64,000 nucleotides of DNA from Bryum argenteum (lineage: Eukaryota; Streptophyta; Bryopsida; Bryales; Bryaceae). The stretch lies in contig CM073323.1 in assembly GCA_037043015.1 (NCBI GenBank), forward strand, positions 10,351,758 through 10,415,757, read 5' to 3'. Position 1 is the first letter of the stretch. Every line of letters begins with the position of its first letter. Shown piece after piece: positions 1-64,000 of the stretch. Both the position numbers and the translations under genes were made by a program. Below the pieces are notes generated by a model. The model made no database searches, was not told where the DNA came from, and saw only the letters and a list, made by a program, of their open reading frames with translations.

Positions 1-2973
1 TTTGGTGGAAGAGATGTCATTATCCAAGTTTTATTTTTCTCTAATGAATGTAATTCAGCTTGTATTGCATCTTGCCATTCTTTGCTATCAGGCCTTGCTA
101 AAGCTTCTTTTATAGTGTTTGGGGGTATTAAAGAAACATGAACTATATTTGCTTGATGTGATCTATGAGTATGACAAGGTTTATTTTTCTTTGGTGAATT
201 TTGACTTTGAACATACTCAAGATATCTTTTTGTTGGTTGAATGTTTCTTCTAGGTCTTAAGGAGCTAAGGGGTGGATTAGGAGCTTGCAAACTTGAAGTA
301 ACTTCCTCTTCTATATGAGGAATACTTTCACTTTCTAAAGAAAATTGTGAGAATTGTTGCAAGACATCATTCTGAGAAGGTGAATTTTGATAACTGCTCA
401 CATTAGGAATACTTATTTGTGGTTCTTGTGCTAATTGAGGATGTGCTGAAGTAACTATTGGTGATGGCTTATTTAATTGTACAGGAGGAATGGAAAACAA
501 ATGAGGATCTATGAGTTCCTCTTCTTTTTCTTCATTTTTGTCTCTATTATTGTTTTGATATTTATCAAAATTTTCATTAAATATGACATCACGTGATATA
601 ATTATAGTTTGTTTTTCTGTATCTAATAATCTGTAGGCTTTTGATTCTTCACTATAGCCTAATAAAATTGCATTTCTTGAATGTGAGTCTAATTTCCTTC
701 TGTTTTCTTTTTGTACAAGAACTTGAGCTTGACTCCCAAATATTTTCAAGTAAGATAAATTAGGTTGTCTTCCAAACCAAATTTCAAATGGAGTCTTGTG
801 TGAACTCACTGATTTGGTTGGGCTTCTATTTTGCAAATAATTAGCTGTCAAAAGAGCTTCTCCCCAAAATACTTTAGGTAACTTTGCATAAGATAGCATG
901 GTCAAAACTGCTCCAACTAAAGTTCTGTTCTTTCTTTCTGAAACACCGTTTTGTTGTGGTGTATAGGCTGTAGTATATTCTCTCTTTATCCCTTCTTGTG
1001 AACAAAGGTGTTTGAATTCATCGATAAGTATTCTCCTCCCGATCGAGATCTTAATATTTTAATTTTATGATTTGTTTGTTTTTCCACATAATTCTTATAG
1101 TGAATAAATTTATTGAGTGCTTCTGATTTATATTTCATTAAGTAGACAAAACTAAATCTTGATAAATCATCTATAAAAGTTATGAAATATCTAGATCCAG
1201 CAGAGTGTGTTCCAACTTGCATTGGACCACATATGTCTGAGTGAATTAGTTCTAATAGTTGAGTGGCTCTAGTTGTACTACTTTTTGGAATCTTTTGTTT
1301 ATGTTGCTTTCCAATAGAGCATGATTCACAAAATGTCATGTCATTCTCATTAAAATTATCCATTCCTTTGGACATTGTAAGTAATTGTTTAAGTCTATGT
1401 TTGTTAATATGGCCCATTCTAAGGTGCCAAAGATCAGCTTTATTTGCACTTGTAAGTGCGGGAATTGCCATGATATTTTTGTTTGGTATAATTGTATGAC
1501 CTAATTCGTAAAGGTCAGGATTTAATTGACAATTAGCGATTGTTTGACCAAATTTGTTGATTAATGCCATTTGTCCTGATTTTATTCTTATTTCTCCACC
1601 TGCCTTGTCTAATTGCTTTGCAGAGAATAAGTTTTTAGCAAGTCCAGGAACAAGAAGTACATCAGGGATGATCTTTTCAATACCATTGATTAGTCTAATG
1701 GTAACATCTCCATATCCTTCAATTGTATAGGATGTAGTATCGTCACCTAAATAAACTTCTTGTTTTTCTCTTTGCACATTGAAATTGGTGAAAGCTTCAG
1801 GGTTGATGACACATATGTTGAGTAGCTCCACTATCAACATACCAACTCGATGTGGACTCTCCTTTTGTTACTAAGGCAGTGACTACATAGAGTCTATCAG
1901 GCTTAGTAATAGCATTACTTTGTTTTCTATTATAATGCTTCTTATCTGCAGATATTCGAATTCTGCAGTCTCTAATTAAATGACCTGGCTTTTTGCAATA
2001 AAAGCAATATTTGTTATTAATAGTTTCATTTTTGCTTTCATACTTCTTAAAATTTTCATTCTTTTGAAAATTTGACTTGGAGAAGTGTTTCTTAAAATTA
2101 TTATTATTAAATTTTCTTTTTGTATAAAGAGCTGATTGGGATTCATTATTCCAACTCATGTCTTTCATGAGTGTTTCTTCTTGAATTAAATCTGTAATTA
2201 ATGATTGCAACGTAATTCCAGGTTGCCTTCTTAAAGAACTAATGAATATTTTGTAATTTGCAGGTAAGCTGCGCATTAAGGCCAATATGGCTTCTTCATC
2301 TGCAATTGGAGACCCTGCTGCAGCTAAGTTCTGCAAGTGGGATCTGAACAGATGAATGTGTTTGATAACACTATCATTTTCTCTCATTTTTAAGGTATGT
2401 AATTTATCTTTTAGATGCATTCGGGTGACTGCATCTTGTGATTCAAAAATTCTTTCTAATTCTTGCCATGCTTGATTTGCAGTTGTGCAAGATTGAATAT
2501 GTGAAATGATATTGTTTTCTAGACAATTGTTTATGATCGTAAGAGATAATGAATCTCTTTCCTCCCAATGAATAATACTACCTTCACCTGTTGTAGGCAA
2601 AGCTTGGGATCCTCCAACAATTTCTGCTGCAGTGGGTGCTACCGGTTTAGGTTCAACACCACTAGTTATAGACCATAACTTGTCTGTCTTGAAAATCAAT
2701 GTCAATCTATGTTTCCAGATACTATAATATGTTCCATCAAATTTTGGAACATGGCTAATGTCCACCTTTTGTGACATTTTTCTAACAAACTGTTGTTTTT
2801 ACCAGTATTTGGAATATTTTATTGACGAAGTAAATCTGATGTAATTTAATTTGTACTTCATCAATTTTCATGAAATTGTGTGTTTTTATGTTTAATAAAC
2901 ATTTTGCTACATGAGTTAAAGTATAACTCATTTTAGCTCAATGTAGGAAATTGAGTCTAAAGATTGCTATTTC

Positions 2974-2985
2974 GCTCTGATACCA
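2974..2985 (-). other. Primer-binding site, initiator-Met tRNA type
   Basis: The minus strand reads TGGTATCAGAGC immediately next to the LTR. This is the classic plant Copia/Gypsy primer-binding site complementary to the 3' end of initiator methionine tRNA. Confidence 0.9.
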
Positions 2986-3145
2986 TGTTAGAGTTATGAT
3001 AATCTATATCATTATATTAATCACAATTGATTACACATATTTCATGAAGAAATAGTTTCACTAGGAGTCACATCTCTTCCTACAGACATGACTATTCACT
3101 GATTCGAATAAGTATACTATACTGTATTCCTACATGTTACTAACA
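2986..3145 (-). repeat. 5' LTR of the Copia element
   Basis: This 160-bp stretch starts TGTTAG and ends CTAACA on the plus strand, so it has the TG...CA ends and inverted tips of an LTR. It directly abuts the primer-binding site on its element-internal side. Sequence from 3146 onward matches the second copy of the host gene, which fixes the outer boundary; a 5-bp target duplication would begin at 3146 (TGGAT), but its partner lies outside the window. Confidence 0.85.
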
Positions 3146-3514
3146 TGGATTGTGTTGTGTAGCCAGTTACCGGGCATACTCGTTCTCATTCTTGTTCATA
3201 GCTTGTACGTGATCATCGTTCCTGCGGCTGCTTGGATACGGCATATGATCAGATGCTTCCATGGCCACACCATGCCTGGAAGGGCTCCAGGGCAGAGTTT
3301 GGTCCATTACATCTTCTGTGGCGGAATACCGCTCGAACCGGGGGCTCGACAAACCCCTTTCTATTTCCGACTGGAGTATCTGAATTGGTGCATGAGGCTA
3401 GTGACTTGCACGGTTGTTAGGTATGTAGTCGAAGATTCTTTTCCCTACTGGAGGTTGCAGTTCCAAAATTTGTGGCAGGAGATCTTTCCGTTGTACAATG
3501 TCGTAGCGATTTAA
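3146..3514 (+). pseudogene. 3' part of unknown two-TM gene, cut by Copia insertion
   Basis: From 3146 the sequence follows the 3' half of the gene at 5580-6239: shared motifs include HSLYVIIV, FHGHTMPGR, PGQSLVHYI, GARQTPFYFRL and LQFxNLWQEIFP, with the same stop context (3512-3514). Relative to the other copy it lacks about 25 residues between FYFRL and SFPYW. The 5' half is not in the window; it should lie on the other side of the Copia element. Similarity continues about 225 bp into the 3' flank, so the locus arose by duplication of a segment larger than the coding region. Function is unknown. A transcript from this copy would be truncated, so I treat it as a pseudogene. Confidence 0.7.
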
Positions 3515-3740
3515 GAGATATTTTGCATCACTACAACCTCTGAATACAAGGACTGCTTTTTCTCATTAGGGATTAATGTTACTGTTTGTCCAAGGCTGAG
3601 ACAGTAATCGTCCGTTATTGGTGGTCATGTATTTTGTCGGTAAGAAGTGCGGTGCAAAGGATCCGTAATCAGAACACGCAAGGCACTGACACAGGATGTG
3701 CAGTCACGACGGAGAGAATTCTTTTGTGCAGAACTGCACT
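3146..3740 (+). repeat. Duplicated segment, copy 1 (pairs with 5850-6450)
   Basis: Coding 3' end plus 3' flank match the segment at about 5850-6450 in direct orientation. The shared flank includes a block reading GTCCAAGGCTGAGACAGTAA and the following 100 bp. Divergence is moderate, with indels. Confidence 0.85.
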
Positions 3741-3839
3741 GAATTCTTCTTTGGGGTCTCAGAAAACAACTTTTTGATGACCACAATTTGTGGACACATG
3801 TAACAGTGACGAGCATCAATATTGATCACAAGCACCAAT

Positions 3840-5549
3840 ACTGATTACAATTGTCCTGTATATGATTGCGATCAAATTGGTGAAGTCAATGTCTGAGAAC
3901 GCTGTGGTTGATTATGAAGAGACTATGGGTGAAAATTTCCATCACGTTCAGCTTGATCACTTCTTTCTGATCCAGATGATTGTGAATGATGTACGAAGAC
4001 CGAGAAAGCACATGATTGGATAGATGAATCAGTATCTGGCATCCTAGACTTCAAACAATTTGTGCGTATTCGGCATCTCCGGTCTCCACGACTCACGTTT
4101 TCGCCTCTTCCGGATCTTCTTGCACTCCGTTGCCGTTACCGAATATAAGCGACTCGAAGCTTGGCAATCCGTCAAAACGCAAGGTAGTATCCAAGCATGA
4201 AGAAGTTGATCATGAACAAACCAATTTAGAAGGCTCTATCATCTTCATCGAACATGAGCAGATCAATTCACAAGGGTCTATCGTTTGTAAGCCAGGGAAA
4301 AGCTTCCGATCTTCACTGCCGAGAGTACACAAAATCCGAGACCACCGAGGCTAATAGCTGAGGTTTCGGGAGTTTTTGATCATGGGCTTGCAGACATGCG
4401 TATCCTTGGTAGATCTTCGAGGGTGAGTCTGATTATTACTATTTCGAAATCTGAATATTTATCACCTTTCGTTTAAATCTTTTTGATGATCATGGACTTT
4501 CTGAATGTGTCGGATTGATGTCGAATCATGAAGATTCATCAGTTTTATATATGAGCAGTTTCTTGGTATGGGAATCGTTTTATGCATCGAACACCCCTTC
4601 TTAATCATTAATTTTTGAGAAGTCTCACAATCATGCTTTGTATCTCGGACTCGAAATACGCAGATATTCTTGACTCTGATTATATTATTCTTCGATGAGT
4701 ACGAATCAGGTAAATATTTTTCAATGCAAGTGCCGATTGCACTTTTCCATGCCAAATACCATTCATATTCACGCTATAGCTATTCAGTTCTGTCTCACGC
4801 TACATATTCTAGGGAATATTCCTTCCTTAGTCCTTTAGAGTCCACATGCTTTGGGTTCATTCTCTTTGATCATGCCTTTAGCCAATCTTGGCACCATGTT
4901 CGACCTAGAAATTCAACTTCAAAATTCATAACTAATCGTAAATTAATATTTCCACTTCAATAGTCTAATGTAGTATCCTACTTACTTTGTCCGTGCACCA
5001 AAATGGCCCACACAGTTAGGGTAAATACACCAATATTCAAAGACTTGAGCAATTTACCATATTATGAGTGATGACACGTTTTATTTCAATGATTAGCAAA
5101 TAGAAAAGACAAGCTTTCTCTGTTTGTGTGGTAATTTTAACCACTTACATATTTAACTACGATGTAACAAGTAACTTATTTAGGAATACCTACTGTCATT
5201 CACCCTACCGCTTGTACATATGAGGAACATATTCTTCACGAAAATCTTCATTCATGTTTGCCGTCCGGATTTAGGTTCTCTTACCCTACCCCATTACAAA
5301 TCTACACACCATTGAGCGAATGTAGCCATAGCCATACTCTACACGGCAATCATTTTCACTGTGTCAAATGTCGGCAGAAGATTCGCATCATACATGAAAT
5401 GCCTGGTAACGAGGCTGTCTGCAATCGCATGAATGGGTTCATCTGGTGCATGCCCGGCAGACTGAGTTTATTTGTTCACCGAAGCAGATTGCTGCTTGCA
5501 GATGGTCTGAGCAACTGAAGCCGTGAGTGCTGCTTGAGAGTGTGGTCGA
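3840..5549. other. No gene recognised
   Basis: Open frames here are short, unrelated to each other and without recognisable motifs. I see no repeat structure beyond AT-rich stretches. It separates the two copies of the duplicated two-TM gene and may contain the 5' region or upstream exons of the second copy. Confidence 0.5.
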
Positions 5550-5579
5550 TTGTCGGTAGGGTCAAAGTGGCATCAATTC

Positions 5580-6239
5580 ATGGAGGTTTGCAGGGCGGAG
5601 TTGCAAGAGGAGGACTATGAGATCGAGGTCCATTATGTAGAAGCCACCAATGTCTACAACTTTCTTCGGTTCTTCCTTCTGGCTGGCAGGTTGCCGCGGC
5701 CTTTTGGTGCGTGTGTATGGAGCCTCATTCATGTCCTGCTGGCGGTCGTGTCTACTCTTGCACTTCTGGCGAGTTTCATCTGCTTATTCGCATGCGGTGT
5801 CTTCGCAGATTTCAGTTCTGTGCTTACCTTTGTAGTTGCAATACCCCTTATCGCTTTTGTCCATAGCTTGTACGTGATCATCGTAGCTGCGACTGCTTGG
5901 ATACGGCATCTGATGAGAGGCTTCCATGGCCACACCATGCCTGGAAGGACTCCAGGGCAGAGTTTGGTGCATTACATCTTATCTGGCGGAAAGCCGCTTG
6001 CACCGGGGGCTCGACAAACCCCTTTCTATTTCCGACTGAAGTTTGTGAATGAACTCTGCAGAATCCCATATGGTCGATTAGGTGATGATCTGCGCTTCGT
6101 CGATATCCCGTACATGTGCCTGAACCAAATGTCTTGCATTGTTGTTCTGGGATCTGTAGAGTCTTTCCCCTACTGGAAGTTGCAGTTCAAAAATTTGTGG
6201 CAGGAGATCTTTCCATCGTATGATGCCGTAGTGATTTAA
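5580..6239 (+). CDS. Unknown two-transmembrane-segment protein, 219 aa
   Basis: I do not recognise this protein. The start is the first in-frame ATG (5580), giving an acidic N-terminus (MEVCRAELQEEDYEIEV), then two long hydrophobic segments at about residues 45-73 and 80-107 that look like membrane helices. A conserved soluble part follows with FHGHTMPGR (about 115-123), GARQTPFYFRL (143-153) and a C-terminal LQFKNLWQEIFP motif (201-212). The same motifs are kept in the truncated copy at 3146-3514, so this region has been under constraint or was duplicated recently. An upstream exon cannot be excluded, because the open frame extends ten codons before the ATG with a possible splice acceptor. 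Location is inferred to be a membrane; function is unknown. Confidence 0.6.
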   Translation: MEVCRAELQEEDYEIEVHYVEATNVYNFLRFFLLAGRLPRPFGACVWSLIHVLLAVVSTLALLASFICLFACGVFADFSSVLTFVVAIPLIAFVHSLYVIIVAATAWIRHLMRGFHGHTMPGRTPGQSLVHYILSGGKPLAPGARQTPFYFRLKFVNELCRIPYGRLGDDLRFVDIPYMCLNQMSCIVVLGSVESFPYWKLQFKNLWQEIFPSYDAVVI

Positions 6240-6450
6240 GAGATATGTTGCATCACCTCAACCTCCGAATACAAGGACTGCGTTTACATTAGGGCTTAAG
6301 TTTATTGTTGGTCCAAGGCTGAGACAGTAATCGTCCGTTTTTGGTGGTCATGTATCTTGTCGATAAGTACTAAGGTGCAAAGGATCCGTAACCAGTACAC
6401 CGAAGGCACTAACACGGAACGTGCACTTTCAGAGTCGAGAATTGTATTGG
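5850..6450 (+). repeat. Duplicated segment, copy 2 (pairs with 3146-3740)
   Basis: Direct duplicate of 3146-3740 covering the 3' coding half and about 210 bp of downstream flank. Confidence 0.85.
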
Positions 6451-7139
6451 ACAGACCTGCACTGAAAAGACAACTTTTTGATGCTCAGCACACAATTGTG
6501 TACATATGTAACAGTGACAAGCACATTTGATTACTGATTACTGATTACGTTTGTCATGTATATGATTGCATCAAAACTGGTGAAGCCAATGTTGTAGAGT
6601 TTCTGAGATCCAAGTAGATACTAAGAACTAGTATTCCGGATTTGATTGCGGCTTGAAATCTCGATACATGCTTGTGTGTAATTTGCACATTTGTTGTTCT
6701 GAATATTTGAAGCATTGGAATGAATGATGTAGAATTATGAAGAGCAATTGTCCCGTATGTAAATACTGTATAGAAATGACAGTTATTTATAGAAAAGTAA
6801 GATTGTTGACGAATCCATGTATATATCGTAGTTTCAGGATACACTGATAGGCAGATATTTTTGAGTCATGAATCACCTTTTGATTGAGAAGTTTGAATTT
6901 TACAATGCAAGTCTCAGACTGCTGTCTTTATGCCAATTCACATCCATTCAAGCCATTCTATATATGTGACCAAGTGTGGATTTTCCTTGAGTCACTTGAA
7001 TCCATCAATTTTCAGTTCTATCGACTTTTCCATTTTGCCATTTTCACGACGTTCTTTAGGTCCCACTGCTCTGGAGTCGCTCAAGTCTTTTAGCGGCAAG
7101 TCAGATTCAGATGTTGGTGCCTGGGGCACATGAATACGG
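6451..7139. other. No gene recognised
   Basis: Intergenic sequence between the two-TM gene and the first KEK-family fragment. Short open frames on both strands have no motif or paralogue in the window. Confidence 0.45.
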
Positions 7140-7260
7140 TCAAGACATCTCAGAACTACCCTCCAAAATCTTCAAAACTTGCTCCAGAATCATCACAACC
7201 AAACCTTCAATCGACATAGGTTTGCATCTATGAGCGTGCTTGGAATGTGATTCGACTCGT
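7140..7260 (-). pseudogene. KEK-family C-terminal fragment
   Basis: The minus strand encodes HRCKPMSIEGLVVMILEQVL, which aligns with the plus-strand fragment at 26040-26190 (CRCMPMSIEALIVITLEQVL) and, more distantly, with HGCRSTPTIEALRSFL of the gene at 27380-27754. No Lys/Glu repeat region or start remains attached. It is a detached piece of the family; the open frame upstream of it has no family similarity. Confidence 0.5.
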
Positions 7261-7950
7261 TCTTCAGAAATGGTCGACAACTCCGGGGTGCAGGGCAGAC
7301 ATTTCGGCGACCTTGTGATGATTCTCCAAATAGCTGTGTATGTCTGTTTGGTAGTGATGCAAGCAAACATTACTGAATGATGAACACACAAGTTCAATTA
7401 AGTTACTTATTCAAGCCGACGGAGCATGGAAGAGTTTAATATACGTTTAGCTCACAACAAGGCAGAGCTCTCGTTTGAGGGGCTTCACTACCGATGGAAC
7501 ATTCACATAGTTTCTAAAGTAAAAGTTGGTCTTTTGGGTTAATAAACTCAGTCTAAGTTCCACTTTCAAAAGCGACCGGGGGACTGCACCGCAGTTACTA
7601 AAGTAAACGTTTGAGCTTTTACTTTTAATGAAAACTCAGGGCAATTTATGATTTGAAATGTATATATATGTGGCCTCCCAAAGCCTCGATGAGTTTCTGA
7701 GGTCTCATTCGTGAATACCTTCACCATTTAGACTTTGGATCAGGCCTCGGTAGTTCCTAAAGCCTCAATCGGACTAGTCAGAGTGAAGATTACAAGTCTG
7801 TCTCTATGTAAACAGGAGAGAGATGCCGTGAAACGAACTCAAGTCAACTTTGGCATGCTTGGTTGGTCCCTTTGCGCGCTCTTGTACTTTGACTAATCTC
7901 GTAGCTTTGTTCATTGCATAATTTGAGTCGCTTACTCTACGACCACGCAA

Positions 7951-8553
7951 ATGACAATGGCGTTGGAGGTCACCCAGGAGGTCACCCAGGAGGTCACCCA
8001 GGAGGTCACCCAGGCGGTCACCCAGGAGGTCAAGGAAAAGTCCCCGAAGAAGAAGGCCCAAAAAACGAAGGTTTTAAGGGAGAAGGTCCTCAAGGAGAAG
8101 GTCCTGAAAGAAAAGTCTCCAAAGAAGAAGGCCCTCAAAACAAAGGTCTTAAGGGAGAACGTCCTGAAGGAGAAGGTGCTCAAGGAGAAGGTCCCAAGGA
8201 TATCGAAACTTGCTATGAAGCAAGACTTAGTAAGCTTGGGTCTTGAAGTTGTGAAGTCGTTTTTGAAGGGGGAGCAGCTCATGAAGGTTCCGAAGATGTC
8301 GAAAACATCATGGTCTGAGGATTTAGTGACCGTCCCACCAGTACTCGAATTTTCTTCCCAGTCACAACCATGGGTGCATGCCCACCTCACTTCTAGCAGC
8401 AATGAGGTTGTTTCTCAAGGAGCAACCGCAACACAAGGTTCCGTAGAGGCCGAGGACTCCCGCAGTGTCCAAACCTTCAAGGTTCCGAAGAGGCCAAGGA
8501 CTCCTGCAATGTCCAAACCTCGTCGTGTCGGTAGAGTGCCTCAATTCATTTGA
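7951..8553 (+). CDS. KEK-family basic repeat protein, 200 aa
   Basis: Family unknown outside this window. The N-terminus has VTQE repeats (about residues 6-27), then a Lys-rich region of VLKEK/SPKKK repeats (29-82), then a conserved body: KLAMKQDLVSLGLEVVKSFLK (about 87-107), EDLVTVPPVLEF (about 123-134) and a basic tail (PKRPRTPAMSKPRR). The body aligns with the minus-strand gene at 27380-27754, and the 150 bp upstream align with that gene's promoter side, supporting a real gene with a conserved start region. Family comparison favours the ATG at 7957 (MALE) over the one at 7951. The basic composition (predicted pI high) suggests a nucleic-acid or chromatin contact, but this is inference. No introns are needed. 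Confidence 0.55.
   Translation: MTMALEVTQEVTQEVTQEVTQAVTQEVKEKSPKKKAQKTKVLREKVLKEKVLKEKSPKKKALKTKVLRENVLKEKVLKEKVPRISKLAMKQDLVSLGLEVVKSFLKGEQLMKVPKMSKTSWSEDLVTVPPVLEFSSQSQPWVHAHLTSSSNEVVSQGATATQGSVEAEDSRSVQTFKVPKRPRTPAMSKPRRVGRVPQFI
7966..8034 (+). repeat. 12-bp minisatellite inside KEK gene
   Basis: The unit GAGGTCACCCAG is repeated about five times in tandem, one with a single change, encoding Glu-Val-Thr-Gln repeats at the N-terminus of the gene at 7951. Copies are almost identical, so expansion is recent. Confidence 0.9.
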
Positions 8554-8559
8554 GGATTC

Positions 8560-9555
8560 GATAAAGAATAGAGAAATTATGGCAGAAAATTGGGATTCCC
8601 CGTTATTTGAAAGTCGAAGAAAAGTAGGGACTATCGATGTCATGCTTAGGATATATCTCAAGATAAAATTGCTTCAGGATAGAATTGCGGCACACAGTTT
8701 CTTTGCAAACCTTCTGCATGTTGTTAAATTTTATTCTTATTATTTTATCAAAAGTTGAAATATTTGTTGCTTATTCTTGAGAGTAAGAATTAAGATTGAG
8801 ATCGTCAAAATACTCATTATTCTATTGCATAATATCAAATTACTTGGTCCACATTCAAACACGACCTAGGACTTGTGACAAATTACTTAGTACAAAACTC
8901 AACCATGTTTTATTCACTACTCTTATTTACATTCCACCACTTTGAAGATGGGCTAAATCTAATAGTTGATGCTAAGTGTCTTGATTCTATTCTATGTTGA
9001 AATTTGGTGCTATTTTTTATTCTATCAAATTGGATGTATTTCATGTGTGAATCTGAGATGTCATATTACATGAAATCACATATACTACAAATGGTTTTTC
9101 TTTTCCCATGCTAAAATATACTACTTTATCTTGTCAGAATCCCTTCCCTTGGACATTTTTGAATTTAAAGTCCACCATCTTTCCTTCTATTCAATCCGCC
9201 ATTTTGTTATTTTCGCAACACCAACGAGAATCTCAAGTCGTCACATAGACTGTCGTTTTTAGAGAAGCTTTGAGATGCACGATTCGAAGTAGAAATCCGG
9301 TAGTCTTGATTTTCTTCCAATCTCTGAGTTAAAATAATTAACAAAGTTAATCAAGTTCAATTCTAAGTTCAATAGTATCAATATACTCTACAAGGCTAGC
9401 TTCAACCTCTCCCCGGGGACTCTGTGTGGTGGCAATCGAAGCCCTTTGATTGCCACAAGAGGAGAGCTTTACCCTCTGTTGTGCTTCATATAACTCTCCC
9501 TGCTTATATAACCCTCCATGCTTACATAACTCTCCATGCTTGGTTCATATAAGTA
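8560..9555. other. No gene recognised
   Basis: AT-rich 3' flank of the KEK gene. Nothing with a paralogue or motif; a few pyrimidine-rich runs near 9460-9540. Confidence 0.4.
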
Positions 9556-9559
9556 CCTT

Positions 9560-10090
9560 AATCGGCAACCTTTTTAAGTTCTTAAGAACAATGTTCATCT
9601 TTTTTCGGCTTTTCATCATCAAAGATATTCCACTACTAAAGATTAGATTTCTTCTTAAGCAGCTCAACTGTTCAATCATGCTTTTTGAGAAAAATTGCCC
9701 ATCTTCAAGAAAAGTCGTCCTCGCTTACTTGTAATAGTAAGGTTTTTTTAGCTTTAGATCACACCTTTTGTTTCTAAGTAAGTCCAATAATGTCAATTCT
9801 AAAATTATTCAAAATACTATTTGTTTGTTGCAAAAAATCCATTTTTTTATAAAGCTCTACATTGTTTGTTTAGTCAATAAGATGTCTCTTGATAGAAAGT
9901 CGTTGGATAATTCATGTGTATATTATTTACACGTTGACTTTATTATCTCAAATAACAAGAGAGTGTCAATAATTATTGTATAACATATGTCAATTCAAGA
10001 AGATTTATATAGTTGACGATCTTTTGAGAGAAATTTAACAAATTATAACCTCTGAAACTTTTGTACGTTGTTGTTGTTTATGATTGCAAT
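9560..10090. repeat. Segmental duplication block 1, copy A
   Basis: Collinear with 26290-26840: both share TTCTTAAGAACAAT-type starts, TTGTTGCAAAAA, GTCTCTTGATA, GATAATTCATGTGTATATT, AACAAGAGAGTGTCAATA and GTATAACATA in the same order. It appears non-coding. It forms the left part of the duplication described in the summary. Confidence 0.85.
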
Positions 10091-10149
10091 TCATTTCTAG
10101 TTATGTCACTGAGAATTAAGTAATTAAAAGTAAATCGAGGGATTCTACG

Positions 10150-10360
10150 GGAACTAAAAGGCATTAAACTCTTCAAAAGTGGTGGAATTTGAGCACGGGG
10201 ATGGTCGCTAAGTCGTGGTTGTGATACACTCCTTCTAATCCCTTTGGTAACTTATTCTTGAATATCCTCCTTCTCCTTGAATATCTTCTTAAATAAGGAA
10301 CTTTGCTTGAGCTCCACAACCATTGTCAATTGTTCCTCTCTCGATCTATGACTCCACAAG
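10150..10360 (-). pseudogene. KEK-family remnant, copy A
   Basis: On the minus strand a start-like region reads MVVELKQSSLFKKIFKEKED and then stops; the rest of the repeat region is missing. It corresponds to the remnant at 28310-28690, including the upstream flank (to about 10460) that matches 28690-28825. It is a shortened, non-functional member lying directly beside the large transposon insertion. Confidence 0.6.
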
Positions 10361-10476
10361 AACTATCTTTGACCCACATTAGAATCAAAGACTCACCTCA
10401 GTCCTCACCTTCAAGGACATTTTAGATATGAATGTATCGGATGGAGATTAAATACAAGCATTGTTAGACAAACAAC

Positions 10477-10517
10477 ACATTAGGTGCAAAATGGGGTCTC
10501 GAAAAGGCCGTGTAAGC
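10477..10517 (+). repeat. Left terminal inverted repeat, 41 bp
   Basis: Matches the reverse complement of 20716-20756 at 40 of 41 positions (difference at 10500). Sequence diverges immediately inside, so the TIR is sharply bounded. Confidence 0.93.
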
Positions 10518-11285
10518 CTGCCCTTTCTAGGTGAACATCCTGCCCAAATGCGGCACTGTCGCTGGCAGCGGGTGCCAGGATCGCTGCCCGCAGAGTTAAT
10601 AGGGCGGTTTAATGGTCTCGAGATGGGGTTGCGGGGTGGGGTCGGTGTGCCTAGTGGCGCCGAGGTGGCTGCCTTGTTTGGTGAACCACGCCTTCTCGCA
10701 TTGACTGCCCATGAAGCACGATTCGAAGGAGAGATGACGGGAGATTGGTGTCAACCGTTACAAGATTCAAAGTTTGCTGCCACAACGGGAAGAAGCCATG
10801 GAGCTCGGTCGACACTAGGTTGGTCTTCCCACCTGGGAATGGGGAGAATAGAAGTTGGGTGCGTAGAATTTGGGTGTTGCAGGACCAACGACCCAATTTG
10901 CAGGTGGAATTCGAGAGAGTCAAGGGAAATTGTGACAACTAAACCAGTGAGCATGATTGTCAGATACGCGCTGGCAGCAGCGTGAAGCAGTCACAAATTT
11001 GAGCAGCAAGCATTCGAAGGGTGTTCTTGCAACACCTACTACCGTGGACTGAAGAGGTTGTGTAAGTGTCGATTTCTCTATGACAAGTTTGGGTCGTGCA
11101 TTTGTACATTGCATGCTATTCATTTGATCCTGCAATTTCCTTGAGTGGCTATGGTATAGGGTTTGGTTGTTGTGAACTCTGCAGTTTTGGGTATTTGGCA
11201 ATCTTAAAAACGTTTATCTACATACTTCCAGGCCGACCCGGGGCATTGAGAGCTTGAAGCACTACTTCGGAATTCTGGACTCACG

Positions 11286-14200
11286 ATGGCAGCAGGAGTG
11301 GCAGAGTCTTCAAGCTACCGTTTCTCAGTTTTGCTTGATGCACGCTACGCACCACTTGTTAGAAGAGGTTCAATGAGATCCGAGCAACCCTGCCCATCAA
11401 CATTTCCTGGACGGAGGGCAGCCGGGGATACAAACATTGATTTGTGGATCGATGGCAGCATTTACCCGGTTGATCCAGGAACAGGGAGGCCACCTCCATT
11501 CAAAACTCTTCGACATTGCCTGGAATTCATATGTCATGGAGAGCAAGGTCTGTATGGATATGCACGCAGATTGGGTCTCGTTGATGGAGGAGGACCTACA
11601 CGGCGTGAGATGGAAATGCAGTGCCGACATTTAGAAGAAGAACTCGGCAAGGTGAGAGACGACCTTCTTTGGCGGCGAGAAAAGGCTCGACCATAATAGG
11701 GACATTGAGGATACATGCATGCAATTGCGGATTGAATTGGAGACTATTCGAACCGAGATGAGCAGCATGGAGAGAAATCATAGAGTGACGGTGCAGGGCT
11801 TGGAGACCGAGGTTCGTCGCTGGCAGCAAGCAAGTGAGCGCGTACAGGAGGGGCCTAGCCCTTTGAAGGACACGCCTATGGGGATGCGACGTAGGGCTCG
11901 ATCGCTCAGGGGGATTCATGAGTTGAATCATGGATCAGGGTGGGCAAAACGCAGAGTGAAGCTCGTTAGGATGCATTTGCAACCTCATCTCGTGGATGCT
12001 GTCAACGACAACAACCGGGTCAACCATGAGAAGCAGCGACTTCATGGGGATAAAGCTTTCCAAACAGTAACTGCTATAGCGTTAGCAAAGATATTGTCTA
12101 GGCATGAAGGTCTCACCCTCGCAACTCAGCCATCTATGGAGCATGTTAAGAAAAAGATTGCTAGTAACGTCCTCAAGGCAATTGGAAAAAGGGTAGGGCC
12201 CAGTAATATTCTTGCTGCCTGCGACCAAGCAGGGGTGTCTTATCGCGGCTATGGTGCAATCTACGAAGCCGTGAAGGCTCCACTTCGGGATTTGACCAAG
12301 GATGGCAAATCCAACATACTACCTAGTCCCTACCACGTCAGAAGGCTTCGGCAGGAGCTAAATGCGAACTTGCCACAATTCATTGGCCAGTACTACCACG
12401 CTGAGGGAAGGATGGAGCTGCCAGCAGTGTCAAAGAAAACCAAGAAATCCGAGGAGCAGCGGAAGGAGGTGGTCTTAGATGAAAAAAACTCGCTATTCAC
12501 GGACCTTGAGGTGGTCCAGCAGAGCATGGTGATCTTTTATGGCATCACGGAATCAGGTATGCATCCTCTGCTTCTCTTGTTGACAGCAATGGTGAATGTC
12601 CGTTTGCTGCCAGCAACTGCATTGTGTGTCTTTAACAAAGGAGGCTAATTTGATTGCATTACAGAAACATTCTCACGTGAGGATATTCTTGCAGAGTTGA
12701 AAGGGGCTCCGTTGATATTTGTCCTCAAGCTGGATGAGGCAGAGATTATTAACGGGAAGAAATTTGAACGTGTTAGCATCACGTTGATGAATCGGGCTTT
12801 GGACACAAACATTCAGGTGGACCACGAGAGGTACTTCTCAGTACAATCAAAGCAGGAGATTTGGCCAGTTGCCACGTTTCAGGTCAAGAAGGAGTCCTAC
12901 GATGTTCTCTCCTGGATATTTGGAAAGTCGAACATCCCGGCTGTGATTGCAGCACAGTCAAGTGGCGAGAAACTCACGGTCTTTGAAGTTGGAGAATTCC
13001 AGGTGGAGTGGCATCTTGCTGCGGACATGAAGACGATCAAGTGTATGTACGGGCTTCAGTCGGGGCCGTCGTGTGCAATGAACTGCATATACTGCGACCA
13101 GAAGAGGATAAAGCCCACTGTGGGGACAGCAAGCCAGGCAAACGCTGCCATCAAGAGCCGTGGTAAAGCAAACTGGGTGGGGGGGCTATTTTCCAGCAGC
13201 GTACCTGAGGAACCTTGTGACATGACAACATCTAGTAGGTGGAGGCCTATCCTGCCGATTCCTTTGTCCAGAGTGCACATTTGTACATTGCATGCCTTGG
13301 TTCGATTGACGGAGAAGATTGTGCACATGCATATCATGTATGTTTGGAACATACAGAATCAGAGACTGAGGGCTACTGCAATTGAACAAATGGAGAAGTC
13401 GTTGTCCGCGATTGGGGCTCATGGTGGAAACGTGGAGATTAAGAGGGACCCCAAGCTCAGTGGCAACACTGGAAACGTGCCGCAAAAACCCTCTTTGAGT
13501 GGTACCGTTGCCAGCTGGCTTTTTAGGCCAAGCGTTTGGTCTGGCAATGATACGGCCTGGAAGGATATATGTCAAGCTGAGAATAATAATGCTAGAAGTG
13601 GAGCTGACCGCATTGCAAAGTATCAGATGTGGCAAGCCTACGAAGAGGTCGTACCATATTTGACAGGATTGGTGTTGACAGCAGAGCAACGGATGTAGTT
13701 CAAGCAGAAGATACACAAGTGGGGAAAGGCATACTTAAAGGCCTTCGGAGAGGAGCATGTTACCCATTATATGGTATGCCCACGGCTCTGTCTGTTGTTG
13801 CTTTTGGTCTTTCTTCAGTGAACCGTCTACTTGACCTAAATATCTGGCTTTTAACTTCCTTCTTCTTGTTGACAGCACGTTATTGTACGGCACTCCACTT
13901 GGTTTGTGGAACACTATGAGAGCCTTGGAGTCTGGAGCTGCCAAGGCATGGAGAAATCACACCACCAAGCAAAGGCGGCACATCAAGCACATACAGCCCA
14001 TGGTGGTGGGAAAGCACGTACTAGTGCGATTCTCCAGCAGTTCCAGCATTGGTACCGAAACATACAACATCGATATAGGAAAAAAATGGAGCTCCAGGGA
14101 GGTGAACCTGACCCGGACGCTGGAGCACGGGCCCTAGCGGCATCCAGGAGACGCGAGCGGTGGCAACAATCAAACGCTGCCATCGCCTCCAAGGAGTGGA

Positions 14201-14340
14201 GGTCAAGGAGGAGGCGTGTTGGAGGAGCATATGTTCTTGAAGAAGTCGTGGAGGGCGAAGGAGATGGCATGATGGAAGAAGAGCCGGAATGGAATGCCAA
14301 CGGTGACATGGTTGGCAGTGGGGGCGAGAAAGATGAATAG
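11286..14340 (+). CDS. Transposase-like protein of the 10.28-kb element
   Basis: Proposed exons are 11286-11651, 11710-12556, 12665-13773 and 13876-14340 (introns of 58, 108 and 102 bp, all GT-AG; the frames join exactly), giving 928 codons. An N-terminal part with a coiled coil (about residues 105-150) precedes a core with FVLKLDEAEI (Asp about 428), a block HLAADMKTIKCMYGL (Asp about 525) followed by CIYC (a Cys-x2-Cys pair), and LHALVRLTEKIVHMHIMYVW. The order Asp, then D-x-K...G-L...C-x2-C, then LHxLxR matches, as I recall it, a transposase-like family of animals and protists with an RNase H-like core. The C-terminal exon has GVWSCQGMEKSHHQAKAAH, also typical. One in-frame TAG (13696-13698) lies inside exon 3 with no credible intron to remove it, so this copy is probably inactive unless the stop is read through. 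Confidence 0.6.
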
Positions 14341-15235
14341 AGGGACGCTGCTAACAACGATGAGGACATCGCGGATGCTGGCAACAGGGGTGCCGGGGAG
14401 GATATTGCCCCCGATGTCGACATTGCACATGCTGACAGCGACTAGGGGGCTCAGAGTCATGGAGTTTTTTTTGATATACAATGTTTTGTAGAAGGGTAAT
14501 GTTATAGAGAAGTAATACCTTTCAAAGATACTGTATTCTATAGATAGGATAGTGAAGCGAGTAGTTACATGAACGCTTAAATTGTCTTCAAATGTACACT
14601 TTCATTTAATAAAATATGAAAAAATTAAAAAACTCAAATAGTTCACTTTCAAAATTTAGGAGATGTGCGAATACATAGTCAAGGAAACATCGTCCATACT
14701 CAGGCAAATTAGACTGGAATTTTTTTAACTACATGATCTCACATTCGCGATATCATATTTAAATTTTAGAAAATATGAATGTTGTTTATAGAAATAAATA
14801 TTACAAAAAGCCAAATGTTTCCCCTTTGAATCATGTTCTCTTGTAAAGTAATCTTGCTTTCAAATTTAGTTCTCTTAATTTTTGATCATATATCTTAGTT
14901 AATAAGTATTTACATTTAATATTTCTTAGAGATTTTTACGAGACCCTAGGTGCCATTAAGTTGCATCACTTCTTAATTGAATTTTCTTATTTTTAATTTT
15001 TAAATTTTATGCTTCTCAATGTGTTCCAGAAGAAAGTTTGGAGGAGAGTAGAACAGATGAAAATTTTATAATTTGATTTGGTTTGATTTGGTTACAATTT
15101 GATTAGGTTATAATTTGATTTGGTTTGATTTGGTTATAATTTTTAGATAGCTCTCTTATCTTTCATTATTTAAGGTTTTGTTCTGTTTACATTTTTACCT
15201 TTTTTTTTTTTTTTTTTTTTTCCCAAATAATTTTA
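14341..15235. other. AT-rich spacer inside the transposon
   Basis: No gene. Contains TTTGATTTGG repeats (about 15070-15140) and a 22-base T run (15200-15221). It is much more AT-rich than the rest of the element and could be a later insertion, but I find no terminal repeats. Confidence 0.5.
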
Positions 15236-15490
15236 ATGTGATGGGACTGTAGAGGAGGCTGCCTTATGATGGGCGCCTGTCAAGCCCCTGTGACCGTGGC
15301 GCCCATTCCCGCGCAGGGTAGAGGGGGAGGAGCGCCCCCCTTCCCCCCTCTCGTATCGTCGTTGCTGCCAACAGCTCGGAGCAACGCCGTGCTCGGAGCT
15401 GTGCTGAAGCAAGGTGACTTTTGGGGCAGCAGCGAAGAGGGGGAAGGCGAGGAGCGAATGAAATATAGCGGGCCGAAGAGGAGCGAAGGG

Positions 15491-15586
15491 GGAAAGGTGC
15501 GGGGAGGGAGGCGTAGATAGGAGGAAAGGTGCGGGGAGGGAGGCGCAGATAGGAGGAAAGGTGCGGGGAAGGAGGTGTAGACAGCG
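15491..15586 (+). repeat. 32-bp tandem repeat, three copies
   Basis: Units starting GGAAAGGTGCGGGGAGGGAG begin at 15491, 15523 and 15555. They sit in the very GC-rich, purine-rich stretch upstream of the gene at 16050, probably its promoter/leader region. Confidence 0.85.
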
Positions 15587-15950
15587 AAGGAGCGGAAGAG
15601 AGGTGCGGCGCGACATCGCCAGGAGGAAAGGGAGGGAGGCGCAGAGGGTGCTGCAGAGGAGGAGGTCGGGAGATCACCGCGGGAGGACGTGCGAGAGTCA
15701 CGCGCGCGAGCAGCAAGCGAGGAGGAGGAGGTCGGGAGATCACCACGGAGGACGTGCGAGGAGTGCGCGCGCATGACAAAGCAGCAGCGAAGCGGCAATG
15801 GCGGAGTCATAGTCAAGTAAGGGACAGTCTTCTCTACTTGGGTTTTTTTTTATTCTTGCATTGAGTGAAGGTTCCCAACTGAGTTGAGCTCAGTATGCAA
15901 GGGGTAGTCAAGGTAAACTGTTTTGTAGATGGGTGTGTCAGATTTTTTAT

Positions 15951-16003
15951 GAGGATTCGGAGTGAGGATTCGGAGTGAGGATTCGGAGTGAGGATTCGGA
16001 GTG
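15951..16003 (+). repeat. 13-bp tandem repeat, four copies
   Basis: The unit GAGGATTCGGAGT begins at 15951, 15964, 15977 and 15990. It lies just upstream of the start codon at 16050 and may belong to the leader or promoter of that gene. Confidence 0.9.
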
Positions 16004-16049
16004 AACTGTATGCAAGAATGCACTAACAATTCTATGTTGTGTTGCAGCC

Positions 16050-17960
16050 ATGGTTGCTGGCAGCAAGGACGACGGTGTTTTCACGCAGTGGAACCTCCCT
16101 TTCGACCTGAAGGCTCTACCGCAGGATGTGGCGGACAAGGTCGTGGTGATTGCGCCCTTTCTTCTTGGTAGGAAGAGTGCAAACTACGACGTCGATTTCT
16201 TCCACCGTACACTTGGCCTCTGCAAGGAAGGGATATCCTTCACCGAGCTCAGCAGTGACAAGGTATGCAAGAAATCGTTGTTCATTAAGAGTTGGCCGGA
16301 ACGACAAGGAGGGCGGCACCACATTGCTGATTGCACTGACAACCAGGCTATCGAGGCTTACACACTCCAACATGCGAAGGTGTATGGAGGTGAAAGCCCT
16401 GACAACGGGACATTTGGTACCTCCTTCCTTCGAGGCTGTCATCTGACGTTCGAGTTGGGCCAAGACGTCAACTGGGCAGAGAAAGCCGCGACCTTGCAGA
16501 AGGCACGTGATAAGAAAGATGCCCGCAACCCTCTGAAGCTCACACCCCCAGCCTTCAGAGAGCAGATCGAGGCCCTCATCGACGTGCTCGCTGGCCACAT
16601 CGACGACAGACCCTCTGCTGGCAACTCATCCTTGGCCATTGAGGGAGTCGGCATTGGACCTAGCCACGGGGTCCTTGTTACGGGGAGCAGCAGCAAGGGA
16701 GCGCCTGCAGCAAAGGGAGCTCGGGGTCGCACTCGAAGCCAGCTCAGGTCGAAGGCGCCCTTGATCACTGAGGAGGACAACGTGCCCAAGTCTTCACTTG
16801 CTGACAGCAAGGATGAAGACCGACCCAGCACGGATCCAAAGGTGAAGCTGGACCAGGCCAGGGCCAAGAAGGCGAGAGCTCAGGCCGACCTCACAAAGAA
16901 GGAGGCTCAGAGGGAGTTGTTTCTTAGAGATATCAAGAACCAAAAGACCTTTTCGAAGGAGAAGGAGGATGAGGAGGGCCGGTTCTATGAGGAGATTGCT
17001 GCCCACCGTGCTGCCAGCAGGCTAGCCGGGGCCGCTGGCAACAAGGCAGAGAAGAAGCGATTGGATGCTCTGGCCCGTCAAGGTGGTGATCAGATGGCCA
17101 ATGCGAGCAAGGCTGCCGAAGAAGCCCAGCTTCGCATTGACAACAAGGAGAAGCAGATGGAGGCATTGATGGGGGACATAGAGAGGTGCAAGGCCGAGGT
17201 TGGTGCTCTTAGCGTGGAGATCATGACCCTGGAGCTGGCAGCGGCATTCATTCGCCCGAAGAGTGTGCTCCCACACCTGCCATCCGAGTTCCGAGCCCTC
17301 CCCATTCAGGTTTCCGACCCTTGTCCCTTCTGTGCACGGTACTTTGTTGACGCCGCTTGTGTACCCTTGAACTGCGGCTGCTTGGCACACCCACATTGCA
17401 TGTTTGAGGTTGTCTTCTCCATTGACGCCAAGTGTAGCCGTTGCTGCCGCTCCTTGAGTGGGGGGTGGCTTGGGCAATGGGGATTTCCACTGCATGAGTC
17501 GGCTCAAGCGGAGCTCCAGCACCTCCAGGAGGTTCTCAAGTCCGAGGTGGGAGCACCAGACCTCCAGAGCCCCGTTGCTGGCAGCAAGAGGGCCGCTGAG
17601 CGCTCTTCTCCTCCTTTGGGGGAGGAAAACCAAGTCAAGAAGAAGACTCGCTTTCAAGAGGAGTCGGAGTCTTCGGGTCCGCTTGTCATCGCCAAGATCT
17701 CCGCTCAGCCCCTGGTATCCGCGGACTTGCTGCCAGCAGATGGAGGGGATGGCGATGGTGTTGCCAGCACCCAGAAGTCAGATGACCTGAGCTTCCAGCG
17801 GGAGACACAAGCCCCTCCACGCCAGGAGGCCGAGGACACAGCCACTCATGGTGGTGGACTCAGCTCCAGTACCACCGAGTCCGAGGGGACATCTCAAGAC
17901 CCGGCTGGAGCTGCCCTGGAGAAGCTGGTTGATGCCATCGCGAGCTCAGTAGAGGCTTAG
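16050..17960 (+). CDS. Transposon gene 2: coiled-coil protein with RING-like Cys/His cluster
   Basis: A single open frame of 636 aa starting at the first ATG, right after a GTTGCAG that may be a splice acceptor for a leader intron. Residues 1-185 form an uncharacterised domain (DVADKVVVIAPFLLGRKSANYDVDFF; WPERQGGRHHIADC). Residues 190-262 are low-complexity and basic/acidic. Residues 265-400 are a long Lys/Glu/Ala-rich coiled coil. Residues 425-466 carry CPFC, NCGC, HPHC and CSRC, a spacing close to a RING or related cross-brace zinc finger. The C-terminal 150 residues are disordered, Ser/Gln-rich. The gene lies between the transposase-like gene and a convergent third gene within the same TIRs. 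A DNA-binding or anti-silencing accessory protein, or a ubiquitin-ligase-like factor, would fit; neither is shown by the sequence. Confidence 0.7.
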   Translation: MVAGSKDDGVFTQWNLPFDLKALPQDVADKVVVIAPFLLGRKSANYDVDFFHRTLGLCKEGISFTELSSDKVCKKSLFIKSWPERQGGRHHIADCTDNQAIEAYTLQHAKVYGGESPDNGTFGTSFLRGCHLTFELGQDVNWAEKAATLQKARDKKDARNPLKLTPPAFREQIEALIDVLAGHIDDRPSAGNSSLAIEGVGIGPSHGVLVTGSSSKGAPAAKGARGRTRSQLRSKAPLITEEDNVPKSSLADSKDEDRPSTDPKVKLDQARAKKARAQADLTKKEAQRELFLRDIKNQKTFSKEKEDEEGRFYEEIAAHRAASRLAGAAGNKAEKKRLDALARQGGDQMANASKAAEEAQLRIDNKEKQMEALMGDIERCKAEVGALSVEIMTLELAAAFIRPKSVLPHLPSEFRALPIQVSDPCPFCARYFVDAACVPLNCGCLAHPHCMFEVVFSIDAKCSRCCRSLSGGWLGQWGFPLHESAQAELQHLQEVLKSEVGAPDLQSPVAGSKRAAERSSPPLGEENQVKKKTRFQEESESSGPLVIAKISAQPLVSADLLPADGGDGDGVASTQKSDDLSFQRETQAPPRQEAEDTATHGGGLSSSTTESEGTSQDPAGAALEKLVDAIASSVEA

Positions 17961-18573
17961 AGTCTGTTGTTTTTTTTGGTTGATAGTGCCATAGCGGATT
18001 AGTATTAGTGGCATTTACTTTGTGCCACGTTGCATTTGCATTTGCTGCCCTGATTTTTGACTCTATGTTCACAGCTGCGGTGCCAGCAAGTAGTTGCTGG
18101 CAGCAGTGTGTAAGTAGTTCCGATTGGGGGGGGGGTTGGGGTCAGACTTTAAAAAAACCGAACCTCATTTTTTTTCGACACTTATGATGAATGTTATCCT
18201 CTTTTATTTCTATCTTGTACATGTGGCTGCCACATTGGTCGTGAACCCTAATGTGTGCTGACAGCAACATGTTCTAGAAGAAGACTTTCATTCATCAAGG
18301 GGGAAGGTTACATGATTGACCATATATTTAACCATACATGATGTGTCAAGCACAAAGCATAGTCCCTTACAAGTTTAAAGAATCATTCTGGCATTGGTTT
18401 AGTGAAACATGGAGTCATCTCAAATACTGTAGGCAGACTTGTGAAGACACTAATAGATCACCTTAATGCCGTGGTGAAAACGTTGTTGTCCTACACCTCC
18501 ACTATCTTGATGGTTTTGGGAGCCGCCACCTCACCAAGAAGTACACGCCTCTCATTACGTATGTTGATCTACA

Positions 18574-19812
18574 TCAATGCCTCCAACAAAATGCGTTAGT
18601 ACAATTATGCTGATACCAAGTAGCAGCACCTTGCGTATCTAAAACCAATGGGGTGATGTTGCTTACATGTACCTTTTTTTCACGTGAACCGTCTGCTTCC
18701 ACCAAAACCATGTTGTACTCTTTGGGATCATCGTCTCCGAGCGTCATTGCAATTTCATGGCGCAAGTGGGATACAGGCCAGTCCTTGCCCACTTCAAATG
18801 CTGGCATTGGTCTCCCTCTAAATGTACAACAGACTTCTACCATCTCCACCTCTGGTAGATGGTCAATCGCATCCCATCTGTTGTTGGCAGCACCCCGAAA
18901 CCTTGTATACTGGAACCTGGTGTATAGTGTTTGTCTGCCCACATGGTACCGGAAGACAATGCTGGACCTATTCACAACGCACTTGATAACATCCTGGCCA
19001 ATGTGAAACTTCTCAGCCCATCCAGAATTCATCACACTACTTAGGAGTGCCTCTGACGGAGAGTGTAGAACGAAGAGTGTAGGAGTCCGCCGAATGCTGT
19101 CACATGCGATCGCAAACAAGTCCACCATAACGTGGACAGGCATAAACCATTGCTCATGGGCGAAACTACTGCCAGTGGACGCTTTCATCGCATTCGAAAA
19201 ATCTGCTGTCAGCTTTGTCCTGAAGGCTTCGGAGGTGTGCATGTCTGGCAAAGGCCACTCCACGTCGTTGAAACCAGGGAGCGGGATTGGTTCTATCCTC
19301 CCGTACAACGTAGGCTCTACCGGGGGAAAATATACGCCACCAAGGAAGAATGTACCCGTGTCCAACAAGTCTGTATGGCTTCGACCATTCCGCGTCGCCT
19401 CCCCAATCTCTGCATGGAGCACAAGAATGGGACTCATGATAGACGTGGGGTGCACCCAATCATCAAAGTGCGAGGAGTATAGGTAGTTTGCCGTGCATTG
19501 CCTACTTGCTGCCACAGCGGGATCCAAGCTTAATTGGCGAGGCTGATACGCATGCCGCACAAGCACCTTATCTAGGTTGCTTGCTCCACGCACACCAGGT
19601 GTCCATGAGAAATCCACGATCTGAGCCTTGAAGGCCCCTCGAAAATTATCTCCACCATGCCGCCTTGCCTCTCTACCCCAAGGCCCTTCCGACTTTGGTT
19701 GCAGCAGAACCCACGAATCCCGGTCCAGCCTCATTGGGATCCAATTGCCATGGACATCTTGATAGTTGTGCAGAATTACGCTCTGAACTATCGATTTTGG
19801 CCGTCTAGCCAT
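18574..19812 (-). CDS. Transposon gene 3: unknown protein, possible ubiquitin-like C-terminal fold
   Basis: A 412-aa open frame on the minus strand from ATG at 19812, convergent with gene 2. I do not recognise the main body (conserved-looking blocks WVLLQPKSEGPWGREARRHG at 34-53, HFDDWVHPTSIMSPILVLH at 115-133, YFPPVEPTLYGRIEPIPLPG at 161-180). Residues about 324-392 (EMVEVCCTFRGRPMPAFEV..., WPVSHLRHEIAMTLGDD) alternate strand and helix in a way that resembles a beta-grasp, ubiquitin-like domain. No membrane segments or signal peptide. Codon pattern and GC are like gene 2. Palindrome cores flank but do not occur within the frame except as weak matches. Role presumably in transposition or regulation; unproven. 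Confidence 0.6.
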   Translation of the reverse strand: MARRPKSIVQSVILHNYQDVHGNWIPMRLDRDSWVLLQPKSEGPWGREARRHGGDNFRGAFKAQIVDFSWTPGVRGASNLDKVLVRHAYQPRQLSLDPAVAASRQCTANYLYSSHFDDWVHPTSIMSPILVLHAEIGEATRNGRSHTDLLDTGTFFLGGVYFPPVEPTLYGRIEPIPLPGFNDVEWPLPDMHTSEAFRTKLTADFSNAMKASTGSSFAHEQWFMPVHVMVDLFAIACDSIRRTPTLFVLHSPSEALLSSVMNSGWAEKFHIGQDVIKCVVNRSSIVFRYHVGRQTLYTRFQYTRFRGAANNRWDAIDHLPEVEMVEVCCTFRGRPMPAFEVGKDWPVSHLRHEIAMTLGDDDPKEYNMVLVEADGSREKKVHVSNITPLVLDTQGAATWYQHNCTNAFCWRH

Positions 19813-20715
19813 GCTTCCCTAAACCCCAAGGTATTGGGAGACACAGAAATGAACTATAACATCTCCCTTTCGTACCAACCAAGGCGAGGGAACATGCTGC
19901 CAGCACAACAAAAATCAAATTTGCATAGTTTGAGCACTTGAGGAGAGCAAAATCCTGAGTTCGTATTCAGAGATGAAGTTTGAGGAATTCATGCCTAGTC
20001 ACAACGTTGCCCCCAGGAGGCAGAAAAGCTTGGATCATGTCAAGACAGGGAATTGATCGATATGAAAAAAAAGTTACCTAGTTTTGTAGCTCGCTGGCAG
20101 CAAACGGCACATTGAGTTGACAGCGAAGAAAGCCGCACTTCCACCTTGATTCAGCAAGTAACTACTCGAGCACAATTCGCTACATGAACAACACCCACAA
20201 CCCCAAATCACCTGGTCAACTCCCAGCAAGTGCCAAGTCTTGCTGCCGGCACCGAATTTCCACAATCACGTGTTTCTCCCTTCACACTAACCCGCACCCA
20301 CTCTCCCAAATCAGCTGGATTCCTCTCAGCCCCAACTCCCGCTGGCTGCAACCAATTTCCCAAGTGCGTCGCTTCTCCCGTAGCGCCGAACACCTGCTGG
20401 CTGCACTCACTCTCCCTACGAATTTCAAAAACTTCGGCACTCACTCATCGTCGGTGGAGGAGGTAGGTGGTCGGACTCGTAATTTCCTCGTTCAAAGTGT
20501 TGGCAGAAACTTTGCTGACATGAGCAGGCCGGCTCGGGATCCGGTCCTTGCTCCGCCAGTCCGCTGCCAGCCCGGCACTGTAGATGTGCCCTCCACACGC
20601 CTCGTGGGGAGGTCATTGGTTCGAGCCCCCGTGGCGGTTGCTGGCACCACGGTGGCATGTGCGGTGCCATGTCAAAAAGCACGCGGGCAGCGCTCGTTTT
20701 TTTCTCTCACGTGCC
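19813..20715. other. Right subterminal region of the transposon
   Basis: Contains palindrome cores at 19896, 20093 and 20563 plus near-matches at 20222-20250, 20340, 20394 and 20636. It is probably the promoter of gene 3 and the subterminal protein-binding region. Open frames are likely by-products of high GC. Confidence 0.55.
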
Positions 20716-20756
20716 GCTTACACGGCCTTTTCCAGACCCCATTTTGCACCTAATGT
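20716..20756 (-). repeat. Right terminal inverted repeat, 41 bp
   Basis: Inverted copy of 10477-10517. The terminal 20 bases inward from the outer end read ACATTAGGTGCAAAATGGGG on the minus strand. Confidence 0.93.
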
Positions 20757-20839
20757 TGAAAAGTGTGAGACCTTGGAATAATAGAATTGTACCCATGAAG
20801 GTAAGCTAATATATTGAGAAAATTACTCTGAAATAAAAG

Positions 20840-21490
20840 AGTATGAGAATTGAATATACCCATGATGGTAACCTATTTTATATCAAAATATAGTTACATA
20901 CCTACCTGAAAGCAATGTAGCGAGATTATAAGGCGTAAAAGAGTTGAAATGTAGGAGATTATAAGGCAAAAGTCTCCTTTATAGCGAGGGGTTTTAATTT
21001 TTGCTGCTCAGGCGTAACTAAGCAATAAGCACTACCGAGACTTGATTGATCTAATACTTACTAAACTAATTTTTAGAGGTTTTAAAGAATTTTCAAATGT
21101 CCATCATCTTCTTGCTATTGACCCTCACTCGGTGGACCTTAAAGCATCAATAAGCTCCTTGAGAGTAAATCTTTTTTCATAAGCCATCAAATTATATGAA
21201 TTAATTACTACGATTTGGGGGGATTTGCAAAGTTCTTTTCTCAAATGCTCCTTAAGTGAACCAAGATTTTGGAACTTGACTCTGCAAAGTTCTTAAGGAA
21301 ATTAGCAATGTTATCAAATCACTAAGAAACGTTGTTTATAACTAAGTAAATTTGAGGTTGAAAACACTCATTATTTTTTCATGACATTGAAGCAAGCTCC
21401 AAATTGTTCATAGCCTTGAGCAACATTTCCACAAAAGCAATGTTTGTGACATTGCAAACCCCACTATTTTCAACACTATAATAGTGATAC
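20840..21490. repeat. Segmental duplication block 2, copy A
   Basis: Matches 28960-29855 in order: ATGGTAACCTATTTTA against ATGGGGTTAACCTATTTTA, then TTTCAAATGTCSATCA, GACCCTCA, AAAGCATCAAT, and the AACGTT-rich stretch ending in AATAGTGATA. The copy at 28960 has an additional MITE (29147-29570) not present here. Confidence 0.8.
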
Positions 21491-21495
21491 TTTTT
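21205..21495. mobile_element. AACGTTGCTC-type MITE, copy 1
   Basis: The right end reads GCAAACCCCAC...ATAGTG and the left end ACTACGATTTGGGGGGATTT, resembling imperfect inverted termini of the CACTACTAGAAA kind seen at other copies (29855, 31350, 39535). Internally it has AAACGTTG and TTGAGCAACA words in both orientations. Short, non-coding, so probably non-autonomous; shared with the paralogous block and therefore older than the duplication. Confidence 0.5.
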
Positions 21496-21887
21496 CAACA
21501 CTTGAAGCTTGGTGGTCTTTGTAAAGAAATTTTTTGTCTTCTTTTTGGCCCATGCTATTATATATTTGATGCCTCTTCACTGACTAAACTTAGTTTCTAA
21601 AAAAATTACTTTTTCAAAAGTTTAGTAGTACTTTTAGTGTCAATTACATTCTAAAATATAGGATCATCGGGAATATGGTCGATTGGACCTTTAGGGTTTA
21701 ACTTACTCGATTGAAAGTATTCATAAAGACAAGTTGGACTCTATTTTTATTTTTTATGTGAGCTGTGCATGGTACAAGGGTAGATAGTGTTGTTTTTGGA
21801 GTACGTGATGCAGTATCACCTATTTTTAATCTCCACCTTTATTGTGTTTAGTACCTTTCAATTGCAGAAAACTATGGTTGAAGCATA

Positions 21888-22465
21888 CTGTAGTAGGAAG
21901 GCAGGGTCGGCAAAAAATAATTCGCTAAAAAATTGTTGAAAAAATAAATAAATTATCTAGGTATTTTGTCGGAATCAACAAAAATTAAGGCAACAAAAAG
22001 CCGAAAATAAATGAAAGAATGACAATCAAGACAAAATTTACACTAAAATTAAATTGCCCCCAATTAAGGAGGGTACTATCATACTGTGACTCTGTGAGTG
22101 GGCATGTCAGAAATTTCATATATAAAAAGCTCAATTCCATATATAAAAAGCTCAGTTCCATATATAAAAAGCTCAATTCCATATATAAAAAGCTCAATCA
22201 AATGTCGGAAATCAGGCATGTCAGAAGGATTGAGCTTTATGAATTGCTTAAAGTAATGCATGCACCCCTGACACAACTTTTCTTAAGTGAAATAGCAAGG
22301 AGATTTATTACTATTATCACTTCATGAACATCCGCCGGAAGAAAATAAACAATGGCTTTTAGAAGCCGAATTTCCAAGAATTGTTTTTGAATGTGCCGAC
22401 CCCTATTTTTTGAACTTTAATTAATTATTCGACACAAAAGTGCCGACCCTGCCTTCCTACTACGG
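21888..22465. mobile_element. 578-bp non-autonomous DNA transposon with internal tandem repeat
   Basis: Inverted ends share GTAGTAGGAAGGCAGGGTCG (about 24 bp) at 21890 and, reversed, at 22440-22463. TA dinucleotides flank both sides (21886-21887 and 22466-22467), suggesting a TA target duplication; alternatively the inner CAGGGTCGGC could be a hAT-type end. No coding capacity. The element is absent from the paralogous duplication copy. Confidence 0.75.
22118..22201 (+). repeat. 21-bp tandem repeat, four copies
   Basis: The unit CATATATAAAAAGCTCAATTC repeats four times with a single difference in the second copy. It is inside the element at 21888-22465. It contains TATATAAA, so it would act as repeated TATA-like sequence. 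Confidence 0.92.
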
Positions 22466-22559
22466 TACTAGAGTCATATGCCAGTAAGTCACAAATTCAT
22501 ATGCTCATGCAAGTTTCATGATTGATAATTAGCGACTTTAGTTGATTCTATTGCAAATT

Positions 22560-22920
22560 AGATAGCAAAGATGAAATGAATGGGGCTCTCACGAAAGCGT
22601 GTTTTTGCGGTTTTGCGTATTTAGCTTTTAGGGTTAGACGTTCTCCGCTTCTGACAATCACTTGTTAAAGAGTTCATAGATTGGGTGCGCGTTTCAAGTG
22701 AATATCTTCGTTCCTATCTCTAGCACTTGTAAGTTCTACAATTCAATTCTTGTGCAAGATCATGAGAGTTAAAAAGCTCTAGAGACAACGAGCTTCTAAA
22801 TTCAAAGGTTGTTTGCTTTTGGGGTGGAGTACTAATCAAAACTTTATTGTTATTTCTTTGCAGGTCTTGCTTTAAAATTGAGGAGTCGTTTGCATGAGTG
22901 CTCGGTATACAACCACAACA
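22560..22920 (+). promoter_or_regulatory. Conserved 5' region of SWNPN gene (leader and intron)
   Basis: This stretch is closely matched at 30620-30979: GATGAAATG, TTCTCCG, ATCACTTGTTAAAGAGTTCA, TTCGTTCCTATCTC, GAGTTAAAAAGCTCTAGAGA. It ends with a pyrimidine-rich TTTCTTTGCAG acceptor at about 22861, 60 bp before the start codon, so it probably holds transcription start, leader exon and a 5' UTR intron. Confidence 0.5.
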
Positions 22921-23730
22921 ATGGACCGAAAGTCGAACCTCACAAATCGAAAGAAGAAAGATCCGATGATGTCGAAGAATGTGTCGTGGAACCCGAACTT
23001 GGAGGCCATAAGGTATCTCCCCTCCAAGGGTGTCATCGATACCATGCCCATCTCGATTGGAGCGGCGATTCTTAAGGACGTGGAGAAGTGGAAACGCAAT
23101 CGGTCGCCTCGACCACCACCAAGTAAGTGTAGCCTGCCATCTCCGTCAGATGTTGAACCTCGACTGTAAAGTCATACCCAGACTTGTTTTCCGACTCGTT
23201 TGCCCTTGCACGCAGCAATCAGGCCATCTGGTGCGACTGGAGGCAGCAGCCATGGCAAAGGAAAAGAGGAGGTTGAACAAGTTTGTTTGCCCCGAGAGGT
23301 AGCCACAACTGGATCCAAGAGTGGTAAAAAAGTGGCACCGGTTGGACATGGTCCGTCAGGAGTTAAGGCGGAGCCAGTTCGAGGAACGCCGCTGCAAAGA
23401 GCTACACTGGAGCGACTCATGCCATTGTCACACTCAGATGCAATTAAGGAGCTGGAGCGACTGGGCAGCATTCAATTGCAGCCACCAACAAGTGAGTCAA
23501 GCGTGCCGTCCAGGTCTAGTGCGAGAACTCTCGGTGAACACCTGCAATTGCCCCAAGAAACTGGATCGAGTCGGCCTGTAGCATCTGGAGGTGAGGATGA
23601 TAAGAGGCTGGAGCCAATCGAACCATCTCGCATGCCTGTCTCAGCAACCACAACTGCATCTCGTCCGCCTGTGGCCAGGCAAGCCAAGGATGGTCGAAAC
23701 GTGCGAGTGGTACATATTCATTGGCCGTGA
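22921..23730 (+). CDS. SWNPN-family unknown protein, 238 aa, two exons
   Basis: Exons 22921-23122 and 23216-23730 with a 93-bp GT-AG intron whose removal deletes an in-frame stop. The start at 22921 is chosen because ACAACCACAACAATGG is kept in all three copies, whereas the upstream ATG (22894) is not kept in frame. The protein has a basic N-terminus (DRKSNLTNRKKKD), the block NVSWNPNLEAIRYLP, then VIDTMPISIGAAILKDVEKW and a basic RNRSPRPPP at the exon junction; exon 2 is Ser/Gly-rich with LQRATLERLMPLSHSDAIKE and ELERLGSIQLQ. The short block KxVSWNPNLE also occurs in a KEK-family remnant (28310-28690). No known domain. The N-terminal part is the best conserved between copies, suggesting it carries the function. 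Confidence 0.55.
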
Positions 23731-24301
23731 ATGCAAATATTGAGATTATCCGGGCTCTTGCTACCACTAGTACTAACAACATCCGGTGAAAGCTAGTCAT
23801 AGTGATGTTGACGAGGTTGTCTGGGTGCGAGGATGGTAGAATACTCACAGATGTAGGTGATGGAGGCTAAGACTCTTGGAAGCCTGTAATAGTCTTGCGA
23901 TTGAAATGATTGTAATAGTCTTTTGTTGCATTAGCAGAAAAGACTAAAACCGTTGTAAGATTCTTTATAAAGAATGTACAAATGCAATCATCAGAGAATT
24001 TCTAAAAGAGAAACATGTATAGATACTTACATCCCTTGATTTTGAAGTTTAACAATCTTGCACAAGAATGAAAAACTCAATTTATTTTTTGCACTTTTGA
24101 TATTGTAAATGAGTCTAGATTTGGTTAATATATGGAGATTTTATCAAGAATTGAGAAAAAATACTATATGCATGTAGAATAGTAACATTAAATGTTTCCA
24201 CCTTCAACTTTTCAATTCGACTCGAAGCATATATAGAGCTACTACCGAGAACGAGATGGAGTAGCACTTCGATTTGTGGAGTCCAAACGCATAAAACTGA
24301 A

Positions 24302-24605
24302 CTAGCATTGAAAGAGATGATAGAGCTATTTATGGTGAAAAAATTCAATCACTTAGAAAGGAGGAAGGAAGGGCATGGCAGTGGGTGGAGGAGTCGATGG
24401 AGATGAGGGCACCTAGTTTGCCAGAATTGGGTTTTCCTGAAGAAGAGATTGCTACACAAGGGCATGAAGTAGAACCTAGCTAGCCTTGAAAGAGACAATA
24501 TAGCCACTTATAGTGAAAGGATTCAGTCACTTACACAAAAGGAAGTAAGGGCATGGCTACAGTGCGTGGAGGAGTCAATGGAGATGAGGACAGTCACCTA
24601 GTTTG
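24302..24605 (+). repeat. Tandem duplication of about 125 bp (two diverged copies)
   Basis: Copies at 24302-24420 and 24479-24605 share CTAGCNTTGAAAGAGA, GGCATGGC, GTGGAGGAGTCRATGGAGAT and CACCTAGTTTGCC. No coding assignment. Confidence 0.75.
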
Positions 24606-24689
24606 CCTTCTATTTTTGTTAGAGGCAATGATCCCGTGAGGTATGGAGATGGAGAAGACGCCGAGTAATATTGTAGGGAAGTATTTGGA

Positions 24690-24960
24690 TGCCATTCTAG
24701 GTCGACAACCTACAAAATAATGTGCCCCGAGCTATTGACATGAATCGTAAGGGTGCTTTGGAATACGAGGTGGATAGAATCTTGGATTCACGATTCTTTG
24801 GGTGATGGAGAAAATTACAATACTTAGTTTCGTGGAAAGGATACGAGCCGGATGAAAATACTTGGGAATCTGTTGATAATCTAGAGAATGCTCTTGATGT
24901 TGTCATAGATTTTCACAAGTCTTATCCTCATGCACCACGAGACAAAAAGAACAGGGCAAT
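24690..24960 (+). mobile_element. Ty3/Gypsy chromovirus 3' relic (fossil)
   Basis: The plus strand encodes a recognisable chromodomain (YEVDRILDS, LVSWKGYEPDENTWE, NLENALDV), which in chromoviruses lies at the C-terminus of integrase. Only this 3' end of pol is visible; no LTR or upstream pol could be found next to it. It is a broken, old fragment with at least one break. Confidence 0.8.
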
Positions 24961-25767
24961 GTTACAATAATCCACATGGAGTATGAATGGACCATTCGCC
25001 AGCAATTTGTTAGGTCAATTTTATTAGTATGAGCACTTATGTTGCAATGTAGCATAGTTATTAAAAAGCGACAATGGGAAACTTCAATAGAAATAAAGAT
25101 TGTGGATTTCAAAGTAGAAAGTGAGTGACAACCAAACTTCTTATGGCATTTCTAGTTTAGAATCATTAATTCTTCAAAAGTGTAGATTGTGGATGCAAAT
25201 GATGATGATTGAGCTATTGAAATATCAATTGTACAATTTAGAATTTTGATCTTGTATTACATAAATTGGATTAGAGTTTTACATGCTCACGTCGCAGCTA
25301 AGTATAAGATAATAGTGTCTTAGCTCTTAGATACAATCATTTTATTTTTTATAAGAAATACTTTTTCAAACTATTATAAGAAAGAAAAACCTCGAACAAA
25401 AGATTGATCCACCTTTTGTTTTAAGAATAACTAATTGAGTATACTCCAAAATAATGATAACAGTCTGTTTCTTTCTCTTGTGTGCAGTGAGGCCTCGGAA
25501 AGAAGGTTGTAAGCTTTGGATGCATCCATGTACCTTTCTCTCCTTTTTTACAATCGGAAACCACATCATTAGATATAGAAACCACATCACTAAGAAGTCG
25601 GAACCACACCAATAAAAATCAAAACCACATAAATAAAATTTGAAACCACGTCAATAAAAGTCGAAACCACGTCAGTAAAAGTCGAAAACATATTAATAAA
25701 ATTGAATCCACATTAGGACTTGTTGGAATCATAATTTGTGGACCCTTTAAGAATTTGTTTTGAGTTT

Positions 25768-26035
25768 TTAACCCCTAAATTTCCTTGTTGCAAAACGGTA
25801 TAAGTCACAAGATTTGACCTTCCTCTAGATTAAGCTCAAAATATCTCAATCTAAGCATTTTTTAGAGAATTCAACCGTAAGATCTCAAAGTTCACTTGAC
25901 ATTGTTCTCACATACCAAATTTGAACCGTTCACTCTTCCTCATTTGTGAGATTATAATGGTCAAAGTTGGCTGAGATTTTCTCCTGCGGGAACCTCCAAA
26001 ACCCGTTTCGGGTTTTAAGGAAAGTTAGGCGTTAA
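25768..26035. mobile_element. TTAA-flanked MITE (piggyBac-like), copy 1
   Basis: It is bounded by TTAA on both sides and begins CCCCTAAATTTCC, with an end close to the inverse. Its whole sequence is found inverted at 50184-50449, including the inner palindrome AACCCGAAACGGGTTT-like block and CTCACAAATG. TTAA duplication with CCC tips is the hallmark of piggyBac. It is non-coding, 268 bp including both TTAAs. Confidence 0.75.
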
Positions 26036-26039
26036 TCAT

Positions 26040-26190
26040 TCCAGGCACGACTGTAGATGCATGCCCATGTCAATTGAAGCATTGATTGTGATCACTCTGG
26101 AGCAAGTTCTGAAAATTTTGGAGGTGATTCTCAAATATTTTGAGCTCATTCATGTGATACGAGCTTGCCTCTGCCGACTGGAGTGACTCG
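26040..26190 (+). pseudogene. KEK-family C-terminal fragment
   Basis: Encodes CRCMPMSIEALIVITLEQVL, matching the minus-strand fragment at 7140-7260. It starts five bases after the TTAA element, so that insertion may have separated it from its upstream part. No start codon or repeat region remains. Confidence 0.5.
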
Positions 26191-26289
26191 AACATACTCG
26201 TTTGCTAGGAGCCAGAGGTTCTCAGTTTCGTAAAAATCAGTGTACTTACTACAATTAGAATTTTAATTCTCAAGACTAGCAAACCAAGA

Positions 26290-26840
26290 CTTGGCATCCT
26301 TAAGAACAATAATTGTTATTCTTCCATTACAAAGATGGTTCACCTCTTTAGACTAGCTTTCCGTTTAGAGATATCATCAACAACTATTTATGCCTTTACT
26401 GTATCAAGAATTGCCGGTTTTCAAGAAAGGTCGTCTTTACTTGTCTGTAACAAGGTTTCTTGAGTTTTAGACAACACCTGTAATATTACAATGTCGATAT
26501 TTTCGTATATTGTAGTTTGTTGCAAAAAAGCAAACTTTTTATAGTAGTTTGTTGCAAAAAAACAAACTCTTTAATGTAGTTTGTTGCAAAAAGTAAACTT
26601 TTTAAAGATCTCCTTGTTAGTTCAGACTAAAAGTTGTCTCTTGATAAGAGTCACCTGATAAGAGTCACTTGATAATTCATGTGTATATTCTTTATACTTT
26701 GACTTCGTTATTCCAAAACAACAAGAGAGTGTCAATACTGTATAACATAGGCATCAATTCAAGAAGATTTCTGAACTTGAGGGTCGTTTGAGAACTATTT
26801 AAGAAATCATGACCTTTCTAACTTTTACATATTCTTGTAA
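26290..26840. repeat. Segmental duplication block 1, copy B
   Basis: Collinear with 9560-10090. It contains an extra expansion (26511-26606) not seen in copy A. Confidence 0.85.
26511..26606 (+). repeat. Tandem repeat of about 33 bp, three copies
   Basis: Three units of GTAGTTTGTTGCAAAAA followed by CAAACTYTTTAA-like sequence. The paralogous block at about 9820 has only one, so the expansion postdates the duplication. Confidence 0.85.
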
Positions 26841-27379
26841 TTTAAGTAAACACAAACAGATTCTAACTATGTGAATATCAAGCAATCAAGAGCATGGACT
26901 ATACAAGGTAGTAATTATAATGTTAATTCTTTATAAGTAATATACCATTTTTATTTTTGTTTATTCCGTAAGCTTTCCAGTTGTTCTTGTTTTCATTCAA
27001 TATATACAATGTATATGTGTAACCAAATATTATGGCACACTATACATTAATAGTATATGGTCATAATTCATTGTCAACCTGGGCGATAGGTGCCAAGTGC
27101 CACACTTGATATTCAAGCACTAGATGAAAAGCTAGAACTTTTAAAAGCCATAACTTCATCATTCAATCTCAACTTTGATTTTAGCAAAGTTTATTGACGA
27201 GGGTGAATTCCATATAAAGACTAATTTTTGTAATAAAGATTGTGGTATCCAGTCAAGATGGTATGAAATTATGACATGCATTTGTGTTGAGTAACCTAGT
27301 TTTTGTTTTAGGGTGTTGAACAAATACCATAAGCATGACATGATCTAGTCCCAATTTTCCTTCTTTTCACCATTTCTAT

Positions 27380-27754
27380 TTAAATTGAAACACATCGCCG
27401 AAGACGACACTTCAAGGCTTGTAAAGGTAACTTAGTTGTCGACCTCTTCGGAAGCTTAATCGGATGCTCCATGAGGAACGACCTCAAAGCTTCAATCGTT
27501 GGGGTGGACCTACACCCATGGGCCGGAAGGTATTCTAATACAGGGATGGTCACTAAATCCTCAGTCAATGACTCATATGACCTCTCTTGGACCTTCGTGA
27601 GCTCCTCCTCTTTCAAGAACGCCTTGACAGCTCTAAGACCCAAGTTCATTAATTCCTGCTGCGTAGACAACTTCCTTGGGACCTCCTTCAAGACCTTCGG
27701 CTTCAAAGCCTTCTTCGGTGACTTGTCCTTGAAAGTCTCCTGGTTGGACTCCAT
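27380..27754 (-). CDS. KEK-family basic protein, 124 aa
   Basis: Minus-strand frame from ATG at 27754 (MESNQETFKDKSPKKALK). It shares with the gene at 7951: the SPKKK/VLKE basic stretch, LSTQQELMNLGLRAVKAFLK (conserved body), EDLVTIPVLEY and a basic tail. It also has the HGCRSTPTIEALRSFL block found in the fragments at 7140 and 26040. The upstream 140 bp match the upstream region of 7951, with a TATATAAAT on the minus strand at about 27900-27908 as a plausible TATA box. Shorter than the other copy because it lacks the VTQE and extra KEK repeats. Function unknown. Confidence 0.55.
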   Translation of the reverse strand: MESNQETFKDKSPKKALKPKVLKEVPRKLSTQQELMNLGLRAVKAFLKEEELTKVQERSYESLTEDLVTIPVLEYLPAHGCRSTPTIEALRSFLMEHPIKLPKRSTTKLPLQALKCRLRRCVSI

Positions 27755-27899
27755 TGCCACTGTCGATCGTATGCCCGGTCGTAATGTAAGCTACTCAAAG
27801 TATGGAACAAACAAAGCTAAGTCGTTAAAAGCACAAGACTCAGCCAGACACCAACCAAGGATGAGAGGATTCAATTGATTTAAAGAGAGTTTCCTCCCC

Positions 27900-27908
27900 A
27901 TTTATATA
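27900..27908 (-). promoter_or_regulatory. Candidate TATA box of the KEK gene
   Basis: The minus strand reads CTATATAAAT about 145 bp upstream of the start codon at 27754. The intervening leader is conserved with the gene at 7951. Repeated GCCTC/GAGGC words lie upstream (27930-28015), as they do upstream of 7951 (7680-7790). Confidence 0.4.
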
Positions 27909-28309
27909 GCGCTTCTAGTTTTGACTGTCGAGGCGCGCAGTCCACTTGAGGCTTCCTCAACTATCGAGGCTTTTAATGCAAAAAATAAGGCCCAAGGATC
28001 ATATTGAGGCTTGAGGAGCCACCGATTGTATTATGTTTGGATCATGAATATGCATTGTTAGTACTTAGTAGACAATGGAGTAAGTCTTAAAATGAGAAAC
28101 ATGTCAAGATATAATAGCGATTTGGAGTTTGAATAGATATTCTTGTTCATATGTAATCTTTACATTTTCTATTTTAGAATGCATGTCATTAAGATGACAT
28201 GAATCATGAATAGTCTCCATCTTCTTCCATTTTCCTATGTGGGTTCAGTTTCAAGATTAAATAAATAGATATTCTACTGAAAATAAAAGGCATCAAACTC
28301 TTCCACCTG

Positions 28310-28690
28310 TTCTTAGGGACAATGTGTGGCTCACTGTGAGGCACCGGGGAGGGATTTCAAATTCGGTCTCCAAGTTAGGGTTCCACGACACTTGTTTCAA
28401 CTTCTTTGGGACCTTCTTCTTTAGACTAAATTTAACATTTTCAATTGAAGTGAGCATGCCCCCGTAAGTGTCAATGGAATGAAATTCAAATACTCGGATG
28501 GTAGCTAAGTCCTAACTTTAAGACACTAGTTTTAACCCCCTCTCGACCATATTCTTGAATATCCTTTTTAAGACCTTCTCCTTGAATATTTTCTCAAGAA
28601 ACTTCTCCTTGAATATTTTCTCAAGGAACTTCTCCTTGAATATCTTCTTAAGGAACTTGTGCCTGAGCTCCAATGCCATTGCCAACTGTT
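28310..28690 (-). pseudogene. KEK-family remnant, copy B, with SWNPN motif
   Basis: From ATG near 28678 the minus strand reads MALELRHKFLKKIFKEK and three units of KFLEKIFKE (27-bp repeats), then a stop at about 57 codons. Downstream, in a different frame, TSIENVKFSLKKKVPKKLK and KQVSWNPNLE follow, so one or more frameshifts separate body and tail. Paired with the shorter remnant at 10150-10360. Confidence 0.6.
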
Positions 28691-29146
28691 CGTCTCGCCG
28701 AATGATGACTCCACAAGAACAATGCTAGACCTAACATTAGAATCAAAGACCTACCGTAGTACTCACGCTCAAGGACATGCTAGGTATGAATGTCCAAGAA
28801 TGAGATTGAATACAAGCTAATCATAAAAACACCTTAACAATGGTAGAAATAAATCATTAAAACTACACATTGATTCAAATTGTCATAGCTTGAATGATTA
28901 AAGTTGTAACAGAAATGAAGTGTAAGTAACCCAATAGCATGGGGTTAACCTATTTTAATATTAACCCCTAAGGTAAAAATTGTAAAAATGGACATTCCCT
29001 TACTTGAGGCCTAAAAACTCTCAATCTAAGAATTATTTATTGAAGTTTCAAATGTCGATCAACTTCTAGCAATCGACCCTCAACACATCAAAGCATCAAT
29101 TAGATACTTTAGAGTAACTTGTCATATCAGATATTACACACAACCA

Positions 29147-29570
29147 CAATTCCGTTAATTTGGCAATATTCTGGTAAAATGGCACGATTTAAGGTGGAAA
29201 AAATGGAAAAAACAGCACTCGTTTTTGTCATATTTTGACATAATAGAGCAAATTTTTTTGAGCGGCCGCTCAAAACTAAAGATATTTCTGAGCGGCCGTT
29301 GAGAAAAAACTGCCCTTCGACAGAATTTGAAGGTCAAAATTCATCAAATAGTGTGATATTATGGAATTTTTGATGATATTACAGAAATTTGTTGATATAA
29401 TGGAAGATGTGGGTGATATTAAAAAACGTGCCATTTTGCAAGCATAAATCGTTGAGATTTTGAGTTCAAAAATATGCCGGTAAAATGGCACGTTTCAGAA
29501 ATGCGACCAAATTGGCACAACATGGCTTTGGCAGTATGGCACAAGGAATTCTGCCATTTTAACGGAATTG
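29147..29570. mobile_element. 424-bp MITE with CAATTCCGTTAA inverted ends
   Basis: Left end CAATTCCGTTAATTTGGCA and right end the inverse of CAATTCCGTTAAAATGGCA. The interior repeats TAAAATGGCACG and GAGCGGCCG. The copy-A block (21200 region) lacks it, which brackets the insertion. No clear target duplication; superfamily unassigned. Confidence 0.75.
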
Positions 29571-29579
29571 AGGTTACAC

Positions 29580-29855
29580 TAATTTGATTTAGGAGTTTAA
29601 CGATTTTTCTCTAACGTAAGTAAAGTAATGTTTTAGAACTTGCTTCAGCAACATTCTCAAGAAGAAAAAACTAAGGTTAATAAATCACCAAGCAACTTTT
29701 TTATAACATAGTAGATTTGAGGTTGAAAACGTTGCTTATTTTCTTAAAAACGTTGCTTAAGAAGGTTTTAAACGTTGCTAGGTTTTAGCAACATTTCCAC
29801 AAATGCAATGTTTGTGATGTTGCAACCGCCAAACCCCCTCTTTCTAATAGTGATA
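29580..29855. mobile_element. AACGTTGCTC-type MITE, copy 2
   Basis: Contains AAAACGTTGCTTA, AAACGTTGCTAGG and TTAGCAACATTTCC, ending CCCCCTCTTTCTAATAGTG. Orthologous to 21205-21495 within the segmental duplication. Confidence 0.55.
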
Positions 29856-30439
29856 TTTTTTAGTCTTGATGGTCCTTGCTTAAATTAAACTCTTGTAAAT
29901 TAATTCCTAAATATCAAATCACATTGTAGTCACGCGAGGGCTGTATTAAATTTAGATTGCTTAATTTCAAAAAACCATCTCTTTATTTGTTGAAATCTCA
30001 AATTTGAAATAGGTAAAAAATTTCAATGCTCGTTATCTCCATGAAAGGAGCCACCCTGCTACAATTTAAATGTGAAAATCAATAGGATAAGAGAATGTCA
30101 ATTTAAATGCATAATTGTACATTGTCCAAAATATGGGTGCTTAGAATCCAAAAATCTCAAAATAAGAGCACTTGCCAAAATGAGGAAGCAAGAAACTTTT
30201 GGATTGTTTGTTGTAATGCTTTGTAGAAAGATAGAAAGTGGACTAGCGTTTCTTTAACTTCTCTCAAAATATTTGAAAGAACATTCTTAATTCTATCGAC
30301 ATGAGAATATTAGAATCCAATAGAAAAATCAGAAGTGACTCTTGAATCCGTCCCAACTCTACCTAAGTATTAAGGAGTAGAGATTTCTAATGAATCGATT
30401 CTAATTGATTCTAATTTCTCCTTATGAATCGCCCTAGTA

Positions 30440-30640
30440 TATTGCTTGCTCTTTTTAGATTTGAAGCTTTGGGCGTTTAAGGGTTAAAAAGCTCAAACCC
30501 TTAATTGCCCAAGGATAGTTGGCTTTTGGGTTGGAGTACTAATCTAAACTTTAATATTTTTTGTTTGCAGTCTTCAATTGAAATTGATTATTCTTGTACA
30601 TACAACCACAACAATGGTCAAGTATGAAAAATCAAACAAA
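30440..30640 (+). pseudogene. Partial third copy of SWNPN 5' region
   Basis: GTTGGCTTTTGGGTTGGAGTAC, a GTTTGCAG acceptor and ACAACCACAACAATGG match the region around the start of the genes at 22921 and 30980, but the coding match ends after a few codons. It abuts the full 5' region of the next copy, so it is a local tandem partial duplication. Confidence 0.6.
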
Positions 30641-30979
30641 GATGAAATGTATTGGGCTCTCATGAAGGTGTTTTTTTGGGGTTCCGCGTCTATGGCTTTT
30701 AGGGTCAAACGTTCTCCGATTCCGGCAATCACTTGTTAAAGAGTTCATTGATTGGGTGTGGATTTTAAAGGAATTTCTTTGTTCCTATCTCTCGCACTTA
30801 TAGGTTCAACAATTCAATTCTTGTGTAAGATCACGAGAGTTAAAAAGCTCTAGAGACAACGTGCTTCTAATGTAGTTGGCTTTTGGCAGGAGTATTAATA
30901 AAAGCTTTAATGTTATTCATGCAGGTCGTGCATTGAAATTCAGTAGTCATTTGCATGTGCTCGGTACACAACCACAACA

Positions 30980-31809
30980 ATGGACCAAAAGTCGAGCCTC
31001 AGAAATGAAGAGAAGAAGGATTCGATGATGTCGAAGAACATGTTGTGGAACCCGAACTTTGAGGCCATAATGTATCTTCCGTCTAAGGACGTCATCGATA
31101 GCATGCCCATCCCGATTGGAGCTGCGCTTCTTAAAGACGTGGAGGAGTGGAAACGCAATCGATCGCCTCGACCACGACCAAGTAACTGTTGCCTCCTATC
31201 TCCATCATATGTTGAACCCAGTCAAAGTCATTTCCACACTTATTTTCCGACTCGTTTGCCACAATCGGATCCTCGAGTGGTAAAAGAGTCTTACCCACTG
31301 AGCATAGTCGGTTGGGAGCCAAGGTGGGGCCATTAGGAGGAACTCGTAAGCCATAAACTTGTACTAGAAAAGAGGTGGTTTGCAATGTTACCAACGTTGC
31401 TTTTGTGTAAACGTTGCTCAAGTCTAGCAATGTTTTAGAGCTTGCTTGAGCAACGTTCTCCAAGAAAATAAACATTCAACGTTTTCAACCATATCATAAA
31501 TAATGTTTCTTGGTGATCTCTATCACTTTGCTTATTTTCTTGAAAACGTGGCTCATGCAATTTCCAAAACGTTGCTAAACTTGAGCAACATTTGAGAAGA
31601 AAACGTTACAAACCCACTCAAATTGTAGAAGTTAAGGCCGCCGAGAGGAGCTACATTGGAGCGACTCATGCAGATACAACCAAGGAAGTGGAGCGATTAG
31701 GAAGCATTCAATTGAAGCATCCACCAACAAGTCAAGCTTGCCGTCCACCTCTAATGCCAAAACTCCCGGTGAACATCTGCCCGAAGCAACTCGATTTCGT
31801 TTGCTTGTA
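30980..31809 (+). pseudogene. SWNPN-family copy B, interrupted by a MITE
   Basis: Exon 1 (30980-31181) is well kept: MDQKSSLRNEEKKD, NMLWNPNFEAIMYLP, SMPIPIGAALLKDVEEW. The donor at 31182 is GTAACT, but the expected acceptor is gone. Exon 2 similarity resumes (about 31260-31345), is broken by an AACGTTGC-type MITE (31345-31616), and continues as ATLERLM-like and EVERLGSIQLK-encoding sequence to about 31810. The first exon may still be expressed; the full protein is not encoded. Confidence 0.6.
31345..31616. mobile_element. AACGTTGCTC-type MITE, copy 3
   Basis: Left end reads GTACTAGAAAAGAGGTGGTTTGCAA, the inverse of the right-end type GCAAACC...CTAGTAGTG of copy 39385-39540. Internally AACGTTGCTCAAG and CTTGAGCAACGTT occur as inverted words. 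Absent from the gene copy at 22921, so inserted after the duplication. Confidence 0.6.
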
Positions 31810-31879
31810 GCCTTAAAACCTTTGGACTTCTCGTATAATTTCTGATTGTAAAAAACCTCTATACATTGTATTGTGAATC

Positions 31880-32866
31880 ATTCTTTCATGTTTAATCGTT
31901 TCTTGATGCCGAAGGGTTTTATTATGTCGTACGATCATGATAGTTGTCAATGTTTATGTCAAATGAATGCATCTGCAGTAGTATTAGAAGAGTACCTTTG
32001 TAAAGTGTGGAGAGAGTTTGAAAATCGACAAACTAATCGAAACATTTAGGAGTACAAGTACTTCTATATACTCAACATGTATGCAGTACATTTCACCGTG
32101 CGGAAGCTTGGTCTAGATGGGGCCAAACAAGTATTTCATTTGAGTCATCTGGCCGTTAATGAAGAAAGTTAATTTCTGTTAGTTGCTATTGTTTGTTCTC
32201 CGAGCCTTGGAAGAGATGTTTGAAAAGTCATAGACCTGCAACTCTTGACGTCTTGATGACATAGACTATTTTCTTGAAAACGTAATACGATCGTTGCTTC
32301 ACTTGAGTAACTTTTCGAAGAAAATATTGCAAACCCCTTCTCTGCACCTGCAGTATTGACTTTACATGACTATGAACATGGATGACAAGGTAATCTATGT
32401 TTTTGACGTTGAATAAATGTGCACATGTAACTTGAATGAATGGACACAACTTGAATGAATGGAATGCTTCAACTCAAAACCTGTTGCAAACCTTTCTTTT
32501 TTAGTTGAATTTCTATTTTATGCCCATTGAGTTCTTGGAAAAGATAAAGAGTAATAGGTTCAAGATTGATTGTTTATCGAGTAGATCTGCAATTATATTC
32601 ATGATTGCAAATTGTTGTGACTATAATATGTATGTTGATTTTTATGAGGAAATTGAGTGTTACAAGAACACTTGCATTTATTGCTTGATCTTGAACTTGT
32701 TACTCTCTTTTGGAACAAGAAGTTATCATAGCATTCTTCAATTTTTTCGTTTTCAAGTACATGTCATATGCAAGTTCTTATATCAACCTTGAATAGCATC
32801 CATAAACACTTTATCAAATGTGTGTAATAGACATTGCAACCAAAGACACTTAATGGAATTTGTAGG
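31880..32866. other. No gene recognised
   Basis: AT-rich. Contains a partial AACGTTGC-type repeat at about 32245-32345 (GTTGCTTCACTTGAGTAAC ... GCAAACCCCTTCTC). The 95-codon open frame at 32505-32792 is Cys/Phe-rich with no match or motif. Confidence 0.4.

Positions 32867-32902
<36 letters not shown>
32867..32902 (+). repeat. Poly(A) run, 36 bases
   Basis: Uninterrupted A run. It could be the tail of a retroposed sequence upstream, but I see no target duplication or polymerase III promoter. Confidence 0.95.
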
Positions 32903-32905
<3 letters not shown>

Positions 32906-33179
32906 ATTTATTGAAGAACAAATAGTTCAAAGGTTGGAATAATGTTAAGCTTAACCATGGGAAAGGTAAATAGTGGTTAAGTACTTAGAATTTCTATAAT
33001 ACGCATTTAGATCAAAAAATAAGATATAAGCATGCCCTTGTGGTGGTGTCACACCTATACCAACCCCTTCCCTGGGGATTCCATGCTTTAATCCCTAGGC
33101 ATTCTTAAAATATGAATCCATCTTTTGCAATTCTTGGGTAGCCTAGGTTTGAGATAAAATTGATATTCTTGACTAAGAT

Positions 33180-33720
33180 TTTTATCGGATGTTCTTTATA
33201 GTATAAGGTGTGTGTGCAACAAATTGCACAGTCAAATTCAAATTTTTGAATATTCTAGGACAATTCTTTGGATGCAATCCGAGATGTGGCAGTTTAGATT
33301 AAGTTTTTTTTTGAATTTTTTCTTTTTTAATTATATTCAAAACCGAGTCATTACTCAAATTCCAAAGTGGCCCAAATCAAAAACTTACCGATTCTACAAA
33401 GGCAGCCTCCAAAAGTTACAAAAACAATCTCTATAGGTTTTAATAATTTTTGAATATTACTTCCAAAAATCAGAAATTCATTAAGTCACCTAATGGCCTT
33501 TCACTTTTTTTCAAATTCAAAGATTGTTATGAGCAAAATGTTTGGAACAACAATCAACAACTTACCCTTTGCACCATTGAAAGCACACATCTCTTGCAAT
33601 ACTCAAAAAACCTTTTGCTCCAACTTTGAACGCTACGATCTCACAAATGATAAACATCTACTAGTCAATCTTTGGTAAAATACCTAAAAATAGGATTTAG
33701 TTCAAGATCTGCCAGTTGCC
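33180..33720. repeat. Dispersed AT-rich repeat, partial
   Basis: Shares with the element at 50882-51823 (inverted) and with 53480-53640 the words CAAATTCAAATTTTTGAAT, AGGCAGCCTCCAAAA, CCCTTTGCACCATT, TTGAACGCTACGATCTCAC. Probably a truncated member of the same non-coding transposon family. Confidence 0.5.
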
Positions 33721-33762
33721 AAAAACACAAGGAAATATAGGAGTTAAACTATACCCCATGCT

Positions 33763-34131
33763 TTAACCCTTAAAGGCGCCTGTCAGCCCTCAGGCTGTTT
33801 TCCAACAAAATCTTGCCTGTAGCTCTTACTTTTCTCAATTTTTCACTTATTTTTTTATATCATTCTGGTCACCTTTTTGTGATGCATCTACAAAGTGAAA
33901 TCCTACAATTCAAATCGCAATTTGTATGAGTGATTTGTGCTTTGAAAGGATTGTGGTAGGTAGGTTGGGATTGCACAAAACCTTGTAGGAGGTTGCAAAC
34001 TCATCATTGATTGGTTCATTCATGTTGCCCAAGTTCAAAAATGTGCACTATTCATGTTGCCCAAGTCCAAAAGATGCTGAGATCCAATTACGGGCTGCCC
34101 ATGGAGGAGCGGAAGGACTTTTAAGGGTTAA
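33763..34131. mobile_element. TTAA-flanked MITE (piggyBac-like), family 2, complete
   Basis: Flanked by TTAA and with inverted tips CCCTTAAA at both ends; 369 bp including both TTAAs. The interior contains a duplicated TTCATGTTGCCCAAGTYCAA. An inverted copy lies at 58430-58776. Non-coding. Confidence 0.75.
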
Positions 34132-34139
34132 CGATTCCT

Positions 34140-36300
34140 TGCTCATTCCAATCTTATCCCTCCCTTATAATTTTAGTATAGAAATGTTATTGCTTAGCTA
34201 ATACCAAAATTAAATCAATCTTAAAAATTTCCAATTATTAAGTTGATGAACTTCATCCTTAAACCACTTATTTATAGAAAATATCTATGAGAAAGAAAAA
34301 TTCAACGGCAAAACAATCCCCACTTTCCAAAACCCTAGAATAGAACCTACTTGCACTAAAGTGCGTATCATATTAAAGTCACATCATCTTGGCTCGATTT
34401 CCAATAATCACCACAAAAACTAGACCCGATTTGGGTTTGACACAATGAATTAAGCCAAAGATAAATAATCATAACTCTTTTCCATTTCAATTCTTCATTC
34501 AAATTGTCAAACTTCGACATTTCTTAATGAGGGTCGAAGCAAACATTTCTTATCGCAAATAGTCAAACCTTTCTCTAAACCAATCAAAGGATTGACACAT
34601 CTTTTTCAAGGTTGGCTGAACGGTGTTTCTAAGGTTTGGATGTGTTAAGATGAAAGTCCAACAGAGAACTGGATGAATGTTGAAAATCATCCTCTCTCTC
34701 GGCCGCTCGGAAGCCAGTCAGCTTCCCGTCGTATCAAAAAAGGTACAATGGTGATGCCCACCCTGACACACAAGTGGTGTGTGGGCCACTTCACTGGAAA
34801 CGAATGACAGTTTTCAGTTAGGGCAAATGGGCGAGGACGGGAGAGAGGGACCTGAGGCAGGGAGGGGTAGCGAGGGGAGAGCAAGGGGGCGCGAGGGGGA
34901 AGCGAGGGGGAAGCGGGGGGAAGCGGGGGGAAGGGGGGAAGCGAGAGGTGGAGCAAGGGGGCGCGAGGAGGGGAAGGTAGCGCACATCGGCAACCTTGCG
35001 GCTACGTTTCCACCGGCGGAGGAAACAAGGTCTGAGCACACACACTCTTGCAATATTGTCGTGATGTTTGCGCACTTCGCCGCGGATATGGGGGCATTCA
35101 CTCCCCATCACCGCGGCAGTGGTTTCCTTTTTCTGGGTTGTTGACGCGCCTCGCTACTCGAACTCTTTCAATCTTGCTGTGTCCACGTTTTAGTGACCGA
35201 TCGCTCTAATTCAGTGTCGTAAGGTCTGCGACATCGCACCGTTCAGGACGGTGAGGACGATTGCCATACCAATGGGAGATCTCGACAAAATTGAGTTAGT
35301 AGGGTTAGGGTCTTTGCTCTAGTCTCATTGGAGGGAAATTTCGGTGAGCTTGATTGAGAAGAGAGAATCTCTTTCTCGATTGGCGAATGCTGGTGACATC
35401 ATGAGAATTAAAAGGTTCTTAGACATGGCCCTCGGTGGCTCTGGTAGGAACATCAACAATTCGTAGGTGGGCACGACCGTCAGAACGTCGTAGATTGTGG
35501 GGTGGCTATGGTTATACTCTCTGTTTCTAATTGCCAAACAAGTGACGGAAGGACTCTGCTCTTTCTCATAGGAAGAGGAAGTTTCTCACTTTATTTATAG
35601 AGTATGGATTTACAGGAAAATGACAACGATCAACATATGAATTAGAGCTCCAATTGTCTATACCTCTGTCGTAGAATACATCCTAGCACCCAACAGCAAC
35701 CATTCTATACAGGACCTTCTCAATCCAGAAGAAACTAGAGGACGAGAGAGTAGAGACAGGAAAATTGCCACCAGCTCCCACTTCCTCCGTCAGGTCCTTC
35801 GAGTGGCTGCGATCGCTGTGCCGGTCATTCCAGAATGCTTGAAACCATACTTGGGGTTGCTCCTTTTGACAAGCGGTGTCGTTTTCTCGCAGTATCTACA
35901 TCGACACCGATAACACAGATGCATGTATGTAGCCTCATCGACAATTGTATGCCGATCAAGCTCCTGGACGCCGAGAATGATAAAGCTTGCGCGCGCGACG
36001 TCCATCTCTGGTGACGGCGGCTCTCTCAGCCACTCCCAGTAGTCACAGGACGACCACCAGCTGTAGGAATGGGAGCAGGCGGAGGGATTGGCAGAGGCGG
36101 ATTGTACTTGCTCAGTCGGTCAGCGTCCTCATAGCCCATCTTTGTTGCGAGTCTTCCCAAACCTCCCCAAGCAGCAGTAGCAAATCCCCCACACTAACTT
36201 CTCACGCGCCCTCGATGCAAAACTCAAAACAGGTAGAAGGCGATGAAGACCTCTAATGCAAAGAATGCACAACAACTTTTGCAGAGAATGGAAGCTTTGA
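34140..36300. other. Gene-poor, GC-rich low-complexity stretch
   Basis: 34799-34985 is a G/A-rich run of GCGAGGGG-like units; 35000-36250 has higher GC and short open frames on both strands without motifs. It could contain exons of an unrecognised gene, but nothing supports a structure. Confidence 0.4.
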
Positions 36301-36327
36301 CTGGCATTATATACAGAATGCATCCCT

Positions 36328-36455
36328 CCCCCCCCCCGCTCCCCCTTCCTCCTACCCCCCTCCCCCACCCCCGGGTGCTCTCTGCCTCCCCCCCCCCCCC
36401 CTTCCTCCTACCCCCTTCCCCCACCCTCCGGGTGCTTTCTGCCTCATTGAGCCGG
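36328..36455 (+). repeat. C-rich tandem duplication of about 60 bp
   Basis: Two copies of a CCCCC...CTTCCTCCTACCCCC...CCGGGTGCTYTCTGCCTC unit. It is strongly strand-asymmetric and might fold as i-motif or G-quadruplex DNA. Confidence 0.85.
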
Positions 36456-36573
36456 CCGTAAGTTAGCCTGGATTTTCCCCTTGTGAGCCAGATTTTGGAG
36501 CACACCTCCCTGTCCTCTTTGTAAGCCAGGTGGGCGCGCCGTCAGCCACATGGCACAATTCTAAGCCCCTGCA

Positions 36574-36753
36574 AGAAGGAAACGCGCGAGTATTGCTTCA
36601 ACAATTCCCCTAGCTTTCGGCCGAGGTCTCAATGCACCTGGGTAAGTGGGGTGGTTTACTGGGAATTACAGAAAAAGAAGGAAACGCGCGAGTATTGCTT
36701 CAACAATTTTCCGAGCTCTCGGCCGAGGTCTCATCGCACCTGGTAAGTGGGGA
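36574..36753 (+). repeat. 102-bp-spaced duplication, two copies
   Basis: Copies from 36574 and 36676 share AGAAGGAAACGCGCGAGTAT, TGCTTCAACAATT, TCGGCCGAGGTCTCA and GGTAAGTGGGG. Another GCGCGAGTATTGCTT occurs at about 37075. Confidence 0.85.
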
Positions 36754-37299
36754 TTAGAAAAAAAGGGGTCAGGGGGGTGTAGTTATGGGGTTTTAGTCAT
36801 GGGTTTTCGGTAATTGGAAATCTGTGGCCCATTTCTGAACCTCAAAATTAAGAAGAGAATGGTATACCTACCCACTCTGCGTATTCACATTTTTTCTTAC
36901 CTGGACGCGACCCTGGCCCCAGCGCTCAGCCCTGGACATTTTCCGATAGGAGCCTGCACTTTGCTTGCCAAGCTTTCAGCTCTGGACATTTTCTGATAGG
37001 ATAGGAGCGTGCACACGACTTTCCTGCAATGAAATCCACTCTTCCTCAGCGTTAACTGCGAAAAATAATATTCTGCGCGAGTATTGCTTTTGAACGGGAG
37101 CTGGTCGGGCAGGCCGGCTGGGGCTCCGAGCACACGCCAGGAACAGAAAAGAGAAGTGAAGCGAACAAAAGAAAAGAGAAGGGGATGAGAGGAAATAGAA
37201 AAAGGAATGAAAAGCCCAAGACTCTCGACATTTGAGGTTTCAGATATAAGTACATCCGAGTGTGTCACGTATACAATGGCAGTTCTAGAGTCATCTGCC

Positions 37300-40200
37300 T
37301 GACAGATTGACGGAAAACCTCTGCGATTCTAGACGAAAGGAAAAACACGATCTTCGTATGTAGACAACGTCTTTACAGCAGAATGATCGATCTGTTCACA
37401 AGTATGGCTGGCCTGCCCACCGTCATTTGGCGGATAGACAGACAGCCAGACGATGTTAACCGGCATGGCGAGGGAGGCAGTGTCGCGATGCACTGATCTT
37501 CTCACATGCACCTCTGAAATAGAGCTTCAATAATCTACACCTCTATTCTAGAATCTAGCGATGAAGTAGCATCAGGCTTTCTCTTCATGGGACACTAAGG
37601 CAGACACCATCTCCATGCAACAACCCTCTAACCTGATCAATGGGGTTGGAGTTTCCTAAATTCTAGCCCATAAAATCTTCAAGTTTTCCCGTGTCTTCTT
37701 TAGCATGTTAGTGTTCCCTATAAGCAATGGAGGTTTGCCACGTGGTGACATAGATTCTATTGGTGAAAATTGTTGTGAAGGTTGAGGAGCACGTGCGGTA
37801 GCGCGATTGGTGATTCTACGTGATTGGTGATGTGTGCGGCGGCTTGGGAGGGGGGTTTGGAACTTTATTTTGCAAATTTTATATAAACATTGCTCAAGTG
37901 AAGCAACGTTTTGATACTTGCTTCAACAACATTTTAACTTCAAATCTTTGAAATTTAGTGAGATCATTGTTTGGTTTGCTGAAAATGTTACTTAAGCAAG
38001 TACAGATATGTTACTTTAATGTGATTCCAATTGTTGCTTACCTGTACAAAATAGAATCAATCATTTACCATGACATCCTAGAATACTCTAATTTGATTCC
38101 AATTGAAATCACTTTACGATTATCAAATTTGATTGTTTTTGAGTTCACAATGAAATTTCAAACTTTTGAAAACAAATCCTTTTGAAGAGGAAGTCGTCAT
38201 CGGATGGTAGCCGACTCTACTCTATTTCATGTACCAAACTTACACTATAAAAATCATAAGTTTCAAAATAATCTCAAAGTACATAGATTATGTAGTATGA
38301 GTAAGGGAGTGAAATCTGAAGTGCAAACTTAAGGATGTTTTTGTACGGTACAATACCCTTTAAATAATATACAAAGTTTGCTCTTCTTTTAGAAACTCTA
38401 AAAACTCCTTTTGCACTTAAAAGTGTTCCAATTTGACAACCGTAAAGTGTGTCGCATAGGGACACAAACACGTTTACATGGGTAACGAGGACACGAGCGG
38501 AAACGTGGGGACCCAAACATGTTTATGTGGGTAACAAAGACATGGACGGTGATGGTGTAACGCGGACATTGATGGACGAATGGTAATGGTGCACGGTGAC
38601 TTGGACACAAAGATGGTAATGGAGACACAAACTTATGAGAATGACAATCTCACGATAACAAGTATTTACGTGAGACAATTAGGGTTGAAGACATCTAAAT
38701 CATTAATGTTTATATAGGTGTGACAACATCACAGGGCATGCTCGTGTTTATCAGATTCTTCATTTCAACATTACAACTTACCAGATATACTTATCAAGTA
38801 TTATTATAATTCTCAATAATCAGCAAAAGAATACAATATGTGAGATTGGCTCAAGCCATAGTTACAACATACAATTGAAAACACCATTTCTAAAACCTTG
38901 CAATATGTTCACTAGATGGATGCTAATATTTACCACTGTTTTTTTTTTAGCCTACCACAAGCAAAGTTATAGAATGCTCTTCGTCACAAACACATGATAT
39001 AAATAGTTAATAATATGAATTTTAGTGTTTGCCTAAGGCATGTGTGAAATAGCTCATAATCACTTGGAGAGTGAAATTGTGCTCACAAAGGAGACTTCAA
39101 ATAGTTATAGTGCACATGCCATGGTCTAATTCCAATACTATAAAGTGATATATAAGTAGGTTTAAGTTGATCATGAAATGGTAAACTACGTAAATAGGGT
39201 GAAGGATTACCTCTTCGTAACAAACCATACAGTGAAAATTATGAAACTAGCCAAAGATAATCAATACCACAATCACCAAGCACATATACCCATATACCCA
39301 TATACCCATATACACCATTAATTCGAGAGAAGATGCACGTAACACTAAAAACTGAAACTCACAATTAACAACCATGTTTCACAAAACATTATTTTTAATT
39401 TACGTTGTTTATAACATAGTTGGAATATTGCTTATTTTCTTGAGAACGTTGCTCACGCAAGTTCCAAAACATTGCTAAACTTGAGCAATATTATACAAAA
39501 ATAACTTTTCTGCAAACCCCTCTCTTTTCTAGTAGTGCATAATTACCCTCTCCAATGTAATAAGAAAACGCGGCCATTACCCTCTCCAGTGTAATAAGAA
39601 ACCACCATAAATGAGTGATTTGCAAGTGCACTGTAATCATAAACATTCATAAAGGAGTGAATTGCCATTCAACAATTAGGTACAGTTCATCTCTTCCAAG
39701 CTTGGTTCTTCTCAATGGGATGGCTACGGCCATCTCTGATTGATAGGTAACTTAGCGTCTTTGGCGAACTCTAAATATTTCAAATGCTCTACTTGGCTTG
39801 ATTGGATTCTCGTTGCCTAATCCGAGGTATTCACTTCGGCTTAAGATATTGTTCATTGATTCCGGATGCAGATATGATGATCTTTATTAGCAGGTAATTA
39901 TTCAAATATATTCATGTTCTTTATGGCTCATAAAGTACTCTTGGTCCTTATACCACAATTAACCCATAAACCAAGGTCGTTCCATAAAACGACGTTGTCT
40001 CCTTATATTTAGTTGATTTACAAAACATTGTTGTTTTCTTAAATACAATTGTCCCACCAGACACTGTTGTCCTATTAAATAGATTCGTCCTTTAAAACAT
40101 ACTAGTGTCAATTGTCAAATAACAATTGTCTTGTTAACGATAATAAACTTTCATTTTTCAACTTGAACAATTGCAACTAAATGCAAAATGTACATTTTAC

Positions 40201-41200
40201 ATTTAACATATGTAATTTTTCACAGAAATCAACGTACATTTCTCAACCATCAAGTATACATTTGTCAGGTCAAGTCAACTACACAAATTTCCTATGGTAA
40301 AAAACAAACTTTTGTCGATAGCGTTCCCGATTGTCTCCTTCATCATCTTAAACTTAGAAAAGTCAAATAGATGACATACTCATCACATAAATTTACAAAG
40401 TCTAACTTAATGGTTGCATCAAAAAATATGGGTAGATGGTTACCTTCTCAAACATCTACAATTTTGTTTGATATATAATATTTTTCTTGTGATGAAAAAT
40501 ATATGCACTTAATTGTTCCTTCTTAACAATTTGAGTGTGAGTCCAACAACCGTATTTATATTGTATTGAAATATATATATGAATTCTATTATATGGAACA
40601 TTGTCTCATTAAACGACAAGACATTTCTCTCATTAAACATATTTTTGTTGAAATCAAAAATGTACAAACTAAACTAAACAATCTATACATAGAAAATACT
40701 TTTATTTCCATGAAAAATTTATTGTTTAGATAGCAATATCATTAGAAACTTTCAAGTTTGAATTGAGGCCCTCAATTTTGGTGTTTGTTTATTCTTCTTA
40801 AATCCACTTTCCGACACCCAACATTATTCATGTGAAAACCCATTCTTTGATACATGTCCTTCTTATACTATGACTTAAGAAGAAGGGAATTTTAAATTCA
40901 TATTGATGTAATGGCAATGCACGAATTTAATTGATTCTCATTTCTCCAAATAATTGCTCAAAAACACAACTAGTGTTTGAAGCCCCACATAAAAACACTA
41001 TGAGTCTAAAGAAATTTGTAATCTACATATGAGTCTTCATTTTCTAGATTTGTATTGAAAGAATTTTATCATGTATACAAATCCTTTAGTCTTGAAATAC
41101 CTTAGAAGCTCACGATGAACCCTAAACACTCAATCTGGTCATTAGGGTTTGATTTGTAGAATCAAATGTTTCATCGAGGCAAGGTTTAGATGTCTGTGTT
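37300..41200. other. No gene recognised; MITE pieces and simple repeats
   Basis: Partial AACGTTGC-type repeats at about 37870-38000 and 39385-39540 (the latter with the end GCAAACCCCTCTCTTTTCTAGTAGTG-like). GGACACG/GGGTAAC words repeat at 38450-38640. CCATATA repeats lie at 39285-39325. TTGTCYYATTAAA-like words recur at 39990-40620. I see no coding region. Confidence 0.5.
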
Positions 41201-41205
41201 AGATA

Positions 41206-42480
41206 CATCTGTCAGCTTGTGTTAGAAGTGCAACGGCGTGTGTGTCTCTTGCCGTCCGATCGTCTCTTTCCACACATTTTCAAATATGCGATCAGCTGTC
41301 GTTGAAGTGGGAGAAGCCACTTCGAGTACTCTAATTTGAAGCGATTCTTACGAGAACCAGATTTAGGGTTCAAAGTATTGATCTGTCGGAGTACGAAGGT
41401 AAATCACTAACATTACAACATCTCATCATCGGTCAAGGAAACACGAGAAGAAAGTCGAATCCATCTGTGTTAGGGTTGCATGACGTGTTTGTGACTTGCT
41501 AGCCGATTATTTCTTTTCACACTTTCTCGAATTCGCTAACATCTGTTCTTGAAATGGAATAAGTGTCTGTGTTCACTCCATTTTTGAAGCCATTGTTACG
41601 AGCCCTAGAAAGGCACTTACTTCACCCAATTTTTTTTTGTTGACTTGTTCGTAAAATATCAATTCAATTGCCATTGCAACAGTCTTGCTACGTAACATCG
41701 AACAATCAAATATGAGAACGAATTTAGATTCATCCGGTAGCTTGTGAATCAGGATTGCAATGGCGTGTTTGTCTGAACATTTCTTTTTACGTATTCTTGA
41801 ATTTGCGAAGAAAATGGAAGAGTTCACTTTACTCATTCCATTTCTGAAGCGATTGGTATGTAACCAGACTAGACCTAATTTGGGTTTCAAGCTTTTGAGC
41901 TGTTTTGACAATTGTTGTTACTGTTTTGACCGTAGACGATAAACCACAATCGTCACTGCAACAGTCGAACAATCAAACACGAGAATGAAATTAGATTTAT
42001 CCGGTTTAGGATTGCAGTGGCAAGTATCTCTCTTTCCATCCGATCAATTCCTTCCAGACATTCTCGAACAGATATCGTTGAAATGGACAAAGTTACTCTG
42101 CTCACTCCGATATGAAGCCATTGTTACGAACACTAAAATGTCATACACTTGTTCTAATTTAGGGTTCAAGTGTAGATCTGTCGATGCTAGAAGGTAATTT
42201 ACAAGCAAAAACAATACTGTAGTATAGTATTGCAACAGAACATCGAAGAAGGAAACACGAGAACGAGTTCAAATTCATCTGTAAGCTTGTGTTAGGGTTG
42301 CAATGACGTGTTTGTCTCTTGCCACTAATCTCTTTCCCACACATTCTCGAGTCTGCGAAATAGAAAAAGCCACTTTGCCCACTCCACTTTTTAACTGATT
42401 GTTACAAAACCTAGACAGCCAGCCACTTGACCTAATTTTGACCAGGTTGACCAGGTTTCAAGCAATGAAGCTGTTTTGAC
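41206..42480 (+). repeat. Tandem array of about 265-bp units, five diverged copies
   Basis: Units start with CATCTGT/CATCCGG-like sequence at 41206, 41462, 41731, 41998 and 42276. Each contains GGATTGCAAYGRCGTGTTTGTC, TTTCYACACATTCTCGAA, a GAAATGG-AAAG segment, GAAGCCATTGTTACGA and GAACACGAGAA-like words. Located 1.1-2.4 kb upstream of the receptor gene start. Confidence 0.75.
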
Positions 42481-43624
42481 CAAGTGAGGAGATCATTTGT
42501 CAGATTTTTGAGTGGATGGTGAAGGTCTTCCAGGGTCGTTGCTGCTGATGTCGGTAGCTCAGCTTCGGCGCTGGAGTTTCGTAAGAACGTTAAGCTTGTT
42601 GCTGTGTATGCGGGCACAGGATCAGTTGCTTGGGAAGCGTACTTAGAGTGCTGGAGTAAACCCTGAGTACGGCGATTCGAGCTCTGGCCGTCTAGTGCTG
42701 TTAAGCTCGCGCTTGTTTGAGTCGCTTAGGATCAGCGGCCGTTTTATGCGTGTTCGAAGGGGCCGGTGTGAGGAGTCCGAGGGTTCCTTGTCTAGGTATA
42801 CTTCACTGGTAGTTCATTGTCTACAGTGCATACTAGGTTTGGAATCACAACGAGTAGTCTTATCATCACGAGCTGTGAGAATCAGTGTCAGATCCAGAGC
42901 GTTCGAAAGTTAGTGACAGGAATGCAGAGGCTCCTTGATCAATCTCAGAGGAAGACGAGCCTTGTATAACGAAGTGTGAATCTCACTCTTTATTTGGCGA
43001 TTCAGTGACCTTCAACGGTGGCAAATCGCTCCGAAGGTGTATGTGAACAATTCGGAGTTGTGACTGACAGAGGTATGGTTGAGTTTCAAGCCTGAAAGAC
43101 CCCTGTTTTGCACTGACCAGATCGTTTGCATGTAAACTATCTTCGTCCTTTTCAAGAGATTTCAAGTTTACATGGAAAAGCTTGGTTGTACAGGTCTCAT
43201 TCATTGAGTCTATTGGTTGGCTTGGGTCTCATCATATCCAGGTAAGTGGATTTTGTTAAACAAAAAATAGTTATGGGTCTGTTTTTTGGGTTTTGGGTTA
43301 GAAATACTTTGGGGGTGTTTCATCCCGTTTGTTAGATTATAAAGTGAATTGTAGTCTTCTGAACAAACACGTAGTGTTCCCACTTTTCTTTCTACCCTGG
43401 CTGGATGTCTTAAGCGCTTCTGTTATCTATCAACCATCGATGTCGAAATGCACACCGGCTATTTATCAATCGCTAATCATCTAAACCCACAATGTTAGTA
43501 GTATGTGGTCGAGGAAGATCTAGATGAGCATGGCTGAGAAGGTGATTGTTTGCTTGCAGGTGAAGTAGATCTTGAAGAGGAGAGGGTTATTACTGTACTT
43601 TTGGAGTATTGATCGACCTTGCTC

Positions 43625-46600
43625 ATGATGGGTGACTTGGGGGTAGCACATTTGGTTATTGGTCTGATCGGAGAATTGTGGTTGGTGCGCTTGGCTTTCG
43701 GCCTGTTCGTGCTTGTACTGGTGCTTTTGTGGCTCCTCCTCAAGGAGTGCTCGAAGAATGCCAACAAATTAGAAACAAAAGGTACGAGAAAACAAAAAGG
43801 AATTGCACGAAAACAGGAGGTATTGGCAGATTCGAGTTCTTTACTGATGGAGGAAGTGCCAGGACCGAGTGTTATTGCTCCTAAAGATTCGAGTGTTTTA
43901 CCGATCGAGGAAGTGTCGGGGCCGAGTAATATCGTTCCTGACGATGTGTATTGGGAGCCCAAGCATAATATTTTTTTGAGCCATAGCGGAGTGCAAAAGG
44001 ACTTCACGAGACATTTATGTGAGCGTCTCAAAGAGGTCCGTCATACACCATTTTTAGATGTGAATTCAGACAGTTTGAAGAAAGGTGAGAAGTGGTTCCC
44101 TTCTTTGATGAGAGCTGCGCAAGAGTGCCGGCTTGCAGTATTGGTGATATCAGATGATTTTTTTTCAAAGACGAAGTGGCCAATGATTGAACTCAATGAG
44201 TTCACAAAGAATCTAAATGCTAAGATAATGCCATTATTCTTGAAGATGTCATTTAAGGATTTTGATGATAATAGAAAGAACAGAAAGTGGATGAAGAAGT
44301 GGGAGCTATGGGCAGAAGATGATCCAAGAATCAAGTTGGAGGAATGGGAGAAAGCATTGTGTGAAATCAAAAAGTATGGTGCTATGAGCTATGAGAATGA
44401 GGGAGAGCCATCTTTCATTAAAAAAGTTGTGGAAGAAATTTGCAAGTTGGTAAGACCGGAGGCCAAGTATGATGTGCCTTACAATGAATCATTTCAACAG
44501 TTGTGCAAGGTATGTGGTTGTGATTTTCACTTATCACTTGTTGAGCATGGTGTAAACTTTTGTAGAACTTAAACTTCTCTTTCATAGAAGATAAAAGTTT
44601 AATCCATAACACACTAAATGTTGTTTCCACATACATCAATAATATTGAATAGAAGATGTTAATGGTTTTGACATGTTCTATATTTCTTGCGACAGCCAAT
44701 ATTATTGAATTTGGAAAAGCTAACACCATCTCCAAGGTTCAAAGTATCCGTATTGGGTTTGTATGGAGTTGGAGGAATTGGGAAGACAACCATTTCAAAA
44801 GCCATTTGTAACGAAAAATATAAGGAGTATGGAGGAAAAGCATGTCATATTGAATTTGGCATTAAAAGTTATGAGGAGTTGCGAAAGGTAGTACTTACGG
44901 ATTTGGCTCAAGTTGATGCAACAATATTGAATACATACGATGGCAAGGTAAATGCAACTCATCTTTTCTGAATTTGTAAGTAAATCAAATCTTAATTTGC
45001 AATCGGTTGCAAATAAATTTTAGTGTGGTGTAATGTGTACTCACACATATTTTTAAAAGTTAGATTGAAGTTATATTCATTATGAAAGTGAGTTGTCAAA
45101 TTCGTGTCAAATTGTGGTATATTGTAATCATTCATTAAAATTAATGAATGTGTATGTGGCATGTAACAGCTTTTTGATCTTTTGAAGTCTAGATTGATGA
45201 ACCAGAAGATATTTCTTGTACTTGATAATGTTAGAAGCCTTGACGTTGAAGAGGTTATTGAATATTTAAAGGTTGTGGAGGTTACAGTAGAGAGTACGAT
45301 AGTTGTTACCTCACGAGCTCAATCACTTCTACTTCAAGATCTTTCTATGAGAAAATGTGATTGTTATCAAATGACAGAATTAGATGAGAATGGTGTCAAT
45401 GATGTTTTCTTTTACTACCTTAGTGTGCCAAAGGGAATCAAGAAAGACATTATCAAACAGTATGTCAATGAATGCTGTTTTGAGGAGAAAAATAGTGTGG
45501 GTTCGTATTATGGAGAGAAATCCAAAAAGCATTATCTTCCGTTAGCACTCAAGGTCTTGGGAACGCAATTGCAAAGAAAATCGGGAAAAGAAGATATGGA
45601 CTTGGAGAAGTTTTTGGAGGAATTTTTGGAAAAAGTGAAAAGTGAGAAGTTCAACATCACGAGGGAAGGAAAACATCCTATATTTTCTGTTTTACGGCTT
45701 GGTTATGATGCTTTGTGTCATGAGGATCAACTTATATTTTTAGACTTGGCAATCTTGTGGACATCTCAATTGCGACATGGACGGTTCGATTTAAGTGACA
45801 TGTGGAGTTGGATGTGTGATATCCATCGGAGAAAAGCAGTTGATATGAAAGAATCTGTAAGTTGATGTGTAAATAAGATCAAAAATAGATGGATGATAAA
45901 TATGATGATGTAGAGCGTAAATGTTTAATATTGGGCTTGCTTGTAAAGCTAACCTTGTTTAAATACCTTGTGTGGGTACTAGTTTAAATTTTTATATGTG
46001 CAAAATATAGAAAAGTATGTGTAAAGTTACAACATCCGAGTAATACAAGGTTTGAATTGAATATAAAGTCATTAATAAAATATTGAACATTGGCAATGTA
46101 AAATATGCAAGTATTAATAGATTGAAATGAATGTTTGGGCTTTTTAAATAAACATTTAAGATAGTCAATATAGCTTTTAAAGATTCCTGTAGAATACAGT
46201 TTTAGCCAACTTCTCGTTTGGATCTCATGAATAAAGAAGAATAATAGGTTCAATTTTTAATTTTATATGTATATGAAGATAAGTTAACTTATACAATCTA
46301 TACATTAAATGTATTTTTCAATTGATAAATACATTGATTAATTCAAAAAAAATAAAAATGAAGAAAGATAATTGAACTTTGAGATTGTACGACTACATTA
46401 CCTACGTGATGCGTAGATATAGTCTATTCAGACCTAAAGTACAAGGTCGGAATTTATAATCTAAACAATTTTGCATCAAGAGTTTCTAAGAGCTAAGATG
46501 AATCTTGGAAGATCGAACAAGGTTAACGATTCATGTGAATGAATATCTCAGATCAAATGGTGGAATAGCATGGTGGATTAGTCCAATTTTGAGTCACTTC

Positions 46601-48756
46601 ATAGAATTGTAAACCTTTTGGAAAATTTAATATTTTTAGTGCTTGTGATGTAGGTTAGTTCGTGTATGCGAAATGGGCTTCTTGATTTAGATGGATTGGA
46701 GTATACAATTCACGATTTGTACATTGAATTTGCTAAGGCTGAAGCTCAAAAAGGACCAATGGAGGGAAGGCGTTTTTTAATTGACGAAGATGGATTCGAT
46801 GTGCCTTTTGAACTACTCAAAAATCCATTTGGAAACTCTTGGCCATGCTTGGAGAGGCTTATTATTATCAATAGCGAAGTCAATAGCCTCCAAAAAGGAA
46901 AATTGCATACTTGCTCGAATGTAGAAGTATTGTGCTTATTTAATTGTAAAAAACTCATCAAATTTGATGTTCACAAATTAGAAAATCTGAGAAGCATGGA
47001 CGTCTATGGATGTGGGAAGCTCGATTTCAATACATTCAAGTTTGAGAAGTTAGAGAATCTCATATATATTTCCTTAATAAGCTCTGGTACCTCCATGAAT
47101 CTAGCTGGCCTTGAAGCTCTAACCGCTTTGAAGAAATTGAATGTAGTCGACTGTCAAGATTTGATAGAGCTACCAAGGAGCTTGAGTGCATTGCAAGACT
47201 TAAAGGAAGTCAACGTGAACCTTTGCAATCACTTGAAAAATTTAGATTGCATTAAAGACTTGGGTGCCTTAAAGAAGTTGAATATTTGCAACTGCGAAAG
47301 TTTGGAGAAGTTTCCAAGTGAGTTGAGTCGATTGCAACACTTGGAGGACCTTGATGCTCGAGGTTGTTATGGTTTGAAGAACTTAGATGGCATCAAAGAC
47401 TTGATTGCCTTAAAGAAGTTGAATATTTGCAACTGCGAAAGTTTGGAGAAGTTTCCAAGTGAGTTGAGTCGATTGCAACACTTGGAGGACCTTGATGCTC
47501 GAGGTTGTTATGGTTTGAAGAACTTAGATGGCATCAAAGACTTGATTGCCTTAAAGAAGTTGAATATTCAATTTTGTAGAAGTTTGGAGAAGTTTCCAAG
47601 CGATTTGAGTCGATTGCAACACTTGGAGGACCTTGATGTTTCAAATTGTTATGATTTGAAGAACTTAGATGGCATCAAAGACTTGAGTGCTTTGAAGAAG
47701 TTGAATATTTGCAGCTGCGATAGTTTGGAGAAGTTTCCTAGTGAGTTGAGTCGATTGCAACACTTGGAGAACCTTGATGCTTCAGGTTGTTTTTATTCGA
47801 AGATCTTAGATGGCATTAGAGACTCGATTGCCTTAAAAAAGTTGAATAGAAGTTTGAAGAAACCTCCAAGTGATTTGAGCCGATTGCAACACTTGAAGGA
47901 CCTTGATGTTTCTTTTTGTTATTATGGTTTGAAGAACTTGGATGGCATCAAAGACTTGATTGCCTTAAAAAAGTTGAATATTTGCTACTCTAAAAGTTTG
48001 GAGAAACTTCCAAGTGATTTGAGCCGATTGCAACACTTGGAGGACCTTGATGCTCGAGGTTGTTATGGTTTGAAGAACTTAGATGGCATTAAAGACTTGA
48101 GTGCATTGAAGAAGTTGAATATTTGCAACTGCAAAAGTTTGGAGAAGTTTCCAAGTGAGTTGAGTCGATTGCAACACTTGGAGGACCTTGATGCTTCTTT
48201 TTGTTATAATTTGAAGAACTTAGATGGCATCAAAGACTTGATTGCCTTAAAAAAGTTGAATATTTGTTTGTGTAGAAGTTTGGAGAAACTTCCAAGTGAT
48301 TTGAGCCGATTGCAACACTTGGAGGACCTTGATGCTCGAGGTTGTTATGGTTTGAAGAACTTAGATGGCATCAAAGACTTGAGTGCTTTGAAGAAGTTGA
48401 ATATTCGTTTGTGTAGAAGTTTGGAGAAACTTCCAAGTGAGTTGGGTCGATTGCAACACTTGGAGGACCTTGATGCTTCAGGTTGTTCTGATTTGAAGAA
48501 CTTAGATGGCATTAAAGACTTGAGTGCCCTGAAGAAGTTGAATATTCGTTTGTGTAGAAGTTTGGAGAAACTTCCAAGTGATTTGAGTCTATTGCAACAC
48601 TTGGAGGACCTTGATGCTTCAGGTTGTTTTTATTTGAAGAACTTAGATGGCATTAAAGACTTGAGTGCCTTGAAGAAAGTGAACATTCGTATGTGTAGAA
48701 GTTTGGAGAAACTTCCAAGTGATTTGAGTCGATGGCAGCGTTTGGGAATACCTTGA
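43625..48756 (+). CDS. TIR-NB-ARC-LRR immune receptor (TNL) with N-terminal anchor
   Basis: Exons 43625-44509, 44696-44947, 45170-45856 and 46654-48756 (all GT-AG, all introns phase 0) encode 1308 aa. Residues 8-40 are a hydrophobic anchor; 69-108 are a linker with a duplicated EEVxGPSxIxP motif; 113-275 are a TIR domain (HNIFLSHSG, HTPFLD, KWPMIEL with the conserved, probably NADase-catalytic Glu at 189). NB-ARC: P-loop GVGGIGKTT (319-327), kinase-2 LVLDNV (395-400), STIVVTSR, LPLALKVLG (about 502-510) and IHDL (MHD-type, 627-630). LRRs follow to the end, with about ten 47-residue units. Known role of the family: intracellular sensing of pathogen effectors, TIR NAD-cleavage signalling and cell death. 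The hydrophobic N-terminus is unusual and suggests membrane tethering. The LRR frame ends by a shift relative to the repeat consensus at about 48745. Confidence 0.88.
47263..48755 (+). repeat. 141-bp (47-aa) LRR units, about 10.5 copies
   Basis: Each unit encodes two leucine-rich repeats (ALKKLNI...SLEKFPSEL; LQHLEDLDA...LKNLDGIKD). The first two full units (47281-47421 and 47422-47562) are identical over 141 bp. The fifth is shortened. Variation concentrates at the solvent-exposed positions after KKLNI. Confidence 0.95.
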
Positions 48757-50183
48757 TGCTTAATATTGTTATGGTGAGAAGAGCATGGATGGCATTGAAT
48801 CCTTGATTGTTTTAGAAGAAGTTTTAGATTTGTTATCGCTAAAGATTCAAGAAACTAGCAAGTGATTTGAGTGGATTGCAACAAATCGAGGATCCTTAAT
48901 GTTGTTTACTATTTTGGATTGAAGAACACGGATGAAATTGAAGACTGGATTGCCCTGAAGAAATCAAATATTTTGTATTGCTCAAGTTTGAAGAACTACG
49001 AAGTGATTTGGATAAGCAAAAATTGGAGGACTTTCTTTGTTGTAGGTTGAAGAACTTAAGTGACATTGAAGAGTCAATTGCTTTGAAGAAGTTGAATATT
49101 GATAACTTCTCAAGTTTCGATAAGCTCCTATGTGGTTTGAATTAATTGCAATTCTTAGGGGAGCTTGGTGCTTTACAGTGTTTTGACTGAATGAGTTTAG
49201 GAGACATTAAAGCTTTGATTGCCTTACAAGTTTGGATGAAGTAGCAAAAGATTGAGATCAAGTGCAACAATTAGAGAATATTAATGCTTCTTGTTGTTTC
49301 TATTTGAAGAACTTAAATGGGATCAAAGTCTTGATTGACTTGATGAAAATGAATACTGGTGAGTGCACAAGTCTTGAGAAACTACCAATTGATTTGACTT
49401 GATAAGAACTTGATAACTTCAAATCTCTAATTACGTAGGAGAAATGTAAAAAGAACTAAAAGCAGTAAATAATATTTTTTGACCTATTTTGAGGAGGCAT
49501 AATATATATACCTAAAAAATTAGATATTCAAGTAATATATATTACTGAAAAGAATATACATTGATTTGTCATCTCCACTAACTACTTCACTATTTGAAGA
49601 AAATATGCAAAAGTTATAAATATATAAAAATAGCTTTTAATTACAGTTTTGAAGACAATTGTAGAGTAGTACAAAAGTTGAAAAAGTTAGTTGTACAAGT
49701 GGTTAGGGTGGAAATATAAGGTACTTAGGGAGTAGAAATACACTCTATGAGGCTATGACCATAGAAGATTATAAAGAGTTTCCAAAATTTGTAATACCAC
49801 ACTTCTCATCAATAAATTTCTTCTACAACAAAGTTGATACAACAACCAATTCATTTCTACTTCGACAACAAAGGGTCCACAACAACTTGCAATGAATTTC
49901 AATAGTCTACAAAACTTCAAGATCTAATTTTACTACACATCTCTTGCAACAACAAATGCACCTACAAAGATATCATCAATTTACAACATTATGGTTTAAA
50001 AATCTCGAGAATCTACCAAGTCGTTTGGGTCAATTGCAACAATTAGAAGACCTTAATGCTAAGCAATGTGTAAGTTTCAAGAGATTTGATCAAAGCCTTG
50101 ATTGCGTGGAAGAAGTGGAATTTTTCTAGAAATGTGGAGAAACTAAAAAGTGATTGTGGTAAAATTAAATAATTTTGATGACC
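48757..50183 (+). pseudogene. Decayed LRR tail of the receptor gene, part 1
   Basis: After the stop, LRR-unit-like sequence continues in shifting frames: GATTTGAGTGGATTGCAACA (about 48857), GCCCTGAAGAAATC (48951), TTGAAGAACTTAAGTGACATTG (49047), GAAGTTGAATATTG (49087), ACCAATTGATTTGACTTG (about 49383), then TTTGGGTCAATTGCAACA (50020). 49435-49985 is non-LRR AT-rich sequence, possibly an insertion or old 3' flank. Many frameshifts and stops; not coding. Confidence 0.75.
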
Positions 50184-50449
50184 TTAACCCCTAACTCTCC
50201 ATAAAACCCGAAACGGGTTTTGGAGGTTCCCTCAGGAGATAAACTCAACGAACTTTGACCATTATAATCTCACAAATGAAGAAGAATGAACGGTTCAAGT
50301 TTAGTTTGTGAGAAGAATGTTAAGTGAACTTTGAGATCTTACGGTTGACTCTTTCAAATAATGCTTAGGTTGAGATTTTGAGCTTAATCTAAAGGAAGGT
50401 CAAATTTTGTGACTTAGACCGTTTTGCAACAAGGAGATTTAGGGGTTAA
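50184..50449. mobile_element. TTAA-flanked MITE (piggyBac-like), copy 2
   Basis: Inverted copy of 25768-26035, bounded by TTAA, tips CCCCTAA. It lies within the decayed LRR tail (GATGACC|TTAA...TTAA|CCTTG). Confidence 0.8.
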
Positions 50450-50559
50450 CCTTGTAACCTTTACTAGATTTTGCTTTTGTGGAAACAAATTCATTATTAT
50501 TTTCACATTCTGATTTTCATCACATTGTTTTTAGATTTTATTTTATTTTTTATTTTTTT

Positions 50560-50595
50560 TATTTCATATATATATATATACATATATATATAATT
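50560..50595 (+). repeat. TA-rich microsatellite
   Basis: Alternating AT/TATATATATA stretch, likely recombination- or slippage-prone. Confidence 0.8.
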
Positions 50596-50799
50596 TTATT
50601 TTCGGTTTTTATACAAAAAATTTAAAAAAAGTAGAGATAAGAAGCTTCAAAAGATGATAAAGCCACAAAAAATGCTGAAATTTAATCACATGTAATTTTG
50701 AAAGATCTGGGTTTTTATTGATCGAAATTTTGAAGATTTTTTTTTAGAAAATAATAAAGTATTTGACTGCCAAAATCTGGTAGGGGCTATTTTATAATT

Positions 50800-50881
50800 T
50801 AATTGGTCTTCATGAAAGGACATAGATGGTATTGAATTCTTAATTGTGTTAAAGAAGTTGGAGATATTTCGGTGTAGAAGT
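50800..50881 (+). pseudogene. Decayed LRR tail, part 2
   Basis: GACATAGATGGTATTGAATTC...AAGAAGTTGGAGATATTTCG followed by TGTAGAAGTTTAA corresponds to the DGI...LKKLNI.RCRSL part of an LRR unit. The other half is found at 51824, across the TTAA element. Confidence 0.75.
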
Positions 50882-51823
50882 TTAACCCCTAAAAATCCAA
50901 GCGTTTCCTCAACCTCCAAAACCAAAACTGCCATTTTTCACCTCTATTGGGAAATGGGGAAATGGAGAAACATTTTTTTTTTGTTTTAGACTTCAAACCG
51001 TAAGACCTTGTACCTAACTTGTATATAAAGGACTAGTTAAAATTCCAACCGTTAGATGTTTGTCATTTGTGGAAAATAACAATAAAAGTTTGTCCAACAT
51101 TTTTTTTTGCCGTTACTTGCTCGAGAGGCATTGTCTAAATGGTGCCAAGGGCAACTTGATGATTGTTACTCCAAACATTTCTCCCTTATTTTCTTCCATG
51201 TAGGTAATCAAGTTGGGTACACTCAAGCAAAATTTTGAAGACTCATTCCACTTTTTGACCTCAATGTACATTATTTTATGAAAGAAGGTCAAAAAACAAC
51301 AATATAGTAAAACAAGCACCACATATGATGTATTAATTTTAAGAAAAATTTGGACGGTGAGTAGGTGCCTTAATGAGTATATGAATTTTGAAAAAAGAAA
51401 ATCTTGAAAAAACCCCAAAATCCCCAAATTCTTTTGGCAATTTTTGAAAGAAAAAACTGTAAAATTACTAGAAATTGTGAAGATTATTTTTGAAAGTTTT
51501 GGAGGCTGCCCTTGTAAAATTGGTAAATTTTTTGAATTCGGACACTTTGGAATTTGAATAATAATTTGGTAATGAACATATTTCCAAAAAAGAATACTTC
51601 AAAAAAGCTAAATTTAAATTGCCTGTTTTGGACTTGAAACCTAAAATTTCTAGATGAAGGTTTTAAAATTAAAATTTAGCTTTGCAAATTTTACCACATA
51701 CACATTACATTATGGGGAGCACCTAGTAAAAATCTTAGGCAAAAATATCAATTTATTTTCTTAAAATCAGCTGCTGGAAATCTCAAAAAACCAAATCGAA
51801 TTTCCTGGATTTTTAGAGGTTAA
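50882..51823. mobile_element. 942-bp TTAA-flanked non-autonomous element (piggyBac-like)
   Basis: Begins TTAACCCCTAAAAATCCA and ends with the near-inverse. The interior is AT-rich and non-coding and is related to repeats at 33180-33720 and 60640-61690. Joining the flanks at one TTAA gives CRSLNKIASNLG in a single frame, matching the LRR consensus CRSLEKLPSDLS; this shows a clean TTAA duplication on insertion. Confidence 0.85.
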
Positions 51824-51950
51824 ACAAAATAGCAAGTAACTTGGGTTGATTAAAGCAATCGGAGGACCTTGATGTTTCAGGTTGTTATAACTAAATGAGA
51901 TTGGATGGCTTAGAAGGCATAACTGCCTTGAGATCCCCATATAATTTTTT
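51824..51950 (+). pseudogene. Decayed LRR tail, part 3
   Basis: GTAACTTGGGTTGATTAAAG, GAGGACCTTGATGTTTCAGG and TTGTTATAACT continue the LRR unit interrupted at 50881. The last recognisable LRR-like word is GGCATAACTGCCTTGAGA (about 51917). Confidence 0.7.
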
Positions 51951-51959
51951 ATTATTAAT

Positions 51960-54900
51960 TTGGGAAAACTATAGATTTGAAAGTCATTGTAATCACTTAG
52001 TAGTTTTCCCAAATTATGAAAACTATGACATTTAGAATAGAAAGACTAGAGGAGGAAAAAATCGCTCTAGTGAATTTAAAGAATAAATGATGAAGAAGGT
52101 CTAGAGGAGAAAATATCCCCCTAGTGAATCCAAAGTAGAAAGAGGAATCATAGTCCCTTGGATTCAAATAACATAATTTGTCACTGATTCCGACAAACTT
52201 GTCATTAAGTTTTCATGTTTGTGTTAACAATTTGAATTAGAGTGTCTTGGTTTTGTTCTTTAACCTTGCGGTGGTGTTAAAAATTGCATTTTGAGTTACA
52301 ATCATTGGTGGAGCGCGTTCATTTGTGGAGTTTCAAGTGGTTAGGGCATCTTAGATTTAGATTTGTTAGGGCAAGCCACCCTAGATTTAGTTTGAGCCGC
52401 CCTTAGCCACCTCTTGTATTGTTTAGAAGAGCTTGTTTTCAAGCTTTTTTCAAGCCCTCTCAATCTATATTGATTTTCTCTCTCTTTCTCTTCTACTTGT
52501 AATGGTTAGTTGTTAAAGAAAATAGGCGATGGGCCTTCTTCTTACTCTTCTTGATTCTTTCTATCATTCTATTATTACTCAAATTGGCTTCATGTTAGAT
52601 GGTGTTTAATTTTTTACTTTATGGATAGTCCTCCATTGTTTCCTCTAGTATTTTCTTGATTGTTGTTCAAGTAGAGTAAGATTTGACAAGGAGGTAGAAT
52701 TTTTTTGGGTTTTCTAATGGTAGTAAGCATGTACAAATTCAAGTTATAGGGAGTGAAAAACACTCCTACGAAGTTAGGGGGTGTTGTAAGGAAGTTTCTT
52801 GCGGGCAGTAGAAAAGTAGGCCATTGCCTTTTAGCAATCAATCCTAGGATTTTGATCTTAAGTTTATGAGATTTAATAGTAGATGCACAATTGGCTTAGC
52901 TTTCCAAAAAGCTATCGCATGCCCCAGACGAAGCTAGGACAAAGAAATGAAAATCAAAAGACTAGGGGTCACTTTCAAGGTGATCTGGAGGGGCAACTTC
53001 AACTCAATCTCTTCTTGTTTTCTTTCATCCTCTTCTTGTCTCTTCTACTCCCTTGTACCTTCTTTCTTGTAGTTTCCTCAACATCCAACTCCTTGTGACC
53101 AATTGTCCCCTCCATGGTGGATTTTGACTCACCTAAGGGCATCCTTAAAATTTACAAGAGCACCCTTCTAGATTTATAAAGCTCGAAAAAGATTTCTAAG
53201 TTTACATTTTTTTTCTTTCAAAAAGTTCTAAAATTAGAAATTTAAGAATTTTTCAAAAAATAGTTTCGCCTAAAATTTATTACTTATAGACATAACTAAT
53301 GATTTGTTCATCGTGTCCTCAAGCCAAATGCAAATAACATAACGTGTGTCTTACCAAATCATTATTTTCATACCTTCTTGTAAATTATATCTACAAAAGC
53401 TTGAAAATTGTAATGAGTCTCTTAAATTTAATGGGCATACTAAATTTAGTTACTTATATAGGTAATATGTTTATAGTAACAATCATCAGGTCTCCCTTTG
53501 CACGATGAAGGCAATTTACTTTTGACAAAGTCTCAAAAATCTTTTGCTTGATCTTTGAATGTTGTAATTTACAATGGTGAACATCCAATAGTTGAAATTT
53601 GGAATAGTACTAACTTCCAAATTGGCTCATGAACACGTCCCTTGTAAGTGGAAGTGTAAAGAAGATACTTTAATCTCGTCCATACTCACAAAAGTGCATA
53701 GAAGTAGAAAATCCTAGTTTGACTATTTTGGTATTGGATTTGCAAAAGGAGATCTAGCTCTTTAGCAATCATCCACTTTTTTTCTTTTTTCATTGGACTA
53801 TTCTTTCTTTGTAAATTTTGTGGCAGTTTTTACCATTGGAAGGCTACTATTTGAGTGAAGATATTTTTGTGATGAATATTATGGTACAAAATTGTTTTTT
53901 GAGATGAAAAAAACAACTTTCTAGTTTGTGATTTTATTATTGCAGCTTTTTTGTTAGTAGTATTTTCACTTCAAAGTGAAAATGATAGAATTTTGTAGCA
54001 TATTTTGCACACTATTACGTTATAATCTCGCAATGTATGAAGTATCATGAGTCAAGTTTTGGTCTACATGACCTATAACAAGTCTCCCACAAGTTTGTAC
54101 GGTTGAGATCTTAATTACTTGCTTCCTTTTTCATCTATGGCCCTTTTTTAGAGAATGTGTCTTTGCCTTAAAATACCTCAAGGATGTTTAGGGTTAAAGG
54201 TTATATGAGCACCTTCTTGATAGTTGATTATTTTTGAGCTAACAAAAGTGCTCGTAGTTTTATTTAAAAAAAATTAATCGGCGACATTCTTCGGCTGCCT
54301 AACAAATGAAGGGGTAGAATGGCTTTTGGTCAATTTTGAGTAAAATTTCTATGTGATTATTAAGTTGATGTACCTTGTTCACCATAAAAGTATTGTGTGG
54401 AGCTTCTTGAATATTCCACGTAAAAGAGGAAGAATAGAGTTGTTAGGTGAAACTTCCACCAATTTAAAATATCCTGAAGGAATCTTTCCACCTTAGGGAT
54501 GGTTTCTACGCAAAACTGAGGTTAACAAATCTCCAACCCAATTCACTCACATTTTGAGCCCAATTGGCTCAATGGGACGTTTGAAGAATACATTAGTAGA
54601 TATATAATTAAAGTAGGAGTGAATTCCCCATTTGTAAAGCCCATGGGGCCGCATTGTAGAACAAATAGAAAGGTCATGGAGCCAATTTACAAGGCTATGG
54701 GGTCACTTTGTATTTTCTATTACATTCCGTGTTTTTTATTTGTTCGCAATAAAATATTTTAGTAATATAATAATCTTGTAATGAAATCAAGAAACGACTC
54801 TCAAGCCATAAATCGGCTCTCCATTCTTGTATCTTCCAACTTTTGTAGCTCAAGTCGTGTTATAACTTGTCCCTCACCCATAAAAATATAATTTCAAGAA

Positions 54901-55830
54901 ATTAACCTTGACTTCCCATGTAAAGCCCTTGGAGCCAATTACAAGGAATGAACCAATCACATGAGAGGATTTTGCCATGAATTGGCTCTATAAATGACTT
55001 GGCCTCTAGTAGAGAGCGGCCCTCACACTCTCAAAAAATGAAGCATCCTTTCTAACGGTGAAGTAAATATAAACCCCTAAATGCCTAAGGAGTTAGCAAT
55101 CTCTAACCTTTTTCAAATGTGAGCAAGTCAATTTGTAGATTTTCAGTTTATTACAAAAATGATATGCAACTATAATATCTCTGAAGTTAAAGATATAAAA
55201 AGCTCTACCAAAAATTTCTAATTTACTTCACTATGCAGATTGGAAAATCCATGTATTCAATGAAAATCCTGTGCTCAAAGTTTTTGAGCACTGGACTCTA
55301 AGCAAACACTATGGTAGCAAAAAACGCCAGATTCGCAGCCTCTCTTCAACATTCATGAGTAAATAGGGTTACCTACCACTTTATAAAGTTTCATAATAAT
55401 CAGATTCATACACAAGCATTCGTGAGGGTTGTAATCAAAGAAGGTGATCAAAAACTTGCAACTTTTGTATCAAATCATAGTGTATATCATATTCAACAAA
55501 ATTTGGACTCATCCACAAAATTTGGACTGAAATTAGTTATGAATTTTTTTTATTTAAGAAATATGATTATTATCACAATTCAAGATTGAAGTTGGGAATA
55601 TGATCACTTTTACATTCTTGAGGATTTTGTGAAATAATTTTACCAAAGTTGGTGTGTTACTTGTGGACTACTCAAAGTCTTGAAAAAGTTATATGTAGCA
55701 AGTATCAATACAAAGAATTGGGCAACATCCAACTAATGAGTCTTAACAGCTGGACTTAGCAGTAGTTACAACCCATGATGCACTTTCAGCAACCGAAATA
55801 TAGAGCTATTGTAAGAATGCTATTCCTTAT
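51960..55830. other. No gene recognised
   Basis: AT-rich sequence. 53480-53640 resembles part of the 33180-33720/50882-51823 repeat family (CCTTTGCACGATGAAGGCAA, GAATGTTGTAATTTACAATGG). 55072-55100 has AAACCCCTAAATGCC-like tips. Short open frames only. Confidence 0.45.
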
Positions 55831-55836
55831 CTGGTA

Positions 55837-55938
55837 CTCCCTCTGTCCCATTTTTATTGTCCAATAGGTTCTCTCAAATCCATCTCCTAAGGTAGATTTG
55901 AGAGAACCTACTGTACAATTATAATGGGACAAAGGGAG
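55837..55938. mobile_element. Stowaway-type (Tc1/mariner) MITE, 102 bp
   Basis: Left end CTCCCTCTGTCCCATTTTTA and an inverted right end, next to TA on the left (TG on the right, one change). The interior is a near-perfect hairpin (GGTTCTCTCAAATC and its inverse). This is the common plant Stowaway terminus. Confidence 0.9.
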
Positions 55939-56159
55939 TGTTTGTGTTGTCCTATGACGTGTTTTTTTCACAATTTATGAAAATATTTAACCTTCTAATC
56001 ATTTTTTCCACTTGCACACGTACAATCTTAGAATGTATCCATTTGAGTTAAACCTGTTCAATGAAATAACAATTAAAACACAAGCATTCAAATATCAGTT
56101 CCTAACAAGATACTAGATCACACAATCAATAATGTTTCATTCCGATTATAGATATGGCG

Positions 56160-56530
56160 GTCATAGATTAAAAAGTTGAAAGTTGAAAGTCCCCAAAACT
56201 GTCAAAACTTCTCAAAACCACTCTTTCAATGCAAGATGAAATTTTTTGACTTTTGACATTATTTCAAGTATGTAACTGTAAGATCTTATAACTAACTTGT
56301 CCATGTATGTGTGTACCATAACTTAGTTTCAAATTCTTTACCAATTGTGAGATCATAACAGTCAAAGTTGAAAAAAAGTTTAAAAAAATCCCTTCTTGCG
56401 AAATGGGTTTGAAGTTTTTCTTTACCCAAAAAACCAACTTCGAGAGTATATTTGAATTGTGGCTCTTCACATTCTTGTTTGTAAGTAAGTTACAAACATG
56501 TCTATGCAATTTTTACCCTCATGCAACCTA
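56160..56530. repeat. Dispersed AT-rich repeat fragment
   Basis: GTAAGATCTTATAACTAACTTGT and AATTGTGAGATCATAACAGTCAAAG recall parts of the TTAA elements (compare 25920-25970 and 50990-51030). Confidence 0.4.
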
Positions 56531-56789
56531 TGAAACCTAAAAAAACTTTCACATGGAGGCATGCTAAAATTAAACTTCAAAGGCCCCTCTTTGACGATGA
56601 TCAAGCGGATGCAATAGAACCGGAAAGTCTATGGTTGCTTGAAGATGTTGTGCCAGATTGGGCACCTTTCATTCAATAGCAGGTGCAAAGTGTGCTTCAA
56701 GCGACACTCCTTCACATCATACAAGTTGTTCATCAGGCAGGTGCTAGACATACTCTTGTATCTCCTAGAAGCTCAACCATTGGAGTTTA

Positions 56790-57500
56790 CATGGGTTCTC
56801 GAGAGATAAGAAGGTACAACATGCTTGAGGATAGAGTTAATGAGTCCAACGTAGTCGCACTTGAGAGGTTCTCGGGAAAGAAGGGCGATAAGTCACAAGG
56901 TGTACAGTTGGTTTGCTCAACTTAGGCTTGTATTTCAAGGGAAGTCATGCATAATTGCATGTACCAATTGGATGAGGATACGAATTTGTTTGCTCTTTTG
57001 TACATGACGAGGTCGGTGCAAAAATGGGTGTGATGAATGAAGCACGACTTGCTCGAGAATTATAGTGCTTTTCGGAAAGGATTACCAATGTGTATGGGGA
57101 TATCAATTCTTGAAGTACGGATGACGACTGCATCGCAAAGTCTCATTAGACAAGAGTGGTAACAACATACATCTTTACTATCAACAAGTATTCGATACAA
57201 CTTGATCGGAATGAGTCCGTTCTTGTTGCAAAGTTTTGATCCAGACGGAAAGACAAGATACGTAATTCGATAACTACCATAGAGACTCACTCGCGCCCAT
57301 TACACGAATAGATAGCGATGGCGTCACGCATTGACGAACGTTTTTGAAGTTGGAAGCACACTCATCATTTGCCAACCGAGATGATTATTCCAAGAACCTT
57401 AGGGTGCTAACTTTAATTTGTACGGTACCAATTAGAACTTGGAGCAATTCGTGGGTCTTGAGCTCTCACGACAACTACTGCGACAATAATGGAATACGTG
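56790..57500 (+). mobile_element. gag-like LTR-retrotransposon relic 1 (fossil)
   Basis: Shares a direct-orientation match with 58780-59520 over most of its length. The related copy encodes words such as YRWFVQLRLVFQGK and ALLYMTRSAQNW that look like a Ty3/Gypsy-type gag. Broken, old; no LTR identified. Family assignment is tentative. Confidence 0.45.
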
Positions 57501-57764
57501 AAGATCGTTGTTAGGTTTGTGGAGAGATTAGCTACATTCATACAAAAGTGCTTGACGAACCAATCTTTCCCATTATCCATTGTAGTAGCGATAGACTAGA
57601 GGATAGAGTCTCAAATGACCGAATCAAGAATTTTTGGATCCTAAGACAATCCAAACTATCGCAACTACAATTTTGTAAGTCACACGCAACTAATCGTGGA
57701 AAGAAAGATTAAATGAACTTCCAAGCTCTCGCACTCGAAGCTTAAATTTACAACAACTAATACC

Positions 57765-57900
57765 ACTAGAAAAAGACCATATTTGTGAGTAGGATGTTTT
57801 TTTTAGTTACTTGAATTCTTAGTCACAAAAAATGTGACTAGTCCAAAAAAAGTGACTCATCGTTGTCACATGGTGGCTGCAATTACAGTTTGGGAGCGTA
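57765..57900. other. CACTAGAAAAA-end fragment
   Basis: CCACTAGAAAAAGACC followed by inverted GTGACT/AGTCAC words. The tip resembles CACTA-type MITE ends, but the other end is not clear. Confidence 0.3.
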
Positions 57901-58429
57901 TTCATTTTCTTCCGCCTCAAATCTTTATGTAATATTTTGATATTATATCCTCTACACTAAGTGCTGCTATATTGGTTAACGATTGAAATTTGAGTCATAT
58001 GATTCTAGTAAACTAGCAAGTAGTGTCTCTACCTTGTCTTCCTTACTCCAATAAAGACTAGCATGTAGTGTCTCTACCTTGTCTTCCTCACAGTCAACTC
58101 CTCTATCTATTGCTAATTCTTCTAGCAACAGCATAAAAGAGTGAATATGAATTATGATATTTTTTACCATCAACAATTTGAAATCCTAACATGTTTTCTG
58201 CATAAATATCATTTATTCATAACATCCTTGTTTTGTTTGGAAGACTTTCTCAGTTCTGACCAATTTTCATGTGTTGATGATCGTGTGAGATGTCCAAGAC
58301 AAATATTTTTCACATTTTCAATTAAAATTTATGTTGCATCTTCGTCTTTTCTTTCCCACTCAGCAATTGAGCCTGCTCTAGTATTTATTGTACCATCTGG
58401 TGCAACAGTTGGAGTAGGCTAGGCTATGG

Positions 58430-58776
58430 GGTCTAAAACGGGCAGCCCAAAATTGGATCACAACATCTTTTGGACTTGGGCATCATGAATAGTGCACTTT
58501 TTGAACTTGGGCATCATGAATGAACCAATCAATGATGAGCTTGCAACCTCCTACAAGGTTATGTACAACCCCAACCTACCTACCACAATCCTTTCAAAGC
58601 ACAAAATCATGCATACAGATTGTGATCTGAATTGTAAAATTTCACTTTTTGAATGCATCACAAGAAGGTGACTAGTTTGGCATCAAAATATAAGTGAAAA
58701 GTTGAGTACAGTGAGAGCTACACGGAAGATTCTCTTGGAATCAAGCCCCTCGGGCTTGCTTGGGCGTTTAAGGGTC
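58430..58776. mobile_element. TTAA-type MITE family 2, inverted copy
   Basis: Inverse of 33763-34131: GGGCAGCCCAAAATTGGATC, ATCTTTTGGACTTGGGCATC, AACCTCCTACAAGGTT and TACCTACCACAATCCTTTC are shared. The right tip reads TTTAAGGGTCAA (one change from TTAA); the left tip has decayed. Confidence 0.75.
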
Positions 58777-58779
58777 AAC

Positions 58780-59520
58780 GTGGGTGCTCAAGAGAAAAGA
58801 AGGTACAGCATGCTCGAGGATGGAGTCGATGAGTCAAAGGTAGTTGCACTTGAGAGGTTCTGAGCAAAGAAGGGCAACAAGGTGTACCGTTGGTTTGTGC
58901 AACTTAGGCTTGTATTTCAAGGGAAGCCACACGTGTAACATTTGAATGAGGATAAAATTGTGTTTGCTCTATTGTACATGACGAGGTCGGCGCAAAATTG
59001 GGCCGTGTCAATTTCGCAAGGCACGTGGTGTATGTAGCACGACTTGCTCGAGAATTATAGTGATTTTTGGAAAGGATAACCAATGTGTATGGGGATATCA
59101 ATTGATGAAGTACCCCTAAAGACCGCATCGCAAAGTCTTGTCAGACAAGAGTTGTAACAACGTTCATCTTTACTGTCAACAAGTACCCGATACAACTCGA
59201 TTGGAATGAGTCCTATCTTGTGGCGAGGTTTTATCCGCACAGAAACTTGATTCGATAATTACTGTAGAGACTCACTCGCGCATGTTCCACAAATAGATAG
59301 CAATGGCGTCACGCATTGACAAACGTCTCCAGAGTCGGAAGCAGACTCGTCGTTTGCCAACGAGATGATTATCTACGAAGCTCGGGGTGCTAACTTTTGT
59401 ATTCTCTACCCAATAAATTCCGGTTCGGTACCGATTAGAACTTGGAGCAGTTCGTGGGTCTTGAGCTCTAGCAACGACTGCGACGGCAAGAATGGAATAA
59501 TCAGGTCAAGATCGTTGTTA
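58780..59520 (+). mobile_element. gag-like LTR-retrotransposon relic 2 (fossil)
   Basis: Second copy of the 56790-57500 relic, directly repeated about 2 kb downstream. It encodes YRWFVQLRLVFQGK and, further on, ALLYMTRSAQNW, consistent with a Ty3/Gypsy gag. Broken; no LTR found. Confidence 0.5.
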
Positions 59521-59724
59521 GGTTTGAGGAGAGATTAGCTACATTTGTACAAAAGTGCATGACGAATTTATCTTGCCCATTATCCATTGTAGTAGCTATC
59601 GAACCAGATAATATAGTCCTCGAACTGAATCTAGAATTTCAGTATCCTAGCACGATGCAATTGCCGCAGCTACAATTTTGCTAGTCACACGCGACATATC
59701 GTGGAAAGAAAGACTAAATGAAGC

Positions 59725-60540
59725 TTAGTGTGGGTGCATCTTAAATTGTATGAGCTCGGAGCTGGTACACTAAATAGGTAGATTAGTGTTAGATACACTA
59801 ATTTACATGAAGATGTTATAAGTTTTTATTGTTGGTCAATATTTTTACCCTATGTATCGACCAAGATGGGGATCCTTTCACAGTACAGGAATCAATGCTC
59901 TTGGTAATTATTTTTCTCAGTAGTAAAAACTTATAGTATTTTCAAATCTTATAAAAATCTAAGATTAATCTACCTATTTAGTGTAGTGGATTTTTGTGCT
60001 TTTAGTGTGGGTTATTTTCTCAATCAATTTAGTATGGTCTGGCTGGATTGTTCAAATAGTGTGGGTGCATTTAAATAGGATAAGCTTAGGGCCGGTAGTG
60101 GATTAGCCGGTAGCACATACATTAGTGTAGGTTCAGGGCCGATATTAGTATGGGCAATAGTGACCTGTTTTTTGGAGGAGAAAACTTGGGTATTGAGAGT
60201 AGATTTAGGCTGATAAAATTATTTTTGATATTTTTGATTCCAGTAATTAGTGTACTCGGGGGGTTTGGAAAATAGGATAGACAAGTTTGTACGGCAATTA
60301 TCATGGTTGTAGATGAACCAAAAATAGTGTGGGTGAAAATAATAGTACGGGTGGGATTTGGTGAAATTAGTGTGGCTTTCTAACTAACATAAGCTTTTGG
60401 AGGCTCAGGGGTCTGATATTAGTGTGGGTGAGAGAGATTTGTGTTTTGGAGTGTTACACAATATGGGTAATTAGTGAAAATTTAGATCAATAAATTAGTG
60501 TAGTTTTCATACGACAAATAGTATAGGCGTGGACTTTAAC
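59725..60540. repeat. Cluster of TAGTGTGGGTG-like words
   Basis: About 14 variants of TTAGTGTGGGTG occur on the plus strand (for example near 59725, 60001, 60057, 60123, 60147, 60248, 60325, 60341, 60367, 60418, 60497, 60529), irregularly spaced. A hairpin pairs CACTAAATAGGTAGATTA (about 59769) with its inverse near 59966. A further TAGTGTGG is at 63953. No coding region. Confidence 0.6.
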
Positions 60541-60639
60541 ACCTAAAGTTTCTTATAAGCTAAATACAGCTTTTTGTTGATTTGAGCAATCTAAACAAAG
60601 AGTCAAATTTTAGCATGTTGGGCTATAATTTAATGTGAA

Positions 60640-61690
60640 TGTAGTAATACATACGAGGTGTTTGTGATAAAATTTGCAAAGCCAAATTCAAAATTTTCAG
60701 TTTTATAACAAATACTTCTCTTTTATATATAAGAAATGGGGTAGGAAGAAAAATAATTATACTTAATATTTTCTTCAGATCTTTTTTCAGAATTTTAATA
60801 AGAAGATTATTTTTCAAGCTTTAAAGTGGCTTGAATTTAATTTTTAGGAGGTTCCACAAGAGCAAGTTTCAAAGAGTTCATTAAATTTGTATTCATTTCT
60901 TTCGAATTTGTCAAAACTTGTGATTCTGGAATATTCAAACAAAAAGATTTGTTCAAAATTTTCAAACATATAAAAATTCCTTCTCATCATTTAATTTTTC
61001 CAAGACCAAATATTTTTGATGTTTTGCATATTTTACTATATCATTGTTTTTGTACCTTTTCTTTGGAAATAACTTGCATAACGATTCAAAGAGCATCTTG
61101 AGTCTCTAAAAATTTCCAAGTGTAGATTTCCAACTTCGTTATCTACCTAGAGATAATAAGCAAAATTAATTACCTTCCAAGGGTGCACTTCCAATTATGC
61201 ATTTCCAAGGGTGTGAACCAATCCCTTTTTATTTTTTTTAAACTTCCAACCATAAGATCTTGTATCTAAGCCAATCTATAGTTATCGTTCCAGAATATGA
61301 CCTTTAGATGTTTACCATTTGTAGATAATTAAATTAGATATACTCATGCAATATTTTAGAGAGTCATTATGCTTTCTGGACTTTCATGCAGATTATCTTC
61401 TATTAGACAGTAGAAAAACTACAATAGAATTAAACATAAATCACAATGATTTATTAATCTTTTGTAAGAAAAAAATGAACGGTAAGTAGATACCTTCATT
61501 GGTTTGTGACTATAAAGTGAATTTGTTTTCAAAAATCCAAAATCTTAAATCTTGACAAATTTTGAAAGAAACTATCCAAAAAAGTTACCAAAAACTTTGA
61601 AGATTGTAATTTTTGGAGGCTACCCTTGTAAAATTGGAATTTAGCTTTACAGATTTTACCACATATACCTCGTCAGTATTACCAAACTTA
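60640..61690. repeat. AT-rich repeat related to the 942-bp TTAA element
   Basis: Ends contain ACGAGGTGTTTGTGATAAAA and ACATATACCTCGTCAGTATT; the inside has GGCTACCCTTGTAAAATTGG and TTAGCTTTRCARATTTTACC as in 51490-51700. A further partial copy is at 63640-63800. Non-coding. Confidence 0.5.
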
Positions 61691-61814
61691 CACCTAAAGA
61701 ATACACCAATAGAAATGTTCAGTTATAATCTGTATAATAACAAAACTAGGTTGTCCAACGATCCTTCCTATCCACCAAAGTACCAACCTACCAACTTACA
61801 AAATTACCAACTAA

Positions 61815-61841
61815 CCTACCTACCTACCTACCTACCTACCT
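61815..61841 (+). repeat. (CCTA)n microsatellite
   Basis: About six to seven tandem CCTA units. Confidence 0.95.
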
Positions 61842-61849
61842 TCTTTTAT

Positions 61850-64000
61850 GTTTTTTGGATTCTATCTAAAAAAAACCAAAAAAAAAGAAGAAAAAAAAGT
61901 AAAAATATCAAAAACATGATAAACATGATACTGTTTGAGGAAATGGTAGACAGGAGATACTTTTTTAGAGTATCATATAAAGAACTTTCACTTTGGGACA
62001 ACGGGGACCGTACTAGTTTAGTTATTATTAAAAAAGTGGTACCAAAATGTTGGTGGTAATAATATTTGTATTTGAATAGAAATATTGTGGTAAAATTTAG
62101 TTTATACTAGAAATGTACTACTAAAAAGTCAATAGTATAGTCATCTTTTTGTTAATAATTATATAACTTTCTTATGTAAGATTTTTGAAGCGGATACCGG
62201 CTTTGCACTATGCAAGAGTGTTATAGTACCGACAACGCGTTCAAAGCCAATGCTTAGTGTTATTTAATATTTCACAAAAATAGAGGGATTTAGAAAGAGA
62301 CGATTACATGTAACATTGTTTCATGTCTCTTTATGAACACCTTGTTTCATTGATAAGAGTCATTTAGTAAGATTTTTCTTTTTTTCTTTTTTTCTTTTTT
62401 TTACACTATACTATTTTACTTTTTAGTGTAAGTAAATTTCATTTTCCATTAAAATTCATTTTCCATTTCATTTGCCTTGTAAAGTGTGAATGTGAGTGTA
62501 AATAAGGTTGAATGAGAAATTAAGTGAAAAGGTAAGAAACGAAAAGATATGGGTAGTTGAAAAATTCTAAAAGAAAAGTTGGAGATACAAGTAGGAAAAC
62601 AAAGCTCATTTCTTTTAGAACACATAAAGAGAATGTGTGTCCGTGTTTGAATAGTTTTGCTTTGTGTTGAATTTCTATGTAAAACAGTTGATGTACTAAC
62701 AACAAATTATATTTCAATATATATGATTCATATAAAATTGTGCAAACAAGTTCATGTTTGGCTTTGCAATTGTGTGAGACTATATTTCATAAAAGTACAC
62801 CAAGTAAAAGTTGTATTGCAAAGCTATGATCATATTTGGAAAGTGATAATAAATTGCAAGCCTCATTGCTCACATTGAATTAGAAAAATATGTGTGTTAT
62901 GCCTTGGTTGTTGGATATCCAAAGACTATAGAAAAGAATTAATTTGATTATGAAATTGGACAATTGGCACTTATATCAAGAAAATAAAGGGGGTACTAAT
63001 CTTGCTAAAAGGAATTGTACTTAAGCAAAGGAAGCAAATATAATTTAATTTCCGAATATTGTTTTTATTTGTGACCATGATAACGTATCTACAACCGATT
63101 TAGATTCTCTCAACGAAGAACTCCCACTCTCTACTTTCCCGGGTTTCTTTCACCCTATCTGGAAAGTAGCTTATAGTGACCAATTGTTCTTCATCCTCGT
63201 GTCCATGTCCACTTTCATTATGCCTTGTCCAACACTTCCACTTGTACACTAGTCTAGATTTCAAACATTTGGATGAAGTATGAGTTGAAGTAGTCATTTA
63301 CGTTGGTCTTTTGCAGCAGCACGCTAGATGCATATGAGGTTGGAGAGAAACCAGTGTCCTGGTGGAACTCACTGCTGAGCAATAGAACGTTGCTTGCTCG
63401 TCGAGCTAGTTGCGGGACCTATTTCTACTCTAACCCTAACTGTGCTGCAAATACTTATTGAGGCCGTTTCTTAGGTTCTCTTTCTTTAGTGTCACTTTTT
63501 GGAGTTTCGGTCTCATGTTCTTTACTATCTTGAAAAGAATGAGGTGTGTTTCTAGTAATCCTCTCATGCTTTGAGTTTGTTGAGACGTGCACAATGAGTA
63601 GGTTTCTTCATAAGTTTGTGATTTTCAAGTAACTTTGTTTATTAGAATCCAAAATCTCAAATTTCAACAAATTTTGAAAAAATTTAATTAAAAATTAAAA
63701 CTTTGAAGATTTTTTTGTAATTTTGGATCCTACCTTTGTAGAATTGGTATTTGGATTTGCAAATTTTACCGCATATTCCTTGTAAGTATTACCACACTTA
63801 CACCAAATCATAGCCCAAACTACTAAAATGCAGCTATATATCTAGGCTATGTTTCTTGCAAAAAACTGATCTGGGTTTCAAGACAAGTTAGGTGCTACAT
63901 ATATGATGGGTATGGTATATAGTATGGTCATTATTGTGGGTCTAGTTGTACCAAAATAGTGTGGACGAGAAAAGACAAAACATGAAGGAGTCAACAAAAC
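61850..64000. other. No gene recognised
   Basis: AT-rich, with T/C runs (62380-62402). 63640-63800 is a partial copy of the 60640-61690 repeat. A 65-codon minus-strand frame (63100-63297) is charged at its C-terminus but has no paralogue or motif. Confidence 0.4.

Follow-up and report, generated by a model that had tools for sequence, protein, structure and literature searches.

Scattered palindromes in a transposable element of Bryum argenteum as candidate sites for an element-encoded reader

A 10,278-bp transposable element of Bryum argenteum carries 14 exact copies of the palindromic word GCTGSCAGC, all of those present in the window analysed here (the whole stretch of 64,000 nucleotides, positions 10,351,758 to 10,415,757 of contig CM073323.1, assembly GCA_037043015.1). 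Related families in the same genome have different words, a result that is firm for one word class (class II below), weaker for a second (class III) and exploratory for a third (class IV). On sequence grounds, we give about even chances to the palindromes being sites for an element-encoded dimer, most likely the product of gene 2, that would work like the VANC proteins of Arabidopsis while being unrelated to them.

The element and its palindromes

The element is bracketed by inverted repeats of 40-41 bp that enclose all 14 exact sites (Table 1), with its left end identical in seven other copies and its right end in six, those in which the right end was seen. Its termini are CATTAGG, of the CA..TG type; a target site duplication of 2-5 bp was found at the ends of 0 of 7 copies, and an AT duplication inside CAT..ATG is indistinguishable from the repeat. 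The G+C content is 0.50, and tandem repeats make up only 329 bp by the masking used. The gene models are our own and putative.

The first-pass annotation had described the exact sites and their absence from the rest of the window, plentiful near-matches, and positions in coding and other sequence and in both subterminal regions, all of which are borne out. In 100 dinucleotide shuffles of the window, GCTGSCAGC occurred 0.25 times on average and at most twice. Allowing up to three mismatches to TTGCTGSCAGCAA gives 53 sites, 37 of them in the element and 16 elsewhere in the window, for which the expected total is 15.45; a symmetric weight matrix identifies 44 sites in the element against a mean of 1.35 and a largest value of 4 in 20 order-1 simulations. 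A scan of all 5-base half-sites returned TGCTG-N1-CAGCA as the top palindrome of the element (25 sites, simulation maximum 4). Half of the exact sites (7 of 14) lie within putative coding sequence, which accounts for 5,867 of the 10,278 bp, so coding sequence is not avoided. Sequences flanking the sites resemble one another only as much as random ones do (0.290 versus 0.289), and the sites therefore did not arise by copying of one repeat. A search for regular spacing in the element found none, the distances between sites (mean 235 bp, CV 0.88) indicating near-random placement.

Table 1. Features of the element, in positions of the 64,000-nucleotide window
Feature	Position	Strand	Basis
Whole element, 10,278 bp, termini CATTAGGTGC...GCACCTAATG	10478..20755	+	inverted repeats; ends common to other copies
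Left terminal inverted repeat, 40 bp	10478..10517	+	inverted-repeat search and other copies
GCTGGCAGC, left subterminal	10561..10569	.	
GCTGGCAGC	10970..10978	.	
Gene 1, probable 5' part (open frames 11286-11696 and 11719-12648; putative gene model)	11286..12648	+	open frames
GCTGGCAGC, putative gene 1	11819..11827	.	
GCTGCCAGC, putative gene 1	12417..12425	.	
GCTGCCAGC (full TTGCTGCCAGCAA), probable intron	12606..12614	.	
Gene 1, main transposase exon (D..C(2)C)	12649..13698	+	88 exon-level genome matches; AlphaFold model best match RAG1
Gene 1, next exon, H(4)H and GVWSCQGME	13873..14340	+	same motif pattern at 10/29 related loci
Gene 2: mostly helical N-domain, coiled coil, RING-like finger; most likely candidate for motif reader	16050..17960	+	
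GCTGGCAGC (full palindrome), gene 2	16056..16064	.	
GCTGCCAGC, gene 2	17010..17018	.	
GCTGGCAGC, gene 2	17234..17242	.	
GCTGGCAGC (full palindrome), gene 2	17577..17585	.	
GCTGCCAGC, gene 2	17729..17737	.	
GCTGGCAGC, spacer	18096..18104	.	
Gene 3, 412 aa, without Pfam match	18574..19812	-	
GCTGCCAGC, upstream of gene 3	19896..19904	.	
GCTGGCAGC, upstream of gene 3	20093..20101	.	
GCTGCCAGC, right subterminal	20563..20571	.	
Right terminal inverted repeat	20716..20755	-	inverted-repeat search and other copies

Confinement of the word to the transposon, as first claimed, holds within the window and fails genome-wide, where GCTGSCAGC has 2,071 sites compared with 903 for the reversed control, and 666 of the 2,071 form part of a longer palindrome belonging to another repeat type, which has no matches to genes 1-3. 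TTGCTGSCAGCAA has 12 sites in the genome, three of them in the element, and the control has two. Selection on the motif is not visible in seven other copies of the element's family, which keep 22 of 32 sites compared with 84% of 2,299 random words, a result that counts against the first-pass interpretation. An earlier version of the test, which counted GCTGNCAGC and handled alignment gaps poorly, gave 19 of 32 against 82%.

Words of related families

The comparison set comprised 29 related loci from the same genome, about 4 kb each, some of which were extended to longer stretches. The class I word GCTGSCAGC was found at 0 of the 29. The class II word GTTKSMAAC characterizes ten loci, the class III words GCTKMAGC/TGCTNNAGCA nine, more weakly than class II, and the class IV word TGGATCCA, which was found after looking, perhaps one; none of the three main words is in excess at the remaining nine loci, which form one clade. 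A table of words against families is nearly diagonal, with words hardly overlapping among clades, and placing the five labels (I, II, III, IV? and none) on the transposase tree takes four changes, the minimum possible. L024 and L030 are each represented in this tree by one of two pieces; L018:1168-1947 is present in alignment A2 and absent from the tree, and L009 is absent from A2.

The 4-kb loci served both to recognize these classes and to count their words, and counts from new DNA are kept separate. In 17 kb not used for discovery, the class II word has 14 sites in 9.0 kb and 18 sites in 8.0 kb, compared with 0.6-0.7 in simulation for whole stretches. The 5-base half-site scan of long stretches gave TGTTG-N1-CAACA as the top palindrome of both class II families (18 and 24 sites; simulation maxima 5 and 10), and class III or IV words were not top in that scan. 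GCTKMAGC has five sites at L058, one at L057 and none at L056, in 10 kb of new DNA each. The first palindrome scan, of the 4-kb loci, was too weak for most loci.

Between class II subfamilies that are 72% identical, 13 of 22 alignable sites still fit the motif, including four whose letters have changed; 9 of 23 are retained exactly, against 18% of random 9-mers (binomial 0.013), in an alignment possibly anchored in places by the motif itself. The word-less stretch around L026 has as its top word CGCGCGCC, which is G+C-rich, with a z of 5.2 similar to that of the L012 top word (5.3). Terminal repeats were not found for the L012 and L017 families, whose left ends are probably outside the DNA searched, and GTGG-N3-CCAC palindromes in L018 were rejected as mostly a tandem array.

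A candidate reader and the alternatives

Words private to each family, together with their apparent absence from the clade where gene 2 was not found, suggest that each family makes a protein recognizing its own DNA. The first-pass annotation had proposed gene 2 or gene 3 as the binder of the word, and the loci favor gene 2. At the nine word-less loci, gene 1 and gene 3 are each present at 9/9 and gene 2 was found at 0/9, including stretches of 15.0 and 14.5 kb, the other seven loci being covered for only about 4 kb; the contrast corresponds to a single branch of the tree (drawn open, with support 89/84). These searches scored 69 of 147 and 72 of 310 candidates, and the positive control of the profile search, L052, is itself a profile row and so does not serve as an independent one. 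Gene 2 was also not found in the 4 kb of four word-bearing loci (L014, L020, L024 and L033), so short loci prove nothing, and at L018 it is located on the far side of gene 3, which means that close spacing of genes 1 and 3 is no proof of its absence. At L012, a class II locus, identity is 57% for gene 1, 42-54% for pieces of gene 3, and 38% and 29% for pieces of gene 2; the corresponding values at L017 are 55%, 43-51%, and 38% and 27%. These values indicate that gene 2 changes fastest. Its product is predicted to contain a coiled coil and a RING-like finger; a fold search with it returned nothing at an E of 0.001 or below, the highest-ranking entries being long helices, and no DNA-binding domain was seen.

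In the mechanism that we propose, the palindromes would serve as an addressing code for the family's own DNA. The gene 2 protein would dimerize through its coiled coil and bind TGCTG-S-CAGCA at the approximately 44 places observed from end to end of that DNA. Its RING-like finger may then act as a local ubiquitin ligase, for example placing ubiquitin on H2B in the manner of BRE1 or acting against a silencing factor, so that the whole element would be kept accessible for expression and transposition with the host and other families untouched. Families would have diverged by rewriting protein and word together, the relatives carrying words that are TGTT-KSM-AACA-like, TGCTGCAGCA-like or perhaps TGGATCCA, of which the last two are less firm. 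The logic of VANC would thereby have been reached by a protein without DUF1985 in another transposase group. More tentatively, and at somewhat below even chances, a RAG1/CACTA-type lineage of a seedless land plant may have independently evolved family-private addressing, in which a RING coiled-coil reader of dozens of palindromes in exons and spacers overrides silencing locally and is rewritten with its word in each clade; a second repeat type, without sequence match, may share this plan.

The best-surviving alternative, still an unlikely one, is that the gene 1 transposase binds the sites for synapsis and excision. CACTA and hAT transposases bind subterminal repeats, gene 1 looks like a real transposase, its clades coincide with the word classes, and the motifs reach both subterminal regions; however, the sites occur throughout the element rather than only near its ends, the gene 1 relatives L022 and L026 have no word excess, and short copies with both ends retained keep motif sites no better than random words. 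Slightly less probable again is the exploitation by each family of sites for a host factor, acting as enhancer, origin, boundary or in nucleosome positioning. Palindromes can be bound by host factors, and the repeat type without matches to genes 1-3 shares the core GCTGSCAGC, but the words differ by clade within one genome and class words tallied in 53.7 kb of flanking DNA show no excess. Gene 3 is an improbable reader; it is a conserved neighbor of gene 1, but it also occurs at all of the word-less loci and changes more slowly than gene 2. An artefact of composition or codon usage, or the spread of an internal repeat, to which the G+C-rich composition of the element and two full sites encoding the same VAGSK peptide in gene 2 might point, is rejected as very unlikely on the basis of shuffles, simulations, a second-order Markov expectation, the other clades, the seven exact sites outside putative coding sequence and the unrelated flanks.

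Comparison with known transposon systems

By the tests made, gene 1 is placed in the CACTA-Mirage-Chapaev-Transib (CMCT) group because its best fold match is RAG1 (6dbl_A; E 2.6e-5, probability 1.00, TM 0.45, a moderate match only) and because it has C(2)C and H(4)H, the latter pattern recurring at 10 of 29 related loci besides the window. The best AlphaFold model has a mean pLDDT of 70.2 and the other four 52-44; the D..C(2)C pattern has 24 matches, with some loci overlapping. Neither the scanned frames of gene 1 nor 30 gene 1 rows gave a Pfam transposase match (among the rows, DUF6008 alone was hit, in a single row at E 0.028); on these grounds, together with the RAG1 fold match, C(2)C and H(4)H, MULE/VANDAL membership was rejected. 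Likewise, the CATTAGG termini and missing Pfam transposase match do not fit CACTA/EnSpm proper.

In the available part of the source, CMCT features are C(2)C, H(3-4)H before the last E, CA..TG termini and a 2-5 bp target duplication (PMC12730594). The element resembles this description in its C(2)C and H(4)H before the last E, its termini and its RAG1-like fold match, and differs from it in having no clear target duplication unless the AT in CAT..ATG counts, no Pfam transposase match, and the accessory genes 2 and 3. The same part mentions Lanisha as a CMCT lineage (PMC12730594). Compared by description only, the element and Lanisha are both of CMCT lineage, the host here being a land plant with few NAC genes, and the two are possibly the same lineage. 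Lanisha is reportedly due to Maumus, McDaniel and Carey in 2020, authors said to work on a moss.

In maize En/Spm, the element-encoded accessory protein TnpA binds a short repeated word and lowers methylation. The TnpA sites are subterminal, whereas those described here run throughout the element, and we know of no RING in TnpA.

The VANDAL/VANC system of Arabidopsis, in the available parts of its descriptions, involves a fast-evolving element protein, the anti-silencing factor VANC, that binds a short word which has built up in one family. A different word is found in a related family, VANC acts over the whole length of the element, and the words (YAGTATTAY; AGTTGTCC/AGTTGTAC) lie largely in noncoding tandem repeats (PMC5735166, PMC10398659). 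The VANC-like idea of the first-pass annotation predicts other words in related families, and these were found beside the strong enrichment of a short word in the element; it does not extend to VANDAL/MULE membership or to special retention of the motif in family copies. Against those partial descriptions, the palindromes here are scattered and have unrelated flanks, seven of the 14 exact copies falling within putative coding sequence, VANDAL elements are MULE/MuDR whereas gene 1 is placed in the CMCT group, and VANC has DUF1985 whereas gene 2 has the coiled coil and RING-like finger, DUF1985 giving no Pfam match in gene 2, gene 3 or 17 gene 2 rows. The clades compared here, which include three or four word classes and a single clade where gene 2 was not found, make a change of specificity directly testable, and gene 2-type proteins could serve as family-specific chromatin tools. 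In the VANDAL work, as far as the available part goes, the spread of the word and its change in step with the reader are explained by tandem repeats (PMC5735166); the sites described here lie outside tandem repeats, half of the exact copies being within putative coding sequence, and therefore another route must exist.

Palindromes of the window element and its copies

The element holding the GCTGSCAGC sites is bounded by terminal inverted repeats, the left end being common to seven other genomic copies and the right end to all six in which it is visible. Six of these copies are short (1.9-2.5 kb), and of the seventh (C7) the left end alone was seen. No target site duplication was found in the window element or the six short copies, unless the AT within CAT..ATG is counted.

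Many dispersed palindromes with unrelated flanks lie in this element. A scan of the whole 64 kb confirmed the first-pass annotation's count of 14 exact GCTGSCAGC sites in the transposon and none elsewhere, compared with a mean of 0.25 and a maximum of 2 in 100 dinucleotide shuffles of the window and a second-order Markov expectation of 0.13 for the exact 9-mer. An iterated symmetric matrix recovers 44 sites in the element (consensus TGCTG-S-CAGCA, 14.5 bits), against a mean of 1.35 and a maximum of 4 in 20 simulations. Putative coding sequence, 57% of the element, holds seven of the 14 exact sites, and the sites' flanks resemble one another no more than random places do; given this spread over coding and noncoding DNA and the unrelated flanks, the word appears to have arisen repeatedly by point change rather than by copying. 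Conservation in other copies, proposed earlier as a check, revealed no visible selection, with 22 of 32 motif sites kept in the seven copies versus 84% of random words.

The claim that the word is confined to the transposon holds within the window but not genome-wide, as the 258.8 Mb genome contains 2,071 GCTGSCAGC sites (reversed control 903), a density of 0.008 per kb versus approximately 1.4 per kb in the element. TTGCTGSCAGCAA occurs at 12 sites genome-wide, three of them within the window element (control 2). A longer 13-bp palindrome, CGGCTGSCAGCCG, encloses 666 of the 2,071 sites (control 3), and one cluster of it, eight sites in 10 kb, forms locus L063, where some sites fall in a local repeat block. 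Phmmer found no match between L063 and genes 1, 2 or 3, no Pfam match of the seven open frames scanned passed the curated cut-off (three weak ones had E 0.02-0.13), one open frame had no match in the PDB, and long inverted repeats were not seen.

Coordinates of the features (window positions unless a contig or locus is named)
Feature	Position	Remarks
Element ends	10478 and 20755	CATTAGG...CCTAATG
Exact GCTGSCAGC sites	10561 to 20571	
Putative transposase	12649-14340	
Copia-type retrotransposon remains	986-2777, minus	gag and start of pol
Leucine-rich repeat open frame	46666-48756	696 aa; a 13-base word recurs in 141-bp steps
L063	C1:3099500-3109499	
Another repeat type	L063:1830-8390	own palindrome ATCGGCTGSCAGCCGAT, whose 13-bp core is that of the 666 sites
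L054	C3:11754000-11762702	pieces of gene 2 on both strands; TGGATCCA/TGGAGTCA possibly a fourth word
Related elements that may reach 28-45 kb	C10:6738978-6767984, C2:2201550-2229566, C3:10872674-10917634	order: gene 3, several gene 2 matches, transposase

Words of the related loci

The gene 1 main exon has 88 exon-level matches in the genome, from which 29 loci besides the window's own were taken (L006-L034, approximately 4 kb each, 47-62% identical). None of the 29 contains GCTGSCAGC. Related clades carry other words, firmly so for class II, GTTKSMAAC, with 3-13 sites each in L011, L012, L013, L016, L017, L019, L020, L028, L033 and L034 (0.1-0.4 in simulation). Class III, GCTKMAGC, has 2-8 sites each in L006-L010, L014, L015, L024 and L025 (0.2-0.7 in simulation), and L025 has four TGCTNNAGCA sites besides. 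All four words are absent from the roughly 4 kb of L018, L021, L022, L023, L026, L027 and L029-L032, the exceptions being one TGCTNNAGCA site apiece in L021, L027 and L029.

In DNA outside the discovery sets the class II word persists, with 14 sites in 9.0 kb and 18 in 8.0 kb; for GCTKMAGC, 10-kb stretches of L058, L057 and L056 give five, one and zero sites, respectively. A palindrome scan of the long stretches ranked the class I (GCTGSCAGC) and class II words top, and the class III and IV words were not on top. A word-free search, scoring the top 8-mer per stretch with one mismatch permitted, gave TGGATCCA in L018, a possible fourth class.

Word counts and top 8-mers in longer stretches
Stretch	GCTGSCAGC	GTTKSMAAC	GCTKMAGC	Top 8-mer	z
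Window element	14	0	1	TGCTGCCA	11.3
L012	0	21	0	TGCCAACA	5.3
L017	0	31	1		
L007 pieces	0	1	13	GCTGCAGC	10.2
L006 pieces	0	1	5	GCTGCAGC	5.7
L015 pieces	1	1	4	GCTTCAGC	4.6
L018	1	2	0	TGGATCCA (37 vs 9.7; 5 exact)	8.6
L022, without gene 2	1	0	0	CTGCCGGC	3.8
L026, without gene 2	0	0	0	CGCGCGCC	5.2
L063	10	1	0		
Host flank, 53.7 kb	0	2	3		

On the gene 1 tree of 29 rows, the five labels (I, II, III, possible IV and none) need four changes, which is the minimum, with support of 99/98 for class II, 97/98 for class III and 89/84 for the word-less clade of nine loci. Motif sites are partially retained between the diverged class II subfamilies L012 and L017, which are 72% identical over 10,196 aligned columns; the parts compared contain 26 class II sites in L012 and 45 in L017. 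Thirteen of 22 alignable sites remain motif sites, four of them with altered letters, compared with 2.7 if nine identical bases were required each; exact retention is 9 of 23 versus 18% of random 9-mers (binomial 0.013), in an alignment that may be anchored by the motif where conservation is poor.

Transposase and candidate reader of the word

No Pfam family exceeded its cut-off for gene 1, 2 or 3. The predicted gene 1 model (mean pLDDT 70.2; four other models 52-44) matches the fold of RAG1 (6dbl_A, E 2.6e-5, probability 1.00, TM 0.45; 6dbu_A, E 6.9e-5). It also matches an amphioxus RAG-like transposase (E 1.6e-3), and there is a weak match to Transib (E 0.21). The PDB is not known to contain many structures of the CACTA-Mirage-Chapaev-Transib (CMCT) clade other than RAG and Transib, so the top match to RAG1 does not single out Transib. 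D..C(2)C is present in gene 1, and the exon after it carries H(4)H ahead of GVWSCQGME; this pattern recurs in 10 of the 29 related loci. PMC12730594 names C(2)C and H(3-4)H as marks of the CMCT clade. The product is a putative transposase in a land plant; among solved structures its model best matches RAG1, and it probably belongs to a CMCT lineage such as Lanisha, named in the same source. Lanisha may be the lineage of this very element. NAC-domain matches in the host number 28, counted as roughly 15 genes, which points to a land plant and probably to a bryophyte.

Word presence coincides with gene 2 on one branch, a contrast that amounts to one split of the gene 1 tree. Each of the nine word-less loci has a match to gene 3 some 0.8-1.5 kb away from that to the gene 1 exon, and no gene 2 was near them among the matches listed (69 of 147 and 72 of 310 candidates scored), nor by phmmer and profile in 15.0 kb around L022 and 14.5 kb around L026. 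Four word-bearing loci likewise have no gene 2 inside their 4 kb. The short gap between genes 1 and 3 is uninformative by itself, because the gene 2 copies of L018 lie beyond gene 3. Gene 2 diverges fastest of the three genes, its pieces being 38% and 29% identical in L012 (gene 1 57%, gene 3 pieces 42-54%) and 38% and 27% in L017 (gene 1 55%, gene 3 pieces 43-51%).

In the predicted gene 2 model, residues ~12-188 form a mainly helical N-domain, for the most part at pLDDT 70-95; there is a coiled coil at 263-399, and residues ~420-500 are folded. Of the 636 residues, 217 fall below pLDDT 50. The whole model gave no fold match with E up to 0.001. A profile of 17 rows matches coiled-coil proteins and the RING structures of AMFR (E 8e-4), RNF126 (E 0.002) and, weakly, BRE1 (E 0.13); Pfam RING models match weakly, in at most three of the 17 rows.

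Proposed mechanism and comparison with VANC

A coiled-coil dimer would suit a palindrome. A gene 2 dimer may bind the palindromes and, once bound, coat the element, where a RING-dependent local override of silencing could follow. TET/JBP genes in fungal transposons are another possible anti-silencing route, as described in PMC12730594. The open literature, covered at the level of titles and abstract openings, yielded no dispersed family-specific palindrome system, and absence from print is not claimed. The VANC proteins of VANDAL elements (PMC5735166, PMC10398659) serve as the model for how the system may work, but when examined the element showed no MULE transposase, no DUF1985 and no placing of its words in noncoding tandem repeats.
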